Assembly: GCA_021847245.1 (NCBI GenBank)
Contig: JAJZUC010000008.1
Coordinates: 1 to 64,000, forward strand
DNA: 64,000 nt
Reading direction: 5' to 3'
DNA from: Deltaproteobacteria bacterium
GTDB lineage: Bacteria > Desulfobacterota > Desulfuromonadia > Geobacterales > Geobacteraceae
Of this stretch, positions 1-64,000 are shown piece by piece. Positions within the stretch are counted from its first letter, which is position 1. The number at the start of each line of letters is the position of its first letter. The notes beneath the pieces were generated by a model, which saw only the letters and a program-made list of their open reading frames with translations, was not told the DNA's origin and made no database searches. The translations under genes and the position numbers were made by a program.

Positions 1-101
1 CCCGATAGCTTCATACCCGGCCGTTACCAGCCACGCATGTATCGGTAGGTTACTGTTGATGGGACAACAGGTTTTCTCTTGTTGCCAAGGAAAACAATCA
101 T

Positions 102-3029
102 TTATGCGACTTCAAGTCGCACCTCCAGGGTATAGGCGAGCTGAGCCTCCTGGATCGGCGAAGAGGTGAGATACCAGTATCGGCAGGGACGGACTTCCCC
201 GTAAGTCATGCGGTGTATGTCGGCGGTGTTTACGCGCCGGATTCTCCCTTCCCCCTGTTCGGCCAACCTGGTGTTGTCGGAGTAGTCGTACCAGCAGAGG
301 TTGTTGAACTGGCTGAGGTTGAGTCCGGTCGCTACCCGGTGATATGAGGCGATGACGACTTGGGCGGTGGTCTTTTCGAACCACGCCGTCAGTCTTTCGG
401 GAGCTACCGAGTCGGGAAGAACGTCGATAGACACACCGGGAACGCTGTCGGCGATGATCCGCCTGAGCGGCCCGCGCATGTCGATCTTCTGCGTGTTCCC
501 GGTGTAGACCAGGAGCCGTTCTCCCCATGTCTCGACCAGACGGACGATGTTGACCAGCTCGCTTTCCTTATCGAGCAGTTCATCGACCGGCCGTCGCAAC
601 AATGTGCCGAGGAGTTCGCCACGCAGGCGGATTTCGTCGTCCGCGTGCCTGAAGGTGTCGGACACCCGCAGGAAGGCGGCCGTTCTTACGCTTGCGACCG
701 GTATTCTGTCCTCGATCGGCAGTTCCGCATTGTCTATGATCTTGTCGATGGTCCTCATGCACTCTTCCACTTCCGCATGAGGGGCGCATTTGATGACTTC
801 CCGTTCGACGGGGGGTAGGTCGTCGAAATCCTCCGAGTCCACGTTCACGAAGTTCGGCAGGGTGTAGACCAGGGCAGCCGGCGAGATCCCCGCCGTGTCG
901 TAGGTCTGCACCTTTTCCGAATCACGGTGGCGGTTTCTCTCGTCGCTTTTCCTGACCTCCTTATAGGCGCCGAACCGCGCCTGGAAGTCGGTGGCGGACT
1001 TCATATCCCATCCCGCCTCCCGCATCTGCACCGGATTTACCCCCCAGAGCAGGTTGTAGAGGCTCTTCGCCATGCCGTTCGTGACGGTCGCGGTGAGACA
1101 GAGAACCCGTCTGGCGGAGGCCGCCAGGCGGATGAACGCCGTCCCCTGATTGCTCATCAGGTTTGCCGCGTTGTGTGCCTCGTCGAATATGGCGAGGTCG
1201 AAGGGTATCCGCTTGAGGAAGCGGATGTAGGGAAGCTGTTTGTTGTGTGATTTCACCTCCGTTGACGCGCCGTTCCTCTCGATGTCGGCGATCCACTGCC
1301 GGTAGCGAAGGCGCGGCCGTTTGTTCTCCGGCACGTATGTGTAGAGGACGTCGCCGCAGACGGGGCAGTGTTCCTTGCTCCCCCTGCTGATCCTCTTCAC
1401 CTCGGCCGAGCAACTGAGGCAGGCGTCGGTATATTTGATCCCTTCTTTCGTTTTCACCCGGGCGAGCTTCGTGACGGGCACGAAGTCCGGGTGCATGCGG
1501 AGACGGGTGTAGGCGATGAGATAGAGACCCTTCGGCCTGGAGCGGGCGAGTTCCCGCAACCGTTGCCAGGAGTCGATCACGTGGACGGCGAAGCCCTCGT
1601 TTTCGTACTCCTTCACCATCTGGGGGACGAGCTGCGGTTCCGTCACCATGATCGATCTCTTGGCGCCGGCGAGATACTTTACCGCCTTCGACATCCAGGT
1701 TTTCCCCGTTCCGGTGTTGGCCCGGATGCCGATCCCCTTCCTCCCTGAAGCAAACGCCTTCATGACCGCCTTTACAGCCTCCCGCTGGGGGGCCTTCAGG
1801 CCGATCTCCTTCAGTTCGGACGCGAGATATTCCTCGTCCCGGCCGATCTCGTGAAGGGGTTTGTAGATGGTGGTGAGCTTCTTGAGGAGGATGGTGGACA
1901 GCTGGGAATTGAGCTCCACGTAGTCTAAGCCGAGTTCCCGGGCGGCTTTCACCTCGCCCGTCCTGTCCATGAGGAAGGTCTCTACGGTCGGTTTGTGGAT
2001 GACAGTCGTCGTCTTGGTGCCGTTGTCGTCGTAATCCTCGAACGTCTCCGGCTTTTCGACGAGCATGTACTTGGCCAGGTAGTGGACGCCGTTTATGGCG
2101 ACGCTCTCGATCTGGCTGTTCATGGCGGCAAGCTGGACGGCATGGGCCGTTCTGAGGGTGGATACGGGCTGAATGCTGGTGTCGTAGCTGGCCGGATACT
2201 CCTTGTCCAGCATCACCGTTATCGCCTTGTCCAGCCTCTCTTCGCACTCCAGGTAGAACCCTGAAAGGTCCCGGCACTGGAGCATGGGCCTGGTCTTGAT
2301 CCCGCCTGCCTCGACCTCGATGAGGATCGGATTTTCGGCCTGGGTCAGGATCAGGTCCTCCCCGGTGTTGTCCAGGTTGTCGTAGTTGTGATAGTAGGGT
2401 GACCGGTAAGAGGTCGTTTCGTTGCTGACATTCTTCCGCAGGAATATGACCAGCTGCCTGAAAGCCCCGTATTCCTCCGATCTGTACGCATACCGGTAGG
2501 TGAAGCTTCCCCGCAGGAGTTCGATCATCTTCCCCTTGAGCTCGTATTCCGGGATGATCAGGACCATGACCCCCCGCTTGGAAACCATGGGGGCGGCCTT
2601 TTCGACCCAGGAGACGAGCTCTCCGCCGTTCCTGTTGTAAGGCGGATTCAGGAGGAGAATGTCGAACGACCCGGTGTTGGTGGTGTCGAAGAACGACGTG
2701 TTGAGTTTCTGATCGGTGCCGCGGATTTTCCTGAAGCGCTCCGCGTCCAGTTCCACCGCGAAAGAGGCGACGGCCGTGTTCTTGGCGCTCGATCCGGTGG
2801 CGGCCTGTTTGGCATGGCGGACCATGCTCGACAGGAAAGCCCCTTCACCGGCGCACGGGTCGAAGATGGTGACCATCTTCTCGTGGACGCTCGTCCGGTC
2901 CCAGCCGAAACTTATGCTGACGACCTTTCTGACCAGCTCCACGTCGCGCGGGAAGGTGGGATAGAACCCCTTCGCCAGCTCGTTTCCCTTTGTGCGGGAG
3001 TGGTTGTTGATTTTTTCAGTGAATTCCAT
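102..3029 (-). CDS. N6-adenine methyltransferase fused to SF2 helicase (DUF6094-like)
   Basis: NPPY methylase motif near N-terminus (DILLLNPPYNR), Walker A (RANTGTGKTW), DEAH box (AIFDEAH), C-terminal GEGRIRR helicase-like motif. Start placed at MEFTEKINN with an upstream RBS (GAGGAG). Confidence 0.8.
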   Translation of the reverse strand: MEFTEKINNHSRTKGNELAKGFYPTFPRDVELVRKVVSISFGWDRTSVHEKMVTIFDPCAGEGAFLSSMVRHAKQAATGSSAKNTAVASFAVELDAERFRKIRGTDQKLNTSFFDTTNTGSFDILLLNPPYNRNGGELVSWVEKAAPMVSKRGVMVLIIPEYELKGKMIELLRGSFTYRYAYRSEEYGAFRQLVIFLRKNVSNETTSYRSPYYHNYDNLDNTGEDLILTQAENPILIEVEAGGIKTRPMLQCRDLSGFYLECEERLDKAITVMLDKEYPASYDTSIQPVSTLRTAHAVQLAAMNSQIESVAINGVHYLAKYMLVEKPETFEDYDDNGTKTTTVIHKPTVETFLMDRTGEVKAARELGLDYVELNSQLSTILLKKLTTIYKPLHEIGRDEEYLASELKEIGLKAPQREAVKAVMKAFASGRKGIGIRANTGTGKTWMSKAVKYLAGAKRSIMVTEPQLVPQMVKEYENEGFAVHVIDSWQRLRELARSRPKGLYLIAYTRLRMHPDFVPVTKLARVKTKEGIKYTDACLSCSAEVKRISRGSKEHCPVCGDVLYTYVPENKRPRLRYRQWIADIERNGASTEVKSHNKQLPYIRFLKRIPFDLAIFDEAHNAANLMSNQGTAFIRLAASARRVLCLTATVTNGMAKSLYNLLWGVNPVQMREAGWDMKSATDFQARFGAYKEVRKSDERNRHRDSEKVQTYDTAGISPAALVYTLPNFVNVDSEDFDDLPPVEREVIKCAPHAEVEECMRTIDKIIDNAELPIEDRIPVASVRTAAFLRVSDTFRHADDEIRLRGELLGTLLRRPVDELLDKESELVNIVRLVETWGERLLVYTGNTQKIDMRGPLRRIIADSVPGVSIDVLPDSVAPERLTAWFEKTTAQVVIASYHRVATGLNLSQFNNLCWYDYSDNTRLAEQGEGRIRRVNTADIHRMTYGEVRPCRYWYLTSSPIQEAQLAYTLEVRLEVA

Positions 3030-3116
3030 GTCCGCTCCTCGTGAAAGGGGAGGCGGCATGGCTATCCCTTTGCGGGGAGGTGACCATGCCACCTACCCCT
3101 TCCGGGATAGATTGTG

Positions 3117-3665
3117 CTACTGCCGAGTTTGTTCCTGTTTCACCTCGACCGAGATGCATGATGCAGGCTCGGGGAAGGCGAACCCGCCGTATCTGATTCG
3201 GTTCCTCACTTCATCGGGAACGTTCTCGATATGGCGGTAGCATTTCTTCGTGCCGATGAGCGGTGTCAGTTCCTCTGCCATGTCGAACAGAGGGAGATAC
3301 CAGTCCCGATGCACGAACTGCTGCTGATCCAGGATGCGGGAGTAGATGCCGAAGCATTCCTCCCGGCTGTTGCCGACGATGAGGCGGCGCTGCCGGCCGG
3401 GAAGGATGTACAGTCCCGAGTAGCCGTTATCGATCTTGCCGATAAGGCTCACGGTACCTCCCACAGCCACGCGGTCTCTTTTCCTGCCGGGGATTTCCAA
3501 CACGGGCGCCTCCCGGTCGTGGAGGATCTGGGCGAAGGCCCTGACCTCCTGGGAGGGGCCGTAGGCGGACAGCAGAACGACGAGTTTGTCGTCTTCCAGG
3601 ATCAGGTTGCTGCAGAAAATGGTGGCCGAAGCACGCTGGCCAATGAGTGAAATGGTGGGTTGCAT
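3117..3665 (-). CDS. hypothetical protein
   Basis: ORF in an operon-like run; start placed at MQPTISLIG after GGGAGG. Confidence 0.6.
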   Translation of the reverse strand: MQPTISLIGQRASATIFCSNLILEDDKLVVLLSAYGPSQEVRAFAQILHDREAPVLEIPGRKRDRVAVGGTVSLIGKIDNGYSGLYILPGRQRRLIVGNSREECFGIYSRILDQQQFVHRDWYLPLFDMAEELTPLIGTKKCYRHIENVPDEVRNRIRYGGFAFPEPASCISVEVKQEQTRQ

Positions 3666-3697
3666 GGTTTCCTCCCGTTCATGGGTCCGGATCGCGG

Positions 3698-4804
3698 TCA
3701 GGCCGCCATCTTGATGACCCACGCCTTGTAGGAGGAACTCCACTTGAAGCCTTTCGTCTTCAGGAACTCCTTGGAGGCGGAGTCTTGATACGACGGAGTG
3801 GCGTAGACCTCTTTGTTGGTTTCGTCCAGTTTGAAGGGGATGCGGCGTGCTGCCAGGATGGCCGTGATGTCGGTAACCGTGCCCGGTGTCCCGTCGCTCT
3901 TCTTCGTTTTCGCTTCCAGGGCCTTGAGTGCGGCGGTCATCCGTTCGGCGGGAATATCCTCGAGTCTGTTCACTCCCAGATAGGCGAGGAACTTGTCCCG
4001 GTCGGCTCCCACTTCACTGATTTTCGCCTCCAGTTCCATCACCTGATCCTGCGTGATAGACTTCGGCCCCGAAGGTTGCTGTTCCTGGGTAGTACCGGCA
4101 TGATTCTGCGCCGACTCTCCCGATTCCAGCCAGGCGCGGATGGAGCTTCCGTGTTCCTCCGTCAACTTCCCGTGGAAACCGTCGAAAATCTCTGTCCGGT
4201 CCTTGCTGGTGGTGGCGATGTGCCGTTCCTGGTCAACATCGAAGACCAGTGTAAATTCAAAGTCCATACCTTCTCTTTGAATGGGCGCCATACCGACCTT
4301 TTTCGGGACTTTCTTGCCTCTCTCGTCATCGACAAGGACGTACTCGGTCTTGCTGCGCATCGTGGCGATAACATGCATCTGCGACTGCAGCATGGCATCG
4401 ACGAGGGAGTTGTGCTTGGGGGTCGCTTCACGCCACCCGGCAAACTTGTTCCCTTTCGCCGATTCGGTCCTCGAGTCAACGAACTCCAGGATACCGCCGG
4501 TCCCTGCCCATGCATGGGAGAGAGAGTCGATGATGATGAGGTCGTAACCCAGCTTTTCCGCCTCCCTGATGCCGCTTATGTACTTCTCGACGGTGAAGGG
4601 GGGCTTGATGACGGCGACGTGGTAGTCGCCCAGGTGGGCGTAGAGTGAAGCGCTTTCGTTCTCCGTATCGAGTACCGCGATTTTTCCGGTGGGGCCGACG
4701 ATCCCGAATGCCAGCTTGAGGGCCGACATGGTTTTGCCGGAGCCCGCCGGGCCGCAGATGCCGATACGTGCTTTCGCTCTCTTTCTGACTGCTTTCTGGA
4801 ACAT
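3698..4804 (-). CDS. AAA/RecA-like ATPase (phage-type nucleotide-binding protein)
   Basis: Walker A GPAGSGKT, Walker B-like LIIIDSLSHAW; RBS AAAGGAG before MFQKAV. Confidence 0.8.
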   Translation of the reverse strand: MFQKAVRKRAKARIGICGPAGSGKTMSALKLAFGIVGPTGKIAVLDTENESASLYAHLGDYHVAVIKPPFTVEKYISGIREAEKLGYDLIIIDSLSHAWAGTGGILEFVDSRTESAKGNKFAGWREATPKHNSLVDAMLQSQMHVIATMRSKTEYVLVDDERGKKVPKKVGMAPIQREGMDFEFTLVFDVDQERHIATTSKDRTEIFDGFHGKLTEEHGSSIRAWLESGESAQNHAGTTQEQQPSGPKSITQDQVMELEAKISEVGADRDKFLAYLGVNRLEDIPAERMTAALKALEAKTKKSDGTPGTVTDITAILAARRIPFKLDETNKEVYATPSYQDSASKEFLKTKGFKWSSSYKAWVIKMAA

Positions 4805-4922
4805 GATCTCGATCTCCTTTCTGTGGATTGTACCCGGACAGAGGAGACGGACCACCCCGCAGGGGTCTGTGTCTCCCCTGTCGGGCTTGTGTTTGGTTTC
4901 GGTCGTTACGGATGGTCAGGGC

Positions 4923-5330
4923 TCAGAAGGGAATTTCGTCTCCTCCGGAAGGCGGCTGGTAGAAGCTGTCCGGTTCCGGGTCGCCTTCGCGTCCGGTTTC
5001 TTTCCTCGACAGCATCTGCATCTTCTCACCGACGATCTCCGTGGTGTAACGGTCCTTGCCTTCCTTGTCCTGCCATTTCCTGGTCTGGAGACGGCCCTCG
5101 ATGTACACCGTCTTGCCCTTTGACAGGTATTCGCCGGCAATTTCAGCCAGACGCCCCCACAGGGTTAGATTGTGCCACTCGGTCCGCTCCTCGGATTCTC
5201 CTGCCTTGTTCTTGAAACGTTCCGACGTCGCCAGAGAGAAACTTGCGACCGCCGTTCCGGATGCCGTGTACCTGACTTCCGGATCCTTGCCCAGATTCCC
5301 TATCAAGAGAACCTTGTTCAAACTTGCCAT
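4923..5330 (-). CDS. ssb: single-stranded DNA-binding protein
   Basis: [37 protein letters not shown]...[12 protein letters not shown]...acidic tail DEIPF. Confidence 0.95.
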
Positions 5331-5802
5331 GACTGCCTCCTTGCTGGTTTCCCGAACGAGAAGACGGTCACCGATCCCGCGCGGGGAGAGGTTTGGTCTC
5401 CCTGTCGGGACAGGTTGAATTCCCGCCGCTTCCAAGGCTTGTCGCGGGTTTTGGGTACAAAAAAACCCGTTCCGGCACGATGTCCGAAACAGGTCTTTGC
5501 GGGGTTATTATATGAAAAAAGGCACTGTCCGGTTCTGGACGCACCTCTATCGTCGCTGTTTAAAGTCGCCTTTGCCCAAGGTCGACTACCTGGTGCTCGT
5601 CGAGCACGCTGATCTCACCAGGAAAGGGGCGAAAAGCGCGCCTTGTCTTTCCCTGCGTTGCATCCCTGCCGGGGCGTTCAGATCAGGGGCTATCCCTGAA
5701 ATTTGTTCCGGGGTGCGTAACCCAAGCGGAATCTCTTCGTGGAAGAGTGTAAAAATACGAAAATCTTCTGCCACCTTCGTGATGAGGGGTCAAGCCGGCT
5801 TC

Positions 5803-6066
5803 CTACGCGAAGGGGTTCTTCACCGTATCAGGCTGTTCCACCTCGGCCTTGTCGGGCAATTCCTCGCCCGTCATGGCCGCGACCACCGAATCGACTATCT
5901 CCTTCAGCTTGGCCGCCTTCTCCAGACCTTCCTTGTCCCGGGTGATGTCGAGGCTACCGTACAGCGACACCCGGTCCAGGCGGTTCTCGATGGTAAGGCC
6001 GTTGATCTGGAGGCACTCCGATTCGTTCTTAAACGGTGCGATGCTGAGATCCTTTTTCCTGCTCAC
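5803..6066 (-). CDS. hypothetical protein
   Basis: 87-aa ORF overlapping the start of its neighbour in an operon-like arrangement. Confidence 0.5.
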   Translation of the reverse strand: MSRKKDLSIAPFKNESECLQINGLTIENRLDRVSLYGSLDITRDKEGLEKAAKLKEIVDSVVAAMTGEELPDKAEVEQPDTVKNPFA

Positions 6067-6875
6067 CTGTAAGTCCTCCCGTGCCTCTTTCCGCCTCCCC
6101 TGCGCTCCTTCGGTTTGGGAAGCGGCATGATCTCCCTCTTGACGGCCGGCGACATGGAGGGGAAGAAATCGATCCCAGCCATCTGCTCGAGTTCGGCCAC
6201 CGATATGTAGCGCAGATCCGCCTCGGCAGTATTGTTGACCAGGTAGACCCCGGCAGCGTTGCGCTTCGGGCTGTACACGATCTTGTAGATGTGGGTCGGC
6301 ACCAGGACCCGGCGCTTGAGAGCCTTGACGTCGTTGCCGACGAACAGGGGTCCGGTGATGACGTACAGGTTTCCTTCCCGCCTCGCCAGGGTCCTGACCG
6401 CGCTCTCTATCCCGCTCCAGATTCCCCTGTTGTTGGTGCCGTCCTGGGGGACGATGTTGGCGAGGCTGAAGCTCTCATGCTGCGCCTGATCGGTGGACAT
6501 GTCGGCGTTGGGAGACATGTGCCCCCTGTCAAAGCCGCTGCGCGCGTAGTCTGATAGTTCCGCCCGGTCCGACTCCGGCAGCCGCTCTTCGGCGTGGAAC
6601 GTGTCCTTGCGGACCATCCCCCTGGCGGCATCAAGCCTGGACCTGGTGAGATGCTCGGCGGACCAGAGCGGGGTGCGCGTCAGGCCGGAATGGATCACGC
6701 CGAACTCATCGTAGCAGAGTTCCTGGGTCTTTGCCTGCATCTTGGCGTTGATGATGTCCGGCGCCTCGCCTCCGGCGTAATGCTCCCCGCAGGAGGATTT
6801 CATCGCGAAGGACGGAGCGGTGAAAAGCGCCAGGATGAGGGCGGTCACGAGCGTGATCGAAAACCTGCTCTTCAT
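6063..6875 (-). CDS. secreted DNA/RNA non-specific endonuclease (NUC1 type)
   Basis: Signal peptide-like N-terminus ([16 protein letters not shown]) and DRGHMSP catalytic motif with downstream Asn-rich segment ([10 protein letters not shown]). Confidence 0.85.
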
Positions 6876-6910
6876 GGGTTCTCCTGTCGATTCTAATGGG
6901 TATCCGGATT

Positions 6911-7195
6911 TCATGATGTATGGTCGCTCAGAGCGGTACCTGTCACATGATCTGCCTGCAATCTGCGCATAAAATCTTCGGGGGCAATACCATTCCTGCG
7001 CAGGTGTAGAATCAAAGAGACTTCTCCTCGGCTGTATCCCTCGGCATGATAGATCGTGTGATCATTCGGGCAGTAGTATAGAGAGTCAAGCCAGTCTGTA
7101 ACAGCTAATCGATCTTGCCCAGGTATCTGTTCAGGGTTCTCTCTCAACATCGTGCTTAACAAGTTGATCACCTTTGGAACAGCTCCTTCACGCAT
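6911..7195 (-). CDS. hypothetical protein
   Basis: 94-aa ORF overlapping the 7188-7508 ORF. Confidence 0.45.
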   Translation of the reverse strand: MREGAVPKVINLLSTMLRENPEQIPGQDRLAVTDWLDSLYYCPNDHTIYHAEGYSRGEVSLILHLRRNGIAPEDFMRRLQADHVTGTALSDHTS

Positions 7196-7508
7196 GCGAT
7201 CCCCTGCTGCTAATCTTCATGAATGCTTCCATTACAAGCGGCCTGATCAAAGCATTCCGTTCCTGTAGAGAGAGCAATTTATCCACCTTCGACACAATAT
7301 CCAGACCCTGAAGGAATGTATTTTTTGCTTCCCGAAAGACCGGATCAGTTTGATACCAATGAGCTACATAACGCTCGAAGAGTTGTGTCGCTGCGAGATC
7401 TTCATCATCCGTAAGCCCCTCATTGTCGTTCTTTGATTGAAGACGACGAAACTCTTGATCGTCTTCCTCAGTCCAGGTCACTTTGCTAGCGGGATTATTC
7501 GCTGGCAT
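7188..7508 (-). CDS. hypothetical protein
   Basis: ORF starting MPANNPASKV; overlaps both neighbours, suggesting translational coupling. Confidence 0.45.
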   Translation of the reverse strand: MPANNPASKVTWTEEDDQEFRRLQSKNDNEGLTDDEDLAATQLFERYVAHWYQTDPVFREAKNTFLQGLDIVSKVDKLLSLQERNALIRPLVMEAFMKISSRGSHA

Positions 7509-7719
7509 CGTCCACCTCGTATTTTGCTTTGAGAGACGCCACAAACTGCTGCCACGCATACCCGATTATCCAACCGGCCGTCATCCACAGGAACAGATGG
7601 ATGACCCATGTAACACGGACAGGATGGAGTGGTTCCGGTTGGACTCTGCTGACGACATCGAAGGTAACCCCGATTGATGTCACCATGATAGCGATTATAA
7701 AAAGAATGACTCGTTTCAA
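7495..7719 (-). CDS. small membrane protein, two predicted TM segments
   Basis: 74 aa, hydrophobic segments VILFIIAIMVTSIGVTF and WVIHLFLWMTAGWIIGYAW. Confidence 0.5.
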   Translation of the reverse strand: MKRVILFIIAIMVTSIGVTFDVVSRVQPEPLHPVRVTWVIHLFLWMTAGWIIGYAWQQFVASLKAKYEVDDASE

Positions 7720-7827
7720 GAATCTCCGTCAGGCCCTGTTTCAATCATGAAATACGGATACCCAATAAAATGAAACGGCGCACATCATACCATCTTACGG
7801 GGGACAAGTGAAGATCTCCCCGACCTT

Positions 7828-8322
7828 TCAGGCCGACGCCGGCAGCTCAATGCCCTCTTGTACCGAGATGGCCGAGCCGGTCACGCCGGCACCCTTTTTC
7901 TCCGCACCGGCCTTCTTTCCCGGTTGCGCCTCGTCGGCATCCTGGTCGTTTTTGGCCAGCGGGTCGTCAAACCCGCGGGGCGGAATGTATCTGTCTCCAA
8001 GCAGCCTACTTATTTGCGCATTGAGGAGATTGATGTCTCCCTTGATTTTGTCGGACTTCTCAATGATCTCCGCCACTACGGCGAAACTGAGTTTCCTGCT
8101 CCTTCCTGCCTGCAATCTCAGCTTGTGGAGCATGATGTCGTGGGAGTTGAGAAGACCGATGAAATCGAACTGGTCGTAGGTCCGCCGGCTGATGAACGCC
8201 AGGTCGCTACGTTCCGACTTCTTGTGCCGCTCTTCGCGCCATTCCTCAGGGGTAGGGCGGGGTTTCCTCTGTTCCTTTTCGCCGCTTTCGTGTTTCTCTT
8301 GCCCTTTGGTAGACTTGCTCAT
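7828..8322 (-). CDS. hypothetical charged protein
   Basis: 164-aa ORF immediately after TraH in the same operon. Confidence 0.55.
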   Translation of the reverse strand: MSKSTKGQEKHESGEKEQRKPRPTPEEWREERHKKSERSDLAFISRRTYDQFDFIGLLNSHDIMLHKLRLQAGRSRKLSFAVVAEIIEKSDKIKGDINLLNAQISRLLGDRYIPPRGFDDPLAKNDQDADEAQPGKKAGAEKKGAGVTGSAISVQEGIELPASA

Positions 8323-8344
8323 GATTTTCTCTCCTTGAGTGTGG

Positions 8345-9850
8345 TTAGGATTTCCCCAGTGCCCGCCGGGCTACACCCGTCCCGAAGCGCCCCGAGAGTT
8401 CCGCGAATACCGTATCGTCGAATCGTTTCATGTTGAGGACGAGCATTTCCACCGAGTTCACCTCGGTTGCCGCGTTGGCGTAGCTTTGGTGGGCTTCCTG
8501 CAGTAGATGCAGGGTTTTCTCCTCGAGGGTCTGGAGATGCTGGAGCCCTTCACCCAGCAGGGCGATCTGGCATGTCTCGGGGGAGGCTCCCGCCTTGCTC
8601 GTCTGTTGGCTCGACATGATGTTCTTGGCGCTTTCGCTGAGCTGCACCGCCCGGTTGAAGAGGTCGAGGAGCATGTAATAACCGAAGGCCCTGGCGGTGA
8701 CCTCCGAGAGCTTGCCGATGACCTCTCCCTCGGTGTTGGTGGCCGTCGCGTTCTTCAGGATCAGGCCGACCGAGAGGGGGGTGCTCTTCAGGAACGTCTC
8801 TTCGTCGGCGGAAAGAGGCTGCCTTGCCTTGAGCTTGCCGGCGATGGCCTGCATCTGGCCGTTCACGTAGGTCAACAGGTTCTTGTTGGCGTCTGTGATG
8901 TCAGCGCACGCCCCGCCACTGGCCCTCCGTTGAGCAGTGCCGTCGATGAAGGAGCTGAAGCTCTCATTCTTGTCGCAGGGGGGGATGTACTGGGCACGGT
9001 AGGTAGTCCCCGAAGTGGCCGGACTCTGGACCACGACGTCGCCGATGAAGCCCCTGATGAGCTGCACGTAATCGCTGCTCATCCCCCTCTTCGCAGCCAG
9101 GTTCTCCAGGACCGACCCGTCACCGAAAACGGTCCTCACCTCGTCGGGACAGCCCGCCGTGGCGCTGGCTGCCGAAGTCTGGATGGTGCCGGGAGCCATG
9201 GGCTTTGTTCCGCTGGCGGACTTGAGCTCGCTATCGAACAGCTTGCTCACGTCATGGGCCAGGTCTTTCGCCCCGCTGGAAACCAGGAAATCGGTCTGGG
9301 CCGACTTCATCTCCGCCTTCAGGCTGTCGGACATGATGGAGGAGAATGGGCTCGAAGCCGTCGCCACCAGGGCCTTGGCCGCCTTGCAGTCGTTGAGTTG
9401 GAGCGAGTTCAGCCGGTCGGTGATCGCCTCCAGCGTCTTGATGGTGTCCGCCACCTGGGGAGCCAGGGTCTTCAGGGCAATGTCGAAGGCAGCCGCAGGC
9501 GCCGCGGAAAGGATGTTCTGCAGCTTCTGGACGAGATAATCGACGTTCATGAAGGAGAATCCCCCCAGGAAGGCATCGATGCCGCCGCACCCCGACTTGA
9601 GCTGCGGGAGCGACGCGGTGACCAGGTAATCGTTGGAATTGGCCCAGCGGGCAGAGAATCCGCCGCCTGTGTAGTAGCCACGTTTCGCCCCCTCGTAGTA
9701 GCTGGGGGAAGTGCTGCTCTTCTGCTTTATCCAGTCGTCCACCCAGCCCGATCCTGGCGCGGGGCCGGGGAAGGCGGCGAGAGACACGGCCACTGCCGCC
9801 GCGATCAGCTTGGTTCCCTTGCGACGCATCATGGGTTCAGCCCCTTTCAT
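8345..9850 (-). CDS. traH: conjugal pilus assembly protein TraH-like
   Basis: Signal peptide, GSGWVDDW..YYEGAKRGYYTGGGFSARW, CGGIDAFLGGFSFMN; TraH-family pattern next to TraF. Confidence 0.8.
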   Translation of the reverse strand: MKGAEPMMRRKGTKLIAAAVAVSLAAFPGPAPGSGWVDDWIKQKSSTSPSYYEGAKRGYYTGGGFSARWANSNDYLVTASLPQLKSGCGGIDAFLGGFSFMNVDYLVQKLQNILSAAPAAAFDIALKTLAPQVADTIKTLEAITDRLNSLQLNDCKAAKALVATASSPFSSIMSDSLKAEMKSAQTDFLVSSGAKDLAHDVSKLFDSELKSASGTKPMAPGTIQTSAASATAGCPDEVRTVFGDGSVLENLAAKRGMSSDYVQLIRGFIGDVVVQSPATSGTTYRAQYIPPCDKNESFSSFIDGTAQRRASGGACADITDANKNLLTYVNGQMQAIAGKLKARQPLSADEETFLKSTPLSVGLILKNATATNTEGEVIGKLSEVTARAFGYYMLLDLFNRAVQLSESAKNIMSSQQTSKAGASPETCQIALLGEGLQHLQTLEEKTLHLLQEAHQSYANAATEVNSVEMLVLNMKRFDDTVFAELSGRFGTGVARRALGKS

Positions 9851-9869
9851 CCGGTTGTTGAAATGTACA

Positions 9870-10790
9870 TCATGTGACCAGTGCTCCGTGCCGAGTTGTC
9901 AAACCGGCCGGGTTTCCCCTCTTGTAAGGTTGGGTGATCTGGAAATTCAGGTTACCCATTGAAAAGGCCTCGACGCCTCGCAGATATTTGGCGATGTCGA
10001 TCTCTACACCTTTTTCCAATCGCCGTTTATGGGCACTCACCCAGTGAAGGATGGGTCGCCTTCGTCCCGATGCGGTCATGGGCAAGCTTCGGGCGTAAAA
10101 GAGGCTCTGAATCATAGGTTCTTCGATCCCGAAGTGCACCTTTGCATGACCTCTGCTATCCGACAGTTGGAACGGCTCTTCTGTTGTCACCATCCATAAA
10201 TATTTCGTGTCAGCCAGCAAAGAGAGGGCACCAGGGCCATAGTGCGAGCCGGCATATCGGTCGATTCTGAATGCGGCAATCTTGCCGTCCCTAAATTTCG
10301 CAGTGTCAATTGTCAGCCAGACGTCACCATGTGCATCGATGGCGAAGTAGGTGATTTCGATGATAGGGCAAAGCTTGCCGGCCTTCGGCATTTCAACCAC
10401 ATACACCTTGTATATGTAAGCGGGATCCTTGCATTGGCAGACGACCCCTTTCTTGAACCTTCTGACCCGTTTAACGGCGGCATACGAAAACTCCATTCCC
10501 TCACTTGGTTTCACATAAACGCAACCGGACTCCGGCAATTCATCGACATCGAGATCGAACGTGCCCCAGTAGTAATTTCTCTTCGATCCCGGAATATAGA
10601 CACCCTCAGTCAGAGCTTGGAAATGCTCCATATCCTTTCTACCGCAGCCGCCGAATTGCATTGCCTCGACTTTTTCGCCGGGTTTCGGCACCCAGTCGAG
10701 TATTGCCAGCAAACCGGAATAAGCCTTGTCTACCAGTTCTTCGGAATCCAGTATCGACACGCTCTCGCCAATGTAAGGTTTCGCTTTCAA
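9870..10790 (-). CDS. hypothetical protein between traF and traH
   Basis: 306-aa ORF with no recognised domain. Confidence 0.6.
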   Translation of the reverse strand: MKAKPYIGESVSILDSEELVDKAYSGLLAILDWVPKPGEKVEAMQFGGCGRKDMEHFQALTEGVYIPGSKRNYYWGTFDLDVDELPESGCVYVKPSEGMEFSYAAVKRVRRFKKGVVCQCKDPAYIYKVYVVEMPKAGKLCPIIEITYFAIDAHGDVWLTIDTAKFRDGKIAAFRIDRYAGSHYGPGALSLLADTKYLWMVTTEEPFQLSDSRGHAKVHFGIEEPMIQSLFYARSLPMTASGRRRPILHWVSAHKRRLEKGVEIDIAKYLRGVEAFSMGNLNFQITQPYKRGNPAGLTTRHGALVT

Positions 10791-10855
10791 AGCGACCTCC
10801 TTTCAACGGGCTCCTGGCCCGCGCTGGTGTGGCAAATCGTTGTTTCTTCGTCCTT

Positions 10856-11692
10856 CTACTTTTCGTTGGGCGCGGGAGGACGCTTCTTCACGTCGAAACC
10901 TCCTCCCCGCTGGAAATCATAGAGGGAGAATTCCTCCGGTGTGATCTCCCCCTTGAGGAGCCTCACGGCCCGGTAGGTCCTGTCCTCGATCTCGTCGGCG
11001 GAGATCACCCCGGACGACACCGGGAAATAATCCTGGTTCCCCTTCTGGATCAGGACGAGAGTGGGGGTGATCTCCACATGGAATCTCGCGGCGAGTCCCG
11101 GGTTCTCCTGGGTGTTCACCCTCTTCACCACCCACCCGGTCGAGTTGGTGAACCACTCCAGGATCGGCGCCTGCTCTTCGCAGAAGCTGCAGTCCTGCCG
11201 GAAGAAATAGATGAGCGCGAAGTCGTCCCGGTTTTCGCGCAGCTTCCGGCTCTTTTCCTCCCTGATCCGGGATATGCGGCCCAGATTGCCGGGGGTCGTG
11301 ATCGGATAGTCCTTCTTGGTGGACAGTTCCGGGTATTTCTGCCAGACGTACTGGGAGACGTTAGTGAAGGCGAGGGCCTTCTTCCTGGCGATCTCCTGGA
11401 CCTCGTAGTAGTCCCTGACGTTCTCCTCCGACGGGTTCCGCACAGCCTCCTTCTTCAAGCCCTCGGCGAGCTTCTCGAAGTTGTCGGGATGCATGTCCCA
11501 AATCTGCTCGTAGGTATAGGCCCTGAGCCTTGTGGGCCCGGGGCCGGCGTCACGGTTCTTCTCCTTCTCCTCTGCCGCCTTGGGAGGTTCTTTCTCGTAC
11601 CACCACCATCCCTTGCCCGCCTCCGAGTAGTAATCGGCGCTGGCGGTAGCGGCGAAGACGAGGAGCAGGCCGGCGACGATCAGGTTACGCAT
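10856..11692 (-). CDS. traF: TraF-like thioredoxin-fold conjugation protein
   Basis: Signal peptide MRNLIVAGLLLVFAATASA, GWWWYE, FFRQDCSFCEEQAPIL. Confidence 0.85.
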   Translation of the reverse strand: MRNLIVAGLLLVFAATASADYYSEAGKGWWWYEKEPPKAAEEKEKNRDAGPGPTRLRAYTYEQIWDMHPDNFEKLAEGLKKEAVRNPSEENVRDYYEVQEIARKKALAFTNVSQYVWQKYPELSTKKDYPITTPGNLGRISRIREEKSRKLRENRDDFALIYFFRQDCSFCEEQAPILEWFTNSTGWVVKRVNTQENPGLAARFHVEITPTLVLIQKGNQDYFPVSSGVISADEIEDRTYRAVRLLKGEITPEEFSLYDFQRGGGFDVKKRPPAPNEK

Positions 11693-13131
11693 GTGGCGCC
11701 CTCCCTGATCTTCAGCTTGATGTCCGCGACCATCTGTCTCAGCGCCTGTGGTTTCTCGTTCTCCAGGGTCGAAGGGAGTGTGCCGAAGGCCTCGGCCCGG
11801 AACGGTATCAGCAGGACCGAATACCCTTTGCCTCCTTTGGTGACGACGGTTGTCTGTGTCATGTAGTGGCCGCGGCCCATCAGGTCGGTGGCGATGGCGT
11901 TCTTGACCCTGCTCAGTTCCCATACGACGGTGTGGAGCAGGTTCCGTTTCATCTCCTCGTTCGCGTCCGCCAGTTTCACCAGCGGGTCGTGTCCTCCGAT
12001 CCGGTGAATCACCCGCCACAGCGCGTCCTGATTGGCGAAGACCAGGCCGTTTGGCATGGAGACGATATGCCAGCGGCTGCCGGTGGGCGTCTCCTCCAGT
12101 CGATTTACCATCTCTCCGAGAAGTGACAGCACGGTGTCCACGTCGAACCAGGAGGGAAGTTCCAGCGTCGTTGGCGTGAATTTCCCCTCCACCGGAGAGC
12201 CGAGCGGGTGGTCCGTCTTCGGCCTATCCGCATCGGCCGTCACCTGTTCGGCCGGCATCAAGGGAACCCCGACATTTCCGAACGTCGCCAGCTCTTCCGC
12301 CCGCGCGTCATGGTCGCACCGCTTCAACTGCACGGTGAGTTCGTCAGGGGGGGTGATCGCGTGGTGGTTGCCGATGGCGGCGTCCAGCTCCTGCCTGTTG
12401 GGAAGGGAGGCGTACTCTGGTATGCCGCCGAGAACTATCTTGGAAATGACCGGGTGATCCGCGGTGGAGTAATACTTTTTGTGGAAAGACGGAATCTTGC
12501 CAATGTCGTGACCGAGCGCGATGATCAGGCAGTCGGCCAGCATCGCCCCCTTGCCGGCGGTCGCGGCGAATTTACGGGCTACCGCCAGGCTGTGCCTGTA
12601 AAGGGGTATCGTGGCGAGCAGGGAATACGCCTCGGCCCCATACTGGGCATCCGTTTCCGTCACCTTTCCCCCACCGCCCGCGTGTCCCTTGCCGACGACG
12701 GAAGGACAGGTCCCTTCCGCGTCGAGCAGTTTGAGGATCTCAACGATCACCGTCCGGCGGGCCCCTTTCACGAGCCGCTGATTCTCGACCATCGTCCGGT
12801 AGAACCCGGCTATCTCCTCTATGGCGAAGGCAGGGGGCGGTGTGGTCGCCTCGTCCGTGGCGGAAGGAGGCTTGCGCCAGAGCTTTGCCACTTCCGTGAA
12901 CTCGATGACGTCGCCCACCAGCGCGTTGTTCTCGTCCGAGGGGGTTTCGTCTTCTTCGGTCCAGATATGGCTTATCTCCTTGAGGGTGAGTGTCTCCATT
13001 TCGCCGTCCCCCTCTTCGCGGCGTTCCTTCTCCTCGGCGGTCCTTTCGGGTCGAAGGCCGATGAACAGCCTGATCGAGAACAGGATCAAGCCGACCCCGA
13101 TCAATCCGGCGATTAAGGCCAGGGTTTTCAT
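11680..13131 (-). CDS. membrane-anchored HD-domain protein of the transfer operon
   Basis: N-terminal TM; RHSLAVARKF...ALGHDIGKIPS HD motif. Overlaps traD and traF. Confidence 0.7.
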   Translation of the reverse strand: MKTLALIAGLIGVGLILFSIRLFIGLRPERTAEEKERREEGDGEMETLTLKEISHIWTEEDETPSDENNALVGDVIEFTEVAKLWRKPPSATDEATTPPPAFAIEEIAGFYRTMVENQRLVKGARRTVIVEILKLLDAEGTCPSVVGKGHAGGGGKVTETDAQYGAEAYSLLATIPLYRHSLAVARKFAATAGKGAMLADCLIIALGHDIGKIPSFHKKYYSTADHPVISKIVLGGIPEYASLPNRQELDAAIGNHHAITPPDELTVQLKRCDHDARAEELATFGNVGVPLMPAEQVTADADRPKTDHPLGSPVEGKFTPTTLELPSWFDVDTVLSLLGEMVNRLEETPTGSRWHIVSMPNGLVFANQDALWRVIHRIGGHDPLVKLADANEEMKRNLLHTVVWELSRVKNAIATDLMGRGHYMTQTTVVTKGGKGYSVLLIPFRAEAFGTLPSTLENEKPQALRQMVADIKLKIREGATCVT

Positions 13132-14501
13132 TTCGAGCTCTCCCTCTGCGCCGACGGCACGTTCAGCGGGGCGGCGGGAAAGTTGATCTTCACCGATGGG
13201 GCTTTCACCATGAGGGTGGTCCCCCTGTATCTCCCCGAATAGGTAAGCATGTAGAACTCCTGCGGCTGCAGGCCGAGAATGTCCTGGACCTTGAGGATGT
13301 CCTGTTCCACTTCGCGGGTCGTGACCTGGTTCGAGCCGAAAATCCCGGTGAGCACGTTTCTCACCCCGAAATGCCGCACCACGTACTCGGAGGTCTCGGC
13401 GTCAGAGCAGCGCATGAATATCTTGGTGTTGGTGTTGTCGAGGATCGACTTCCCGTACTCCTCCCCCACGGCGGCGTATATCTGGTTCACGGACTGGGCG
13501 AAGGCATGCACCATCACATCGGCCGCTCCCGCCTTGGCGAACAGTTCCTCCACGCCCTGGTAGATCAGGCTCTGCGCCTCGTCGATGTAGATCGACAACG
13601 GAGGGGAGACCTTCTGCCTGTTGGAGAGATAGACCCTGCCGACGAATGACTGGATCATGGAGAGGAGTACCTTGCCGAGAGTGGCGGCTGCCTCGCGGGT
13701 GATCAGGGAGCCGGTATGGACGACCAGGATGACCGGCTTTCCCTCCTCCAGCCGGTCGATGAAGCGGTTGCTGTCGGCCTGGCCGATGATTTTGCCGATA
13801 TTGCCGGAGGAAAGCTCCATGAGGCAGGTGCGAAGCGACGAAGAGACCTTCGAGTAGTACTCCTGGGGCGAGTCGAGGATGTCCCTGAACATCCCAGCGA
13901 TCAGGTCCGCCTCCGACATCTCCAGCCGCCGCAGATGGTTCATGGTGTATTCCAGGGAGCTACGGCGGATGCTGTTGCGGATCGTGTCCATGTTCAGGAC
14001 GAGCTTGTGCCCTTCCTCTTTGGCGAGGATGATGTTGCCGGTGATGACGGCGGTGGTGATCTCCTTGGCGATGTTGCGGTAGAACGGCTCCCGCCCTCCC
14101 TGGATGCCCGAGATGATGTGGCCTACCAGCTCGTCGACCATGAAATAGAAGGCCATGGGATCGACCACCGCCGAATACTCGGGGAAAATCGGCGTCACCA
14201 GCATCAGGTCCTTCAGCCGGCCGGACTCCCGGGCCACCTCGAATATCTTGGTGAATATCTGCTGGTCCCCCTTGGGGTCGAAGTAGACCACGCTGTTCCC
14301 CTTGCGGATGTCCTGCTCGATCAGGTTCTCGCAGAGCCGGGTCTTCCCCACGCCGGTGGTTCCGAACACGAACATGTGCCGCCTCCGGAAGGAGTCCGGG
14401 ATCGAGATGGGGACGATCCGTGTCGGCTGCTCCATCCGGACGCCGGTGCCGATGTCGGTGGACGGCTCGTCACCCCTCGCTTTTTTCAGCCACGAAAACA
14501 T
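13128..14501 (-). CDS. traD: TraD/VirD4-type coupling ATPase
   Basis: FVFGTTGVGKTRL Walker A, YIDEAQSLIY Walker B-like, VVYFDPKGDQQIF. Confidence 0.8.
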   Translation of the reverse strand: MFSWLKKARGDEPSTDIGTGVRMEQPTRIVPISIPDSFRRRHMFVFGTTGVGKTRLCENLIEQDIRKGNSVVYFDPKGDQQIFTKIFEVARESGRLKDLMLVTPIFPEYSAVVDPMAFYFMVDELVGHIISGIQGGREPFYRNIAKEITTAVITGNIILAKEEGHKLVLNMDTIRNSIRRSSLEYTMNHLRRLEMSEADLIAGMFRDILDSPQEYYSKVSSSLRTCLMELSSGNIGKIIGQADSNRFIDRLEEGKPVILVVHTGSLITREAAATLGKVLLSMIQSFVGRVYLSNRQKVSPPLSIYIDEAQSLIYQGVEELFAKAGAADVMVHAFAQSVNQIYAAVGEEYGKSILDNTNTKIFMRCSDAETSEYVVRHFGVRNVLTGIFGSNQVTTREVEQDILKVQDILGLQPQEFYMLTYSGRYRGTTLMVKAPSVKINFPAAPLNVPSAQRESSK

Positions 14502-15219
14502 ACAGGTGTTCTCCCAGTTCCTTTCCGACGGTGTTGATGGCGCTCTTGGGAAGACGGACCGGCGTCGCGAGCCTGCTGAACCCTCCGGCGACCCGCCTCT
14601 GGCAAACGATGCCGTCCACTCCCGTGACTTTCTTCAGGAGCAGTTCCGGCAGTTGCGGCGACGTTCGGCTCAGTTGGATGCGGACGCGCGCCGAGTGCCT
14701 GCCGGCCTGGACGGCGTGGACCCGCGTAACGTGAAAAGCCCGCGTGTCGCCGACCCGGTAAAGCCCACGTTCATGCCCGGGCTGGTAAAGTAGCGGGCAT
14801 TCCCCGCTCAGGATCAGGCGCCGGAAGATTTCGTCAATCTCCAGCACGACACGCAACGTCCCACCGGCCTCGATCCTCCCGACGGTGCCGTATATGACCT
14901 GGCCCCGCAGTTCCTGAAGGATCTCCGCCTCGCGCAGGGCCTGCCTCCTTTGCAGTTCCAGTTCGACATTGTGGAGAATGTGGCGCCGGAGTTTCCTCGT
15001 TATGGCATGCAGCGGAACCTCGACCGGCTTTCCGATGCGCGGATAGGCGACGATCTCCAGTCCGTTCTCCGCCCTGACCGAGACGGTTGTGTCGAGGGCA
15101 GCGGACAGGGTTCTGGTTATGGCAAGCTCCACGGCATCGAGCACCTGGTCTTCCGGCAGCCCGTACTTCTGCAGAAGGTCAGCGGTCAGCACGGCCGAAC
15201 ACCGCCTGCCAGGGTGCAT
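14470..15219 (-). CDS. NusA-like protein (N-terminal plus S1-like region)
   Basis: YGLPEDQVLDAVELAITRTLSAAL, GQVIYGTVGRIEAGGTLRVVL, YRVGDTRAFHVTRV, IQLSRTSPQLPELLLKKVTGVDGIV resemble the order of motifs in NusA N-terminal/S1 regions. Confidence 0.6.
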   Translation of the reverse strand: MHPGRRCSAVLTADLLQKYGLPEDQVLDAVELAITRTLSAALDTTVSVRAENGLEIVAYPRIGKPVEVPLHAITRKLRRHILHNVELELQRRQALREAEILQELRGQVIYGTVGRIEAGGTLRVVLEIDEIFRRLILSGECPLLYQPGHERGLYRVGDTRAFHVTRVHAVQAGRHSARVRIQLSRTSPQLPELLLKKVTGVDGIVCQRRVAGGFSRLATPVRLPKSAINTVGKELGEHLYVFVAEKSEG

Positions 15220-15685
15220 CTTGCGCTACGACCTCGGCCGAGGCCACCTGTCTGATCGGCCGGGTCCCGGCGTGTTCCGACAGAATCCGGAACACCCTTG
15301 CCGCGTAGCGGTCGCGTTTCGACGGGGTGCGGGAGTTGTAGCAGCCGACCGCCTGCCAGGTGTACCCGTAGTCAGAGACGCACTGGGCGAGAATCCATGC
15401 ACCCGCCTTCACGTTCGTGCAGGGATCGCCTAGACCGCTCCAGGTCTTTCCGAGCCGTCCGGCCCAGGAGGAGTTGATCTGCATGAGCCCGAAGTCGTAA
15501 GTGCCGTTGCGGTTCCAGTTCACGGCTCCCGGATCGAAGTTGCTCTCCACTTTGGCGATGCTCCAGAGAAGTTGCGGCGAGACGCCGTAAAGCTCTCCCG
15601 CCTCCTGGAAGCAGAAGGCATGGGCGCTTACTGCGTTTACCGCAAGGCAGAGCATCACCAGGATGAATACCGCCAGTCGGATCAT
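15179..15685 (-). CDS. lytic transglycosylase (VirB1/SLT family)
   Basis: Signal peptide; SIAKVESNFDPGAVN..DFGLMQINSSW..AGAWILAQC..YNSRTP. Confidence 0.9.
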   Translation of the reverse strand: MIRLAVFILVMLCLAVNAVSAHAFCFQEAGELYGVSPQLLWSIAKVESNFDPGAVNWNRNGTYDFGLMQINSSWAGRLGKTWSGLGDPCTNVKAGAWILAQCVSDYGYTWQAVGCYNSRTPSKRDRYAARVFRILSEHAGTRPIRQVASAEVVAQDAPWQAVFGRADR

Positions 15686-15730
15686 GTTCGTTTTCTCCTA
15701 ACCCTATATCTAGCGGGGGGACAGCTCTCG

Positions 15731-15747
15731 TTGTCTTGACAAGACAA
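15731..15747. promoter_or_regulatory. perfect 8-bp inverted repeat TTGTCTTG-A-CAAGACAA over a -35 TTGACA
   Basis: Direct reading; -35 TTGACA 15736-15741, -10 TATATA 15759-15764, 17-bp spacer. Confidence 0.7.
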
Positions 15748-15760
15748 GGCGACCCTGATA

Positions 15761-15784
15761 TATAGTGCTCAAATGGACACTATA
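15761..15784. promoter_or_regulatory. candidate LexA operator TATAGTG-N10-CACTATA
   Basis: Perfect 7-bp inverted repeat ending 14 nt before the lexA GTG start. Confidence 0.65.
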
Positions 15785-15798
15785 CGGAGGGGAAGACG

Positions 15799-16401
15799 GT
15801 GACCGACCTCACGGCACGGCAGCAGAAGGTACTGGACTTCATCGCCCGGTTCATCCAGACGAACGGCTACTCGCCGACTCTGCGGGACATTGCTGGCCAC
15901 CTTAACGTCAGCAGCACGTTCGGCGTGAACCGCCACCTCGACGCCCTGGAGAAGAAGGGTTTCATCAGGAGGTCCGGAACGGCGCGGGGGATAGTGCTGG
16001 CCGCGCAGGGGGCGAAATCGGTCCCGCTGCCGATCGTCGGCACCGTCCGCGCGGGTCAGCTCCACCCCGCCATCGAGGACATCCAGGGGTACTTCGCCGT
16101 CGATCAGGGACAGGTAAAGGGTGAGGGGTGCTTTCTTCTGAGGGTGAAAGGGGACTCGATGATCGGGGCGGGGATTTTCGACGGGGACCTCGCCCTGGTC
16201 CGTCCGCAGCCCGTCGCGGAAAACAGGGACACGGTGGTCGTCATGGTCGAGGGAGAGGCCACGCTCAAGTGGTTCTACCGGGAGCGCGACCGCATTCGTC
16301 TCCAGCCGGCCAATCCCAATATGGAGCCGATCATGGTGGGCCCCGACAAGGACGTATCGATTGTCGGCAAGGTCATCGGCATCTACCGGCAGTTGGAGTA
16401 G
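15799..16401 (+). CDS. lexA: LexA repressor
   Basis: N-terminal wHTH (LTARQQKVLDFIARFIQTNGYSPTLRDIAGHL), RAGQL cleavage-like site, KGDSMIGAGI serine motif. Confidence 0.92.
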   Translation: MTDLTARQQKVLDFIARFIQTNGYSPTLRDIAGHLNVSSTFGVNRHLDALEKKGFIRRSGTARGIVLAAQGAKSVPLPIVGTVRAGQLHPAIEDIQGYFAVDQGQVKGEGCFLLRVKGDSMIGAGIFDGDLALVRPQPVAENRDTVVVMVEGEATLKWFYRERDRIRLQPANPNMEPIMVGPDKDVSIVGKVIGIYRQLE

Positions 16402-16404
16402 GAA

Positions 16405-16650
16405 TTGGAACGGATCAGGGAACAGATACGGATCGCCACCATCTTCACGCCGGGACGCCAGATCAAGCCGGTCTGGTTCGACTGGCACAACAGGAAGCAC
16501 TCGATCCTCCGGACAACCTACTTCTGGAGGGAGAAGGTGGGCGATGCTCTTCTTCTGCACTTTTCGGTGACGGACGGGGAGGCGCTCTACGAGCTGGTCT
16601 ACAACACGAAAGACCAGAGTTGGCTGCTGAACGGCATGGAGGTGAAGTGA
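16405..16650 (+). CDS. small hypothetical protein in SOS operon
   Basis: 81-aa ORF between lexA and dinB; stop overlaps the dinB start. Confidence 0.7.
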   Translation: MERIREQIRIATIFTPGRQIKPVWFDWHNRKHSILRTTYFWREKVGDALLLHFSVTDGEALYELVYNTKDQSWLLNGMEVK

Positions 16651-17882
16651 TGACCGGCCGCGTGATCATGCATCTCGACATCAACAGCTTTTTCGCCTCC
16701 GTCGAACAGGCCGCCAATCCGGAACTGCAGGGCAAGCCCGTTGTCGTCACGGGTTCGCAGCAGCGCACGGTAATCCTGACCGCCAGCTACGAGGCCCGCA
16801 AGTACGGCGTCAAGACCGGCATGATGCTCCACGAGGCCCGTAGGCTGTGCCCGGACGTGATCATGGTGCCGGCCGACAACCGCAAGTACACCCACACCTC
16901 CGCCGAGATCATGAGGATGATGCTGGACTACACCCCTCTCGTTGAGGTGTTCAGCATCGACGAGGCGTTCATGGATCTGACCAATTCCCTGTCGATCTTC
17001 GGAAGCGCCGAAAATGTCGCCTACCTTCTCAAATCCCGGATCAGGCATCGCTTCGACATCACCTGCTCCGTCGGCATCGCACCAAACAAGCTCCTGGCAA
17101 AGCTGGCCTCGGAGATGAAGAAGCCGGACGGCCTGACGACGATCACCCCCGGTGACGTAAGCCGGGTGCTGGAAAACATGCCCATCAAGGAGCTCTGCGG
17201 CATCGGCAGGAAGATGGAGCGACACCTGAACCTCCTGGGGATCAATACCTGCGGTCAGCTGGGAAGATTCCCGGTGGACATCCTGAAGCGGAAGTTCGGC
17301 GTCGTTGGAGAGAGGCTCCACTACATGGGGCTCGGTGTCGACGAATCGCCGGTTGTCCCGGCGGAGGATGCCGACGAGGTGAAATCGGTCGGGCACTCCA
17401 TGACGTTGAGAGAAGACATTACCACCAGGGCCGACATCCTTCGTTTCTTGCTGCAGCTGTCGGAGATGGTCGGGCGGAGGGCGAGGCGCTACGGGGTTGC
17501 CGGCAAGACGATTCACCTCTCGATTCGCTATGCGGACTTCACCACCTTCGGAAAGCAGGAGACCCTCTCCCGTCCCGTGAACCAGAGTGAGGATATCTAC
17601 CGGGGAGCCATCCAGATCCTGGACTCCATCGAACTGGAACAGCCTGTTCGCCTGCTCGGGGTGCGGCTGACGAACCTCTCCTACCGGCAGGATCAGCTGC
17701 CCTTGTTCGAGGAGGAGCGGAGAAAGGCGTTCATGGTACATGCCATGGATAATGTAAACGACCGGTTTGGCGACTTCACGGTGACGTTCGGCAGCTTGCT
17801 AGCAGGTGAGGAAAAGAAAGGCTCGTTCGTTATCTCTCCGGCCTGGCGGCCGGACGGAATCAGGAACGTTACTGTACGCTGA
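16650..17882 (+). CDS. dinB: DNA polymerase IV (Y-family)
   Basis: MHLDINSFFASVEQ, YEARKYGVKTGM, VEVFSIDEAFMDLT, SVGIAPNKLLAKLAS. Confidence 0.93.
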   Translation: MTGRVIMHLDINSFFASVEQAANPELQGKPVVVTGSQQRTVILTASYEARKYGVKTGMMLHEARRLCPDVIMVPADNRKYTHTSAEIMRMMLDYTPLVEVFSIDEAFMDLTNSLSIFGSAENVAYLLKSRIRHRFDITCSVGIAPNKLLAKLASEMKKPDGLTTITPGDVSRVLENMPIKELCGIGRKMERHLNLLGINTCGQLGRFPVDILKRKFGVVGERLHYMGLGVDESPVVPAEDADEVKSVGHSMTLREDITTRADILRFLLQLSEMVGRRARRYGVAGKTIHLSIRYADFTTFGKQETLSRPVNQSEDIYRGAIQILDSIELEQPVRLLGVRLTNLSYRQDQLPLFEEERRKAFMVHAMDNVNDRFGDFTVTFGSLLAGEEKKGSFVISPAWRPDGIRNVTVR

Positions 17883-17895
17883 TTTCTCAACGTTG

Positions 17896-17955
17896 TTGAC
17901 TTGTGTTCAATATTTTGGTATGTTCAAAACAAATGAACAAAGAAAATATTGAACA
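17896..17955 (+). promoter_or_regulatory. abiE promoter with nested TGTTCA/TGAACA operator
   Basis: -35 TTGACT 17896-17901, -10 TATGTT 17919-17924 (17-bp spacer). Outer IR TGTTCAATATTTT 17904-17916 / AAAATATTGAACA 17943-17955; inner IR TGTTCA 17921-17926 / TGAACA 17934-17939. Confidence 0.7.
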
Positions 17956-18988
17956 TAATCGGGCAGCGGAAAACGAAGCCGACATCCTTCGGCAGGCGAT
18001 GGAAGCGTTGAAGACGCTCGCTCCCCTGGAATACAAGGCGGAGCCGGTACGCGGCCTTCGTGACGAGGGATACGACTACATTGTTCGGGCAAGGGTTTTC
18101 GGGAAGGAGTTCGTTTGGTGCGTCGAGGTCAAGAACCGGCTTACCAAGGCGGCGGAACTCCAGGCTCTGATCAACAAGGATAAGACGCAGCACCCATTCC
18201 TGCTGGCGACAGGGTACGTCACCCCCGAGGCCGCGACAAGACTGCACGATGGCGGCATCCAGTTCATCGATACGGTTGGAAATGCCTTTGTCAATCAGCC
18301 GCCCCTGTTGATCTTCGTGAAAGGCAACCGGCCGGAAAAGGAAGAAACCGCAGTTCCCGCCGCCCGTCTCTTCAAAGGGGTCGGACTGAAGATCGCCTAC
18401 CTCCTTTTGTGCCGACCGGAACTCGTCGACAGGCCGTATCGCGATCTCGCCGAAATGACGGATGTCGCCTTGGGGACGGTGAACGGCACCATGACCGAAC
18501 TGGTCCAGAAAGGCTTCATCCTCGACATGGGCAAAAAGGGGAAGAAGCTCCTGGACAGGAAGACGCTCTTCGAGCGCTGGATCGCGGCGTATCCCGACTA
18601 TCTCAAGCCGAAACTTTTGCTGGGGCGCTTCCGGGGTGATGGCGACTGGTGGAAGGATATCCAGCTGGACCCCGCCCTCGCCCAGTGGGGGGGAGAGGTT
18701 GCCGCGGCGAAAATGACCGGATACTTGAAGCCGGGTACGGTCACGCTATATGCGGACAAGAACCGTCTGGCCGATCTGGTGATCGCCAACAGGCTGAAAA
18801 AGGACCCGCAGGGCAACGTGGAGATTCTCGAACGGTTCTGGCCGCCGGGAAATGGCTTCGGTGAAGGCGATACCGTGCATCCGATCCTCGTCTATGCCGA
18901 CCTGGCCGCGATAGGCGAACAACGAACAATGGAAACCGCAAGGATGATCTATGAACAATATCTCGATCGATATTTCGGGCAGGATTGA
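17933..18988 (+). CDS. AbiEi-like type IV antitoxin / transcriptional regulator
   Basis: Winged-helix-like segment PYRDLAEMTDVALGTVNGTMTELVQKGFI; immediately precedes an AbiEii-like nucleotidyltransferase with 38-nt overlap. Confidence 0.65.
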   Translation: MNKENIEHNRAAENEADILRQAMEALKTLAPLEYKAEPVRGLRDEGYDYIVRARVFGKEFVWCVEVKNRLTKAAELQALINKDKTQHPFLLATGYVTPEAATRLHDGGIQFIDTVGNAFVNQPPLLIFVKGNRPEKEETAVPAARLFKGVGLKIAYLLLCRPELVDRPYRDLAEMTDVALGTVNGTMTELVQKGFILDMGKKGKKLLDRKTLFERWIAAYPDYLKPKLLLGRFRGDGDWWKDIQLDPALAQWGGEVAAAKMTGYLKPGTVTLYADKNRLADLVIANRLKKDPQGNVEILERFWPPGNGFGEGDTVHPILVYADLAAIGEQRTMETARMIYEQYLDRYFGQD

Positions 18989-19826
18989 CGCCGGGAGGAT
19001 ATTGGTTCTCAGAAGCATCAAGGAAATCGCCGAGGAGCTCGGCATACATTTCTTCGTGGTGGGGGCTTTCGCCCGCGACGTGATATTCGAGCACATCCAC
19101 CGGATTCCCGCTCCCCGAGTGACGGAAGACATCGATATCGGTGTCGAGGTCGCAAGCTGGGAGGAATTCCAGCGTCTGACCGGCGCCCTGATCGACCGCG
19201 GACTTCTCACCGCGACGAAATCCTCTCACCGCTTCATTGCCAGCTCATTTGCTGCCGTGGTCGATATCGTACCCTATGGAGGGATAAGTGGCGAGGCGAA
19301 ACGGATCAGCTGGCCACCTGACCACGACATGATCATGAGCATGCTCGGGTTTGAAGAAGCATATCAATCGGCTTTGAAGGTGCGCCTCAGCAGCGATCCG
19401 CCCCTGGAGATCCTTGTTCCTTCGGTGCCGGCTCTGGCGCTTCTGAAGATCATCTCCTGGGCCGACGCATACCCGAGACGCGAGCGCGATGCCCACGATC
19501 TTCTCTTCATCCTGGAAAACTACGACGCGACCGGCGTTGAGGCGAAACTGTACGAGTCCCATGTACCCCTGCTCACCGAGGAAGAATTCGATTCCCGGCT
19601 CGCTTCCGTTCGGCTGCTCGGGCGGGACATCGCGCAGTTGGGCAGCCCGGAGACGCTAGAGACGGTAGAGGAGATCCTGATCCGCGAAACCGACGAAGAC
19701 CAGGGATTCAGGATGCTCTCCAATATGGTCAAGGGTGCCTCGTTCCAAGGGACCAAGTTCGAGGCCGCTCTGCAACTTCTGAAAAAGCTTTTGCAGGGAA
19801 TTCAAGAGGAAAAGCCAGGGGAGTGA
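18951..19826 (+). CDS. AbiEii-like nucleotidyltransferase toxin
   Basis: FFVVGAFARDVIFE..RVTEDIDIGVEV nucleotidyltransferase motif; paired with upstream AbiEi-like gene. Confidence 0.7.
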   Translation: MNNISIDISGRIDAGRILVLRSIKEIAEELGIHFFVVGAFARDVIFEHIHRIPAPRVTEDIDIGVEVASWEEFQRLTGALIDRGLLTATKSSHRFIASSFAAVVDIVPYGGISGEAKRISWPPDHDMIMSMLGFEEAYQSALKVRLSSDPPLEILVPSVPALALLKIISWADAYPRRERDAHDLLFILENYDATGVEAKLYESHVPLLTEEEFDSRLASVRLLGRDIAQLGSPETLETVEEILIRETDEDQGFRMLSNMVKGASFQGTKFEAALQLLKKLLQGIQEEKPGE

Positions 19827-19832
19827 GCGGCC

Positions 19833-20501
19833 GTGTGCGGTAGGTTCACAATCATACTGCCGCCGGAGGTGCTGGCTGAAATCTTCGGCCTTTCCGAGTT
19901 ACCCCGGATCGAAGCACGTTACAACATCGCTCCGACGCAGGAAGTAGTCGTAATTCGACAGAATGCCGAAGGTGCGCGGCAGTTGGTGACGATGAAATGG
20001 GGATTGCTTCCTGCGTGGGCAAAGGACCCCCATATCGGCAACAAGTTGATCAACGCCCGATGCGAGACGGTTCACGAAAAGCCGGCATTTCGTCAGGCGA
20101 TCCGTACCCGCCGATGCATTATACCGGCCAGCGGATTCTATGACTGGACACACACTGACAAGAAGATACCTTTCTACGTGAGCATGGCCGACGGATCGCC
20201 GATGGCTTTCGCTGGGATATGGGATTCATGGAAAGCACCAGACGGATCACGGATTGAATCCTTCGCGATTCTCACCACCAATGCCAACAGCTTGATAGCC
20301 CCCATCCATGACAGGATGCCGGTCATCCTGCATCCTGCAGAATTCGATCTCTGGCTCGACCGCGACATCACCGAGCCCGAAAAGCTAACGCGCCTCTACC
20401 ATCCGTACCCTTCGGACCTTCTGAAGGCTTGGCCGGTCTCGTCGCTCGTCAATTCCCCCCGCAACGAAACGCCTGCCTGCATTGAGCAGACTGTTTCATG
20501 A
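19833..20501 (+). CDS. SRAP (HMCES/YedK) abasic-site processing protein
   Basis: MCGRFT catalytic N-terminus, [28 protein letters not shown]. Confidence 0.93.
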
Positions 20502-22678
20502 AGACAGCAATCTCTACCGATACTCCCGTTGAACGGCTTGCCGGCTCTGTGGAACGGGTGACCTTCCACAGCGAGGAATCGGGCTTCTGCGTCCTGCGAG
20601 CCAAGGTCAAGGGACACAGGGATCTGGTTACCGTCGTTGGCTCCGCGGCATCTATCACCGCCGGTGAGTTCATCGAGGGTATTGGCGCCTGGCACAACGA
20701 CAGGACTCATGGTCTGCAATTCAAGGCCAGACAGCTGAAGGTTGTCCCTCCCAGCACCGTTGAGGGGATAGAGAAGTATCTCGGTTCCGGAATGGTCAAA
20801 GGCATTGGGCCACATTTTGCCAAGGTTCTGGTGAAAGCCTTCGGGGAAAATGTCTTTACCGTCATCGAGAACGATCCGGAAAAGATGCTTTTACTCCCCG
20901 GCATCGGCAAGAAAAGAGTGGAGAAGATAACTTCTGCCTGGGCCGAACAGAAGGTCATCCGTGAGATCATGGTGTTTCTCCAGTCGCATGGAGTAGGCAC
21001 TGCCCGGGCTGTCCGCATTTACAAAACTTACGGCGACGGAGCTATCATCAAGGTCACCGAGAATCCCTACCGTCTGGCCTTGGACATCCACGGCATCGGT
21101 TTCAAGACCGCGGACGTCATTGCCGGCCGGCTTGGAATTGCCCCGGACTCTCTGATTCGTGCCCAAGCCGGCGTCCGCCATGTCTTGCAGGAAATCTCCA
21201 ACGACGGTCACTGCGCCGCCCCGGTGGAGACTCTGATTGCGGAGTCGGGCAAATTGCTGCAAATCCCAGACGCGATCCTGGAAGAGGCCATCCGCGAAGA
21301 GATCGCCTCGGAGAACTTGGTCAAGGAGGAGATCGAAGGGCGCGAGTGTCTGTTTCTGGCCCCTCTGCACCGTGCTGAGGTCGGGGTGGCGGCGAGCATC
21401 AAGAGAATCCTGGAGGGGCATCCTCCATGGGATGCGATCGACGCGGACAAGGCCATTCCCTGGGTGGAGGGAAAAACCGGCCTGACGCTATCAGCTTCTC
21501 AGGGAGAGGCGGTGAGACTCGCCTTGTCCAGCAAGGTGGTGGTCATTACCGGTGGCCCGGGTGTCGGTAAGACAACGTTGGTCAACAGCATCCTCCAGAT
21601 CGTCCGAGCGAAACAGGTTAACGTCACACTCTGCGCACCCACGGGGCGGGCCGCGAAACGACTTTCCGAATCCACCGGCCTTGAGGCCAAGACCATTCAC
21701 AGGCTGCTCGAGTTCGATCCAAAGTCCTTCGGATTCAAGCGAGGGCGGGACAACCCCCTCGAAACCGACCTGCTGGTAGTGGACGAATCCTCGATGGTGG
21801 ACATCGCCTTGATGAACCGACTGCTGGCCGCTGTTCCCGACAAGGCAGCCCTGATGATAGTCGGCGATGTGGACCAACTCCCCTCTGTAGGGCCAGGAGC
21901 GGTGCTTTCCGACATCATCGATTCCGGCAAAGTTCCAACTGTTCGGCTGACGGAAATTTTCCGGCAGGCGGCGACCTCCCGGATCATTGTCAGCGCTCAC
22001 CGCATCAATAAAGGTGAGATGCCTCTGAAGGCAGAAGGGACTGAACTGTCTGATTTCTATTTCATACCGGCAAACACTCCAGAAGAAATCCACGAGAAAC
22101 TGCTGCAGGTGGTCACGGAACGCATTCCCAAGCGATTTGGCATGCACCCGGTCAAAGATATACAGGTACTCACTCCGATGAACCGTGGGGGCATCGGTGC
22201 CCGGTCTCTAAATGCGGAATTGCAGATGAAGCTGAACGAAAAGGGTGAGCCGAAAATCACTCGCTTCGGGACAACTTTCGCCCCCGGCGACAAGGTGATC
22301 CAGACTGTCAACAACTACGACAAGGAGGTCTTCAACGGCGATATCGGTCAGATCATGGGGATCGACCAGGAGGAAGGCTCTCTGCAGGTTCACTATGACG
22401 GCAGAACTGTCGAGTATGAATTCGGAGAGTTAGATGAGGTATCTCTTGCCTATGCGACGAGCATTCACAAGAGCCAAGGCTCCGAGTACCCCGCTGTCGT
22501 GATCCCCTTGGCAATGCAGCATTATGCCCTTTTGGAGCGAAACCTGATCTACACGGCCGTGACGCGAGGGAAGAAGCTAGTGATCATTATTGGCCAACCT
22601 AAAGCCTTGGTAATGGCTGTGAAAAATCGGAAGTCAACGAGAAGAATGACGAAACTGGCAGTTCGGCTTGTAGAATAA
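20498..22678 (+). CDS. recD2: RecD2-like SF1B DNA helicase
   Basis: Helix-hairpin-helix region, [17 protein letters not shown] Walker [11 protein letters not shown]-terminal [15 protein letters not shown]. Start overlaps SRAP stop. Confidence 0.92.
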
Positions 22679-22698
22679 CCGCAGGCTCAAGAGGAGTT

Positions 22699-22767
22699 GA
22701 GTCTATCCGGGAGCAGCATATCGCCGAGGCGATCCAGTACCGGAGCCTTGACAGGAAGACAGTCTGA
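22699..22767 (+). pseudogene. comM/yifB 3'-end fragment (a)
   Basis: ESIREQHIAEAIQYRSLDRKTV-stop, C-terminus of a ComM/YifB-type protein. Confidence 0.85.
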
Positions 22768-22950
22768 ACGGCGTACCAGTCAACATCGGCAAGGATCCTT
22801 CTCCGCAGCCCGCCACCTTCGTGAACATATCCCTTCTGCCATACACATCAACCCTCTCGCCTCTACAGCAAGTGAGACAGATCTGAATACGCATTAATTT
22901 TGTTTTGCCCCCCTTGATTTTTCTCTCCACCGTTTTTATTTTTTTAGCGT

Positions 22951-22977
22951 TTAGCACTCATCTATAAGGAGTGCTGA
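22951..22977 (+). promoter_or_regulatory. CIRCE element (HrcA operator)
   Basis: TTAGCACTC-N9-GAGTGCTGA, one mismatch to TTAGCACTC-N9-GAGTGCTAA, upstream of groES. Confidence 0.93.
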
Positions 22978-23027
22978 TTTAATTTCACTAACCTCGCAAC
23001 ATCATACGAGGAAAGGAGACCAAAAGC

Positions 23028-23315
23028 ATGAATCTGAGACCGCTGCACGACCGCATCATCGTCAGGAGACTGGAGGAAGAGAACAAAACCGCTGGCGGCA
23101 TCTTCATTCCGGAGACAGCCAAGGAGAAGCCCCAGAAGGGGGAAGTCATCGCTGTCGGAAAAGGTAAGAAGGCCGAGAACGGTAAGGTTACTCCCATTGA
23201 TGTCAAGGTGGGAGACAAGGTCCTGTTCGGCAAGTATGCCGGCACTGAAATAAAGATCGACGGCCAGGAATATCTCATCATGCGTGAGGACGACATCCTG
23301 GGGGTCATGGAGTAA
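23028..23315 (+). CDS. groES: co-chaperonin GroES
   Basis: [40 protein letters not shown]. Confidence 0.97.
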
Positions 23316-23334
23316 CGGCAGACCTTCACATTAA

Positions 23335-25010
23335 CCCGAATCCGCAAACCTATAGCGGGCCTACCGGCCGCATGTCAATAACGGGTGGTTTTTGACCCGA
23401 GCAGTCCCTACGGGGGGGCAACTCGCAATGCCGTTTTTTTGAAACGCAAAAAACGGCGCTCTATTTTGCCCTCAGAAGCGTTTTTCTCCGTTTTTTGAGT
23501 GCAAGACGCCTTCGCGAAGGACGTTTCGCTCTTTGACAACCTGGGTTTTCTCTGTTTCCTTCAGCCAATTACCGGCGCAAGGCTAGCAATCCTCGCCTGT
23601 ATCCGATCAGGGCGCAGTTTCTCCATCCACCAGCCGTTCACTTTGAGGATACATTTGCGGGCATGCTCGACCACCACTGCCGCACTGCGCAGCAGATAGT
23701 CCTGGATGGTCTTGATTCTGCGCCGAACCGGCTGCACCCCTTCTGCTGGATTGGCTTCACCGTGCTCATCGCGCCACTGCTGCCCCAGAACAATGAGCAG
23801 ATTGTAAGCCATGGTTCCCAGGCTCAGAAATACTTCATTGACACTGAAAGTCTGCGATGGAAGCCGCTCCAGATCAAGGTCATGCTTGAGTTCCTTGTTC
23901 GCCTCTTCTGCTGCTCCTCGTCCCCGATAGAGCTCAAATGCCCGCTGCGCGCTGACCTCCTTTGGCAGGTTGGTTGCCAGGATATGATAGCGCACATCCT
24001 TGATCAGCAACGGCTGGCCCTTTTCATCTTCGGATTTGATCTGAACACAGAACACGAACCGGCGCGGAGTCTTCCACCCCTCTGGGGTGTACTCGAATTC
24101 GCCAAAGAACTCGCCGCCACAGTTAGTAACCTTAAGGTCCAGAACATCGGCATGCATATTCTGATTGACCATCCGGTCCAGTGCGCCACTGGTGCGGGCC
24201 TTGACGAGATAGTACGCTCCAGCATCCTCGCTGGCCGTGACCGTCTTGATGCTGTAAAGCCCGGCGTCATAGCGCATCAGGAGCTTTTTTCGCTCAATCT
24301 TCTCGGGCAGCAGTTCAACGCATTGCCTGATGAATTCGTCAATGCGCTCGACCGCTTTTTCCCGACCTGGTAACAGCCAGTGGTTGATGCACAAACGCTC
24401 ACGGCCAATGACGGCAAACACGGGTGTGTAGCAAAGCTTGCCGTTGTAGGTGGTTTGCACTCCTTCGCGCTTGGGAGCAAACTGTTCGAAGATGCTTGGG
24501 TCGATGTCGCAGGCAATGTACCCCTCACCCCCTGGTTCTGCCGTGATATTAGCCTGGGATATTATCTTGGCGCCGACTCGTTTGAGACCGGCGATGTGCT
24601 CTTTGCCATACTTCTCCAGATGCATGGCAATCGCACGCTCTTTTGGGAGTTTGCCAAAACCCAGCATCTTTTTGAGCAGCTTCTCTTCTTGGGCCAGCCA
24701 ACTAATGTCGGTGAAGCTTGTCCGACGAAGCGCAATGTTGAGCACCAACGGAACCAAGTGCTCTTCTTCACGGAAACCGAAGTCGATCTTCTTTACCTTC
24801 ACCTCGCTTCGGATTGCCCGAATTAGGTCGAGCCGACGGATCAGGGAGGCGAGCAATTCTAGGCCGGCAACAGACGTCAGCGTCTGGCGGGCTGCGGCAA
24901 ATGTGAAACCCAGGTTGTTTTTCACCATTCGGGTGAGCTCCTTCGCATTAATTGTGCGAAGGATTATAAATGCTTATGCAGCTTCAGCCCAGCTCTTTTG
25001 CGAATTGGGG
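23335..25010 (-). mobile_element. IS1380-family insertion sequence between groES and groEL
   Basis: Imperfect terminal IRs (CCCGAATCCGCAAA / rc CCCCAATTCGCAAA), flanking ATTAA at 23330-23334 and 25011-25015 consistent with TSD; single DDE transposase inside. Confidence 0.8.
23561..24928 (-). CDS. IS1380-family transposase
   Basis: 455 aa; ACDIDPSIFEQ, RYDAGLYSIKTV, ELYRGRGAAEEANKELKHDLDLERLPSQTFSVNEVFL. Confidence 0.85.
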   Translation of the reverse strand: MVKNNLGFTFAAARQTLTSVAGLELLASLIRRLDLIRAIRSEVKVKKIDFGFREEEHLVPLVLNIALRRTSFTDISWLAQEEKLLKKMLGFGKLPKERAIAMHLEKYGKEHIAGLKRVGAKIISQANITAEPGGEGYIACDIDPSIFEQFAPKREGVQTTYNGKLCYTPVFAVIGRERLCINHWLLPGREKAVERIDEFIRQCVELLPEKIERKKLLMRYDAGLYSIKTVTASEDAGAYYLVKARTSGALDRMVNQNMHADVLDLKVTNCGGEFFGEFEYTPEGWKTPRRFVFCVQIKSEDEKGQPLLIKDVRYHILATNLPKEVSAQRAFELYRGRGAAEEANKELKHDLDLERLPSQTFSVNEVFLSLGTMAYNLLIVLGQQWRDEHGEANPAEGVQPVRRRIKTIQDYLLRSAAVVVEHARKCILKVNGWWMEKLRPDRIQARIASLAPVIG

Positions 25011-25064
25011 ATTAATGACGATTCCTGACGGCATCCGCACCGGGAATCGTCACCATAACCATGA

Positions 25065-26714
<1,650 letters not shown>

Positions 26715-26735
26715 GTTCAGTATGCCCTGACGTTG

Positions 26736-26767
26736 ATAGGGGGATGGCGAACGAGCCGTCCCCCTAT
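26736..26767 (+). terminator. hairpin terminator after groEL
   Basis: ATAGGGGGA / TCCCCCTAT stem 22 nt after groEL stop. Confidence 0.65.
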
Positions 26768-26859
26768 TTACGTGAAGGCACGAATAATTGATTGCAATCG
26801 ACAACACAGCGGAACGATCATGCAGTTCCAATTTGGACGGAAGATATGGGAGGCAATTC

Positions 26860-28257
26860 ATGAAACGAACGGCAGTACGCTTGTTTTCTACGGTGATGGG
26901 GGTAACGCTACTCGTCTCAAGCTGTTTCGGGACGACCTGGGCAAAGGGACTTGCCCCCGATTTTGTGGAATTGGCCAAGAAACTGAAACCATCCGTTGTC
27001 AATATCAGTACAGCCAAGACGGTAAAGCCACAAACGCAATTCCGGCGCCCTTTCAGCAGCCCCTTTGGCAATGACCCCTTCCAGGATTTCTTTGACCGTT
27101 TCTTCGACAACATGCAGCCTCGCCCGTACAAGCAACGGAGTCTCGGTTCCGGATTCATAATCGACGGAGGTTACATCCTTACCAACAATCATGTGGTGAA
27201 CGGCGCCGACGAGATCAAAATAAAGCTGGCTGACGGTCGTGAATTCAAGGCCGAGGTCAAGGGTCTTGATGAAAAGCTGGATCTGGCGCTGCTCAAGACC
27301 GACGCGAAGGAGGAGTTGCCGACGGCAAAATTGGGTGACAGCGACGCAATACAGGTGGGCGAGTGGGTAATGGCCATCGGCAATCCCTTCGGGCTTGCTG
27401 AAACGGTGACCGCCGGCATCGTCAGCGCCAAGGGCCGGGTGATCGGTAGCGGCCCGTACGATGACTTCATCCAGACCGATGCTTCCATCAACCCCGGCAA
27501 CTCGGGGGGGCCGCTCTTCAATGCCAAAGGGGAGGTGATCGGCATCAACACGGCGATCATTGCCGGCGGCCAGGGAATCGGTTTTGCCATTCCCATCAAC
27601 ATGGCCAAGTCCATCATTCCCCAACTGAGAGATAAGGGGAAGGTGACCCGCGGCTGGCTTGGGGTCTCCATCCAACCTGTTACTCCCGATCTGGCGAAGT
27701 CTTTCGGTCTGAGCAGCGAACAGGGAGCCCTTGTGAGTGAAGTCCTGCCGGAGAGCCCGGCCGAGAAGGCGGGATTTAAGCCTGGTGACATCATTCTGGA
27801 GTTCGATAAAAAAGTAATCCATGAGATGAGCGAACTCCCAAGGGTAGTGGCTGCAACCGATGTGGGCAAAAAGGTCACAGTCAAGATAGTGCGTGACGGC
27901 AAGGAAAAAGAAGTAATTGCTGTCATCGATCGTTTGAAGGATGGCGGTGGGGATGAGCAGGGCGAAGCTGCCCAGGATAAGCTGGGACTCACCGTCAGGG
28001 AGTTGAATAAGGAACTCGCCTCCAGGTTTCAGCTAAAGGAAACAACGGGCGTGGTTGTGACCGAGGTGAAATCGGACGGGCTGGCTCAGGAGGCGGGCAT
28101 CGCCCAAGGAGATATCATCAAGGAGATCGACGGGCAAAAGGTGACCAGCCCGAAGGAATATGAGAAGGCCGTAGCAGCTCACAAGAAAGGTCAGATCATT
28201 CGCTTCCTTCTGAAGCGGGGTGACAGTTCTCTCTTTGTCGCCGCCAAACTCGATTGA
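26860..28257 (+). CDS. HtrA/DegP-type periplasmic serine protease with two PDZ domains
   Basis: Signal peptide, TNNHVV, DLALLK, NPGNSGGPL; two PDZ-like repeats. Confidence 0.95.
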   Translation: MKRTAVRLFSTVMGVTLLVSSCFGTTWAKGLAPDFVELAKKLKPSVVNISTAKTVKPQTQFRRPFSSPFGNDPFQDFFDRFFDNMQPRPYKQRSLGSGFIIDGGYILTNNHVVNGADEIKIKLADGREFKAEVKGLDEKLDLALLKTDAKEELPTAKLGDSDAIQVGEWVMAIGNPFGLAETVTAGIVSAKGRVIGSGPYDDFIQTDASINPGNSGGPLFNAKGEVIGINTAIIAGGQGIGFAIPINMAKSIIPQLRDKGKVTRGWLGVSIQPVTPDLAKSFGLSSEQGALVSEVLPESPAEKAGFKPGDIILEFDKKVIHEMSELPRVVAATDVGKKVTVKIVRDGKEKEVIAVIDRLKDGGGDEQGEAAQDKLGLTVRELNKELASRFQLKETTGVVVTEVKSDGLAQEAGIAQGDIIKEIDGQKVTSPKEYEKAVAAHKKGQIIRFLLKRGDSSLFVAAKLD

Positions 28258-28288
28258 ATTGACAAATTACCCGCAACCGGAGGATAGA

Positions 28289-28960
28289 ATGCCCAGAATT
28301 ATCATTGTTGCCATGCTCTCCCTGCTCATAGCCATCCCTTCGTTTGCCGCAGAGGGGCCAAAGAATGAGGATGAAAAGACCCTTTATGCCATCGGCTTGA
28401 CGGTTGCCCGGTCTCTGTCGATATTCAACCTGTCTCCTGCCGAGTTGGAGTATGTAAAGCAAGGGATTACGGACGCGGTCGAAGGAAAGAAACCGGAGGT
28501 AGACCTGACCGCTTACACCGGGAAGGTCCAGGAACTCGCCCGTGCGCGCCGCAAGGCCCAGGGAGAGAAAGCTGCTGCAGCAGGTAAGGAGTTCCTGGAG
28601 AAGGCGGCCGGTGAAAAGGGGGCGGTGAAGACCGATTCCGGGATGGTGTACCAGTCCACGAAGGATGGAAATGGCGCCAGTCCGACCGCGACCGATACGG
28701 TAAAAGTCAATTACCGCGGAACTCTCGTCGATGGGAGGGAGTTCGACAGTTCGTACAAGCGGGGCACTCCTGCAGAGTTCCGTCTGGACGGGGTCATAAA
28801 ATGTTGGACCGAAGGGCTGCAAAAAATGAAGGAGGGTGGAAAGGCCCGGTTCGTCTGCCCGGCCACGCTCGCCTACGGCGATGCCGGTGCCGGTGAACTC
28901 ATTCTTCCAGGCTCAACGCTCAACTTCGAGGTAGAACTCCTCGAAGTGAAAAAGAAATAG
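28289..28960 (+). CDS. FKBP-type peptidyl-prolyl isomerase, periplasmic
   Basis: Signal peptide; VKVNYRGTLVDGREFDSSYKRGTPAEFRLDGVIKCWTEGLQKM. Confidence 0.95.
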   Translation: MPRIIIVAMLSLLIAIPSFAAEGPKNEDEKTLYAIGLTVARSLSIFNLSPAELEYVKQGITDAVEGKKPEVDLTAYTGKVQELARARRKAQGEKAAAAGKEFLEKAAGEKGAVKTDSGMVYQSTKDGNGASPTATDTVKVNYRGTLVDGREFDSSYKRGTPAEFRLDGVIKCWTEGLQKMKEGGKARFVCPATLAYGDAGAGELILPGSTLNFEVELLEVKKK

Positions 28961-29035
28961 GACCGGGGCTCGCATACGGCAATTGGTTAAGGCCGAACTC
29001 GGCCGAATTCACCCTTCCAAAACGAACATTTCATT

Positions 29036-29069
29036 GACGCCTCTATCTGTCGGCACGGATAGAGGCGTC
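29036..29069. terminator. hairpin GACGCCTCTATC / GATAGAGGCGTC
   Basis: Perfect 12-bp inverted repeat downstream of the FKBP gene. Confidence 0.65.
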
Positions 29070-29154
29070 TCATCTTTCGATACTCAAACGCAAAGAAATG
29101 AACGCAACGGCACGACTCCCATTGCGCTGAAAGCTTCCATGGTTGGGCAAAAGA

Positions 29155-29177
29155 AAAGGCCGGTCATCCCGGCCTTT
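29155..29177. terminator. bidirectional terminator AAAGGCCGG-tcatc-CCGGCCTTT
   Basis: Perfect 9-bp stem between convergent genes. Confidence 0.7.
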
Positions 29178-29200
29178 CCGACATCCCATACTCGCACCGC

Positions 29201-29704
29201 CTACTCGATCGGCACCTTCTTCGTTTTCTCCTTCGCCGCCTCGGTCTTGGGAATGCGCACCTCCAGAACCCCGTCGTGGAAGGATGCCTTCGCCTTGTCG
29301 GGCTGGGTCTCGGCGGGGAGCCGGAGCTTGCGGGTGAACGAGCCGAAGGAACGCTCGAGCCGGTAGAAGTCCTTCCGCTCCACCTTCTCCTCCGCCTTCT
29401 TCTCCCCGGAGATGGTGATGGTGTCGCCGGCGATGTTGACATCGATGTCATCCTTTTTCATCCCCGGCAACTCGGCCTTGAGGACCACGTCCCCTCCCTC
29501 TTCGTAGATATCCACGGACGGAGTCATCTCGCCCATCTCGGGAAACTTGAAGCGCGGCATCCAGGACGGCGCGAAGAAAGGCCGGCGGAAAACGTCCTCG
29601 AACCAGCGCTCCATCTCCTCGAAGGAAGTGGGAAAGCGGGACGGCATCATCTCAGGTTCCCGCTTCGTCATTTCTTTCGATACCTTCTCTGTTGCCATCT
29701 TCAT
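29201..29704 (-). CDS. Hsp20 small heat shock protein
   Basis: alpha-crystallin domain: VDIYEEGGDVVLKAELPGMKKDDIDVNIAGDTITISGEKK. Confidence 0.93.
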   Translation of the reverse strand: MKMATEKVSKEMTKREPEMMPSRFPTSFEEMERWFEDVFRRPFFAPSWMPRFKFPEMGEMTPSVDIYEEGGDVVLKAELPGMKKDDIDVNIAGDTITISGEKKAEEKVERKDFYRLERSFGSFTRKLRLPAETQPDKAKASFHDGVLEVRIPKTEAAKEKTKKVPIE

Positions 29705-29774
29705 ATCTCCTTTCGTGATGTGTTCGCTGCTAACGCCTCCCAGCAGTATGTCACCTCCTTTCTCCCAACCTATC

Positions 29775-29821
29775 CCTCCACCGTTTGGGGATAGTACAGA
29801 GTTCTCCCCAAGCGGTGGAGG
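29775..29821. repeat. long inverted repeat upstream of hsp20
   Basis: CCTCCACCGTTTGGGGATA versus rc of TCTCCCCAAGCGGTGGAGG, 17/19 matches. Confidence 0.7.
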
Positions 29822-29864
29822 CAGGATGGGGGGGTCTGTCGGTCGAGGTAACGAGTTAACAAAG

Positions 29865-30060
29865 TTAAAAATCAGGCTTTTCATTCTCCAACAGGAGCTG
29901 CTCCGCGGTGGGGAGGTCCTCCTCAGCCACCTGCACCTGGAGAGGCCCGATCCCCTTCTCCGGCTCGCTGGCAAGGAAATACTCTATTCCCGCTCCCTTG
30001 AGAATCGCCTCCACCCTGGCCAGGTCGGCCGCATCCTTCGGATCGTAAAACTTGACCATA
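29865..30060 (-). CDS. DUF2007-type small protein
   Basis: [56 protein letters not shown]. Confidence 0.6.
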
Positions 30061-30111
30061 GTGTCACCTCCCGCAAACTCTTCGCGAAATAATACAATTT
30101 TATCACTTACC

Positions 30112-30523
30112 CTCAACGCCGGCCAGGTTGTCCCGGGTTACGGCCACGCCATTCTCCGCAAAACCGACCCGCGCTACATGTCACAACGTGAGTTCTGCCT
30201 TAAATCCCCCGGCCTCAAAGACGATCCTCTTTTCAAATTGGTATCAATGATCTTCGAGACTACCCCTGGCGTCCTGACCGAACACGGCAAAGCCAAGAAC
30301 CCCTGGGCGAACGTAGATGCGCAGTCCGGTGTCATCCAGTGGTACTACGGTCTCTGCGAGCGGGACTACTACACCGTCCTGTTCGGTGTCGGCCGAGCTC
30401 TTGGCTGCATGGCCAACATCACCTGGGACCGAGGTCTCGGCTACGCCATCGAGCGTCCCAAGTCCCGTCACCACCGAAATGCTGGAGAAGTGGGCTGCCA
30501 AAGGTGGCCGCAAGCTGGCCTAA
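30112..30523 (+). pseudogene. citrate synthase C-terminal fragment
   Basis: [24 protein letters not shown]...[46 protein letters not shown], then frameshift to [12 protein letters not shown]-stop; no N-terminal part. Confidence 0.8.
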
Positions 30524-30595
30524 TTGGTTGTATTTTCGTCTTTTATGCAAAAGGCAGCAGCACTTCGTACCGTTTCATTGATTGGCCAGCAAGAA

Positions 30596-31096
30596 TCAAC
30601 TTTCTTCCTCCTTGCCGTGTTCAACGTTCCAGGCTTCTCGTTCGCGCATGAGCCAGTAAACGGCCCCCATGGCCAACAGCGCCACGGCGAGTCCGGCGAT
30701 CTTCCCCGCTTCCAGGGTGTTTACATCCAGAATAATGAACTTGCGGGTCAGCGCCAGCATTGAAATCAACAGCACCGTTTTTACCTGAATGATGCTGTGT
30801 TCCCTTCGTGCAACCGCGATGATCGAGTGCTTGAACTCCATGGCGATCAGAAGGGTCATGATGCCGCCGAAAATGGTCTGGAATACCTCGTGTTTCAACG
30901 GGTCGAACGCCCTGCGGATGAGGAGGCTGATTACATCCTCACCGAGCTTGTAGAGTGCGATAAGAACAATCAGGGAAATGATGATGACAAGAATCTGCGA
31001 AATGATCTGCTCGAAGGCATCATACGGGGCTATCTTCCGCAATTTTCCCTGCCATGACAGATGGTTGGCTTCACTTGATGTCTTGATGTCGCTCAT
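30596..31096 (-). CDS. PsiE-family membrane protein
   Basis: Four hydrophobic segments; [38 protein letters not shown] typical of PsiE. Confidence 0.8.
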
Positions 31097-31113
31097 AGGT
31101 TCCGTCCCCCGCG

Positions 31114-31422
31114 CTACCGCTCCAGACGTCGTTCAAGCTCATCGATCCGATCGAGTAGTTCCATGACGATGCCAACGGCTTCGAAATTGAGATGAAGATC
31201 ACGCTTCAGACGAAGAGCCTTTCTGACCCTGATGACCGATGTGGGGCTGAATAAGGGTTCACCTGAAACGGATACCGGATCAAGCAGGCCAAAACGGTAC
31301 AGGTGGTGGGCCACCGACGGTTGGCAATCGCAAAGACGGGAAAGCTCTTTCAGCGATATTCCGGGCACGGAGACCATTTCATGTTTTTCCCGGATAATGA
31401 TGTCGAACCGTGATCTGGTCAT
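31114..31422 (-). CDS. CbpM-like chaperone modulator (MerR-like)
   Basis: Adjacent to CbpA-like DnaJ; ISLKELSRLCDCQPSVAHHLYRFGLLDPV plus C-terminal coiled coil. Confidence 0.7.
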   Translation of the reverse strand: MTRSRFDIIIREKHEMVSVPGISLKELSRLCDCQPSVAHHLYRFGLLDPVSVSGEPLFSPTSVIRVRKALRLKRDLHLNFEAVGIVMELLDRIDELERRLER

Positions 31423-31437
31423 GGTTTGTCTATCTCC

Positions 31438-32403
<966 letters not shown>

Positions 32404-32419
32404 CTATTCGCGTCTGTTG

Positions 32420-32575
32420 TTATTCGTCGTCTCCCGGCCACCTGCGCATGCAGTAAATGCATTCAACGACGCCATGCGGAATCGTGTCCCGCAGCGGCTC
32501 CTTGTCGTGTTGCGCTCCACAGCGCTCAGGTACGGGAAAACGGTGTAATGTGTTGTCTTTCACGAAGTAAAGCAT
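32420..32575 (-). CDS. 51-aa small Cys/His protein (not in supplied ORF track)
   Basis: MLYFVKDNTLHRFPVPERCGAQHDKEPLRDTIPHGVVECIYCMRRWPGDDE; in line with cbpA operon. Confidence 0.5.
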   Translation of the reverse strand: MLYFVKDNTLHRFPVPERCGAQHDKEPLRDTIPHGVVECIYCMRRWPGDDE

Positions 32576-32586
32576 GGCTCATCCTC

Positions 32587-32850
32587 CTATGACGAATATT
32601 GGGATTGATGAAAACAGGAATACTCTGGCCTTGCCGACAGTGGCACGCTATGTTCGATGGCCGAACTTCCAGGGGTTCTTGCATTGTCGGTTTGGGATGA
32701 CGCAAGAAACTGCATGACCCCCTGAAGGTTACGGAGTCTCTTGAGCAAGACCTCCTTCTCATTGGGTTCAGTCGTTGCTTTGAATCTCTCCTGAAGGGCA
32801 GAGAGATGGTCACTTATCAAGTCGATCGGATTGAATTGGTGTGTTTTCAT
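32587..32850 (-). CDS. hypothetical protein
   Basis: 87-aa ORF with RBS GGAAGGAGG upstream. Confidence 0.5.
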   Translation of the reverse strand: MKTHQFNPIDLISDHLSALQERFKATTEPNEKEVLLKRLRNLQGVMQFLASSQTDNARTPGSSAIEHSVPLSARPEYSCFHQSQYSS

Positions 32851-33018
32851 AAATCCTCCTTCCAGGCAGGAAAGAATGAAAAAAGACCAAACTGTCCAGT
32901 TTGAGAATGGGCTTAGACTGGTTTGTCACCTTAACGCTCCCCTGCCGGCATTGTCGGCGGCGTGTTAGGAAAAGCGGGTAGAAGAAATGCCGGTCCTCCA
33001 GGGGGGGCGCCTGTCACA

Positions 33019-34422
33019 TTACATGTTCTCGATGAGCGCGCTGGCGAACTCGGAGCATTTGAGCAGGGTCGCGCCGGTCATCAGCCGCTCGAAATCGTAG
33101 GTTACCCGTTTCTGGCCGATGGTCTTGTCCATGGCCTTGATGATCAAATCGGCCGCCTCGGGCCATCCTATATAGCGGAGCATCATCTCGCCGGAGAGGA
33201 TGACGGAGCCGGGATTTACCTTGTCGAGGTTGGCATACTTGGGGGCGGTGCCGTGAGTTGCTTCGAAAATGGCGTGACCGGTGACGAAGTTGATGTTGGC
33301 GCCGGGGGCTATGCCGATGCCCCCTGCCTGGGCCGCCACCGCGTCGGAGAGGAAGTCCCCTTCGAGGTTCATGGTGGCGATGACGTCAAACTCCCTGGCG
33401 CGGGTGAGGACCTGCTGCAAGGTAATGTCGGCGATGGAATCCCTGACCATCAGGAGCTTCTTCCACTTCCCGTTGCCGTGGGTCGGCATGAGCTTCAACG
33501 CCTCTTCCACCTCTTTGCGGATATCCTCCTTCTGCTTCGGGGTCATCATGTCGTAGCCCGGCTCGATCATCCTGGCATTGTCCTCGACCGAGAGGGTCGC
33601 GTTCTTTTCCTTGTTGTCGATGATCCAGGACTCGCGCTCGGTGACGATCCGGTCGCGGAACTCCCTTTTGGCGAGCGTATAACCCCAATCCTTGAAAGCC
33701 CCCTCGGTGAACTTCATGATGTTCCCCTTGTGGACAAGAGTAACGGAGCGGCGGTTCTCCTTGAGCGCGTAGACGATCGCAGCGCGGATGAGACGCTCGG
33801 AGCCCTCCCGGGAGATGGGCTTTATGCCGAAGGAAGAGGTTTCCGGGAAGCGGATCTTGGTCACCCCCATCTCCTCGATAAGGAACTTCCTGACCTTTTC
33901 GCATTCCGGGGTGCCGGTCATCCACTCGATGCCGGCGTAGATATCCTCGGTATTCTCCCGGAAAATCACCATGTCCACATCGCATGGGTTTACGACCGGC
34001 GAGGGGACCCCCTTGAACCAGCGAACCGGCCGGAGGCAGACATAGAGGTCAAGCAGTTGGCGTAGGGCCACATTCAGTGAACGAATGCCGCCGCCGATGG
34101 GTGTTGTGAGGGGCCCTTTGATGCCGACCAGGAATTCCCTGTAGGCTTCTACCGTTTCATCCGGGAGCCATGCATTGTCCCCCATTTCGTCCCTGAACAT
34201 GTTGAACGATTTCTCGCCGGCAAATACCTCCATCCAACTGATTTTCTTCTTGCCGCCGTAAGCCTTCTGGACCGCTGCATCGAAAACACGCACGGAAGCC
34301 TTCCAGATGTCGAGGCCTGTTCCGTCCCCTTCAATGAACGGGATGACGGGGTTGTCGGGCACCTGGAGCTTGCCGTCGCTCCCCATGACGATCTTTTCAC
34401 CATCCGGTATTCTGAATGCCAT
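33019..34422 (-). CDS. icd: NADP-type isocitrate dehydrogenase
   Basis: [70 protein letters not shown]. Confidence 0.95.
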
Positions 34423-34635
34423 ACCCTCTCCTTTCAATTATGAAATGGGGTTGTCCGGAACCGTACCCCGGAGATCAAGATATATGGCCTCTTGGCTCAA
34501 TTCCCAAGTGCGGCTGAAAATCGCGGGGCCGCACGTAGCGGCCTCGTACTTTCCGGCTCATGAACATCCTGCATCGTTTCCGCCTACATGCTTCGTTGCA
34601 GCGCTACCAAAGAATCGGATTAAAGCGATTTTCCG

Positions 34636-35034
34636 TCATGCGACCTTGATCTCGATCTTGCGGGGCTTGGCGGCTTCCGTCTTGGGCACCCGCAGGGTCA
34701 GGATGCCATTTGCAAAGTCGGCCTTAGCCTTTTCGTGGTCTAGACTCTCCGGAATCGAGAACTGCCGGTAATAGGAAGCAAGCTCGAACTCCGTGTAAAT
34801 GGGATTGCCGGGCATGCTCTTGGATACCGGTGCGCTGATCGTCAGAATCCCTTTCTCGACATTGACGTCCAAGGTGTCTTTCGAGGCACCGGGAATATCG
34901 GCTGTCAGAGTTAAACCCTCCTCGGTTTCGATGATGTTCACCGCCGGCTTGGTATATTTTTCGCTCGATCTTGTTTCTTCCCGTGCCTGGACGTTTCTTT
35001 CGTCACTTCTTTCAGTCAGACTGTTTGCTCCCAT
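34636..35034 (-). CDS. Hsp20 small heat shock protein
   Basis: VNIIETEEGLTLTADIPGASKDTLDVNVEKGILTISAP. Confidence 0.92.
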   Translation of the reverse strand: MGANSLTERSDERNVQAREETRSSEKYTKPAVNIIETEEGLTLTADIPGASKDTLDVNVEKGILTISAPVSKSMPGNPIYTEFELASYYRQFSIPESLDHEKAKADFANGILTLRVPKTEAAKPRKIEIKVA

Positions 35035-35084
35035 GATGATGACCTCCTTTTCCTGGGAAATTGATTATGGTGCGTCATTCGTGG

Positions 35085-35534
35085 TCAGGACTGGCTGATG
35101 GCAATCCTCTTGGGCTTGGCATGTTCTGCCTTGGCCAGGGTAATCCTCAAAATGCCGTCGCGATATTCAGCTCTGACTTTGTCGGGATCGATATCGACCG
35201 GCAGTTCCAGGGTGCGGGAGAACTTGCCGGAACCGAGTTCGCTCCGGTGAACGATCTGCCCCTTCTGTTCAACAAAAGGTTTCCTCTCACCACTTATGGA
35301 GATGGTGTTTCTCAGTACCGTGAGGTCCGTGTCTTTGGGATCGACGCCGGGAACCAATGCATCGACATAGACATGGGCTTCGTCTTCACTGAAGTTCACC
35401 AGGGGGAAACGCCTCGTGGTCACCGGCGAAAGGAATGCTGATGCTAATGGACGATATATCCCGACACCACGGAAAGCCTCATCGATCTCCCTTCTCAGAT
35501 TGTCCAGTTCTCTGAAAACATCCCAGCTTGCCAT
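35085..35534 (-). CDS. Hsp20 small heat shock protein
   Basis: MASWDVFRELDNLRREIDEAF...YRDGILRITLAKAEHAKPKRI. Confidence 0.92.
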   Translation of the reverse strand: MASWDVFRELDNLRREIDEAFRGVGIYRPLASAFLSPVTTRRFPLVNFSEDEAHVYVDALVPGVDPKDTDLTVLRNTISISGERKPFVEQKGQIVHRSELGSGKFSRTLELPVDIDPDKVRAEYRDGILRITLAKAEHAKPKRIAISQS

Positions 35535-35653
35535 GTGAAGTACCTCCTTTCGAAATTGTGTCGAATTCCGGAACATGAACGTTTTCGGCTTCGTGTTCGA
35601 CCAGGATAGCCCTGCAATCCTGGCTGCCCCAACGCTGAAACTTCGTCGCTCCG

Positions 35654-36208
35654 TCAGGATGTAATGGGAATCCGCTTCGCCTCAGTCCTGGACGTTGCCT
35701 TACGGGGGATGTTCACGGTCAATACCCCTTTGCCGAACTTAGCTCCAATGTTGGCCTGGTCGGCATCGTCGGGAAGGGTAAGCATCCTTTGAAAAGACCC
35801 ATAGGAGCGCTCGACGCGGTAGTAATCCTTCTCCTTCTCTTCCTTTTCCTGTTTCTTCTCCCCCCTGATTCTCAGCGTGTCTCCCTCCAGTTCCAACTGA
35901 ACGTCATTTTCCTCGACTCCCGGAAGCTCCACCGTCACAGTGTATTCCTTTTCGTTTGCGGCGATGTCCATGGTCGGCTTGAGCCATGAGGAGGGGGCCA
36001 AGGATAAAAGAGACCGACCCAAGCTCCTTGAGGAGAAGGGGAAGTCGCGGAAAACATCGTCGAAGACTCGATCAATCTCCCGATGCAGTTGCAGTAGCGG
36101 ACTCCCTTCGGAACTCGGCATCTCCGTCCGCATAACCGGAAGCGACTTCCCTTCCTGTTCCTGCTCCTTCCTGAACCAGTTCCACGGTGCAAGCTTGTTG
36201 ATGTCCAT
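35654..36208 (-). CDS. Hsp20 small heat shock protein
   Basis: MDIAANEKEYTVTVELPGVEENDVQLELEGDTLRIRGEKKQE. Confidence 0.92.
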   Translation of the reverse strand: MDINKLAPWNWFRKEQEQEGKSLPVMRTEMPSSEGSPLLQLHREIDRVFDDVFRDFPFSSRSLGRSLLSLAPSSWLKPTMDIAANEKEYTVTVELPGVEENDVQLELEGDTLRIRGEKKQEKEEKEKDYYRVERSYGSFQRMLTLPDDADQANIGAKFGKGVLTVNIPRKATSRTEAKRIPITS

Positions 36209-36407
36209 GATTGTTCCTCCTTTCTCTGGCCTAAGCCACTAATAGTATTCCTGTTTCCCAATTTAATAACGCCATGTTAAATTTTCAAGGGGAGGGGGAA
36301 TGTCAAAGGAAACAGCTACCAAACAAGAATATGTGAACGTGTTAATTGTGGCAGATGCCTGGGCATTTTCAAGCAAACTCGAAAACCCCGATCTCCTAAT
36401 TTCTACT

Positions 36408-36515
36408 CTGCCACAGCAGAGTTCTGCAAGCCGAACTCCGGCGGACATCAGTTGTGGAAGTGGTGTCTGAAAAGCTCTGCTACCGGACAGTCTCCATGCG
36501 TGCTTCAAGCGCTTC
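36408..36515 (+). pseudogene. highly degraded comM/yifB fragment (b)
   Basis: AGTTCTGCAAGCCGAACTCCGGCGGACATCAGTTGTGGAAGTGGTGTCTGAAAAGCTC aligns to comM fragment (e) AGTTCTGCGAGCCGGATGCGGGCGGGCATCGGCTCTTGGAGGTAGTTACGGAAAAGCTC. Confidence 0.6.
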
Positions 36516-36573
36516 GTCTTCCTCGGAACACGCGGTCGGCAAGTTACCTTGTGGAAATGTATGTATGACGCTT

Positions 36574-36627
36574 TTGTTCAATGATTTGCATTGTTCAACA
36601 ATTATGAACAATCACTTTTGTTGAACA
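36574..36627 (+). promoter_or_regulatory. second copy of the TGTTCA/TGAACA operator
   Basis: TGTTCA at 36575 and 36592, TGAACA at 36605 and 36622; IR TGTTCAACAA/TTGTTGAACA. Confidence 0.7.
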
Positions 36628-36654
36628 TAATGACCATTCTGCGCCCCCCATTTC

Positions 36655-36735
36655 CTTTCCAAGAAACCGCTCGATTTTTTCAAGGCTCTTCCGAAACGGC
36701 TAGTGCCGTCCGCTCAACCAGTCGGAGAGTTGTCG
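36655..36735 (-). pseudogene. 3' remnant of XRE gene homologous to 60946-61020
   Basis: AAGAAACCGCTCGATTTTTTCAAGGCTCTTCCGAAACGGCTAGTGCCGTCCGCTCAACCAGTCGGAGAG matches the end of the 60879-61388 gene. Confidence 0.8.
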
Positions 36736-37018
36736 GGTGGAACGGGCGCGGGAGATCCAGTTGGAGCGCTTCAGGGGGACCAAGGTCCACTGCAATGCCC
36801 ATATGACGCCACGCCAGATACGGAAGTTCTGCGAGCCGGATGCCGGCGGCCACCGGTTGCTGGAGATCGTCACCGAGAAGCTCGGCTTCTCGGCTCGCGC
36901 CTATACGCGCATCCTGAAGGTGGCCCGGACTATTACCGATCTGGAAGGGACGGAGAATATCCGGGAGCATATCGCCTAGACGATTCAGTACCGGAGTCTG
37001 GATCGGAAGGCGACCTGA
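36735..37018 (+). pseudogene. comM/yifB 3'-end fragment (c)
   Basis: GGCGCGGGAGATCCAGTTGGAGCGCTTCAGGGGGACCAAGGTCCACTGCAATGCCCATATGAC...CGGAGTCTGGATCGGAAGGCGACCTGA; internal stop. Confidence 0.85.
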
Positions 37019-37058
37019 ATAACTTTCAGTGATAACCGCTGAAGGCACATAAAATATA

Positions 37059-37087
37059 TTGACATTCTGGCGATAAGTATTTTATAA
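37059..37087 (+). promoter_or_regulatory. sigma70-like promoter TTGACA-N17-TTATAA
   Basis: Direct reading; 37059-37064 and 37082-37087. Confidence 0.65.
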
Positions 37088-37091
37088 GCTT

Positions 37092-37304
37092 ACGTTATTC
37101 CTCGTTAGCATGAGGCGTTTGCACAAACACAGGCTACTGCCCGGAAACGTCGAAAGACGCCAATGGGTAGACCAGGTCTTGCCGGATTAAGGCTTGACTT
37201 AAGGTAGCTGGTCCTATGGGCCTACGTTGTGCATTGCTGAAAATCTACGAGAGGGGAATCACGGCACGCTATCCATCATGCCACGGTTTTCCGTGGCTTT
37301 TTTT
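37092..37304 (+). ncRNA. candidate structured RNA, unknown class
   Basis: Promoter upstream; stems TGCACAA 37120-37126/TTGTGCA 37227-37233, CGTC-GAAA-GACG 37148-37159, GACCAG 37170-37175/CTGGTC 37208-37213, TTAAG 37187-37191/CTTAA 37198-37202; terminator GCCACGG-TTTT-CCGTGGC-T7. Confidence 0.5.
37280..37304 (+). terminator. intrinsic terminator
   Basis: GCCACGG tttt CCGTGGC TTTTTTT. Confidence 0.9.
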
Positions 37305-37621
37305 ATTACTCAAAGTTGAAAGCGAAAGGTGGTGGTGATCCAAATTGGGCAGTCATAGTAGCACCTACTCACTCTCCTCCCACTAATCCAGCGGTAATCA
37401 GTCAAGCATTTTCTCCATTCCCATGCCTTGAAGATTACACGCCGATGGTGTGCGGGTAATTCAGGCGGGGAAGCTCTATTCCTCCCTTACAAGCTCATTT
37501 TATCAATATCTGACGTCACGCGTTTATTTTGCTGTGGTTCGGCACGAGCACGCCTGATGGCGCTGTGCAGACTCACGCCAATGCGTGAGATGCCATTGCG
37601 TTTGGCGTCATGGATGGAACT

Positions 37622-38934
37622 CACTACTGTCCGGTTAATAGTTGAATAAGTTCAGCTGGTTGCAGTCAGGAGTGTCGGGGTTTTGCTTGAGAGCCTCTGT
37701 AACCAGCGATGAAATGGGCTTTTTCTCGAACAAGTTGACCTCCAGAATCTGTAGAAAAGTGTAGAGCGAACACGGAATGCCCAGCTTCTTTTTCGTGATC
37801 GCCACCAGCAGGTAGATGCACAAGGCAACCCATATCTGGCTCTTTACGGCATTGACCGACGTACCGATGAACGACTTGATTCGCAGGTGCTGCTTGATCC
37901 ACTTAAAGAACAGTTCAACCTGCCAGCGCTGTTTGTAAACCGTGGCTACGGTCTCTGCCGGGATCTCGAAGTTGTTCGTGAGGAACACGAGTCGTTTGTT
38001 CCGCTCTTTGTCAACATAGCTGACCCGGCGCAACCTGTCCGGATATCCTTTTTTCGACTTCTGCGTCACCAGGGTGATGATCTGGTCTGCCCTTACACCC
38101 GCTTCGTTGTCCTTTGGATGGGAATACAGCCGTTTGCATTTCAGGTTATCCTTGGCCCGGACAACGAAGAATGCCCCCTGTTTGTGGATGGAGAAGAGTC
38201 TGGCAAAATCGACATACCCTCTGTCCATCGTGTAGATGGCATCCTTTGCAACCGGCAACTGATCCAGCATCCTGACGTCGTGGACCTTGCCGGTGGTAAT
38301 GGATACCCAGGTCGGAATGGGACCGCGCAGATCAATGAGCGTATGCATCTTGACCGCTGCCTTGGTCTTGCGGAACTCGGCCCACGGGAATAGGGAAAGG
38401 CACAGGTCAATGGTGGTCGAGTCAAAGGCATAGAGCGGTTGAGTAAGCTCAACGGCGATGGCGTCACTCTGATAAAGCCGTTGCGCCATGCCGATTAGCA
38501 CATGACCGAAATCCTGGAAGATGCGCCAGTCTCTGCGCTCGTTCGCATCGGCAAGCGTCGCGCGGGAGACATCACCACGGAAGCCGATGTGGTACAACTT
38601 CTCCTGGTGAGAGTTTAGGCAGGTTTCAATATCCCGCAGGCTCTCGCGCCCTGCCATTTGGGCATATGCCAGGCAGAGGAACTGGTCATAGGTCGAGAAC
38701 TTCTTCTCCCGATATTCGCCACGGTACCGACGGACGCAGAGATTGAATTCGTACCGGGGCAGAAACTGGAGAAGCTGCTTGAAAACGGTTGGTCCGGTGT
38801 GCATTGCTACCCTCCTGGAATGCTAGGAAGGCTACACCCGGAACGAATTCATGTCGAAAAAAGAACAATTGTGTCAAAGAACATTAAGTTCAACAGGTTA
38901 CAGCTGTACAATCAGTTTTTACCGGACAGTAGTG
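37622..38934 (-). mobile_element. IS4-family insertion sequence with 9-bp TSD
   Basis: Terminal IR CACTACTGTCCGGT at both ends; GATGGAACT repeated at 37613-37621 and 38935-38943. Confidence 0.9.
37635..38804 (-). CDS. IS4-family transposase
   Basis: DDE-type; YAFDSTTIDLCLSLFPWAEFRKTKAAVKMHT, YTMDRGYVDFARL, VYKQRWQVELFFKWIKQHLRI (YREK-like). Confidence 0.93.
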   Translation of the reverse strand: MHTGPTVFKQLLQFLPRYEFNLCVRRYRGEYREKKFSTYDQFLCLAYAQMAGRESLRDIETCLNSHQEKLYHIGFRGDVSRATLADANERRDWRIFQDFGHVLIGMAQRLYQSDAIAVELTQPLYAFDSTTIDLCLSLFPWAEFRKTKAAVKMHTLIDLRGPIPTWVSITTGKVHDVRMLDQLPVAKDAIYTMDRGYVDFARLFSIHKQGAFFVVRAKDNLKCKRLYSHPKDNEAGVRADQIITLVTQKSKKGYPDRLRRVSYVDKERNKRLVFLTNNFEIPAETVATVYKQRWQVELFFKWIKQHLRIKSFIGTSVNAVKSQIWVALCIYLLVAITKKKLGIPCSLYTFLQILEVNLFEKKPISSLVTEALKQNPDTPDCNQLNLFNY

Positions 38935-38943
38935 GATGGAACT

Positions 38944-40668
38944 ATGAAAATCTTGACCGATCAACATCTAAAAATACGTATAAACCTTTGGGACGTGGTG
39001 GCCTTCCTTCTCGTCATGGGCATTGTCACACTTCTGGCATGGGGCAGCCGTCAGATGGCAGCCCCCTACACCCCCGGTGAACAGATTCCACTGTCCCTCG
39101 ATCCCGTCCATCTACCCGTCTATGCGTTGCGTAGCGTACTGCGCATGGCGATTGCCCTGGTCTGTTCCCTGCTGTTTACGTTCAGCTATGCGACGCTGGC
39201 GGCTAAGAGCCGTCGTGCGGAAGCTGTCCTGATCCCTGTCCTCGACATCCTCCAGTCGGTGCCGATCCTTGGCTTTCTTTCAGTCACGGTAACCGGCTTC
39301 ATCGCCATGTTTCCCGGCAGCCTGTTGGGGGTCGAAGCGGCATCGATCTTTGCCATATTCACCTCTCAGGCATGGAACATGGCCTTCAGCTTCTATCAAT
39401 CACTGCGCGTCGTACCCAAGGAGCTTCAGGAGGCATCCATTCTCTTCGGGCTTTCACCCTGGCAGCGGTTCTGGAAGCTGGAAGCCCCGTTTGCTACACC
39501 AAGCCTGATCTGGAACACCATGATGTCGGTCTCCGGCGGCTGGTTTTTCGTGGTTGCCTCAGAAGCCATAACCGTGGGTAAAACTGCCGTGACCCTCCCC
39601 GGAATCGGCTCCTATGTTGCCCAGGCCATCCAGGAAAAGAACCTGCTCGCCATTGCCTGGGCTCTCTGCACCATGCTGGTGGTGATCATGATCTATGACC
39701 AACTCCTGTTCAGACCGCTGGTGGCTTGGGCCGAAAAGTTCAAGTTTGAGCTGACTGAAAGCCAGGACAGCGCCGAGTCATGGGTGCTTCTCCTCTTCAA
39801 ACGGGCCAGGTTCCTCCGTGCTGTTACTGCGGGAATTGGCCATTTGTGGGGATTCATCTCTGATCATCTCCCGAGATTGCCGCGAGCGAAAAAACAGCAC
39901 CGACCACCTTCCCGAACGCTGGAAATTCTGTCAGTCGTGCTCTGGCATGTCTGCCTTTGGGGTGGCATGGCAGCTGGTGTGTGGCTCCTGGTCAGGTTTG
40001 TCGGCAGAGGCGTTGATCACTCTGAAATCATCAGAGTCTTCGGTTTGGGGCTGATCTCCCTGGCGCGGGTCATGATTTTGCTGGTGCTGGCATGTTTTAT
40101 CTGGGTGCCGCTGGGGGTGATCATCGGCCTCAACCCGCGTTGGTCAGCCAAGGTTCAGCCGCTGGCCCAGTTCCTGGCGGCTTTTCCGGCCAACCTCCTT
40201 TTTCCCGTGGCGGTATTCCTGATGGTGCGTTATCGCCTTTCTCCGGAGGTCTGGACCGCACCGCTCCTGATCCTGGGGACCCAATGGTACATCCTCTTCA
40301 ACGTTATCTCCGGGGCCGCAGCCATACCGACCGACTTGCGTGAAGCTGCCCGCAACCTAGGCGTCAATGGCTGGCGACTCTGGCAAAAATTGCTGTTGCC
40401 CGGCATATTCCCAGCCTTGGTGACCGGCTTGATAACTGCTTCCGGAGGCACATGGAACGCCAGCATCGTTGCGGAAGTGGTCAGTTGGGGCGACACCAAG
40501 CTGACGGCTACCGGTCTCGGCTCCTACATCGCCCAATGGACCGAAAAGGGGGACTACCCCCATATTGTTCTTGGGATCGCCGTCATGAGCCTTTATGTGG
40601 TTGCCTTGAACCGCTTTTTCTGGCGCAGGCTTTACACCATGAGCCAGACCAGATTCCGTCTGGATTGA
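38944..40668 (+). CDS. ABC transporter permease, tandem BPD domains (NitT/TauT-like)
   Basis: Two repeats of the inner-membrane domain with EAA-like loops (EASILFGLSPWQRFWKLEAP; EAARNLGVNGWRLWQKLLLPGIFPAL). Confidence 0.85.
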   Translation: MKILTDQHLKIRINLWDVVAFLLVMGIVTLLAWGSRQMAAPYTPGEQIPLSLDPVHLPVYALRSVLRMAIALVCSLLFTFSYATLAAKSRRAEAVLIPVLDILQSVPILGFLSVTVTGFIAMFPGSLLGVEAASIFAIFTSQAWNMAFSFYQSLRVVPKELQEASILFGLSPWQRFWKLEAPFATPSLIWNTMMSVSGGWFFVVASEAITVGKTAVTLPGIGSYVAQAIQEKNLLAIAWALCTMLVVIMIYDQLLFRPLVAWAEKFKFELTESQDSAESWVLLLFKRARFLRAVTAGIGHLWGFISDHLPRLPRAKKQHRPPSRTLEILSVVLWHVCLWGGMAAGVWLLVRFVGRGVDHSEIIRVFGLGLISLARVMILLVLACFIWVPLGVIIGLNPRWSAKVQPLAQFLAAFPANLLFPVAVFLMVRYRLSPEVWTAPLLILGTQWYILFNVISGAAAIPTDLREAARNLGVNGWRLWQKLLLPGIFPALVTGLITASGGTWNASIVAEVVSWGDTKLTATGLGSYIAQWTEKGDYPHIVLGIAVMSLYVVALNRFFWRRLYTMSQTRFRLD

Positions 40669-40680
40669 AAGGAGCTGCAC

Positions 40681-42000
40681 ATGGAAGCATTTCGTACCGA
40701 CAATGCCCTGCTCAGGTTAACAAATATCAAGAAGTCTTACAAAAAGAGCGAAGGAGAGGAACACCTGGTACTTGATGACGTCAATCTCGAGATCAACGAA
40801 GGAGAAATCGTTGCCCTGCTTGGTCGGTCCGGATCGGGCAAGTCCACGCTGCTGCGCATCATTTCTGGCCTTACACGACAAGTTGCCGGCGAGGTGATCT
40901 ACTGCGGCAAACCAGTGAAGGGACCTGTAGACGGCTTGGCCATGGTGTTTCAGACGTTTGCCCTTTTCCCGTGGCTGACGGTACTGGAAAACGTCGAACT
41001 TGGCCTGGAGGCAAAAGGGGTGCCCCAGGAAGAACGGCGGCGCCGGACGTTGGCGGCCATTGACCTGATCGGATTGGATGGATTTGAATCGGCCTACCCC
41101 AAGGAACTGTCCGGCGGCATGCGCCAGCGGGTCGGCTTCGCCCGCGCCCTAGTGGTGGAACCGACCCTGCTTCTGCTGGATGAGGCCTTTTCAGCTTTGG
41201 ATGTACTGACCGCCGAGACACTTCGCACCGACCTGATCGAACTCTGGCATGAGCGGCGGATTCCCACCCGAGGAATACTTCTGGTCTCCCACAATATCGA
41301 GGAAGCGGTCCTCCTGTCAGACCGGATAGCGATTCTGGGGAGCACCCCGGGCCGGGTGGTGGCGGAGATCGACGTATCACTGCCGCACCCCCGCGACCGG
41401 GAGGACCCTGCTTTCCGGCAGATCGTCGATGATATCTACGACCTGATGACCCAGCGTACCCGCGCCGTAGCCGGGAAGGCAGAGGCTGTTCCCCTCTCGC
41501 AACGTCTCCCGGAGGCCCATATCAATCGGTTGGCAGGCCTCATGGAGGCATTGGCGAGGGAGCCGTATAATGGGAGGGCGGACCTGCCGGAACTGGCTGA
41601 TCAGATGGGTTTCGGGGTAGATCACCTATTTCCTCTCCTCGAAGCGTTGGATATCCTTGCTTTCGCCCGCGTCGAGGGAGGGGATGTGGAGCTAACCCCT
41701 TCGGGGAAAAGCTTTGTTGACTCCGATATCTTGCAACGTAAGGAGATCTTTGCGATACATTTGATCAGGCATGTCGGTCTCGTGGCCCATATTCGCCGGG
41801 TGCTTGATGATCGCCCCGGCAACCGTGCCCCAGAAGAACGCTTCTTGCGCGAGCTTGAAGACTTTTTCAGCGAGGAAGAGGCGGAACGGGTACTGCGGGT
41901 GGCTATCGAGTGGGGGCGCTATGCGGAACTCTTCGCATATGACGAGGGGGCTGGCATGCTCAGCCTAGAAAACCCGGTCGGCATTGAAGAGAAGGAGTAG
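40681..42000 (+). CDS. ABC transporter ATP-binding protein with C-terminal AAA-associated domain
   Basis: GRSGSGKST, LSGGMRQRVGFARAL, LLLDEAFSALD; ~170-aa C-terminal extension. Confidence 0.88.
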   Translation: MEAFRTDNALLRLTNIKKSYKKSEGEEHLVLDDVNLEINEGEIVALLGRSGSGKSTLLRIISGLTRQVAGEVIYCGKPVKGPVDGLAMVFQTFALFPWLTVLENVELGLEAKGVPQEERRRRTLAAIDLIGLDGFESAYPKELSGGMRQRVGFARALVVEPTLLLLDEAFSALDVLTAETLRTDLIELWHERRIPTRGILLVSHNIEEAVLLSDRIAILGSTPGRVVAEIDVSLPHPRDREDPAFRQIVDDIYDLMTQRTRAVAGKAEAVPLSQRLPEAHINRLAGLMEALAREPYNGRADLPELADQMGFGVDHLFPLLEALDILAFARVEGGDVELTPSGKSFVDSDILQRKEIFAIHLIRHVGLVAHIRRVLDDRPGNRAPEERFLRELEDFFSEEEAERVLRVAIEWGRYAELFAYDEGAGMLSLENPVGIEEKE

Positions 42001-42003
42001 CTG

Positions 42004-42922
42004 ATGGTTTCTAAAGAACACGGCCGACAGAAAAAAGGGGGCCGCACGCCTGTCGGTCCTGTCCAACACGATTCTGATGGTTGCCAAGCTTGTTGTCGGT
42101 GTCGTATCCGGATCGGTGTCGATTCTCTCGGAGGCAATCCATTCCGGCATCGACCTGATCGCCGCGGGCATCGCCTGGTACTCCGTCCGTGAATCAGGAA
42201 AACCTGCCGATGATGCCCACCGTTTCGGGCATGGCAAGATCGAGAACGTCGCCGCAACTGTTGAAGCGGTGCTCATCTTCGGTGCGGCGTCTTGCATCAT
42301 CTGGGAAGTCGTTCGTTCATAAACTGCGGTCAGGGGTTGTCGAAGTTGAAAGCCTGGGGTTTGGTGCAACTGTCATGGCCGCTTCCGCCATCGCGAACTA
42401 TTTCGTTTCCCGGCATCTGTTGAATGTGGCGGTCAAGACCGATTCAGTTGCACTTGAAGCCGATGCCATGCATCTGAGAACGGATGTTTACACCTCGGCC
42501 GGGGTTCTCGGCGGACTTGTCGTCATCAAGCTTACCGGCATTACCATGCTTGACCCGATTGTCGCCATTGTAGTTGCCCTGATAATCATAAGGACGGCAT
42601 GGGATCTCAGCAAGACCGTCTTCTTCCATATCCTCGACGTCAAACTTCCGGATGACGAAGAAGCAATGATTCATGACGTGATGAAGCGATACCCATTGCA
42701 GGCTCATCGAATATCACAAACTGCGGACTCGAAAATCCGGCCATATCAGACACATCGACATGCATCTGGTTGTACCGAAGCAAATGACCGTTGAAGCTGG
42801 ACATGCCCTCAGCCACCAGATTACAACGAATATTGAGAGTTGCCTGCCTTACAGTCATATTCTGGTTCATATCGAGCCGTGTCCTGTGGCTGTGAACGAT
42901 GTGCCGTGGAATGCCCAATAGT
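42004..42922 (+). pseudogene. cation diffusion facilitator (CDF) transporter, frameshifted
   Basis: LSVLSNTILMVAKLVVGVVSGSVSILSEAIHSGIDLIAAGIAW...HRFGHGKIENVAAT in one frame, TDSVALEADAMHLRTDVYTSAGV in another, HIDMHLVVPKQMTVEAGHALSH in a third. Confidence 0.85.
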
Positions 42923-42926
42923 CGTT

Positions 42927-43135
42927 ATGGCACCGCTTTCTGCAACGCCCACATGACACAACGGCAGATCAGTAAATACTGCTGTGGGCATCGACTTCTG
43001 GAGGTAGTCACGGAAAAGCAGGGCTATTCCGCCCGGGCGTACACCTGCATCCTGAAAGTGGCGCGGGCGGTCGCGGACTTGAAGGGAACGTATATACGAG
43101 CATATCTACGAGGCGATCCAGTATAGGGTTGTAAC
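42927..43135 (+). pseudogene. comM/yifB 3'-end fragment (d)
   Basis: CACCGCTTTCTGCAACGCCCACATGACACAACGGCAGATCAGTAAATACTG...GGTAGTCACGGAAAAGCAGGGCTATTCCGCCCGGGCGTACACC. Confidence 0.85.
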
Positions 43136-43155
43136 AGGAAGGCGGTGGACGACAG

Positions 43156-44304
43156 ATGAATAAACGTATCAATCTGCTGAGGGAATTTTCTATCCCTCTC
43201 ATAGTCGGAGTGGTCATTGCCATCCTTTGGACGAACCTCGACTCAGACAGTTACCATCACTTCATCCATGCAAGGCTTCTGGGGCCCCTCAACGTCCATT
43301 TCCTGACCAACGATATTTTCATGGTCTTCTTTTTCGGCATTGCTGCTGCGGAGATAACCCATAGCTGCTTTCCAGGTGGGAATCTCCACCCTCTCGGCAA
43401 GGCGGTAAATCCACTCTTGGCAACTTTCGGAGGAGTTGTCGGCCCGGTTGTAGTGTACTTAACCTTAAACGGTTTCTTCGGATCGCCGGCCCTTGTAAAT
43501 GGTTGGGGCATCCCAACCGCCACCGATATCGCCATTTCGTGGCTCGTCGCGCGACTGGTCTTCGGCAACAGTCATCCGGCGATCGCCTATCTCCTGCTAC
43601 TTGCCATTGCCGACGATGCTATCGGTCTCGCCATTATAGCCATTTTCTACCCCGACCCTTCGCTGCCAATGGAACCCGCTTGGTTGCTCCTAGCTGGCGC
43701 AGGGATGCTGGTTGCCTGGATTCTGCGACGGAATGGGATAAGGAACTACTGGCCCTACCTAATTGCCGGAGGAGGGCTCAATTGGGCAGGGCTTTACGGA
43801 GCGAACCTACATCCTGCCTTGGCTCTAGTAACCATAGTGCCGTTTCTCCCCCATCCTCCGATGGAAAACAAGGGACTCTTTGAAGAGGACCCGAAGGACG
43901 TCTCCACTTTGGCTACGTTCGAGCACGAATGGAAGGTTATTGTCGACTTCGGACTGTTCATGTTCGGCCTGGTTAACGCCGGGGTCAGTCTCTCCTCTGT
44001 AGGCACTGGAACCTGGCTCGTACTCGGTGCGCTCCTTTTCGGCAAGTGCATCGGCATATTCACCTGCGCCTTCTTCGGGCAGAAGCTCGGCTTTTTTCTC
44101 CCGTCAGGGATGAATCGAAGAGACCTCTTCGTTGTGGGGCTCATTGCCGGCATCGGCTTCACGGTGTCACTCTTTATTGCCGACCAAGCGTTTGTCGATA
44201 CGGTTCTTCAGGAAGAAGCGAAGATGGGGGCGCTACTTTCTATAGGCTTATCGGTAATCGCCATCATAGCCGGGAAAATGATGGGCATTAAGAGGTTGCG
44301 CTGA
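43156..44304 (+). CDS. nhaA: NhaA-type Na+/H+ antiporter
   Basis: FFFGIAAAEI, GWGIPTATDIAISWLVARLVFG, LLAIADDAIGLAIIAIFY. Confidence 0.95.
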   Translation: MNKRINLLREFSIPLIVGVVIAILWTNLDSDSYHHFIHARLLGPLNVHFLTNDIFMVFFFGIAAAEITHSCFPGGNLHPLGKAVNPLLATFGGVVGPVVVYLTLNGFFGSPALVNGWGIPTATDIAISWLVARLVFGNSHPAIAYLLLLAIADDAIGLAIIAIFYPDPSLPMEPAWLLLAGAGMLVAWILRRNGIRNYWPYLIAGGGLNWAGLYGANLHPALALVTIVPFLPHPPMENKGLFEEDPKDVSTLATFEHEWKVIVDFGLFMFGLVNAGVSLSSVGTGTWLVLGALLFGKCIGIFTCAFFGQKLGFFLPSGMNRRDLFVVGLIAGIGFTVSLFIADQAFVDTVLQEEAKMGALLSIGLSVIAIIAGKMMGIKRLR

Positions 44305-44398
44305 AGCGAAATATATGACTTCAAAATCGCCATTGTCCTTGCATTTGTAGCATGGTCGACCATCCTCTGCGCCACCTCAGCCCAGATGATCCTAATCG

Positions 44399-44428
44399 TT
44401 TGACAATATTGATTTCTTCGTCTATCCT
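44399..44428 (+). promoter_or_regulatory. promoter for riboswitch 1 (TTGACA-N18-TATCCT)
   Basis: Direct reading immediately upstream of the crcB motif. Confidence 0.6.
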
Positions 44429-44444
44429 TTGCCACATGAGCTAC

Positions 44445-44524
44445 GGCGATGGAGTTCGCCCTTAACCGCTTCTCTACCGAAGCTGATAACTCCTACCTTA
44501 CAAAACGAGGTAGGAGTTTTTTAT
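44445..44524 (+). ncRNA. fluoride riboswitch (crcB motif) 1 with intrinsic terminator
   Basis: GGCGATGGAGTTCGCC..TAACCGCTT..GAAGCTGATAACTCCTACC, terminator arm GGTAGGAGTT-T5; pseudoknot GGAGTT/AACTCC. Confidence 0.93.
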
Positions 44525-44537
44525 TTTAGGGGGGATT

Positions 44538-45707
44538 ATGTACGAAGTCTGGGGCCTGGCGGCGCTTTGGCTTGGTTTGGCCCTTGTCGCCACTTTGATT
44601 TCCGTATGGTTCCGCATTGCCACCGCCCTCTCGGAAATCGTGGTCGGTACGGTGGCGCAGCTGATAATCGGGGCACTGATCGGCACGACCATGGGGGCTG
44701 ATCAGCCCTGGATCAAATTCCTCTCCGGCACCGGCGCGATTGTCCTCACCTTTCTGGCCGGTGCCGAGCTTGACCCTGTCGTCTTCCGGGTGCGGTGGAA
44801 GGAGGCCACCGCCATCGGCTTCATCTCCTTCCTTGGCCCCTTTCTCGGTTGCACCGCGATTGCATACTGGCTCCTCGACTGGACGGTGAAGGCGAGCTGG
44901 CTTACCGGGGTCGCCATGTCCACCACCTCGGTGGCGGTGGTCTATGCGGTAATGCTGGAACTGGGGCTGAACCGAACCGACTTCGGTAAAGCGGTGCTGG
45001 CCGCCTGTTTCATCACCGACCTGGCTACGGTCATTGCCCTGGGCCTCATCTTCGCCCCATTCTCCATAAGAACCTTGATCTTCATAGGTGTCGGCATTGT
45101 CCTCTTCCTGATCCTCCCCTGCCTCACCCCTTGGTTCTTCAAACGGTACGGCGGCAGGCCGTCGGAACTGGAGGCGAAGTACCTCCTTCTTATTCTCTTC
45201 GGCCTCGGCTCGCTGGCAACCTGGGCGGAGAGCGAAGCGGTCCTCCCGGCCTACATCGTAGGGATGGTGCTGGCTGGCACGGTAGGAAAGGATCATCTTC
45301 TCATCAGGCGCCTGCGTACGCTGACCTTCGGCCTGCTGACTCCATTCTACTTCATCCGGGCCGGGTCATATGTCTCCATTCCGGCTCTCGTGGCCGCACC
45401 GATACCCTTGCTGGTCATCTTCCTCGGCAAGATGGTGACGAAAATCATCGGCGTCTATCCGGCGACCAAGGCGTACAAATACGCCCAGAAGGAGGGTATA
45501 TATACTACCCTCCTCATGTCCACGGGGCTCACCTTCGGCTCCATCTCGGCCCTCTTTGGCCTCAGTCACGGCATCATTGATCAAACCCAATATTCAATCA
45601 TGATAGCCGCAGTCATCGCCAGCGCCGTGGTGCCGACCATCATCGCCAATGCCTTCTTCATTCCGAAATATCTGTTGCCGAAGCAAGAACCCGAGCCGGT
45701 TGAATAA
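44538..45707 (+). CDS. CPA2-type cation:proton antiporter (Kef-like membrane domain)
   Basis: TGVAMSTTSVAVVYAVMLELGLNRTDFGKAVLAACFITDLATVIAL; multi-TM. Confidence 0.88.
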   Translation: MYEVWGLAALWLGLALVATLISVWFRIATALSEIVVGTVAQLIIGALIGTTMGADQPWIKFLSGTGAIVLTFLAGAELDPVVFRVRWKEATAIGFISFLGPFLGCTAIAYWLLDWTVKASWLTGVAMSTTSVAVVYAVMLELGLNRTDFGKAVLAACFITDLATVIALGLIFAPFSIRTLIFIGVGIVLFLILPCLTPWFFKRYGGRPSELEAKYLLLILFGLGSLATWAESEAVLPAYIVGMVLAGTVGKDHLLIRRLRTLTFGLLTPFYFIRAGSYVSIPALVAAPIPLLVIFLGKMVTKIIGVYPATKAYKYAQKEGIYTTLLMSTGLTFGSISALFGLSHGIIDQTQYSIMIAAVIASAVVPTIIANAFFIPKYLLPKQEPEPVE

Positions 45708-45740
45708 GCTGGGAATATGCATTCCAAAGAGGAGGAGTTT

Positions 45741-46172
45741 ATGCTGACGCTGAAAAAATTACTCGTTGCTTTTGACGGATCACCCAGTTCCTACAAGGCA
45801 TTTGATTTTGCCCTGGAGATGTCGAACCTCTGCCAGGGCGCATCTCATGAGATTTTTGTGCTGGCTGTGGTCCAGCCGCCGGAGCCGGCCGATCTGGTAG
45901 AGATGGACGCCATCATTGAAGCAGGGACGGAACACTACGAAGAACTCTTCAGAGAGTTGCGGCAAAAGGCGGTAGCGGCGGGTTCTATCGTTACCACTGA
46001 AGTTGCCGTAGGCCATCCTGCGGACCAGATCGTCCACTATGCCGCCGAGAAACAGTGCGACATGGTGCTGATTGGCCAACGCGGTAAATCCAGGATGGAA
46101 CAATGGCTGCTCGGCTCCGTATCGAAGCGGGTGGCCTCGTATGCGCACTGTACGGTTACTATCGTAAAATAG
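45741..46172 (+). CDS. universal stress protein UspA family
   Basis: LLVAFDGSPSSYKAFDFAL...MVLIGQRGKSRMEQWLLGSVSKRVASYAHCTVTIVK. Confidence 0.93.
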   Translation: MLTLKKLLVAFDGSPSSYKAFDFALEMSNLCQGASHEIFVLAVVQPPEPADLVEMDAIIEAGTEHYEELFRELRQKAVAAGSIVTTEVAVGHPADQIVHYAAEKQCDMVLIGQRGKSRMEQWLLGSVSKRVASYAHCTVTIVK

Positions 46173-46252
46173 ACCCAACCGAACATTGAGCATGGTCTGA
46201 GAAGCTGGTACGTCTCCACAAACTCTGGAGGACTGAAGGGAGGAAGCAGAAC

Positions 46253-46432
46253 ATGAAATTACAGCAAATCAAGGGAATCGCCAACTCAAGGGGTCTGAAA
46301 ACAGGCAAGATGAAAAAGAGCGAGATCGTCCGGGCTATCCAGGCAGACGAAGGCAATGAACCTTGCTTCGATACCGGCAAATCCGCCGAATGCGGCCAAT
46401 TGAACTGTCTGTGGCGTGAAGAGTGTGGGTAA
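46253..46432 (+). CDS. 59-aa SAP-like/Cys-containing small protein (not in supplied ORF track)
   Basis: MKLQQIKGIANSRGLKTGKMKKSEIVRAIQADEGNEPCFDTGKSAECGQLNCLWREECG; RBS AGGAAG. Confidence 0.65.
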   Translation: MKLQQIKGIANSRGLKTGKMKKSEIVRAIQADEGNEPCFDTGKSAECGQLNCLWREECG

Positions 46433-48206
46433 TAGAAACGACACGGGTACCCAGCCGACACCTCTTTATCCAATACTGAAAAGCCTGGCAGCCAGTCTGG
46501 ACGAACTCGTCACAGTTGAAGGCATTGACCGCGACGCCTGCAAAGAACTTAAGGTAAAGCTCACTTCCCACACCTTCAACCTCCTCGTGGTCGGCCAGTT
46601 CAATCGGGGAAAGACCACCCTGATCAACGCGCTCATCGGTCAGGCTCTCCTGCCGGTAGGGGTGATCCCGCTCACCTCCGTGGTCACGGTGCTCTCCTAT
46701 GGTGACGCGCCTATCATCAAGGTCTGCTTTCAGGACGGGCGCTGCGTGGAGACGCCACGGGAAAGCCTCGGCGAGTACGTCACGGAAAAGGGGAACCCGC
46801 ACAACGTGAAGGGGGTGCGGGAAGTGGCAGTTTCCTACCCATCCCCCTGGCTCAAGGGTGGGGTGCGCCTCGTGGACACGCCGGGGATCGGTTCGGTCTA
46901 CAGTCACAACACCGACCTGGCGTACCGGTATCTTCCACAAGCCGATGCCGTGCTCTTCCTCCTCTCGGCCGACCAGCCGGTAAGCCGGGCGGAATGCGAC
47001 TTCCTGCGGGACGTGCGGGAGTATGCACAGAGGATTTTCTTCCTCCTCAACAAGGCCGATTACCTGTCGGAAACCGAGCTGCAGGATGCGGTCGCCTTCG
47101 CACAGACTACCATCGCCGAGGCGATGGGACAGGAGCCCTTCATCGCCCCCATCTCCGCGCGCCTGGCCCTTGAGGGAAAGCTCAACGGCTCGGCGGAGCT
47201 CATGAAAAGAAGCCTTCTCCCCCTCTTTTTCACCACGCTCCACAACTTTCTCCAGAAGGAAAAGGGAGAAGTGCTGGTCTCCTCAGTGGTCAGAAACGTC
47301 CTCCGGATCATCTCCCAGGCCCGCTTCCGCTGCGACCTAGAGCTGAAATCCCTGAGCACTCCCATTGATGAACTGGAGGAGAAAATCCGGATCTTCGAGG
47401 AGAAAAAGCAGGAGGTCATGCTTGCCAGGGAGGAGTACGCCCTCGTGCTTGAGGGAGAGGCCAAGAGGCTGGTTTCGAAGATCGTCGATCCCAACTTAGA
47501 GGTCTTCAAGGCCAACCTGATCCAGCAGGTCGACTCCAGCATCGAAAGGTACTTCACCGAGCATCAGGACCTCCCGGCGCGGAAGCTGAGCGAGGCACTG
47601 GAGCAGGAAATTATCGGGGAAATACGGGAGGCCTTCGACACCTGGCGGTCGGAAGAGGACGAGAAGGTGGGGAGGGTTTTCGATTCGCTCTGCTCGCGGT
47701 TCACTGTACGGATAAACGAAACGGTTGACGAGCTGTTCCGGTTCTCAGCCGAGCTGTTCGCCATCCCCTTCTCCTCTGTACAGGCTGATTCCCTCTGGTC
47801 CGTGGAGTCGGGGTTTTACTACAAATTCTGGAGCGAGCCGGGAAGCCTCAAGATCTTAACCTCATCCGTCATCCTCGCCCTCCCCAGGTTCTTAAGCGAC
47901 CGGTTGATCCTGAAAAGGATGAAGGAGCATGTACAGGAAACGGTCGAGATGCAGTCGGGACGGGTGCGGCATGATTTTGCCGTGCGTCTGGACAAGAGCG
48001 TGCGGGCGTTCCGGCGCGAGATGCTGAGAAGGATCGAAGCGACGGTGGAGAGCATCGAGGCCGCTCTGCAAAAGGGGACGCAGCTGCGGCAGGCCGGTGA
48101 GACAGAGTTCGTGTCCCGCGGCAGGAGCCTTCAGGAGGCGGCGGAGAAGCTGGAGAACATACGGTGGCGGATTATGAAGCTCTCGGAAGAAACCGGTCCG
48201 CATTAG
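46416..48206 (+). CDS. dynamin-like GTPase
   Basis: VVGQFNRGKTTLINALIG, VRLVDTPGIGSV, LLNKADYL; C-terminal helical region with hydrophobic paddle-like stretch. Confidence 0.88.
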   Translation: MKSVGNRNDTGTQPTPLYPILKSLAASLDELVTVEGIDRDACKELKVKLTSHTFNLLVVGQFNRGKTTLINALIGQALLPVGVIPLTSVVTVLSYGDAPIIKVCFQDGRCVETPRESLGEYVTEKGNPHNVKGVREVAVSYPSPWLKGGVRLVDTPGIGSVYSHNTDLAYRYLPQADAVLFLLSADQPVSRAECDFLRDVREYAQRIFFLLNKADYLSETELQDAVAFAQTTIAEAMGQEPFIAPISARLALEGKLNGSAELMKRSLLPLFFTTLHNFLQKEKGEVLVSSVVRNVLRIISQARFRCDLELKSLSTPIDELEEKIRIFEEKKQEVMLAREEYALVLEGEAKRLVSKIVDPNLEVFKANLIQQVDSSIERYFTEHQDLPARKLSEALEQEIIGEIREAFDTWRSEEDEKVGRVFDSLCSRFTVRINETVDELFRFSAELFAIPFSSVQADSLWSVESGFYYKFWSEPGSLKILTSSVILALPRFLSDRLILKRMKEHVQETVEMQSGRVRHDFAVRLDKSVRAFRREMLRRIEATVESIEAALQKGTQLRQAGETEFVSRGRSLQEAAEKLENIRWRIMKLSEETGPH

Positions 48207-48288
48207 CCCAATCAATGTATCGAAGTGCGACAATCACCTTCCGTTAACCCTATTCATGTAACTATTGTTACATATTTTGCTTGACTGG

Positions 48289-49056
48289 TAATGGTTCCAC
48301 GACGGTGCCGATGACCGCCGTGCGCAAGCGCAGGTCAGCCTGATCAACGAACTCAGACCTGATGTTTTCCTGATGCAGGAAGCAAAAGGATTCGATGCCA
48401 ATGGTCGCGCATGGTTGTATGACCTGGAGGCAAGCATCGGCATGCGGGGTTTTCTCGCAGTCGCGCCGCGCACGGGGCAAAACCTTGCAATCTTTATCCG
48501 TGCGCCACTGCGACCGGCATCGTTTGATGTTGATGGAGCCAACTTCCATCACGCGCTGGCGACACTCAAGGCGGCATTGCCGGATGGTAGGACAGCGACT
48601 TTCATCACTGTCCATTTGTGTCCCAACGGCGCCGCGGTACGCCGCCGCGAGGCAGCATATCTCGCAGTCCATGCGGCGCCGGATAACCTCACCCTGGTTA
48701 CCGGTGATTTCAACTCGGCTTCGCCACACGATCCGGAGCCGGAGGGCTTCGATGCTTTACCGGCTCAGCATCGCGCCCGTTATCTGGCTGACGATTTGCG
48801 CACCGCCGACCGGAGTGTGCTGGCACACCTTGAAGCAGCGGGCTGGGTGGACATCGGTCATGAGCTGGGCGGGTCAGGCGTACCGACAGTACCTACGGCG
48901 GACTTCATTGGTACTGAATTCGCCGTCATGCGCTGCGACTATCTGCTCGCATCGAAAGCGCTGGCAGACAGGGCAACGTCTTATGAAGTCATTCGTACCC
49001 CGGCAACCGACATGGCTTCCGACCATTACCCGATACTCGCCGAGTTCACGCTCTAG
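48289..49056 (+). pseudogene. endonuclease/exonuclease/phosphatase family protein, 5' truncated
   Basis: Reads WFHDGADDRRAQAQVSLINELRPDVFLMQEAKGFD from just after an in-frame TAA; no conserved ATG; continues to SDHYPILAEFTL. Confidence 0.65.
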
Positions 49057-49093
49057 CAGTTCAGGAAGAACCTGAAAGGAAAGGCAGGCACAG

Positions 49094-50290
49094 ATGGAAA
49101 AGGAGAGAGCCTATTTCGGTTTCAGCAAGAACGTCTTCTTCACGGGACTGGTCAGTTTCTTCATGGACGTCAGTTCCGAGATGATCTATCCGCTTGTCCC
49201 CCTGTTTCTCGCCAACGTGCTGGGAGTCAACAAATCACTCATCGGCCTGATAGAGGGGATCGCGGAATCCACCGCGAGCCTCCTCAAAGTTTTTTCCGGC
49301 TGGTTTTCCGACCGGATCGGCCGGCGGAAAAACCTGATGGCCATCGGCTACGGCATCTCCACCCTGAGCAGGCCTATCATGGCCACCGCCGGCGTCTGGC
49401 AGCAGGTGCTTGCCTCACGCTTCGTAGACCGCTTGGGGAAGGGTATCCGCACCGCCCCACGGGATGCGATCATCGCCGAATCCGCGGAAACTACCCATCT
49501 GGCCCGCGCTTTCAGCTTCCACCGCTCCATGGACACCATGGGGGCGGTGGTCGGCCCCGCCATCACCCTTTTTCTCCTCGGGCTGTTCAGCAACGACTAC
49601 CGGAAGGTCTTCTGGCTCTCGATGATTCCGGGGGTAGTTGCAGTCATTCTGATCATCCTCTTTATCCAGGAGAAGAAACATCATCCCGCCGCTGACAAGG
49701 AGAAACCGCGGCTGACCCTCAGGCATTTTGACTGGAAGGTGAAGTTCTTCATAGTGATCGCCACCCTGTTCGCCCTGGGGAATTCCAGCGACGCCTTCCT
49801 GATCCTGCGGGCAGAGCAGATAGGCATCCCGACGGTGATGATCCCGGCGGTCTACCTAGTGTTTAATCTCGTCTACTCCCTGTCGGCCATCCCGGCAGGG
49901 ATGGCGGCGGACAGGTTCGGCAAGAAACGGATCATCCTCCTCGGGTTCGTGCTCTTCGCCGGTCTCTATTACGGCTTCGCGGTCGCCGGGAGCACCGCCG
50001 CCATCTGGCTTCTGTTCGCCCTCTACGGCCTGTTCATGGGGCTCACCGAGGGAATACAAAAGGCCTTCCTCGCCACCATTATCCCGCCCGATTTCAAGGC
50101 GACCGCCTTTGGCGTCTACGCCACCGCCGTCGGGCTCGCCATGTTCCCGGCCAGCCTCATCGGCGGCTGGCTCTGGGACCACTTTTCACCAGCCGCCACC
50201 TTCTATTTTGGAGCGGCGACGGCCACATTGTCGGCGCTCTTGTTTATCGTGCTCATGCTTGCCATGGGGAGAACGGCCCAATCTGCTTAA
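49094..50290 (+). CDS. MFS transporter
   Basis: 12 TM pattern; GWFSDRIGRRKNLMAIGY, DRLGKGIRTAPRDAII. Confidence 0.9.
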   Translation: MEKERAYFGFSKNVFFTGLVSFFMDVSSEMIYPLVPLFLANVLGVNKSLIGLIEGIAESTASLLKVFSGWFSDRIGRRKNLMAIGYGISTLSRPIMATAGVWQQVLASRFVDRLGKGIRTAPRDAIIAESAETTHLARAFSFHRSMDTMGAVVGPAITLFLLGLFSNDYRKVFWLSMIPGVVAVILIILFIQEKKHHPAADKEKPRLTLRHFDWKVKFFIVIATLFALGNSSDAFLILRAEQIGIPTVMIPAVYLVFNLVYSLSAIPAGMAADRFGKKRIILLGFVLFAGLYYGFAVAGSTAAIWLLFALYGLFMGLTEGIQKAFLATIIPPDFKATAFGVYATAVGLAMFPASLIGGWLWDHFSPAATFYFGAATATLSALLFIVLMLAMGRTAQSA

Positions 50291-50328
50291 GGCTATAAAT
50301 AAACTGATGGAATCCACCGTGAATTTTC

Positions 50329-50357
50329 TTGACTCAAGTCGTGTGTTCCGTTATGCT
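50329..50357 (+). promoter_or_regulatory. promoter for riboswitch 2 (TTGACT-N17-TATGCT)
   Basis: Direct reading. Confidence 0.65.
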
Positions 50358-50377
50358 TTGCCAAAATAAAATCGAAC

Positions 50378-50457
50378 GGCGATGGAGTTCGCCATAAGCG
50401 CTTCCCCAAAGCTGATGACTCCTACCTTTATTATCAGGGTAGGAGTTTTTTGTTTTT
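50378..50457 (+). ncRNA. fluoride riboswitch (crcB motif) 2 with intrinsic terminator
   Basis: GGCGATGGAGTTCGCCATAAGCGCTTCCCCAAAGCTGATGACTCCTACC...GGTAGGAGTTTTTTG. Confidence 0.95.
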
Positions 50458-50807
50458 GGGAGGTCGGATTGCCCGATATCTCTCCATGGTGGCCATGCCC
50501 GTTGAAGTAGCTGCCGGCGCGGCATGTGACTATCCCTTGTAAAAATCCCGGTTTTGCTGTGGGAGCTCTTCTTGCCAGTCAATGGAATTTCTCCACGCTG
50601 TGGCACTCCTCCTCATTACCATTGCTTATCTTGGCAGCACGTATGCCTGTCTTCCGTTTGCGCAGGCGGCGCGGTGCCGCAGAAGCAAGCGCTACTGCGA
50701 GAATGATCAGTGTCGTGCCACATGGCATTTCTGTTGCAAGACTACCCAAGGACTACAGGCACTCGCACTATATGAAACCTTCCCTCACACGGAGCAACCA
50801 TACGCCG

Positions 50808-52613
50808 ATGTCGATTGTACGTTCAGCCCTTTCCAGTGAGCGGCCTACCCGTTCCATGCAGAATCTTTCCGAACACTTCCGCATCGCCCGCCACGTCTTC
50901 CTCGTCGCAGCGCCCGTGGGGGCAATCGTCGGCGCTGCCATTGCGGGATACGACTACATCGTCAACGTCCTGCTGTGGGAGCAGTTCACGCACCGGTTCT
51001 CCCCGCTGGTTCTCTGCCTCCTGCCCATCGTCGGCATGCTCATTACCGGCTTGATCCTGACACTCTTTCGCGTCAAGTCTTCGTCAATGGCCGACGAGGT
51101 GGTACTCGCCTACCATCGGCCCGAGACGGGGATAGATTATGGCTCCGCCATCCCGAAGTTCAGCGCGTCCGTCGCGACCATGGGGTTCGGCGGGAGCGCC
51201 GGGATGGAAGGAGCGAGTAAGTGGGTGGGCGGGACCATCGCCTCGTTCCTGCAGTGGCGCATCAACAAGGTGAAAAAGCTGAAGCTGTTCCACGGCAGGG
51301 TCGAGACGACGATGCTGGCCGGTGCCGCTGCAGGGATAGCGGCCATCTTCAAGGCACCGCTGACCGGCGCGATCATGGGGATAGAGTCCCCCTACAAGCA
51401 CGACCTGGCGCACGAATCCCTGATCCACGGCCTGGTGGCGGCATCCACGAGTTATGCGACATTTATCTGTTTCCGTCCTTCCCAGCCGTACTTCCCGGTC
51501 ACCTTCACCTACCACCTCCAGGCGCGGGACCTGTTGCTCTGCATTCCCGTGGGGATTATCGGCGGGCTCCTGTCGCACCTGTTTCTCTGGACGTTGCGGC
51601 GAATCAAGCTGGGCTGGAAGCGCTCCGCCGCTCCCACTATGGTCAAATATCTGGTTGGCGGAATCCTGCTGGCGGCGCTGGCGCTGGCGGGGTTCTTCGT
51701 CGTGAGCGAGCCGGTCACGCTCCAGGCAGGGTTGCCGGTAGCCAATGCGCTTCTCACCGGCAAGTACACGCTCTGGATATGCATCTTCATCCTGTTTGCA
51801 AAGCTCCTCGCCACCGCATTGACGTTCGGCTCCGGCGGAGTGGGCGGTCTTTTCGTCCCTTCCGCCACGATAGGCGCGGCCATGGGGGCAGCCTGCGACC
51901 TGGCGCTGCAGCCGAGCCAGCCGGGGCTGTTCACCCTGGTGGGGATCGCCGCCTTCACCGGCGCGAGCTACAACAGCCTGCTCTTCGCCGCCGTCTTTAT
52001 TGCCGAGGCGACCGGCAGCCCGGCGCTCGTCGTCCCGGGGCTCGTGGCGTCGTGCACTTCCTTCCTGGTTTCGGCCGGCATCTCGAACTCGGAATCGCAG
52101 CGGCACCGGCGGTATAGCGACGAAGCGGTGCTGGCGCGCATGGCGTGCCGCGACTGGATGACCACGCGGATCGTCGTGGCGCACCCGTCCGACCGTCTGG
52201 CGGATTTCATGGAGCGCTCCCTGATAGAGCATCCGTTTCAGGGTCTGCCGGTCGTGGAGCCAAAAACCGGCGGCTTCCTCGGTTTCACGGAACTCAAATC
52301 GCTGAAATCGGTGCCCAGAAGAGACTGGGCAACGACCGAGCTGTCGGAGATCATGGACCACACGGCCCGCACCATCTGCCCGACCCATTCCATGGCAGAG
52401 GCCGAAGCACTGCTGGCAGGGGGACATCATAACTACCTGCCGGTCGTCAACCCCCGTACCGACCAGTTGATAGGAATCCTCTCCGCAACCGATATCCTCC
52501 GCGCCAGGCATCACGCACAACGATTGCTCGAAGAGCAACAATCTCCTAACTTAGGTGAGGTCCGCCTCGTTGCGGTTCCTCACGCTCAGGCAGGCACAGA
52601 AAGGACGGACTGA
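50808..52613 (+). CDS. CLC-type anion channel/antiporter with C-terminal CBS pair (candidate CLC-F)
   Basis: MGFGGSAGMEGASKWVGG, FKAPLTGAIMGIE, GSGGVGGLFVPSATIGAAMG; CBS-like MTTRIVVAHPSDRLADFMERS. Downstream of fluoride riboswitch. Confidence 0.9.
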   Translation: MSIVRSALSSERPTRSMQNLSEHFRIARHVFLVAAPVGAIVGAAIAGYDYIVNVLLWEQFTHRFSPLVLCLLPIVGMLITGLILTLFRVKSSSMADEVVLAYHRPETGIDYGSAIPKFSASVATMGFGGSAGMEGASKWVGGTIASFLQWRINKVKKLKLFHGRVETTMLAGAAAGIAAIFKAPLTGAIMGIESPYKHDLAHESLIHGLVAASTSYATFICFRPSQPYFPVTFTYHLQARDLLLCIPVGIIGGLLSHLFLWTLRRIKLGWKRSAAPTMVKYLVGGILLAALALAGFFVVSEPVTLQAGLPVANALLTGKYTLWICIFILFAKLLATALTFGSGGVGGLFVPSATIGAAMGAACDLALQPSQPGLFTLVGIAAFTGASYNSLLFAAVFIAEATGSPALVVPGLVASCTSFLVSAGISNSESQRHRRYSDEAVLARMACRDWMTTRIVVAHPSDRLADFMERSLIEHPFQGLPVVEPKTGGFLGFTELKSLKSVPRRDWATTELSEIMDHTARTICPTHSMAEAEALLAGGHHNYLPVVNPRTDQLIGILSATDILRARHHAQRLLEEQQSPNLGEVRLVAVPHAQAGTERTD

Positions 52614-53110
52614 TGGACAATTTTCATTCGATGGCATCATTGCACGTTTACCTGAAGCAGGGCGACAACAAGCGTGCCGGCAGTTGGTGGGGGCGCATGT
52701 TCGAGAAGCCTCTCTCCACCCACTTGGTGTATGCGGCGCTGGAGGCGAAGATTACCCACGCCTCCGTTACCATGGGGAGGATTGGCTATACGAAAGGCGC
52801 CAACGCCGTTAGTCACGACAACAGCGACATGCCGATCCAGACGCTTCCGGTCTGCGTTGAACTTGTGGCGCCCAGAAGGATACTGGAGCAGTTCGTTCGC
52901 GATCAGCGCAAGCATCTCGTGGGGACGACGATGATGATGGTCGAAGGAATCCAGATGTCGAGCCTGCACATGACCGAAGTGGACGACGCCATCCGTAAAG
53001 CTCCCCATTCGGTCGAGTATATCACGGCAGGCGACGCAAAAATCCGCATTGATCATGTTCAGATCGAGGAGAAAACCTCTGGGGATGCGAGCGAGAAGAA
53101 CGTTGCCTGA
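52613..53110 (+). CDS. DUF190-family protein
   Basis: STHLVYAALEAKITHASVTMGRIGYTK...DMPIQTLPVCVELVAPRRILEQFV. Confidence 0.75.
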   Translation: MDNFHSMASLHVYLKQGDNKRAGSWWGRMFEKPLSTHLVYAALEAKITHASVTMGRIGYTKGANAVSHDNSDMPIQTLPVCVELVAPRRILEQFVRDQRKHLVGTTMMMVEGIQMSSLHMTEVDDAIRKAPHSVEYITAGDAKIRIDHVQIEEKTSGDASEKNVA

Positions 53111-53192
53111 GGCGGCGGCATCAATCGATATTCTCGAATAACGCGCGGTTCACGTCCCGGCGTTTCCCGCGGTCAATATGGCCTCTGTCGAT

Positions 53193-53221
53193 TTGACATT
53201 GTTCCTGTCCTGGACTAATCT
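53193..53221 (+). promoter_or_regulatory. promoter for riboswitch 3 (TTGACA-N17-TAATCT)
   Basis: Direct reading. Confidence 0.75.
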
Positions 53222-53238
53222 TGTCAATAAACCGCTCC

Positions 53239-53319
53239 GGCGATGGAGTTCGCCATTAACCGCTTCGACCTGAAGCTGATGACTCCTACCTTTCATGTGC
53301 GAAGGTAGGAGTTTTTTTT
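53239..53319 (+). ncRNA. fluoride riboswitch (crcB motif) 3 with intrinsic terminator
   Basis: GGCGATGGAGTTCGCCATTAACCGCTTCGACCTGAAGCTGATGACTCCTACC...GGTAGGAGTTTTTTTT. Confidence 0.96.
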
Positions 53320-53445
53320 ATGCACTGGAATGTTCATATGGCCAGGACGGAAAGCCCCTCAACAGCACTGAACCCTCACCTCAACGAGAACAGCACCCTC
53401 GTGGATGAGATGCGAGCCCTGGTGAGCGGGAAAGAAAAAGAGTGA
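53320..53445 (+). CDS. 41-aa candidate small ORF
   Basis: MHWNVHMARTESPSTALNPHLNENSTLVDEMRALVSGKEKE; abuts the riboswitch U-tract, no clear RBS for the first ATG. Confidence 0.3.
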   Translation: MHWNVHMARTESPSTALNPHLNENSTLVDEMRALVSGKEKE

Positions 53446-53457
53446 CAGGGAGGCGGT

Positions 53458-53928
53458 ATGCTGGAAATCGACATACCCGGCTACGGTTTAGTGGAGGTGG
53501 AGCACCTGGTGTCGGACTTTACCGGGACCCTCTCGGCAGACGGCGGGCTCCTGTCGGGAGCCAGGGAACTGTTGAATCGGATCGCACGGATCGTGAAAGT
53601 ACACGTGGTGACGGCGGATACTTTTGGCACGGCGCGAACGGCGCTTGAAGGGGTGGAATGCACATTGGCCGTCCTCACGGGGGAAGACGTTGATGTGCAG
53701 AAGGAGTGGTTCGTCAGGGACCTCGGCGCGGAACATGTCATCGCCATCGGCAACGGCAACAACGACCGGTTGATGCTCAAGCTGGCGCGGATCGGCATCG
53801 CCGTCAGCGAGAAGGAGGGATGCGCCATAGCCGCCCTGACGAACGCGGACATCCACGTGAATAACATAAGAGACGGGCTCGGGCTTCTCCTCAATCCGCT
53901 GAGACTCAAGGCAACTCTACGATCTTAA
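53458..53928 (+). CDS. HAD-family soluble P-type-ATPase-like phosphatase
   Basis: VSDFTGTLSADGGLL (D-x-T/D motif), IAIGNGNNDRLML (HAD motif IV). Confidence 0.85.
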   Translation: MLEIDIPGYGLVEVEHLVSDFTGTLSADGGLLSGARELLNRIARIVKVHVVTADTFGTARTALEGVECTLAVLTGEDVDVQKEWFVRDLGAEHVIAIGNGNNDRLMLKLARIGIAVSEKEGCAIAALTNADIHVNNIRDGLGLLLNPLRLKATLRS

Positions 53929-53947
53929 AAAAAATGGAGGAACCTGG

Positions 53948-54322
53948 ATGCAGGTGGTGGTGCTTATCGCATTCTTCGGGGCGCTCGGCTGCGTCAGCCG
54001 CTACTATCTGTCGGGGTGGGTCTATAATATTCTCGGCAGGAGCTTCCCCTATGGGACCTTCGCCGTCAACATCCTTGGGGCGTTCATCATCGGCCTCATC
54101 ATGGAGTTCAGCATGCGAAGCACCCTCATCCCGGCAAATCTCCGTACCGGCTTCACCATCGGCTTTCTCGGCGGTCTCACCACCTTTTCCACCTTCAGCT
54201 ATGAGACATTCAGGCTCTTGGAGGAGGGTGAATTCCTTATAGCTTCGACCAACGTCTTGCTAAGCGTCCTCACCTGCCTTCTCTTCACCTGGCTTGGTAT
54301 AATTGCGGCACGTTACCTATAG
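53948..54322 (+). CDS. crcB: CrcB/Fluc fluoride exporter
   Basis: GALGCVSRYYLSGW, FPYGTFAVNILGAFIIG, GFLGGLTTFSTFSYE. Confidence 0.97.
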   Translation: MQVVVLIAFFGALGCVSRYYLSGWVYNILGRSFPYGTFAVNILGAFIIGLIMEFSMRSTLIPANLRTGFTIGFLGGLTTFSTFSYETFRLLEEGEFLIASTNVLLSVLTCLLFTWLGIIAARYL

Positions 54323-54331
54323 GAGGTCACC

Positions 54332-55991
<1,660 letters not shown>

Positions 55992-56108
55992 CTTAGGAAA
56001 GAACTGATTTAATGACGATGATCTCCTGTTCTGAGGCTGGAGGTTCGAAGTCACGTGAGCTGATTGTATCGATGGAGCACGAATCGCTGGAAGACAGGAA
56101 TTCCTTCA

Positions 56109-56438
56109 TCAACCGCGGGGACCGAACATGATGATCGCCATCCCGCTCAAGGTGACGGCGGAGCCGAGCAGGTCCCAGCGGTTCGGTTGCACCCCGTCCA
56201 CCAGCCAGAGCCAGGCAAGCGCTGTGGCGACGTAGACCCCGCCGTAGGCCGCATAGACCCGTCCCGCCTCCGCTGAGTGGAGGGTCAGCAGCCAGACGAA
56301 AAGCCCCAGGGAAAGAATGGCCGGCGCCAGCACCCAAGCCGGCGCCCGGTTGTTGAGCCAAAGCCAGGGCAGATAGCAGCCGGCGATTTCCGCCACAGCA
56401 GTTACCATAAACAGGAGCATGACGGAGACTACTCTCAT
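56109..56438 (-). CDS. YnfA/UPF0060 family membrane protein
   Basis: [56 protein letters not shown]. Confidence 0.9.
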
Positions 56439-57589
56439 GAAGGGATACCTTTCCGCGGGAATCCTACGGAATCCGCCGATGGGATTGCCTGCGCCATGTT
56501 GTCGCAGATAAACAGGCTTTCAGCCTTGAGAAAGATGCTGATCGGCACTTCCTCGGCGATGCCGAGTTTGCGGAAGGCATAGTCGGGAACTTCGATCTCG
56601 ATGGCTGGACCGTTGCCGGCGGGCGTAAAGACCACGCAGTGGCTCGCCCCACGCATGAAAAGTTGGGCAACGGTGCCGTGGAGGATATTGTCCCGGCTCC
56701 TGCTCTCCAAACCCGGTCGGATGATCATCACGTTTTCGGCACGAATACCCGCCGTGCGGGAGCTGCCTGGACGAAGGGAGTCGTTGAGTCCGGCTGGGCT
56801 GCGGAGTTTGAGGTCGGTGCCGAGGGAGGGACAGTCCACGGTGATCTCCCGCTCCCCCACATGCGTGACCGTGACGGGAAAGAGATTGCGGATGCCGAAA
56901 TAGCGGGCCACTTCCAGGGAGGCAGGGCGTTCGTATATCTCCCTCACCGGACCGCTCTGCCGAACGATCCCACCCAGGAGCACCGACATGGCATCGCCCA
57001 GGAAAAACGCCTCTTCGGTGTCGTGGGTGACCATGAGGACCGTAAGCCCGTGGTTTTTCTGGAGATCCTTGAGGACAAAGAGAAGCTCCCGCCGTAACCC
57101 CTCATGGAGGGCCGAAAATGGCTCGTCGAGCAGAAGAAAGCGATTTCCGGTGGCCAGCGCCCGAACCAGTGCCACCCGTTGGCGCTCTCCTCCACTCAGG
57201 TTGGCGACGGAGCGGTCGAGGAGGCCCCCAATGCCGACCGACTCCACAAGGCTCGCCACCAGCGCGGCATGGCCGCCGTCGCTGATTCCCCGCACCTTGG
57301 CACCGAAGAGGATATTTTCCCGTACCGACAGGTGGGGGAAGAGCGCCAGGTCCTGCGGCACATAGGATAACCCCCTGGCCTCGATGGGAAGAGTTGTGAT
57401 GTCTCTTCCGTCCAGGAGAATGGAGCCACGGCTCGGGCGCCGGAAGCCGATGATCGACTCAAGGAGCAGGCTCTTGCCGCTTCCCGTGGCGCCGACCACG
57501 GCATGGCACCCGGACGTGGGAACCGTCAGGTTGACCCTGTCCAGGAGAAACCGCCCCGCCGCGACGCTCAGACCCCTTACCTCAAGCAT
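56435..57589 (-). CDS. modC: ModC-like ABC ATPase with TOBE-like C-terminus
   Basis: [35 protein letters not shown]. Confidence 0.85.
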
Positions 57590-58370
57590 TGGACCTCCTA
57601 CCGGTAAGAGCCCGAACTGTCAGGAGGGTGAAGAGGCCGATGGTCGTCAGGATCAGGATCAGGGCCACCGTCCCCTCGATGTTGGCGGTGGAGAGCTGCA
57701 TGAAGATGGCGATGGGGAGGGTTTCGGTGCGCATGGCCATGGTTCCCGCCAGGGTGATGGTGGCGCCGAACTCGCCGACCGCCTTGGCCCAGGTGAGGAT
57801 TGCCGCAGCCATGATTCCCCGCCGGCAGAGGGGAAAGGTGACCCGGGCAAAGGCAAGGGCGGGGGAGGCCCCCAGAGTGCGGGCCACCTCCTCGTAACGC
57901 AGCGGTATTTCATCGAGGGCCGCCTTGATCAACCGGGTGGCTACGCCGGCCGTGGTGACGAACTGGGCCAGGACGACGCCACCGGGAGAGAAGACGATCC
58001 GCGCCACGTTGTCCTGGAACCACTGTCCGGCTGGAGTGGTGAACAAGATGAGGAGCATGGCGCCGAGGGCCGCCGGCGACACGATCATCGGGAGTTCCAG
58101 CATAGTGTCTATGAGCGTCTTGCCGGGGAATTGATGACGCGAAAGGGCATAGGCGGCGGGAAGCCCCACCAGCACCGAGAGGAGCGTAGCCGCCGTGGCA
58201 GCGGTGAGGCTTAGGCGGATGGCGAACCAGGTCCGTTCCGAAAGGATCGCCTCGCTGAAGGCTCCGCCGCGAAAAAAGTAGAAGAGGGTTGCGATCAGTA
58301 CCCCGTAGAGCAGGAAGATGCCGGCTGCGCAGAGGATTGAAAGACGTTTCCAGGTCACTTGCCGCCCCAT
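57582..58370 (-). CDS. modB: ModB-like ABC permease
   Basis: EVARTLGASPALAFARVTFPLCRRGIMAAAILTWAKAVGEFGATITLAG. Confidence 0.88.
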   Translation of the reverse strand: MGRQVTWKRLSILCAAGIFLLYGVLIATLFYFFRGGAFSEAILSERTWFAIRLSLTAATAATLLSVLVGLPAAYALSRHQFPGKTLIDTMLELPMIVSPAALGAMLLILFTTPAGQWFQDNVARIVFSPGGVVLAQFVTTAGVATRLIKAALDEIPLRYEEVARTLGASPALAFARVTFPLCRRGIMAAAILTWAKAVGEFGATITLAGTMAMRTETLPIAIFMQLSTANIEGTVALILILTTIGLFTLLTVRALTGRRSNA

Positions 58371-59224
58371 TCACGGGGCAGGACGTATTCTCCCCCCACC
58401 GGCTTCTTCTCGCCAATCCAGGCACCTGCCTCGGCCGGGGTCATGAAGTAGTGGTATTTCCGGTAAACTGCCTGGCCTTCGGGAGAGATGAGAAATGCGA
58501 TGAACTTGCTGGCCAGGGCCTTGTTTTTCGTGTATGCAGAGACGGCGGCCGGGATATAACCGATGCGGCTTATCTCGTGTTTCTTTAGGGGGATGGTTTC
58601 GATCCGTGCCGGGTCCCAGTGTTCAAAGACGCTCCAGCCTATGACCGCGTCCACTGCTTTGAGTGAGACCGCTGTAGCGGTCTTTTCGCAGCTCTCCGTG
58701 TAGTTGATCAGGTTCTTCCTGAAGGCGGCCTTTTCGGCCGGAGTTAGATGTTTTTCAATGGTTTCCACGGCGTAGAGCCCCACGCAGACCCCCTCGGGGT
58801 TGGCGATGGCCACCCGCAGTCCGGGGCGGGTCAGGTCGCGGAGCGAGCGTATCTTTTTCGGGTTCCCCTTCTGCACGTTTATGGCCTGGACCAGATAGAC
58901 CACATTACGTTCGGTCTCAGGGAAAATCGCCCCCTTCTTTTTCGCCAGCTCCATGAAATCCGAAGAGCCGGGGAAATAGACATCCCCCTGTTTCCCCAGC
59001 ATCATCTGCGAAAGGACATACCCCGACCCGCCGAACACAAGCTCAACCTTTACCCCTGTCTTTTTCTCAAATGCCCGTGCCGCTTCTTCCGTCGCCGGCT
59101 TGCTCGCTGCGCCAGCAAAAACAAGAAGCCTCTCCTCAGCCTGGGATTCCCCCCCGACACCAGCGATAAGAATAGCAGTTACAAGGAAACACACTGCTGC
59201 ACAGACCAACCTGTTCACAACCAT
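58355..59224 (-). CDS. modA: ModA-like molybdate/tungstate-binding protein
   Basis: Signal peptide; LLVFAGAASKPATEEAARAFEKKTGVKVELVFGGSG. Confidence 0.85.
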   Translation of the reverse strand: MVVNRLVCAAVCFLVTAILIAGVGGESQAEERLLVFAGAASKPATEEAARAFEKKTGVKVELVFGGSGYVLSQMMLGKQGDVYFPGSSDFMELAKKKGAIFPETERNVVYLVQAINVQKGNPKKIRSLRDLTRPGLRVAIANPEGVCVGLYAVETIEKHLTPAEKAAFRKNLINYTESCEKTATAVSLKAVDAVIGWSVFEHWDPARIETIPLKKHEISRIGYIPAAVSAYTKNKALASKFIAFLISPEGQAVYRKYHYFMTPAEAGAWIGEKKPVGGEYVLPREWGGK

Positions 59225-59369
59225 ACCGCACTCCTTTCGCTTTGATTCCGATTTCCCGACAGGCATTGCTGGCGGTCAAGCGTGTCGCCATAACGAAGCT
59301 CCCCCGTCCCAAACAGCACTTCGTTGTCTGGATGGCTCTTATTGAAGCTTTTCCTGACGATACCAAGGC

Positions 59370-59383
59370 GACATATTTATGTC
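59370..59383. promoter_or_regulatory. palindrome GACATA-TT-TATGTC upstream of modA
   Basis: Perfect 6-bp inverted repeat ~150 nt 5' of modA. Confidence 0.4.
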
Positions 59384-59718
59384 ATATGCGCCATCATAAT
59401 GTCAATACCCGCTATAAGCACAGTGCATGCCAAGACTTCACTACGCCAAGTGCCCTGAAAATGGGCAGTATCGATGGTCCATGCTGACGCATGATCAGCT
59501 TTGTATCAGCGACATGCGACTGATTTTTAAGCAGATGCCGGAAAAGTCTGCAGGACTCGTCGGTAGAAAATGCGCTGATAGCAGAACGGGAGAAGCGACG
59601 CTGGTCGACTAAAAAAGATGCATAATGCCAAGACAGGAGGATGTTCAAACGGTTTAGTCTTTGCAGGCGGGAGAGAGACATCAGGATTAGAGCTGATTCT
59701 ATCTATAGGATCGGTGAA

Positions 59719-60774
59719 TCACGGCTTTATCAACTCACCCGTATCTTTGACATCGTAACCGGGCAGGTCACCAATTATGCCTCGCAAGGATTTCGACCGG
59801 ACCACTTCAACAAGGGCTCGAACCCGTGAATCTTCCAGAGAAGCCTCCGGAATGCAAAGGTCATATGCTTCCTCGCGGACAGAAATGAATTGCAAGCCGG
59901 CTTCTTCGGATACCAGCCGCAACGAAATTCCCGCATCGGCCCAGCCTGACCGCACGGCTTCAACCACACCCCGATGGTCCCTTGCCACGTGAGCGGGAGC
60001 AGCAGCACCCTGGAGCAATTCATCGAGAACCTGCCTGGCGCCAGACCCCGGTTCCCGGCCTATCCAGCGTACGTCTCCCGCAAGTACCTGATCGACCGTA
60101 TTTAGTCTCAGACCTGGCGCCAGCGCCAGACCTTCCTGCCAGTTTGTCACTCTAAGCAGCCTGAACGGTACGTTGAGAATATCCTTCGCCACTTTGGCAT
60201 TTTTTTCGGGCGTCCGGCTTTCCGCCAAGTGAAGCCCGGCAATGTGCACCAGGCCATCCCGCAGGAGCTGCAGCGATTGACGGCTTGATCTCGGCAGAAC
60301 CAGCATCCGGAAGTCCGTAGTTCTGGCATATTCTGCCGCCAGGAGTCCGATCGCAGGATCACAACAGGCCACTACAAGTGTCTTCATTGGATCGACAATC
60401 GGACTATCGAGCAACCTGCCGTCCCGATAAACACCATCATGGGGCAGCATGCCGAGAGGGGATGGTTCAACAGGAAACAGCAGCAGGTTGCCGTCAATAA
60501 AAGCACGCCAGTAACGGCAGGGCTCGTGGGCCGGTGGCCACGCCCATCTTTCTTTGTCGAGATTATTGAGCTGAAAGATATCCTCAACCCTACAGCTGAA
60601 AATTTTCGCCAGGGACAAGGCAGCCGCTGTGGACGGCACCAGCTTCCCCATTTCGATGGCGCTGACGCCTGTACGCGAGAGTCCCGCCTTCTCGGCCAAC
60701 TCCTGCTGGGACCAGCCCCGCTCCTCTCGGAATTGCTTGATGAGGTTATGTAAAGGAAAATCCTCTTTTGCCAT
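59719..60774 (-). CDS. XRE HTH regulator with PBP-like substrate-binding domain
   Basis: LIKQFREERGWSQQELAEKAGLSRTGVSAIEMGKLVPS plus PBP-like C-terminus (VDQVLAGDVRWIGREPGSGARQVLDELL). Confidence 0.85.
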   Translation of the reverse strand: MAKEDFPLHNLIKQFREERGWSQQELAEKAGLSRTGVSAIEMGKLVPSTAAALSLAKIFSCRVEDIFQLNNLDKERWAWPPAHEPCRYWRAFIDGNLLLFPVEPSPLGMLPHDGVYRDGRLLDSPIVDPMKTLVVACCDPAIGLLAAEYARTTDFRMLVLPRSSRQSLQLLRDGLVHIAGLHLAESRTPEKNAKVAKDILNVPFRLLRVTNWQEGLALAPGLRLNTVDQVLAGDVRWIGREPGSGARQVLDELLQGAAAPAHVARDHRGVVEAVRSGWADAGISLRLVSEEAGLQFISVREEAYDLCIPEASLEDSRVRALVEVVRSKSLRGIIGDLPGYDVKDTGELIKP

Positions 60775-60826
60775 ATTTATGAAGCGTATGGCATTATTCT
60801 GCCACTTGCAAGCCAAAATATCGTTG

Positions 60827-60878
60827 CGCTCAACAATGCTGTCTGTTCACTCGTTTTGAACATATGAAAAATTGAACA
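60827..60878 (-). promoter_or_regulatory. third copy of the TGTTCA/TGAACA operator
   Basis: Minus strand TGTTCAATTTTTCATATGTTCAAAACGAGTGAACA, near-identical to 17904-17939. Confidence 0.75.
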
Positions 60879-61388
60879 TTATTTCATGCTATTCCCTGCC
60901 TGACATGATGGTCCTGTTCTGATATTTTTAACACTTTGCCCTTCCAGAAACCGCTCGATTTTCTCCAGGCTCTTCCGGAACGGCTTGTGTCGTCCGCTCA
61001 ACCAGTCGGAAAGCTGTTCGGGATCGCGCCCCATTGCTTCTCCCAACCGTTCAAGACTCATTCCATGAACCCGTTTGAACCACGCAAGCCGACCGACAGT
61101 GTCGTCAGGGCAATCGAACGGAACATATCCTAGAAAATTAATGATTTTTGGGTTATATTGCAGTTCAGGTTCGACACCGTGCTCCCAGTTCCAGATAGAG
61201 GACTCGGTGACACCGATGATCTCGGCAACCTCACGCTGGAGGAGACTGAGATCCATCCGTTTTTTCCTGATGTGCTCGCCGATGGTGAGGGGATGCTCGG
61301 GATACCAGATAAGCGGCTGTTTTTGCAAGGGAATGGCGATTGAAAACGTATGGCGGCGGGACAGCGAAAAGTAGGAAAAGGTGCACAC
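60879..61388 (-). CDS. tandem-HTH XRE-type regulator
   Basis: TIGEHIRKKRMDLSLLQREVAEIIGVTESSIWNWEHG and a second HTH-like segment. Confidence 0.75.
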   Translation of the reverse strand: MCTFSYFSLSRRHTFSIAIPLQKQPLIWYPEHPLTIGEHIRKKRMDLSLLQREVAEIIGVTESSIWNWEHGVEPELQYNPKIINFLGYVPFDCPDDTVGRLAWFKRVHGMSLERLGEAMGRDPEQLSDWLSGRHKPFRKSLEKIERFLEGQSVKNIRTGPSCQAGNSMK

Positions 61389-61389
61389 A

Positions 61390-61870
61390 CCCCTGCAAGT
61401 GCGGCCAAAGTGGCGAAAATTCAGCTAGTTGCACCTGCACGCCGCGCGAGATCCACCAGTACCGTTCGAGAATTTCCGGTCCGCTCCTCGACCGGATCGA
61501 CATCCACATCGAGGTGCCGGCGGTGAAGTACCGGGAGTTGGCGGACCGGGCGGAGGGGGAGAGCTCGGCGGAGATCGTCAAGCGGGTGGAACTGGCGCGG
61601 GATATCCAGCTGGAGCGCTTCAAGGGGACGAAGGTCCACTGCAACGCCCACATGGCGTCACGCCAGATCAGGAAGTTCTGCGAGCCGGATGCGGGCGGGC
61701 ATCGGCTCTTGGAGGTAGTTACGGAAAAGCTCGGCTTCTCGGCCCGGGCTTACACCCGCATCCTCAAAGTAGCGCGGACCATCGCCGACCTGGAATGTAC
61801 GGAAAGCATCCGAGAGCAGCATATCGCCGAGGCGATCCAGTATAGGAGCCTGGACCGGAAGTCTATATAG
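61390..61870 (+). pseudogene. comM/yifB 3'-end fragment (e), longest copy
   Basis: [113 protein letters not shown]...SLDRKSI; no Walker A half. Confidence 0.9.
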
Positions 61871-61994
61871 CCGCCGCCTTTCTTATCCCCCTTTGCCATA
61901 ATTGCCTGTACCATCATTCCCCATTACTTACCCTGCCTTCTATGTCCCCTGTGATCCTCGGGGTTACAAGCGCGAAAAAACAGTTGATAACTTC

Positions 61995-62009
61995 TAGACG
62001 ACCGGTCTA
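61995..62009. promoter_or_regulatory. TetR-type operator TAGACGACCGGTCTA
   Basis: Palindromic 15-mer 11 nt before the tetR start; identical copy at 62624. Confidence 0.85.
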
Positions 62010-62019
62010 TTTTATAACC

Positions 62020-62604
62020 ATGGAAAAGAAAGACACAAGAGCCGAAATTATTTCCATTGGCATGGGATTGATCTCCCTTCACGGTTACAACGCCACCGGC
62101 ATCGACATGATACTGAAGCAGGCCGGGGTGCCGAAGGGATCATTTTACTACTACTTCGGCAGCAAGGAGGAGTTCGGTCTGGCAGTAATCGACCACTTTG
62201 CCGAACGCTACGACCAGAAGCTCGACACCTTCCTGAACGACGAGGAGGTGACGCCCCGGAATCGTATCCGCAATTACCTGGAGCACGGGCTGGCAAGTCT
62301 CACCCAGAATCAGTGTTCCAAGGGGTGCCTTATCGGCAATCTCGGGCAGGAGTTGGCCGATCAGAACGAGCGCTTCCGTACCCGACTCGACGAAATTTTC
62401 CGCTCATGGAAGGAGCGTTTTGCTGCCTGTCTGCGTGAAGCGCAACGGGCGGGGGAATTGGCGCCGGACGCCGACCCTGCCGTCATCGCGGGGTTTATTC
62501 TCTCAGGGTGGGAGGGGGCGATCCTCCGGGCCAAGGTGATGAAGTCGCCTCAGCCTCTGCGGGATTTCATCGATACCCTCTTTGTCACGGTGCTGCGGAA
62601 ATAA
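62020..62604 (+). CDS. TetR-family repressor
   Basis: ISLHGYNATGIDMILKQAGVPKGSFYYYFGSKEEF HTH. Confidence 0.95.
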   Translation: MEKKDTRAEIISIGMGLISLHGYNATGIDMILKQAGVPKGSFYYYFGSKEEFGLAVIDHFAERYDQKLDTFLNDEEVTPRNRIRNYLEHGLASLTQNQCSKGCLIGNLGQELADQNERFRTRLDEIFRSWKERFAACLREAQRAGELAPDADPAVIAGFILSGWEGAILRAKVMKSPQPLRDFIDTLFVTVLRK

Positions 62605-62623
62605 AAAAATTTTGCTCTTTAAC

Positions 62624-62638
62624 TAGACGACCGGTCTA
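62624..62638. promoter_or_regulatory. TetR-type operator TAGACGACCGGTCTA, second copy
   Basis: Identical 15-mer upstream of the flavoprotein gene. Confidence 0.85.
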
Positions 62639-62672
62639 ATACAAATCTGGTCTACATTACAAAGGAGGAATT

Positions 62673-63308
62673 ATGCAAGTCGTGGCATTCAACGGAAGTC
62701 CCAACAAGGAAGGCAATACGTGGCAGGCGCTGAAGATGGTGACAGCGGAACTTGAAAAGGAGGGGATCGAGACCGAGATCGTACATGTCGGCAACAAGGC
62801 CATAAGAGGCTGTGCTTCTTGTTACCAGTGTGTGAAGAAAAAGAATGAGCAATGTGTGTTGCCTGGTGACGAGGTCAACGAATGGATTCAGAAGATGAAA
62901 CAGGCGGACGGAATCATTCTGGGCTCCCCGGTGCATTTCTCCGCCATCGGCGGGACCATGAAATCGTTTCTAGATCGCGCCTTCTTCGTAACCAGCGTTA
63001 ATGACAGCATGCTCCGCCACAAGATTGGAGCCGCAGTGGTTGCGGTGCGGCGTTCCGGCGGCTTGCCAGCGTTCGACCAGTTGAATAACTTCTTGAACTA
63101 CGCCGAAATGCTGATGCCGACATCAAACTACTGGAACGTGATTCATGGCCGAATTCCGGGTGAAGTGACCCAGGACATGGAGGGAGTACAGATCATGCGG
63201 GTCCTGGGGAAGAACATGGCCTGGCTGATGAAACTGGTGGAACAAGGCAAATGGGCCATCACCCCGCCGCAACGTGAAGCCAAAACGTTCTTCAACTTTA
63301 TTCACTGA
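62673..63308 (+). CDS. NADPH-dependent FMN reductase / iron-sulfur flavoprotein family
   Basis: AFNGSPNKEGNTWQAL, GCASCYQCVKKKNEQCVLPGD, ILGSPVHFSAIGGTMKSFLDR. Confidence 0.9.
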   Translation: MQVVAFNGSPNKEGNTWQALKMVTAELEKEGIETEIVHVGNKAIRGCASCYQCVKKKNEQCVLPGDEVNEWIQKMKQADGIILGSPVHFSAIGGTMKSFLDRAFFVTSVNDSMLRHKIGAAVVAVRRSGGLPAFDQLNNFLNYAEMLMPTSNYWNVIHGRIPGEVTQDMEGVQIMRVLGKNMAWLMKLVEQGKWAITPPQREAKTFFNFIH

Positions 63309-63333
63309 ATACCAACCAAAAGGAGACAACAGA

Positions 63334-64000
63334 ATGACCGCATTGGGATGGATCGGACTTGGACACATGGGAACTCCCATGGCAATGAACCTGCTGCAGG
63401 CTGGGCACAGGGTGAACGCCTACAACCGCTCCCGCGACAAGGCGACGACGCTGGCGGAGTCAGGGGCTGCCGTACTCGGCTCGCCAAGGGAAATCGTAGA
63501 ACAGTCGGACATAGTGTTCATCATGCTGTCCGACTCATACGCGATACGCTCCGTATTGACTCAGGCCGATGGCGTGCTTGAGGCGGTGACACCGGCTAAG
63601 GTGATCGTGAACATGAGCACCATTGCGCCGGAAGATGCCGTTGCGTTTGCGAAACTGGTGTCCGAAGGAGGCGGGAAGTACGTCGATGCGCCCGTTTCCG
63701 GCTCAGTGGGCGCGGCAAAGGCGGGCCAGTTGGTCATACTGGCCGGCGGAAAAAAGGCCGCGATAGATGCTTGCCAACCTTATTTCGACATTCTCGGCAA
63801 GGAAACCATTCGTTTCGGCGCAACCGGCACGGGGAGCTCGGCAAAATTGGCGATCAATCTCCTGCTGGGCGTCATGGGCCAGGGGATTGGCGAAGCCGTG
63901 CTGCTTGCGGAGAACTCGGGAGTGGATAAGGAGAAATTTCTGGAACTGATTTCAAAATCAGCCCTGAACAGCCCCTTCTTTCAACTGAAAAAGGATATGT
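63334..64000 (+). CDS. 3-hydroxyisobutyrate dehydrogenase-family oxidoreductase, truncated by window end
   Basis: MTALGWIGLGHMGTPMAMNLLQAGHRVNAYNRS, VDAPVSGSVGAAKAGQL; no stop before 64000. Confidence 0.9.
   Translation, partial: MTALGWIGLGHMGTPMAMNLLQAGHRVNAYNRSRDKATTLAESGAAVLGSPREIVEQSDIVFIMLSDSYAIRSVLTQADGVLEAVTPAKVIVNMSTIAPEDAVAFAKLVSEGGGKYVDAPVSGSVGAAKAGQLVILAGGKKAAIDACQPYFDILGKETIRFGATGTGSSAKLAINLLLGVMGQGIGEAVLLAENSGVDKEKFLELISKSALNSPFFQLKKDM

Follow-up and report, generated by a model that had tools for sequence, protein, structure and literature searches.

The window analysed here, that is the whole stretch of DNA of 64,000 nucleotides, contains a structured leader, an IS4-family insertion sequence, and the genes of an ABC permease, an ABC ATPase and a CDF-type cation transporter (Table 1). 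The initial annotation had described the leader as lying ahead of an ABC transporter operon from which an IS4 element had split it off; operon and insertion sequence are both confirmed, and all the coordinates given there agree with the sequence. A fluoride/ion-resistance island adjoins the M-box operon: three fluoride riboswitches (RF01734, 60–62 bits) lie on the forward strand within 9 kb (44436–44502, 50369–50431 and 53230–53295) and precede a gene of the CPA2-type Na+/H+ exchanger family, a gene for a ClC-type channel containing CBS domains, and a HAD/P-type-ATPase-like fragment. Upstream of the leader, a short ORF (36737–36979, forward strand) resembles by eye a Mg-chelatase/ComM-type C-terminal fragment, and a similar sequence recurs near 42899–43126, perhaps as a small decayed repeat. 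At the edge of the window (1–71, reverse strand) there is a 3'-truncated match to the group II intron family RF02012.

Table 1. Features of the leader and of the operon behind it, with the basis of each assignment.
Feature	Position	Strand	Basis
Sigma-70-type promoter: TTGACA 37059–37064, N18, TATAAG 37083–37088	37059–37088	+	Sequence
M-box (ykoK) Mg2+ riboswitch aptamer, RF00380, complete (model 1–169)	37094–37262	+	cmscan, 142.8 bits, E 2.8e-32, cut-off 44
Intrinsic terminator, riboswitch expression platform: 7-bp stem, UUUU loop, U7; hairpin 37280–37297	37280–37304	+	Sequence
Shine-Dalgarno region AAAGGTGGTGGTGAT of leader ORF	37325–37339	+	Sequence; GGAGG instead in 5 of 31 distinct relatives
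Leader-peptide ORF, TTG start at 37345, MGSHSSTYSLSSH-stop; relatives M[D/E]SHSSEYPLPIPFPRR-stop	37345–37386	+	Present in 42 of 97 M-box leaders
Strand 1 of switch, UCAAGCA, 15 nt past stop codon, pairs with strand 2	37402–37408	+	Helix 1:2 covaries in relatives
Strand 2, UGCCUUGA, common to both mutually exclusive helices	37424–37431	+	Comparative
Structured element: long stem 2:3 (P1) around inner hairpin 37434–37460; strand 3 UUCAGGCGGGGAA 37460–37472	37416–37476	+	Model R1, z-scan, covariation
IS4-family insertion sequence; transposase 37635–38804 (-)	37622–38934	-	14-bp terminal inverted repeats CACTACTGTCCGGT; 9-bp target duplication GATGGAACT
ABC permease, two BPD_transp_1 domains, 574 aa	38944–40668	+	Pfam PF00528, two stretches; orthologues behind M-boxes
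ABC ATPase with C-terminal AAA_assoc_C domain	40681–42000	+	PF00005, PF09821
CDF-type cation transporter, two frameshifts (pseudogene or assembly error)	42029–42882	+	tblastn, three frames, 71–74% identity

Scanning of the window against Rfam with cmscan identified the element between promoter and terminator as a full-length M-box, scoring far above the curated cut-off of the family. Both a full-aptamer score and a terminator just downstream are found here, and in relatives the element stands upstream of known Mg2+ transporter genes (MgtE_N, NRAMP, CorA and P-type ATPase); its identity as an M-box Mg2+ riboswitch is virtually certain. The initial annotation had assigned the RNA to an unknown class, a proposal that by its own account was to fall with a clear hit to a known one, and the match to RF00380 rules this out. 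The sRNA families RF02884 and RF02871 scored far below their cut-offs, with matches falling around the terminator. M-boxes are present in 87 of 141 genomes of the same order, and the genome under study has a second one on another contig, approximately 60 nt ahead of an MgtE_N/CBS gene.

The structural details noted from the letters alone fit this assignment. The hairpin with a GAAA tetraloop (CGUC-GAAA-GACG, 37148–37159) and the exact long-range pairing of 7 bp (37120–37126, UGCACAA, with 37227–37233, UUGUGCA) are both M-box helices, and the terminator is perfect (GCCACGG-UUUU-CCGUGGC-U7). The leader folds at -74.7 kcal/mol, compared with -62.7 ± 4.5 kcal/mol for shuffled sequences (z -2.65). 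Of the promoter first proposed, TTGACA-N17-TTATAA, both boxes are present (the second at 37082–37087), and a spacer of 18 nt with TATAAG gives a better -10 box, placing the transcription start at about 37094, where the aptamer begins. Among 97 related M-boxes, a TTGAC box occurs within 50 nt upstream in 63 and a terminator at the corresponding place in 85. The GGCGUUU/AGACGCC pairing suggested as an alternative fold does exist; it is incompatible with the conserved fold of the M-box, and its complementarity is probably fortuitous. In a search for an M-box antiterminator across 85 leaders, with the 5' strand of the aptamer tried in this role, the best complementarity was equal to that of shuffles. 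It was also borne out that no ORF explains the aptamer; a leader-peptide ORF and an RNA switch are located 3' of the terminator.

Orthologous permeases are encoded directly behind an M-box, with no insertion sequence in between, in G030, G352, G356, G414 and G349 and, outside the order, in G244. This bears out the earlier suggestion that the ABC operon has a riboswitch-like leader, and the permease would be the gene originally controlled by the leader of the window. For three orthologues from the search of the class, in G040, G361 and G416, no M-box was found in the sequence retrieved, the G361 gene lying near a contig end. A standalone sRNA, the other reading offered at first, is not needed, although the IS4 element now cuts the leader off from the operon. 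The two copies of its target duplication are at 37613–37621 and 38935–38943, and the element ends 9 nt ahead of the start codon of the permease. Given this position between leader and start codon, the leader might be an orphan that IS4 has uncoupled and that yields only a short terminated RNA without a target; in the same direction point the loss of prolines from the local leader peptide and the frameshifts in the downstream CDF gene. We regard this as a real but lesser possibility: aptamer, terminator, Shine-Dalgarno site, ORF and both helices of the switch are intact, so that any decay must be recent, transcription might read through the insertion sequence, and the conserved module in the relatives would be left unexplained. 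With no prolines left in its peptide and IS4 between leader and operon, the window copy is nevertheless probably uncoupled and beginning to decay. As to the CDF gene, its intact counterpart in G003 (71–74% identity) has an M-box and the gene of an OprB-type porin ahead of it; in that genome a second M-box without leader ORF (L039, G003:C63:31741–31908) stands directly ahead of an OprB-family porin gene and a CDF gene, an arrangement that would amount to M-box control of an outer-membrane porin.

Comparison of the sequence 3' of the 97 M-boxes separated them into two kinds. The motif TTGGNNAGTCATAGT occurs with at most two mismatches in 42 of these leaders and with at least four in the other 55, three mismatches being found in none. 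A degenerate 15-mer has 21 exact sites in 58 relatives, 19 of which lie just 3' of an M-box, the other two being in a second module of G053 and in G051. In 297 genomes across the phylum, the window excepted, the exact motif does not exceed background, and a longer form of it is found almost solely within the order. The motif belongs to an ORF behind the terminator, with a Shine-Dalgarno site, a TTG start and 13–20 codons, whose product begins with M[D/E/G]SHS and often ends in EYPLPIPFPRR. Among 31 distinct ORFs, 21 have 17 codons; starts are TTG (30) or ATG (1), stops TAA (18), TAG (7) or TGA (6), and the Shine-Dalgarno core, GGTGG, GGAGG or GGTGAT, lies 8–13 nt upstream of the start. The commonest peptides are MDSHSSEYPLPIPFPRR and MDSHSSEYPLPIPFLRR. 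Stops are tightly clustered in frame 0, and the first stops in frame 1 are widely scattered. A GTG-started ORF inside GGTGGTGG was discarded, its frame not being kept between species because the spacing between Shine-Dalgarno site and TTG varies.

The peptides are rich in proline, with 62 proline codons against 42 ± 5 in composition shuffles, none of 2000 of which reached 62. The motif PxP occurs in 15 of 28 distinct peptides, and many relatives have alternating prolines (P-x-P-x-P-x-P) at codons 9, 11, 13 and 15; the peptide of the window has no proline and hence no PxP. On the other hand, no clear purifying selection was seen on the C-terminal half of the peptide (115 synonymous versus 442 non-synonymous codon differences, from pairs that are not independent), and the N-terminal codons AGT-CAT-AGT are nearly fixed, third positions included, indicating that part of the conservation is at the nucleotide level. 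Both observations, the latter in the near invariance of AGTCATAGT at synonymous sites, would be expected if the motif were an untranslated RNA or DNA element, for example a binding site for a protein or an sRNA, with the ORF a by-product of conserved nucleotides. Such an element would account poorly for three different stop codons at about one codon position, an ATG once in place of the start, the exchange of GGTGG for GGAGG, the narrow range of ORF lengths, and Ile-Pro encoded by five codon pairs among the relatives, and we consider it unlikely.

The ORF is followed by a structured element, which in the window takes part in a switch spanning 37402–37472. In segments of 75 nt from 25 distinct leaders, the folding z-score averages -2.73 between +20 and +95 past the ORF stop, with 16 of 25 below -2, and is near 0 from +60 on and across the ORF itself. 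Alignment of the whole downstream leader with MAFFT gave only six consensus pairs, and the element was therefore excised and realigned (alignment A2). On this alignment, 85% of the cells of P1 pair, and the covariation score, which falls when the partner strand is slid, was reached by none of 500 shuffles. The second helix, 1:2, comprises 7 bp, and its paired fraction was reached by 2 of 2000 partner shuffles; these controls for covariation and pairing leave the relatedness between the sequences in. Compensatory changes in helix 1:2 include A-U to G-C as well as U-A, G-C and C-G at one position. Strand 1 begins approximately 7–15 nt past the ORF stop among the relatives. Helices 1:2 and 2:3 share strand 2 and exclude each other, and the window strands UCAAGCA, UGCCUUGA and UUCAGGCGGGGAA keep both pairings in spite of their different letters. 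On this comparative footing, the ORF and the two mutually exclusive helices are very probably genuine features of these leaders. An intrinsic terminator after the switch was considered and rejected: there is no U-tract, so that the switch is not itself such a terminator, and the fold signal fades. The first 100 nt past the ORF stop are richer in C (0.34) than in G (0.22), a composition at most suggestive of Rho-dependent termination in the leader.

Model R1, a covariance model of P1, finds 31 matches in 137 genomes, 30 of them in ORF-carrying M-box leaders and one in the second module of G053, although it was trained on members of the set searched; likewise the window copy, with 31.3 bits (E 1.1e-5), had been in the training alignment. 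The G053 module, in which no M-box is detectable, has a complete ORF (MESHSSEYPLLIPRPQR) and switch (L188 544–682, G053:C135:4343–4481), which indicates that the two can stand alone. It precedes a gene with a signal-peptide-like start, the G003 homologue of which is an OprB-type porin.

The distribution of the module follows the genes controlled. Leaders with the ORF lie mostly ahead of P-type ATPase, NRAMP, CorA or ABC genes, and M-boxes without it mostly ahead of MgtE_N genes: the first gene behind ORF-carrying leaders is a P-type ATPase in 17 cases, NRAMP in 9, MgtE_N in 6, ABC in 4 and in the window, and CorA in 3, against MgtE_N in 46 and others in 9 behind M-boxes without ORF. It might be argued that only the M-box and its terminator matter, with an unstructured 5' UTR behind them in which the motif is inherited without function; M-box and terminator do suffice in known systems (PMC4072509), and 55 of the 97 M-boxes manage without the extra module. 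With covarying helices, a position-specific fold, an association with transporter type and one occurrence without a detectable M-box, the downstream module makes this quite unlikely.

We therefore favour the reading in which ORF and helices act together with the M-box, and consider it likely that two regulators are stacked, a Mg2+-dependent terminator followed by a translation-coupled attenuator resembling MgtL. With plentiful Mg2+, the M-box would stop transcription at the terminator hairpin. Transcripts that pass it would carry the short ORF with its own Shine-Dalgarno site, and the position of the ribosome relative to the ORF stop codon would select helix 1:2 or helix 2:3. Since strand 1 starts so close behind the stop codon, a ribosome on the last codons or on the stop would mask it and favour helix 2:3, and a departed ribosome would allow helix 1:2. 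That attenuation is controlled by the ribosome in this way seems to us somewhat the better bet. The nature of the second signal is proposed more tentatively: if the ORF behaves like enterobacterial MgtL, its translation may be slowed or aborted at low Mg2+ and so supply a second Mg2+ input. The output would be a transporter, be it a P-type ATPase, NRAMP, CorA or an ABC system.

In MgtL of Salmonella, prolines are found at codons 3, 5, 7 and 9, and translation decides whether the attenuator stem forms (PMC6460261); drop-off at low Mg2+, through the EPDP motif, also contributes (PMC11282234). The leaders described here share with MgtL of Salmonella and E. coli mgtA (and mgtP of mgtCBR) a short ORF, which in many relatives has interspersed prolines (codons 9, 11, 13 and 15), overlapping alternative stems and a position upstream of Mg2+ transporters. 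They differ in the start of the peptide, which is M[D/E/G]SHS with the destabilising EPDP motif absent, in the RNA itself and in their position behind an M-box. The alternating prolines of these relatives suggest, by analogy, a device comparable to MgtL that would have arisen independently. A small ORF conserved between M-box and operon is also known from Mycobacterium tuberculosis, Mbox-uORF2 (Rv1805A), reported to be mycobacteria-specific and to work through a translational platform and Rho (PMC12810186), whereas in the present leaders an intrinsic terminator precedes an ORF with a covarying helix pair. This mycobacterial arrangement is the nearest report to the tandem one, and peptide and platform differ. 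Neither an M-box in tandem with a leader-peptide attenuator nor an M-box–ABC association was found in the open-access literature searched, and the ORF and RNA switch behind the M-box are apparently undescribed.

With previously known M-boxes, the present one shares the complete aptamer, the terminator directly behind it and the location upstream of ion-transport genes; it differs in the second, apparently translated module that follows and in its target. The targets named in PMC4072509 are CorA, MgtA, MgtE and, newly, NRAMP-related genes; no mention of an ABC system as M-box target was found in its text, and the ABC operon of the window is a new M-box association. The same paper describes mgtE-nramp M-box operons, which are common in this order, and the NRAMP-related Mg2+ transporters NrmT, likewise a family tied to Mg2+ through the M-box. 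The ABC permease/ATPase pair belongs to an unrelated family and is a candidate Mg2+ transporter. A search of the PDB with the permease returned only distant nitrate/bicarbonate permeases. No M-box was found in the sequence fetched upstream of three plasmid-borne orthologues (57–59% identity). These plasmid permease/ATPase pairs (L190–L192; Azospirillum, Paraburkholderia) adjoin CDF and MgtC/SapB genes or a VIT-family gene, a neighbourhood that suggests that the substrate of these ABC systems, whose family carries a nitrate/sulfonate/bicarbonate annotation, is a divalent metal. The CDF and VIT-family neighbours, together with a statement in PMC12810186, citing earlier work, that divalent ions other than Mg2+ can associate with M-box aptamers, could also mean that this M-box variant senses, and the ABC system handles, an ion such as Mn2+, which is improbable given a full-length, high-scoring standard aptamer, the response to Mg2+ of the tested M-boxes upstream of NRAMP genes (PMC4072509) and the MgtC/SapB genes that follow two of the three plasmid orthologues.

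By the logic applied to NrmT, the recurrent link between M-box and ABC genes singles out an ABC family of unknown substrate as a candidate for Mg2+ transport that can be tested. It is conceivable, if still less than an even prospect, that the order uses the M-box switch together with an unrelated, MgtL-like attenuator, reading Mg2+ (or translation capacity) twice on one mRNA, and that its regulon includes the double-permease/AAA_assoc_C ABC systems as a further class of M-box-controlled Mg2+ transporters. If so, the M-box aptamer and the translated, proline-rich leader ORF, two principles of Mg2+ regulation known from different bacteria, would be joined in tandem, and setting ORF-carrying leaders against those that lack the ORF would reveal how regulatory layers are gained or lost according to the transporter controlled.
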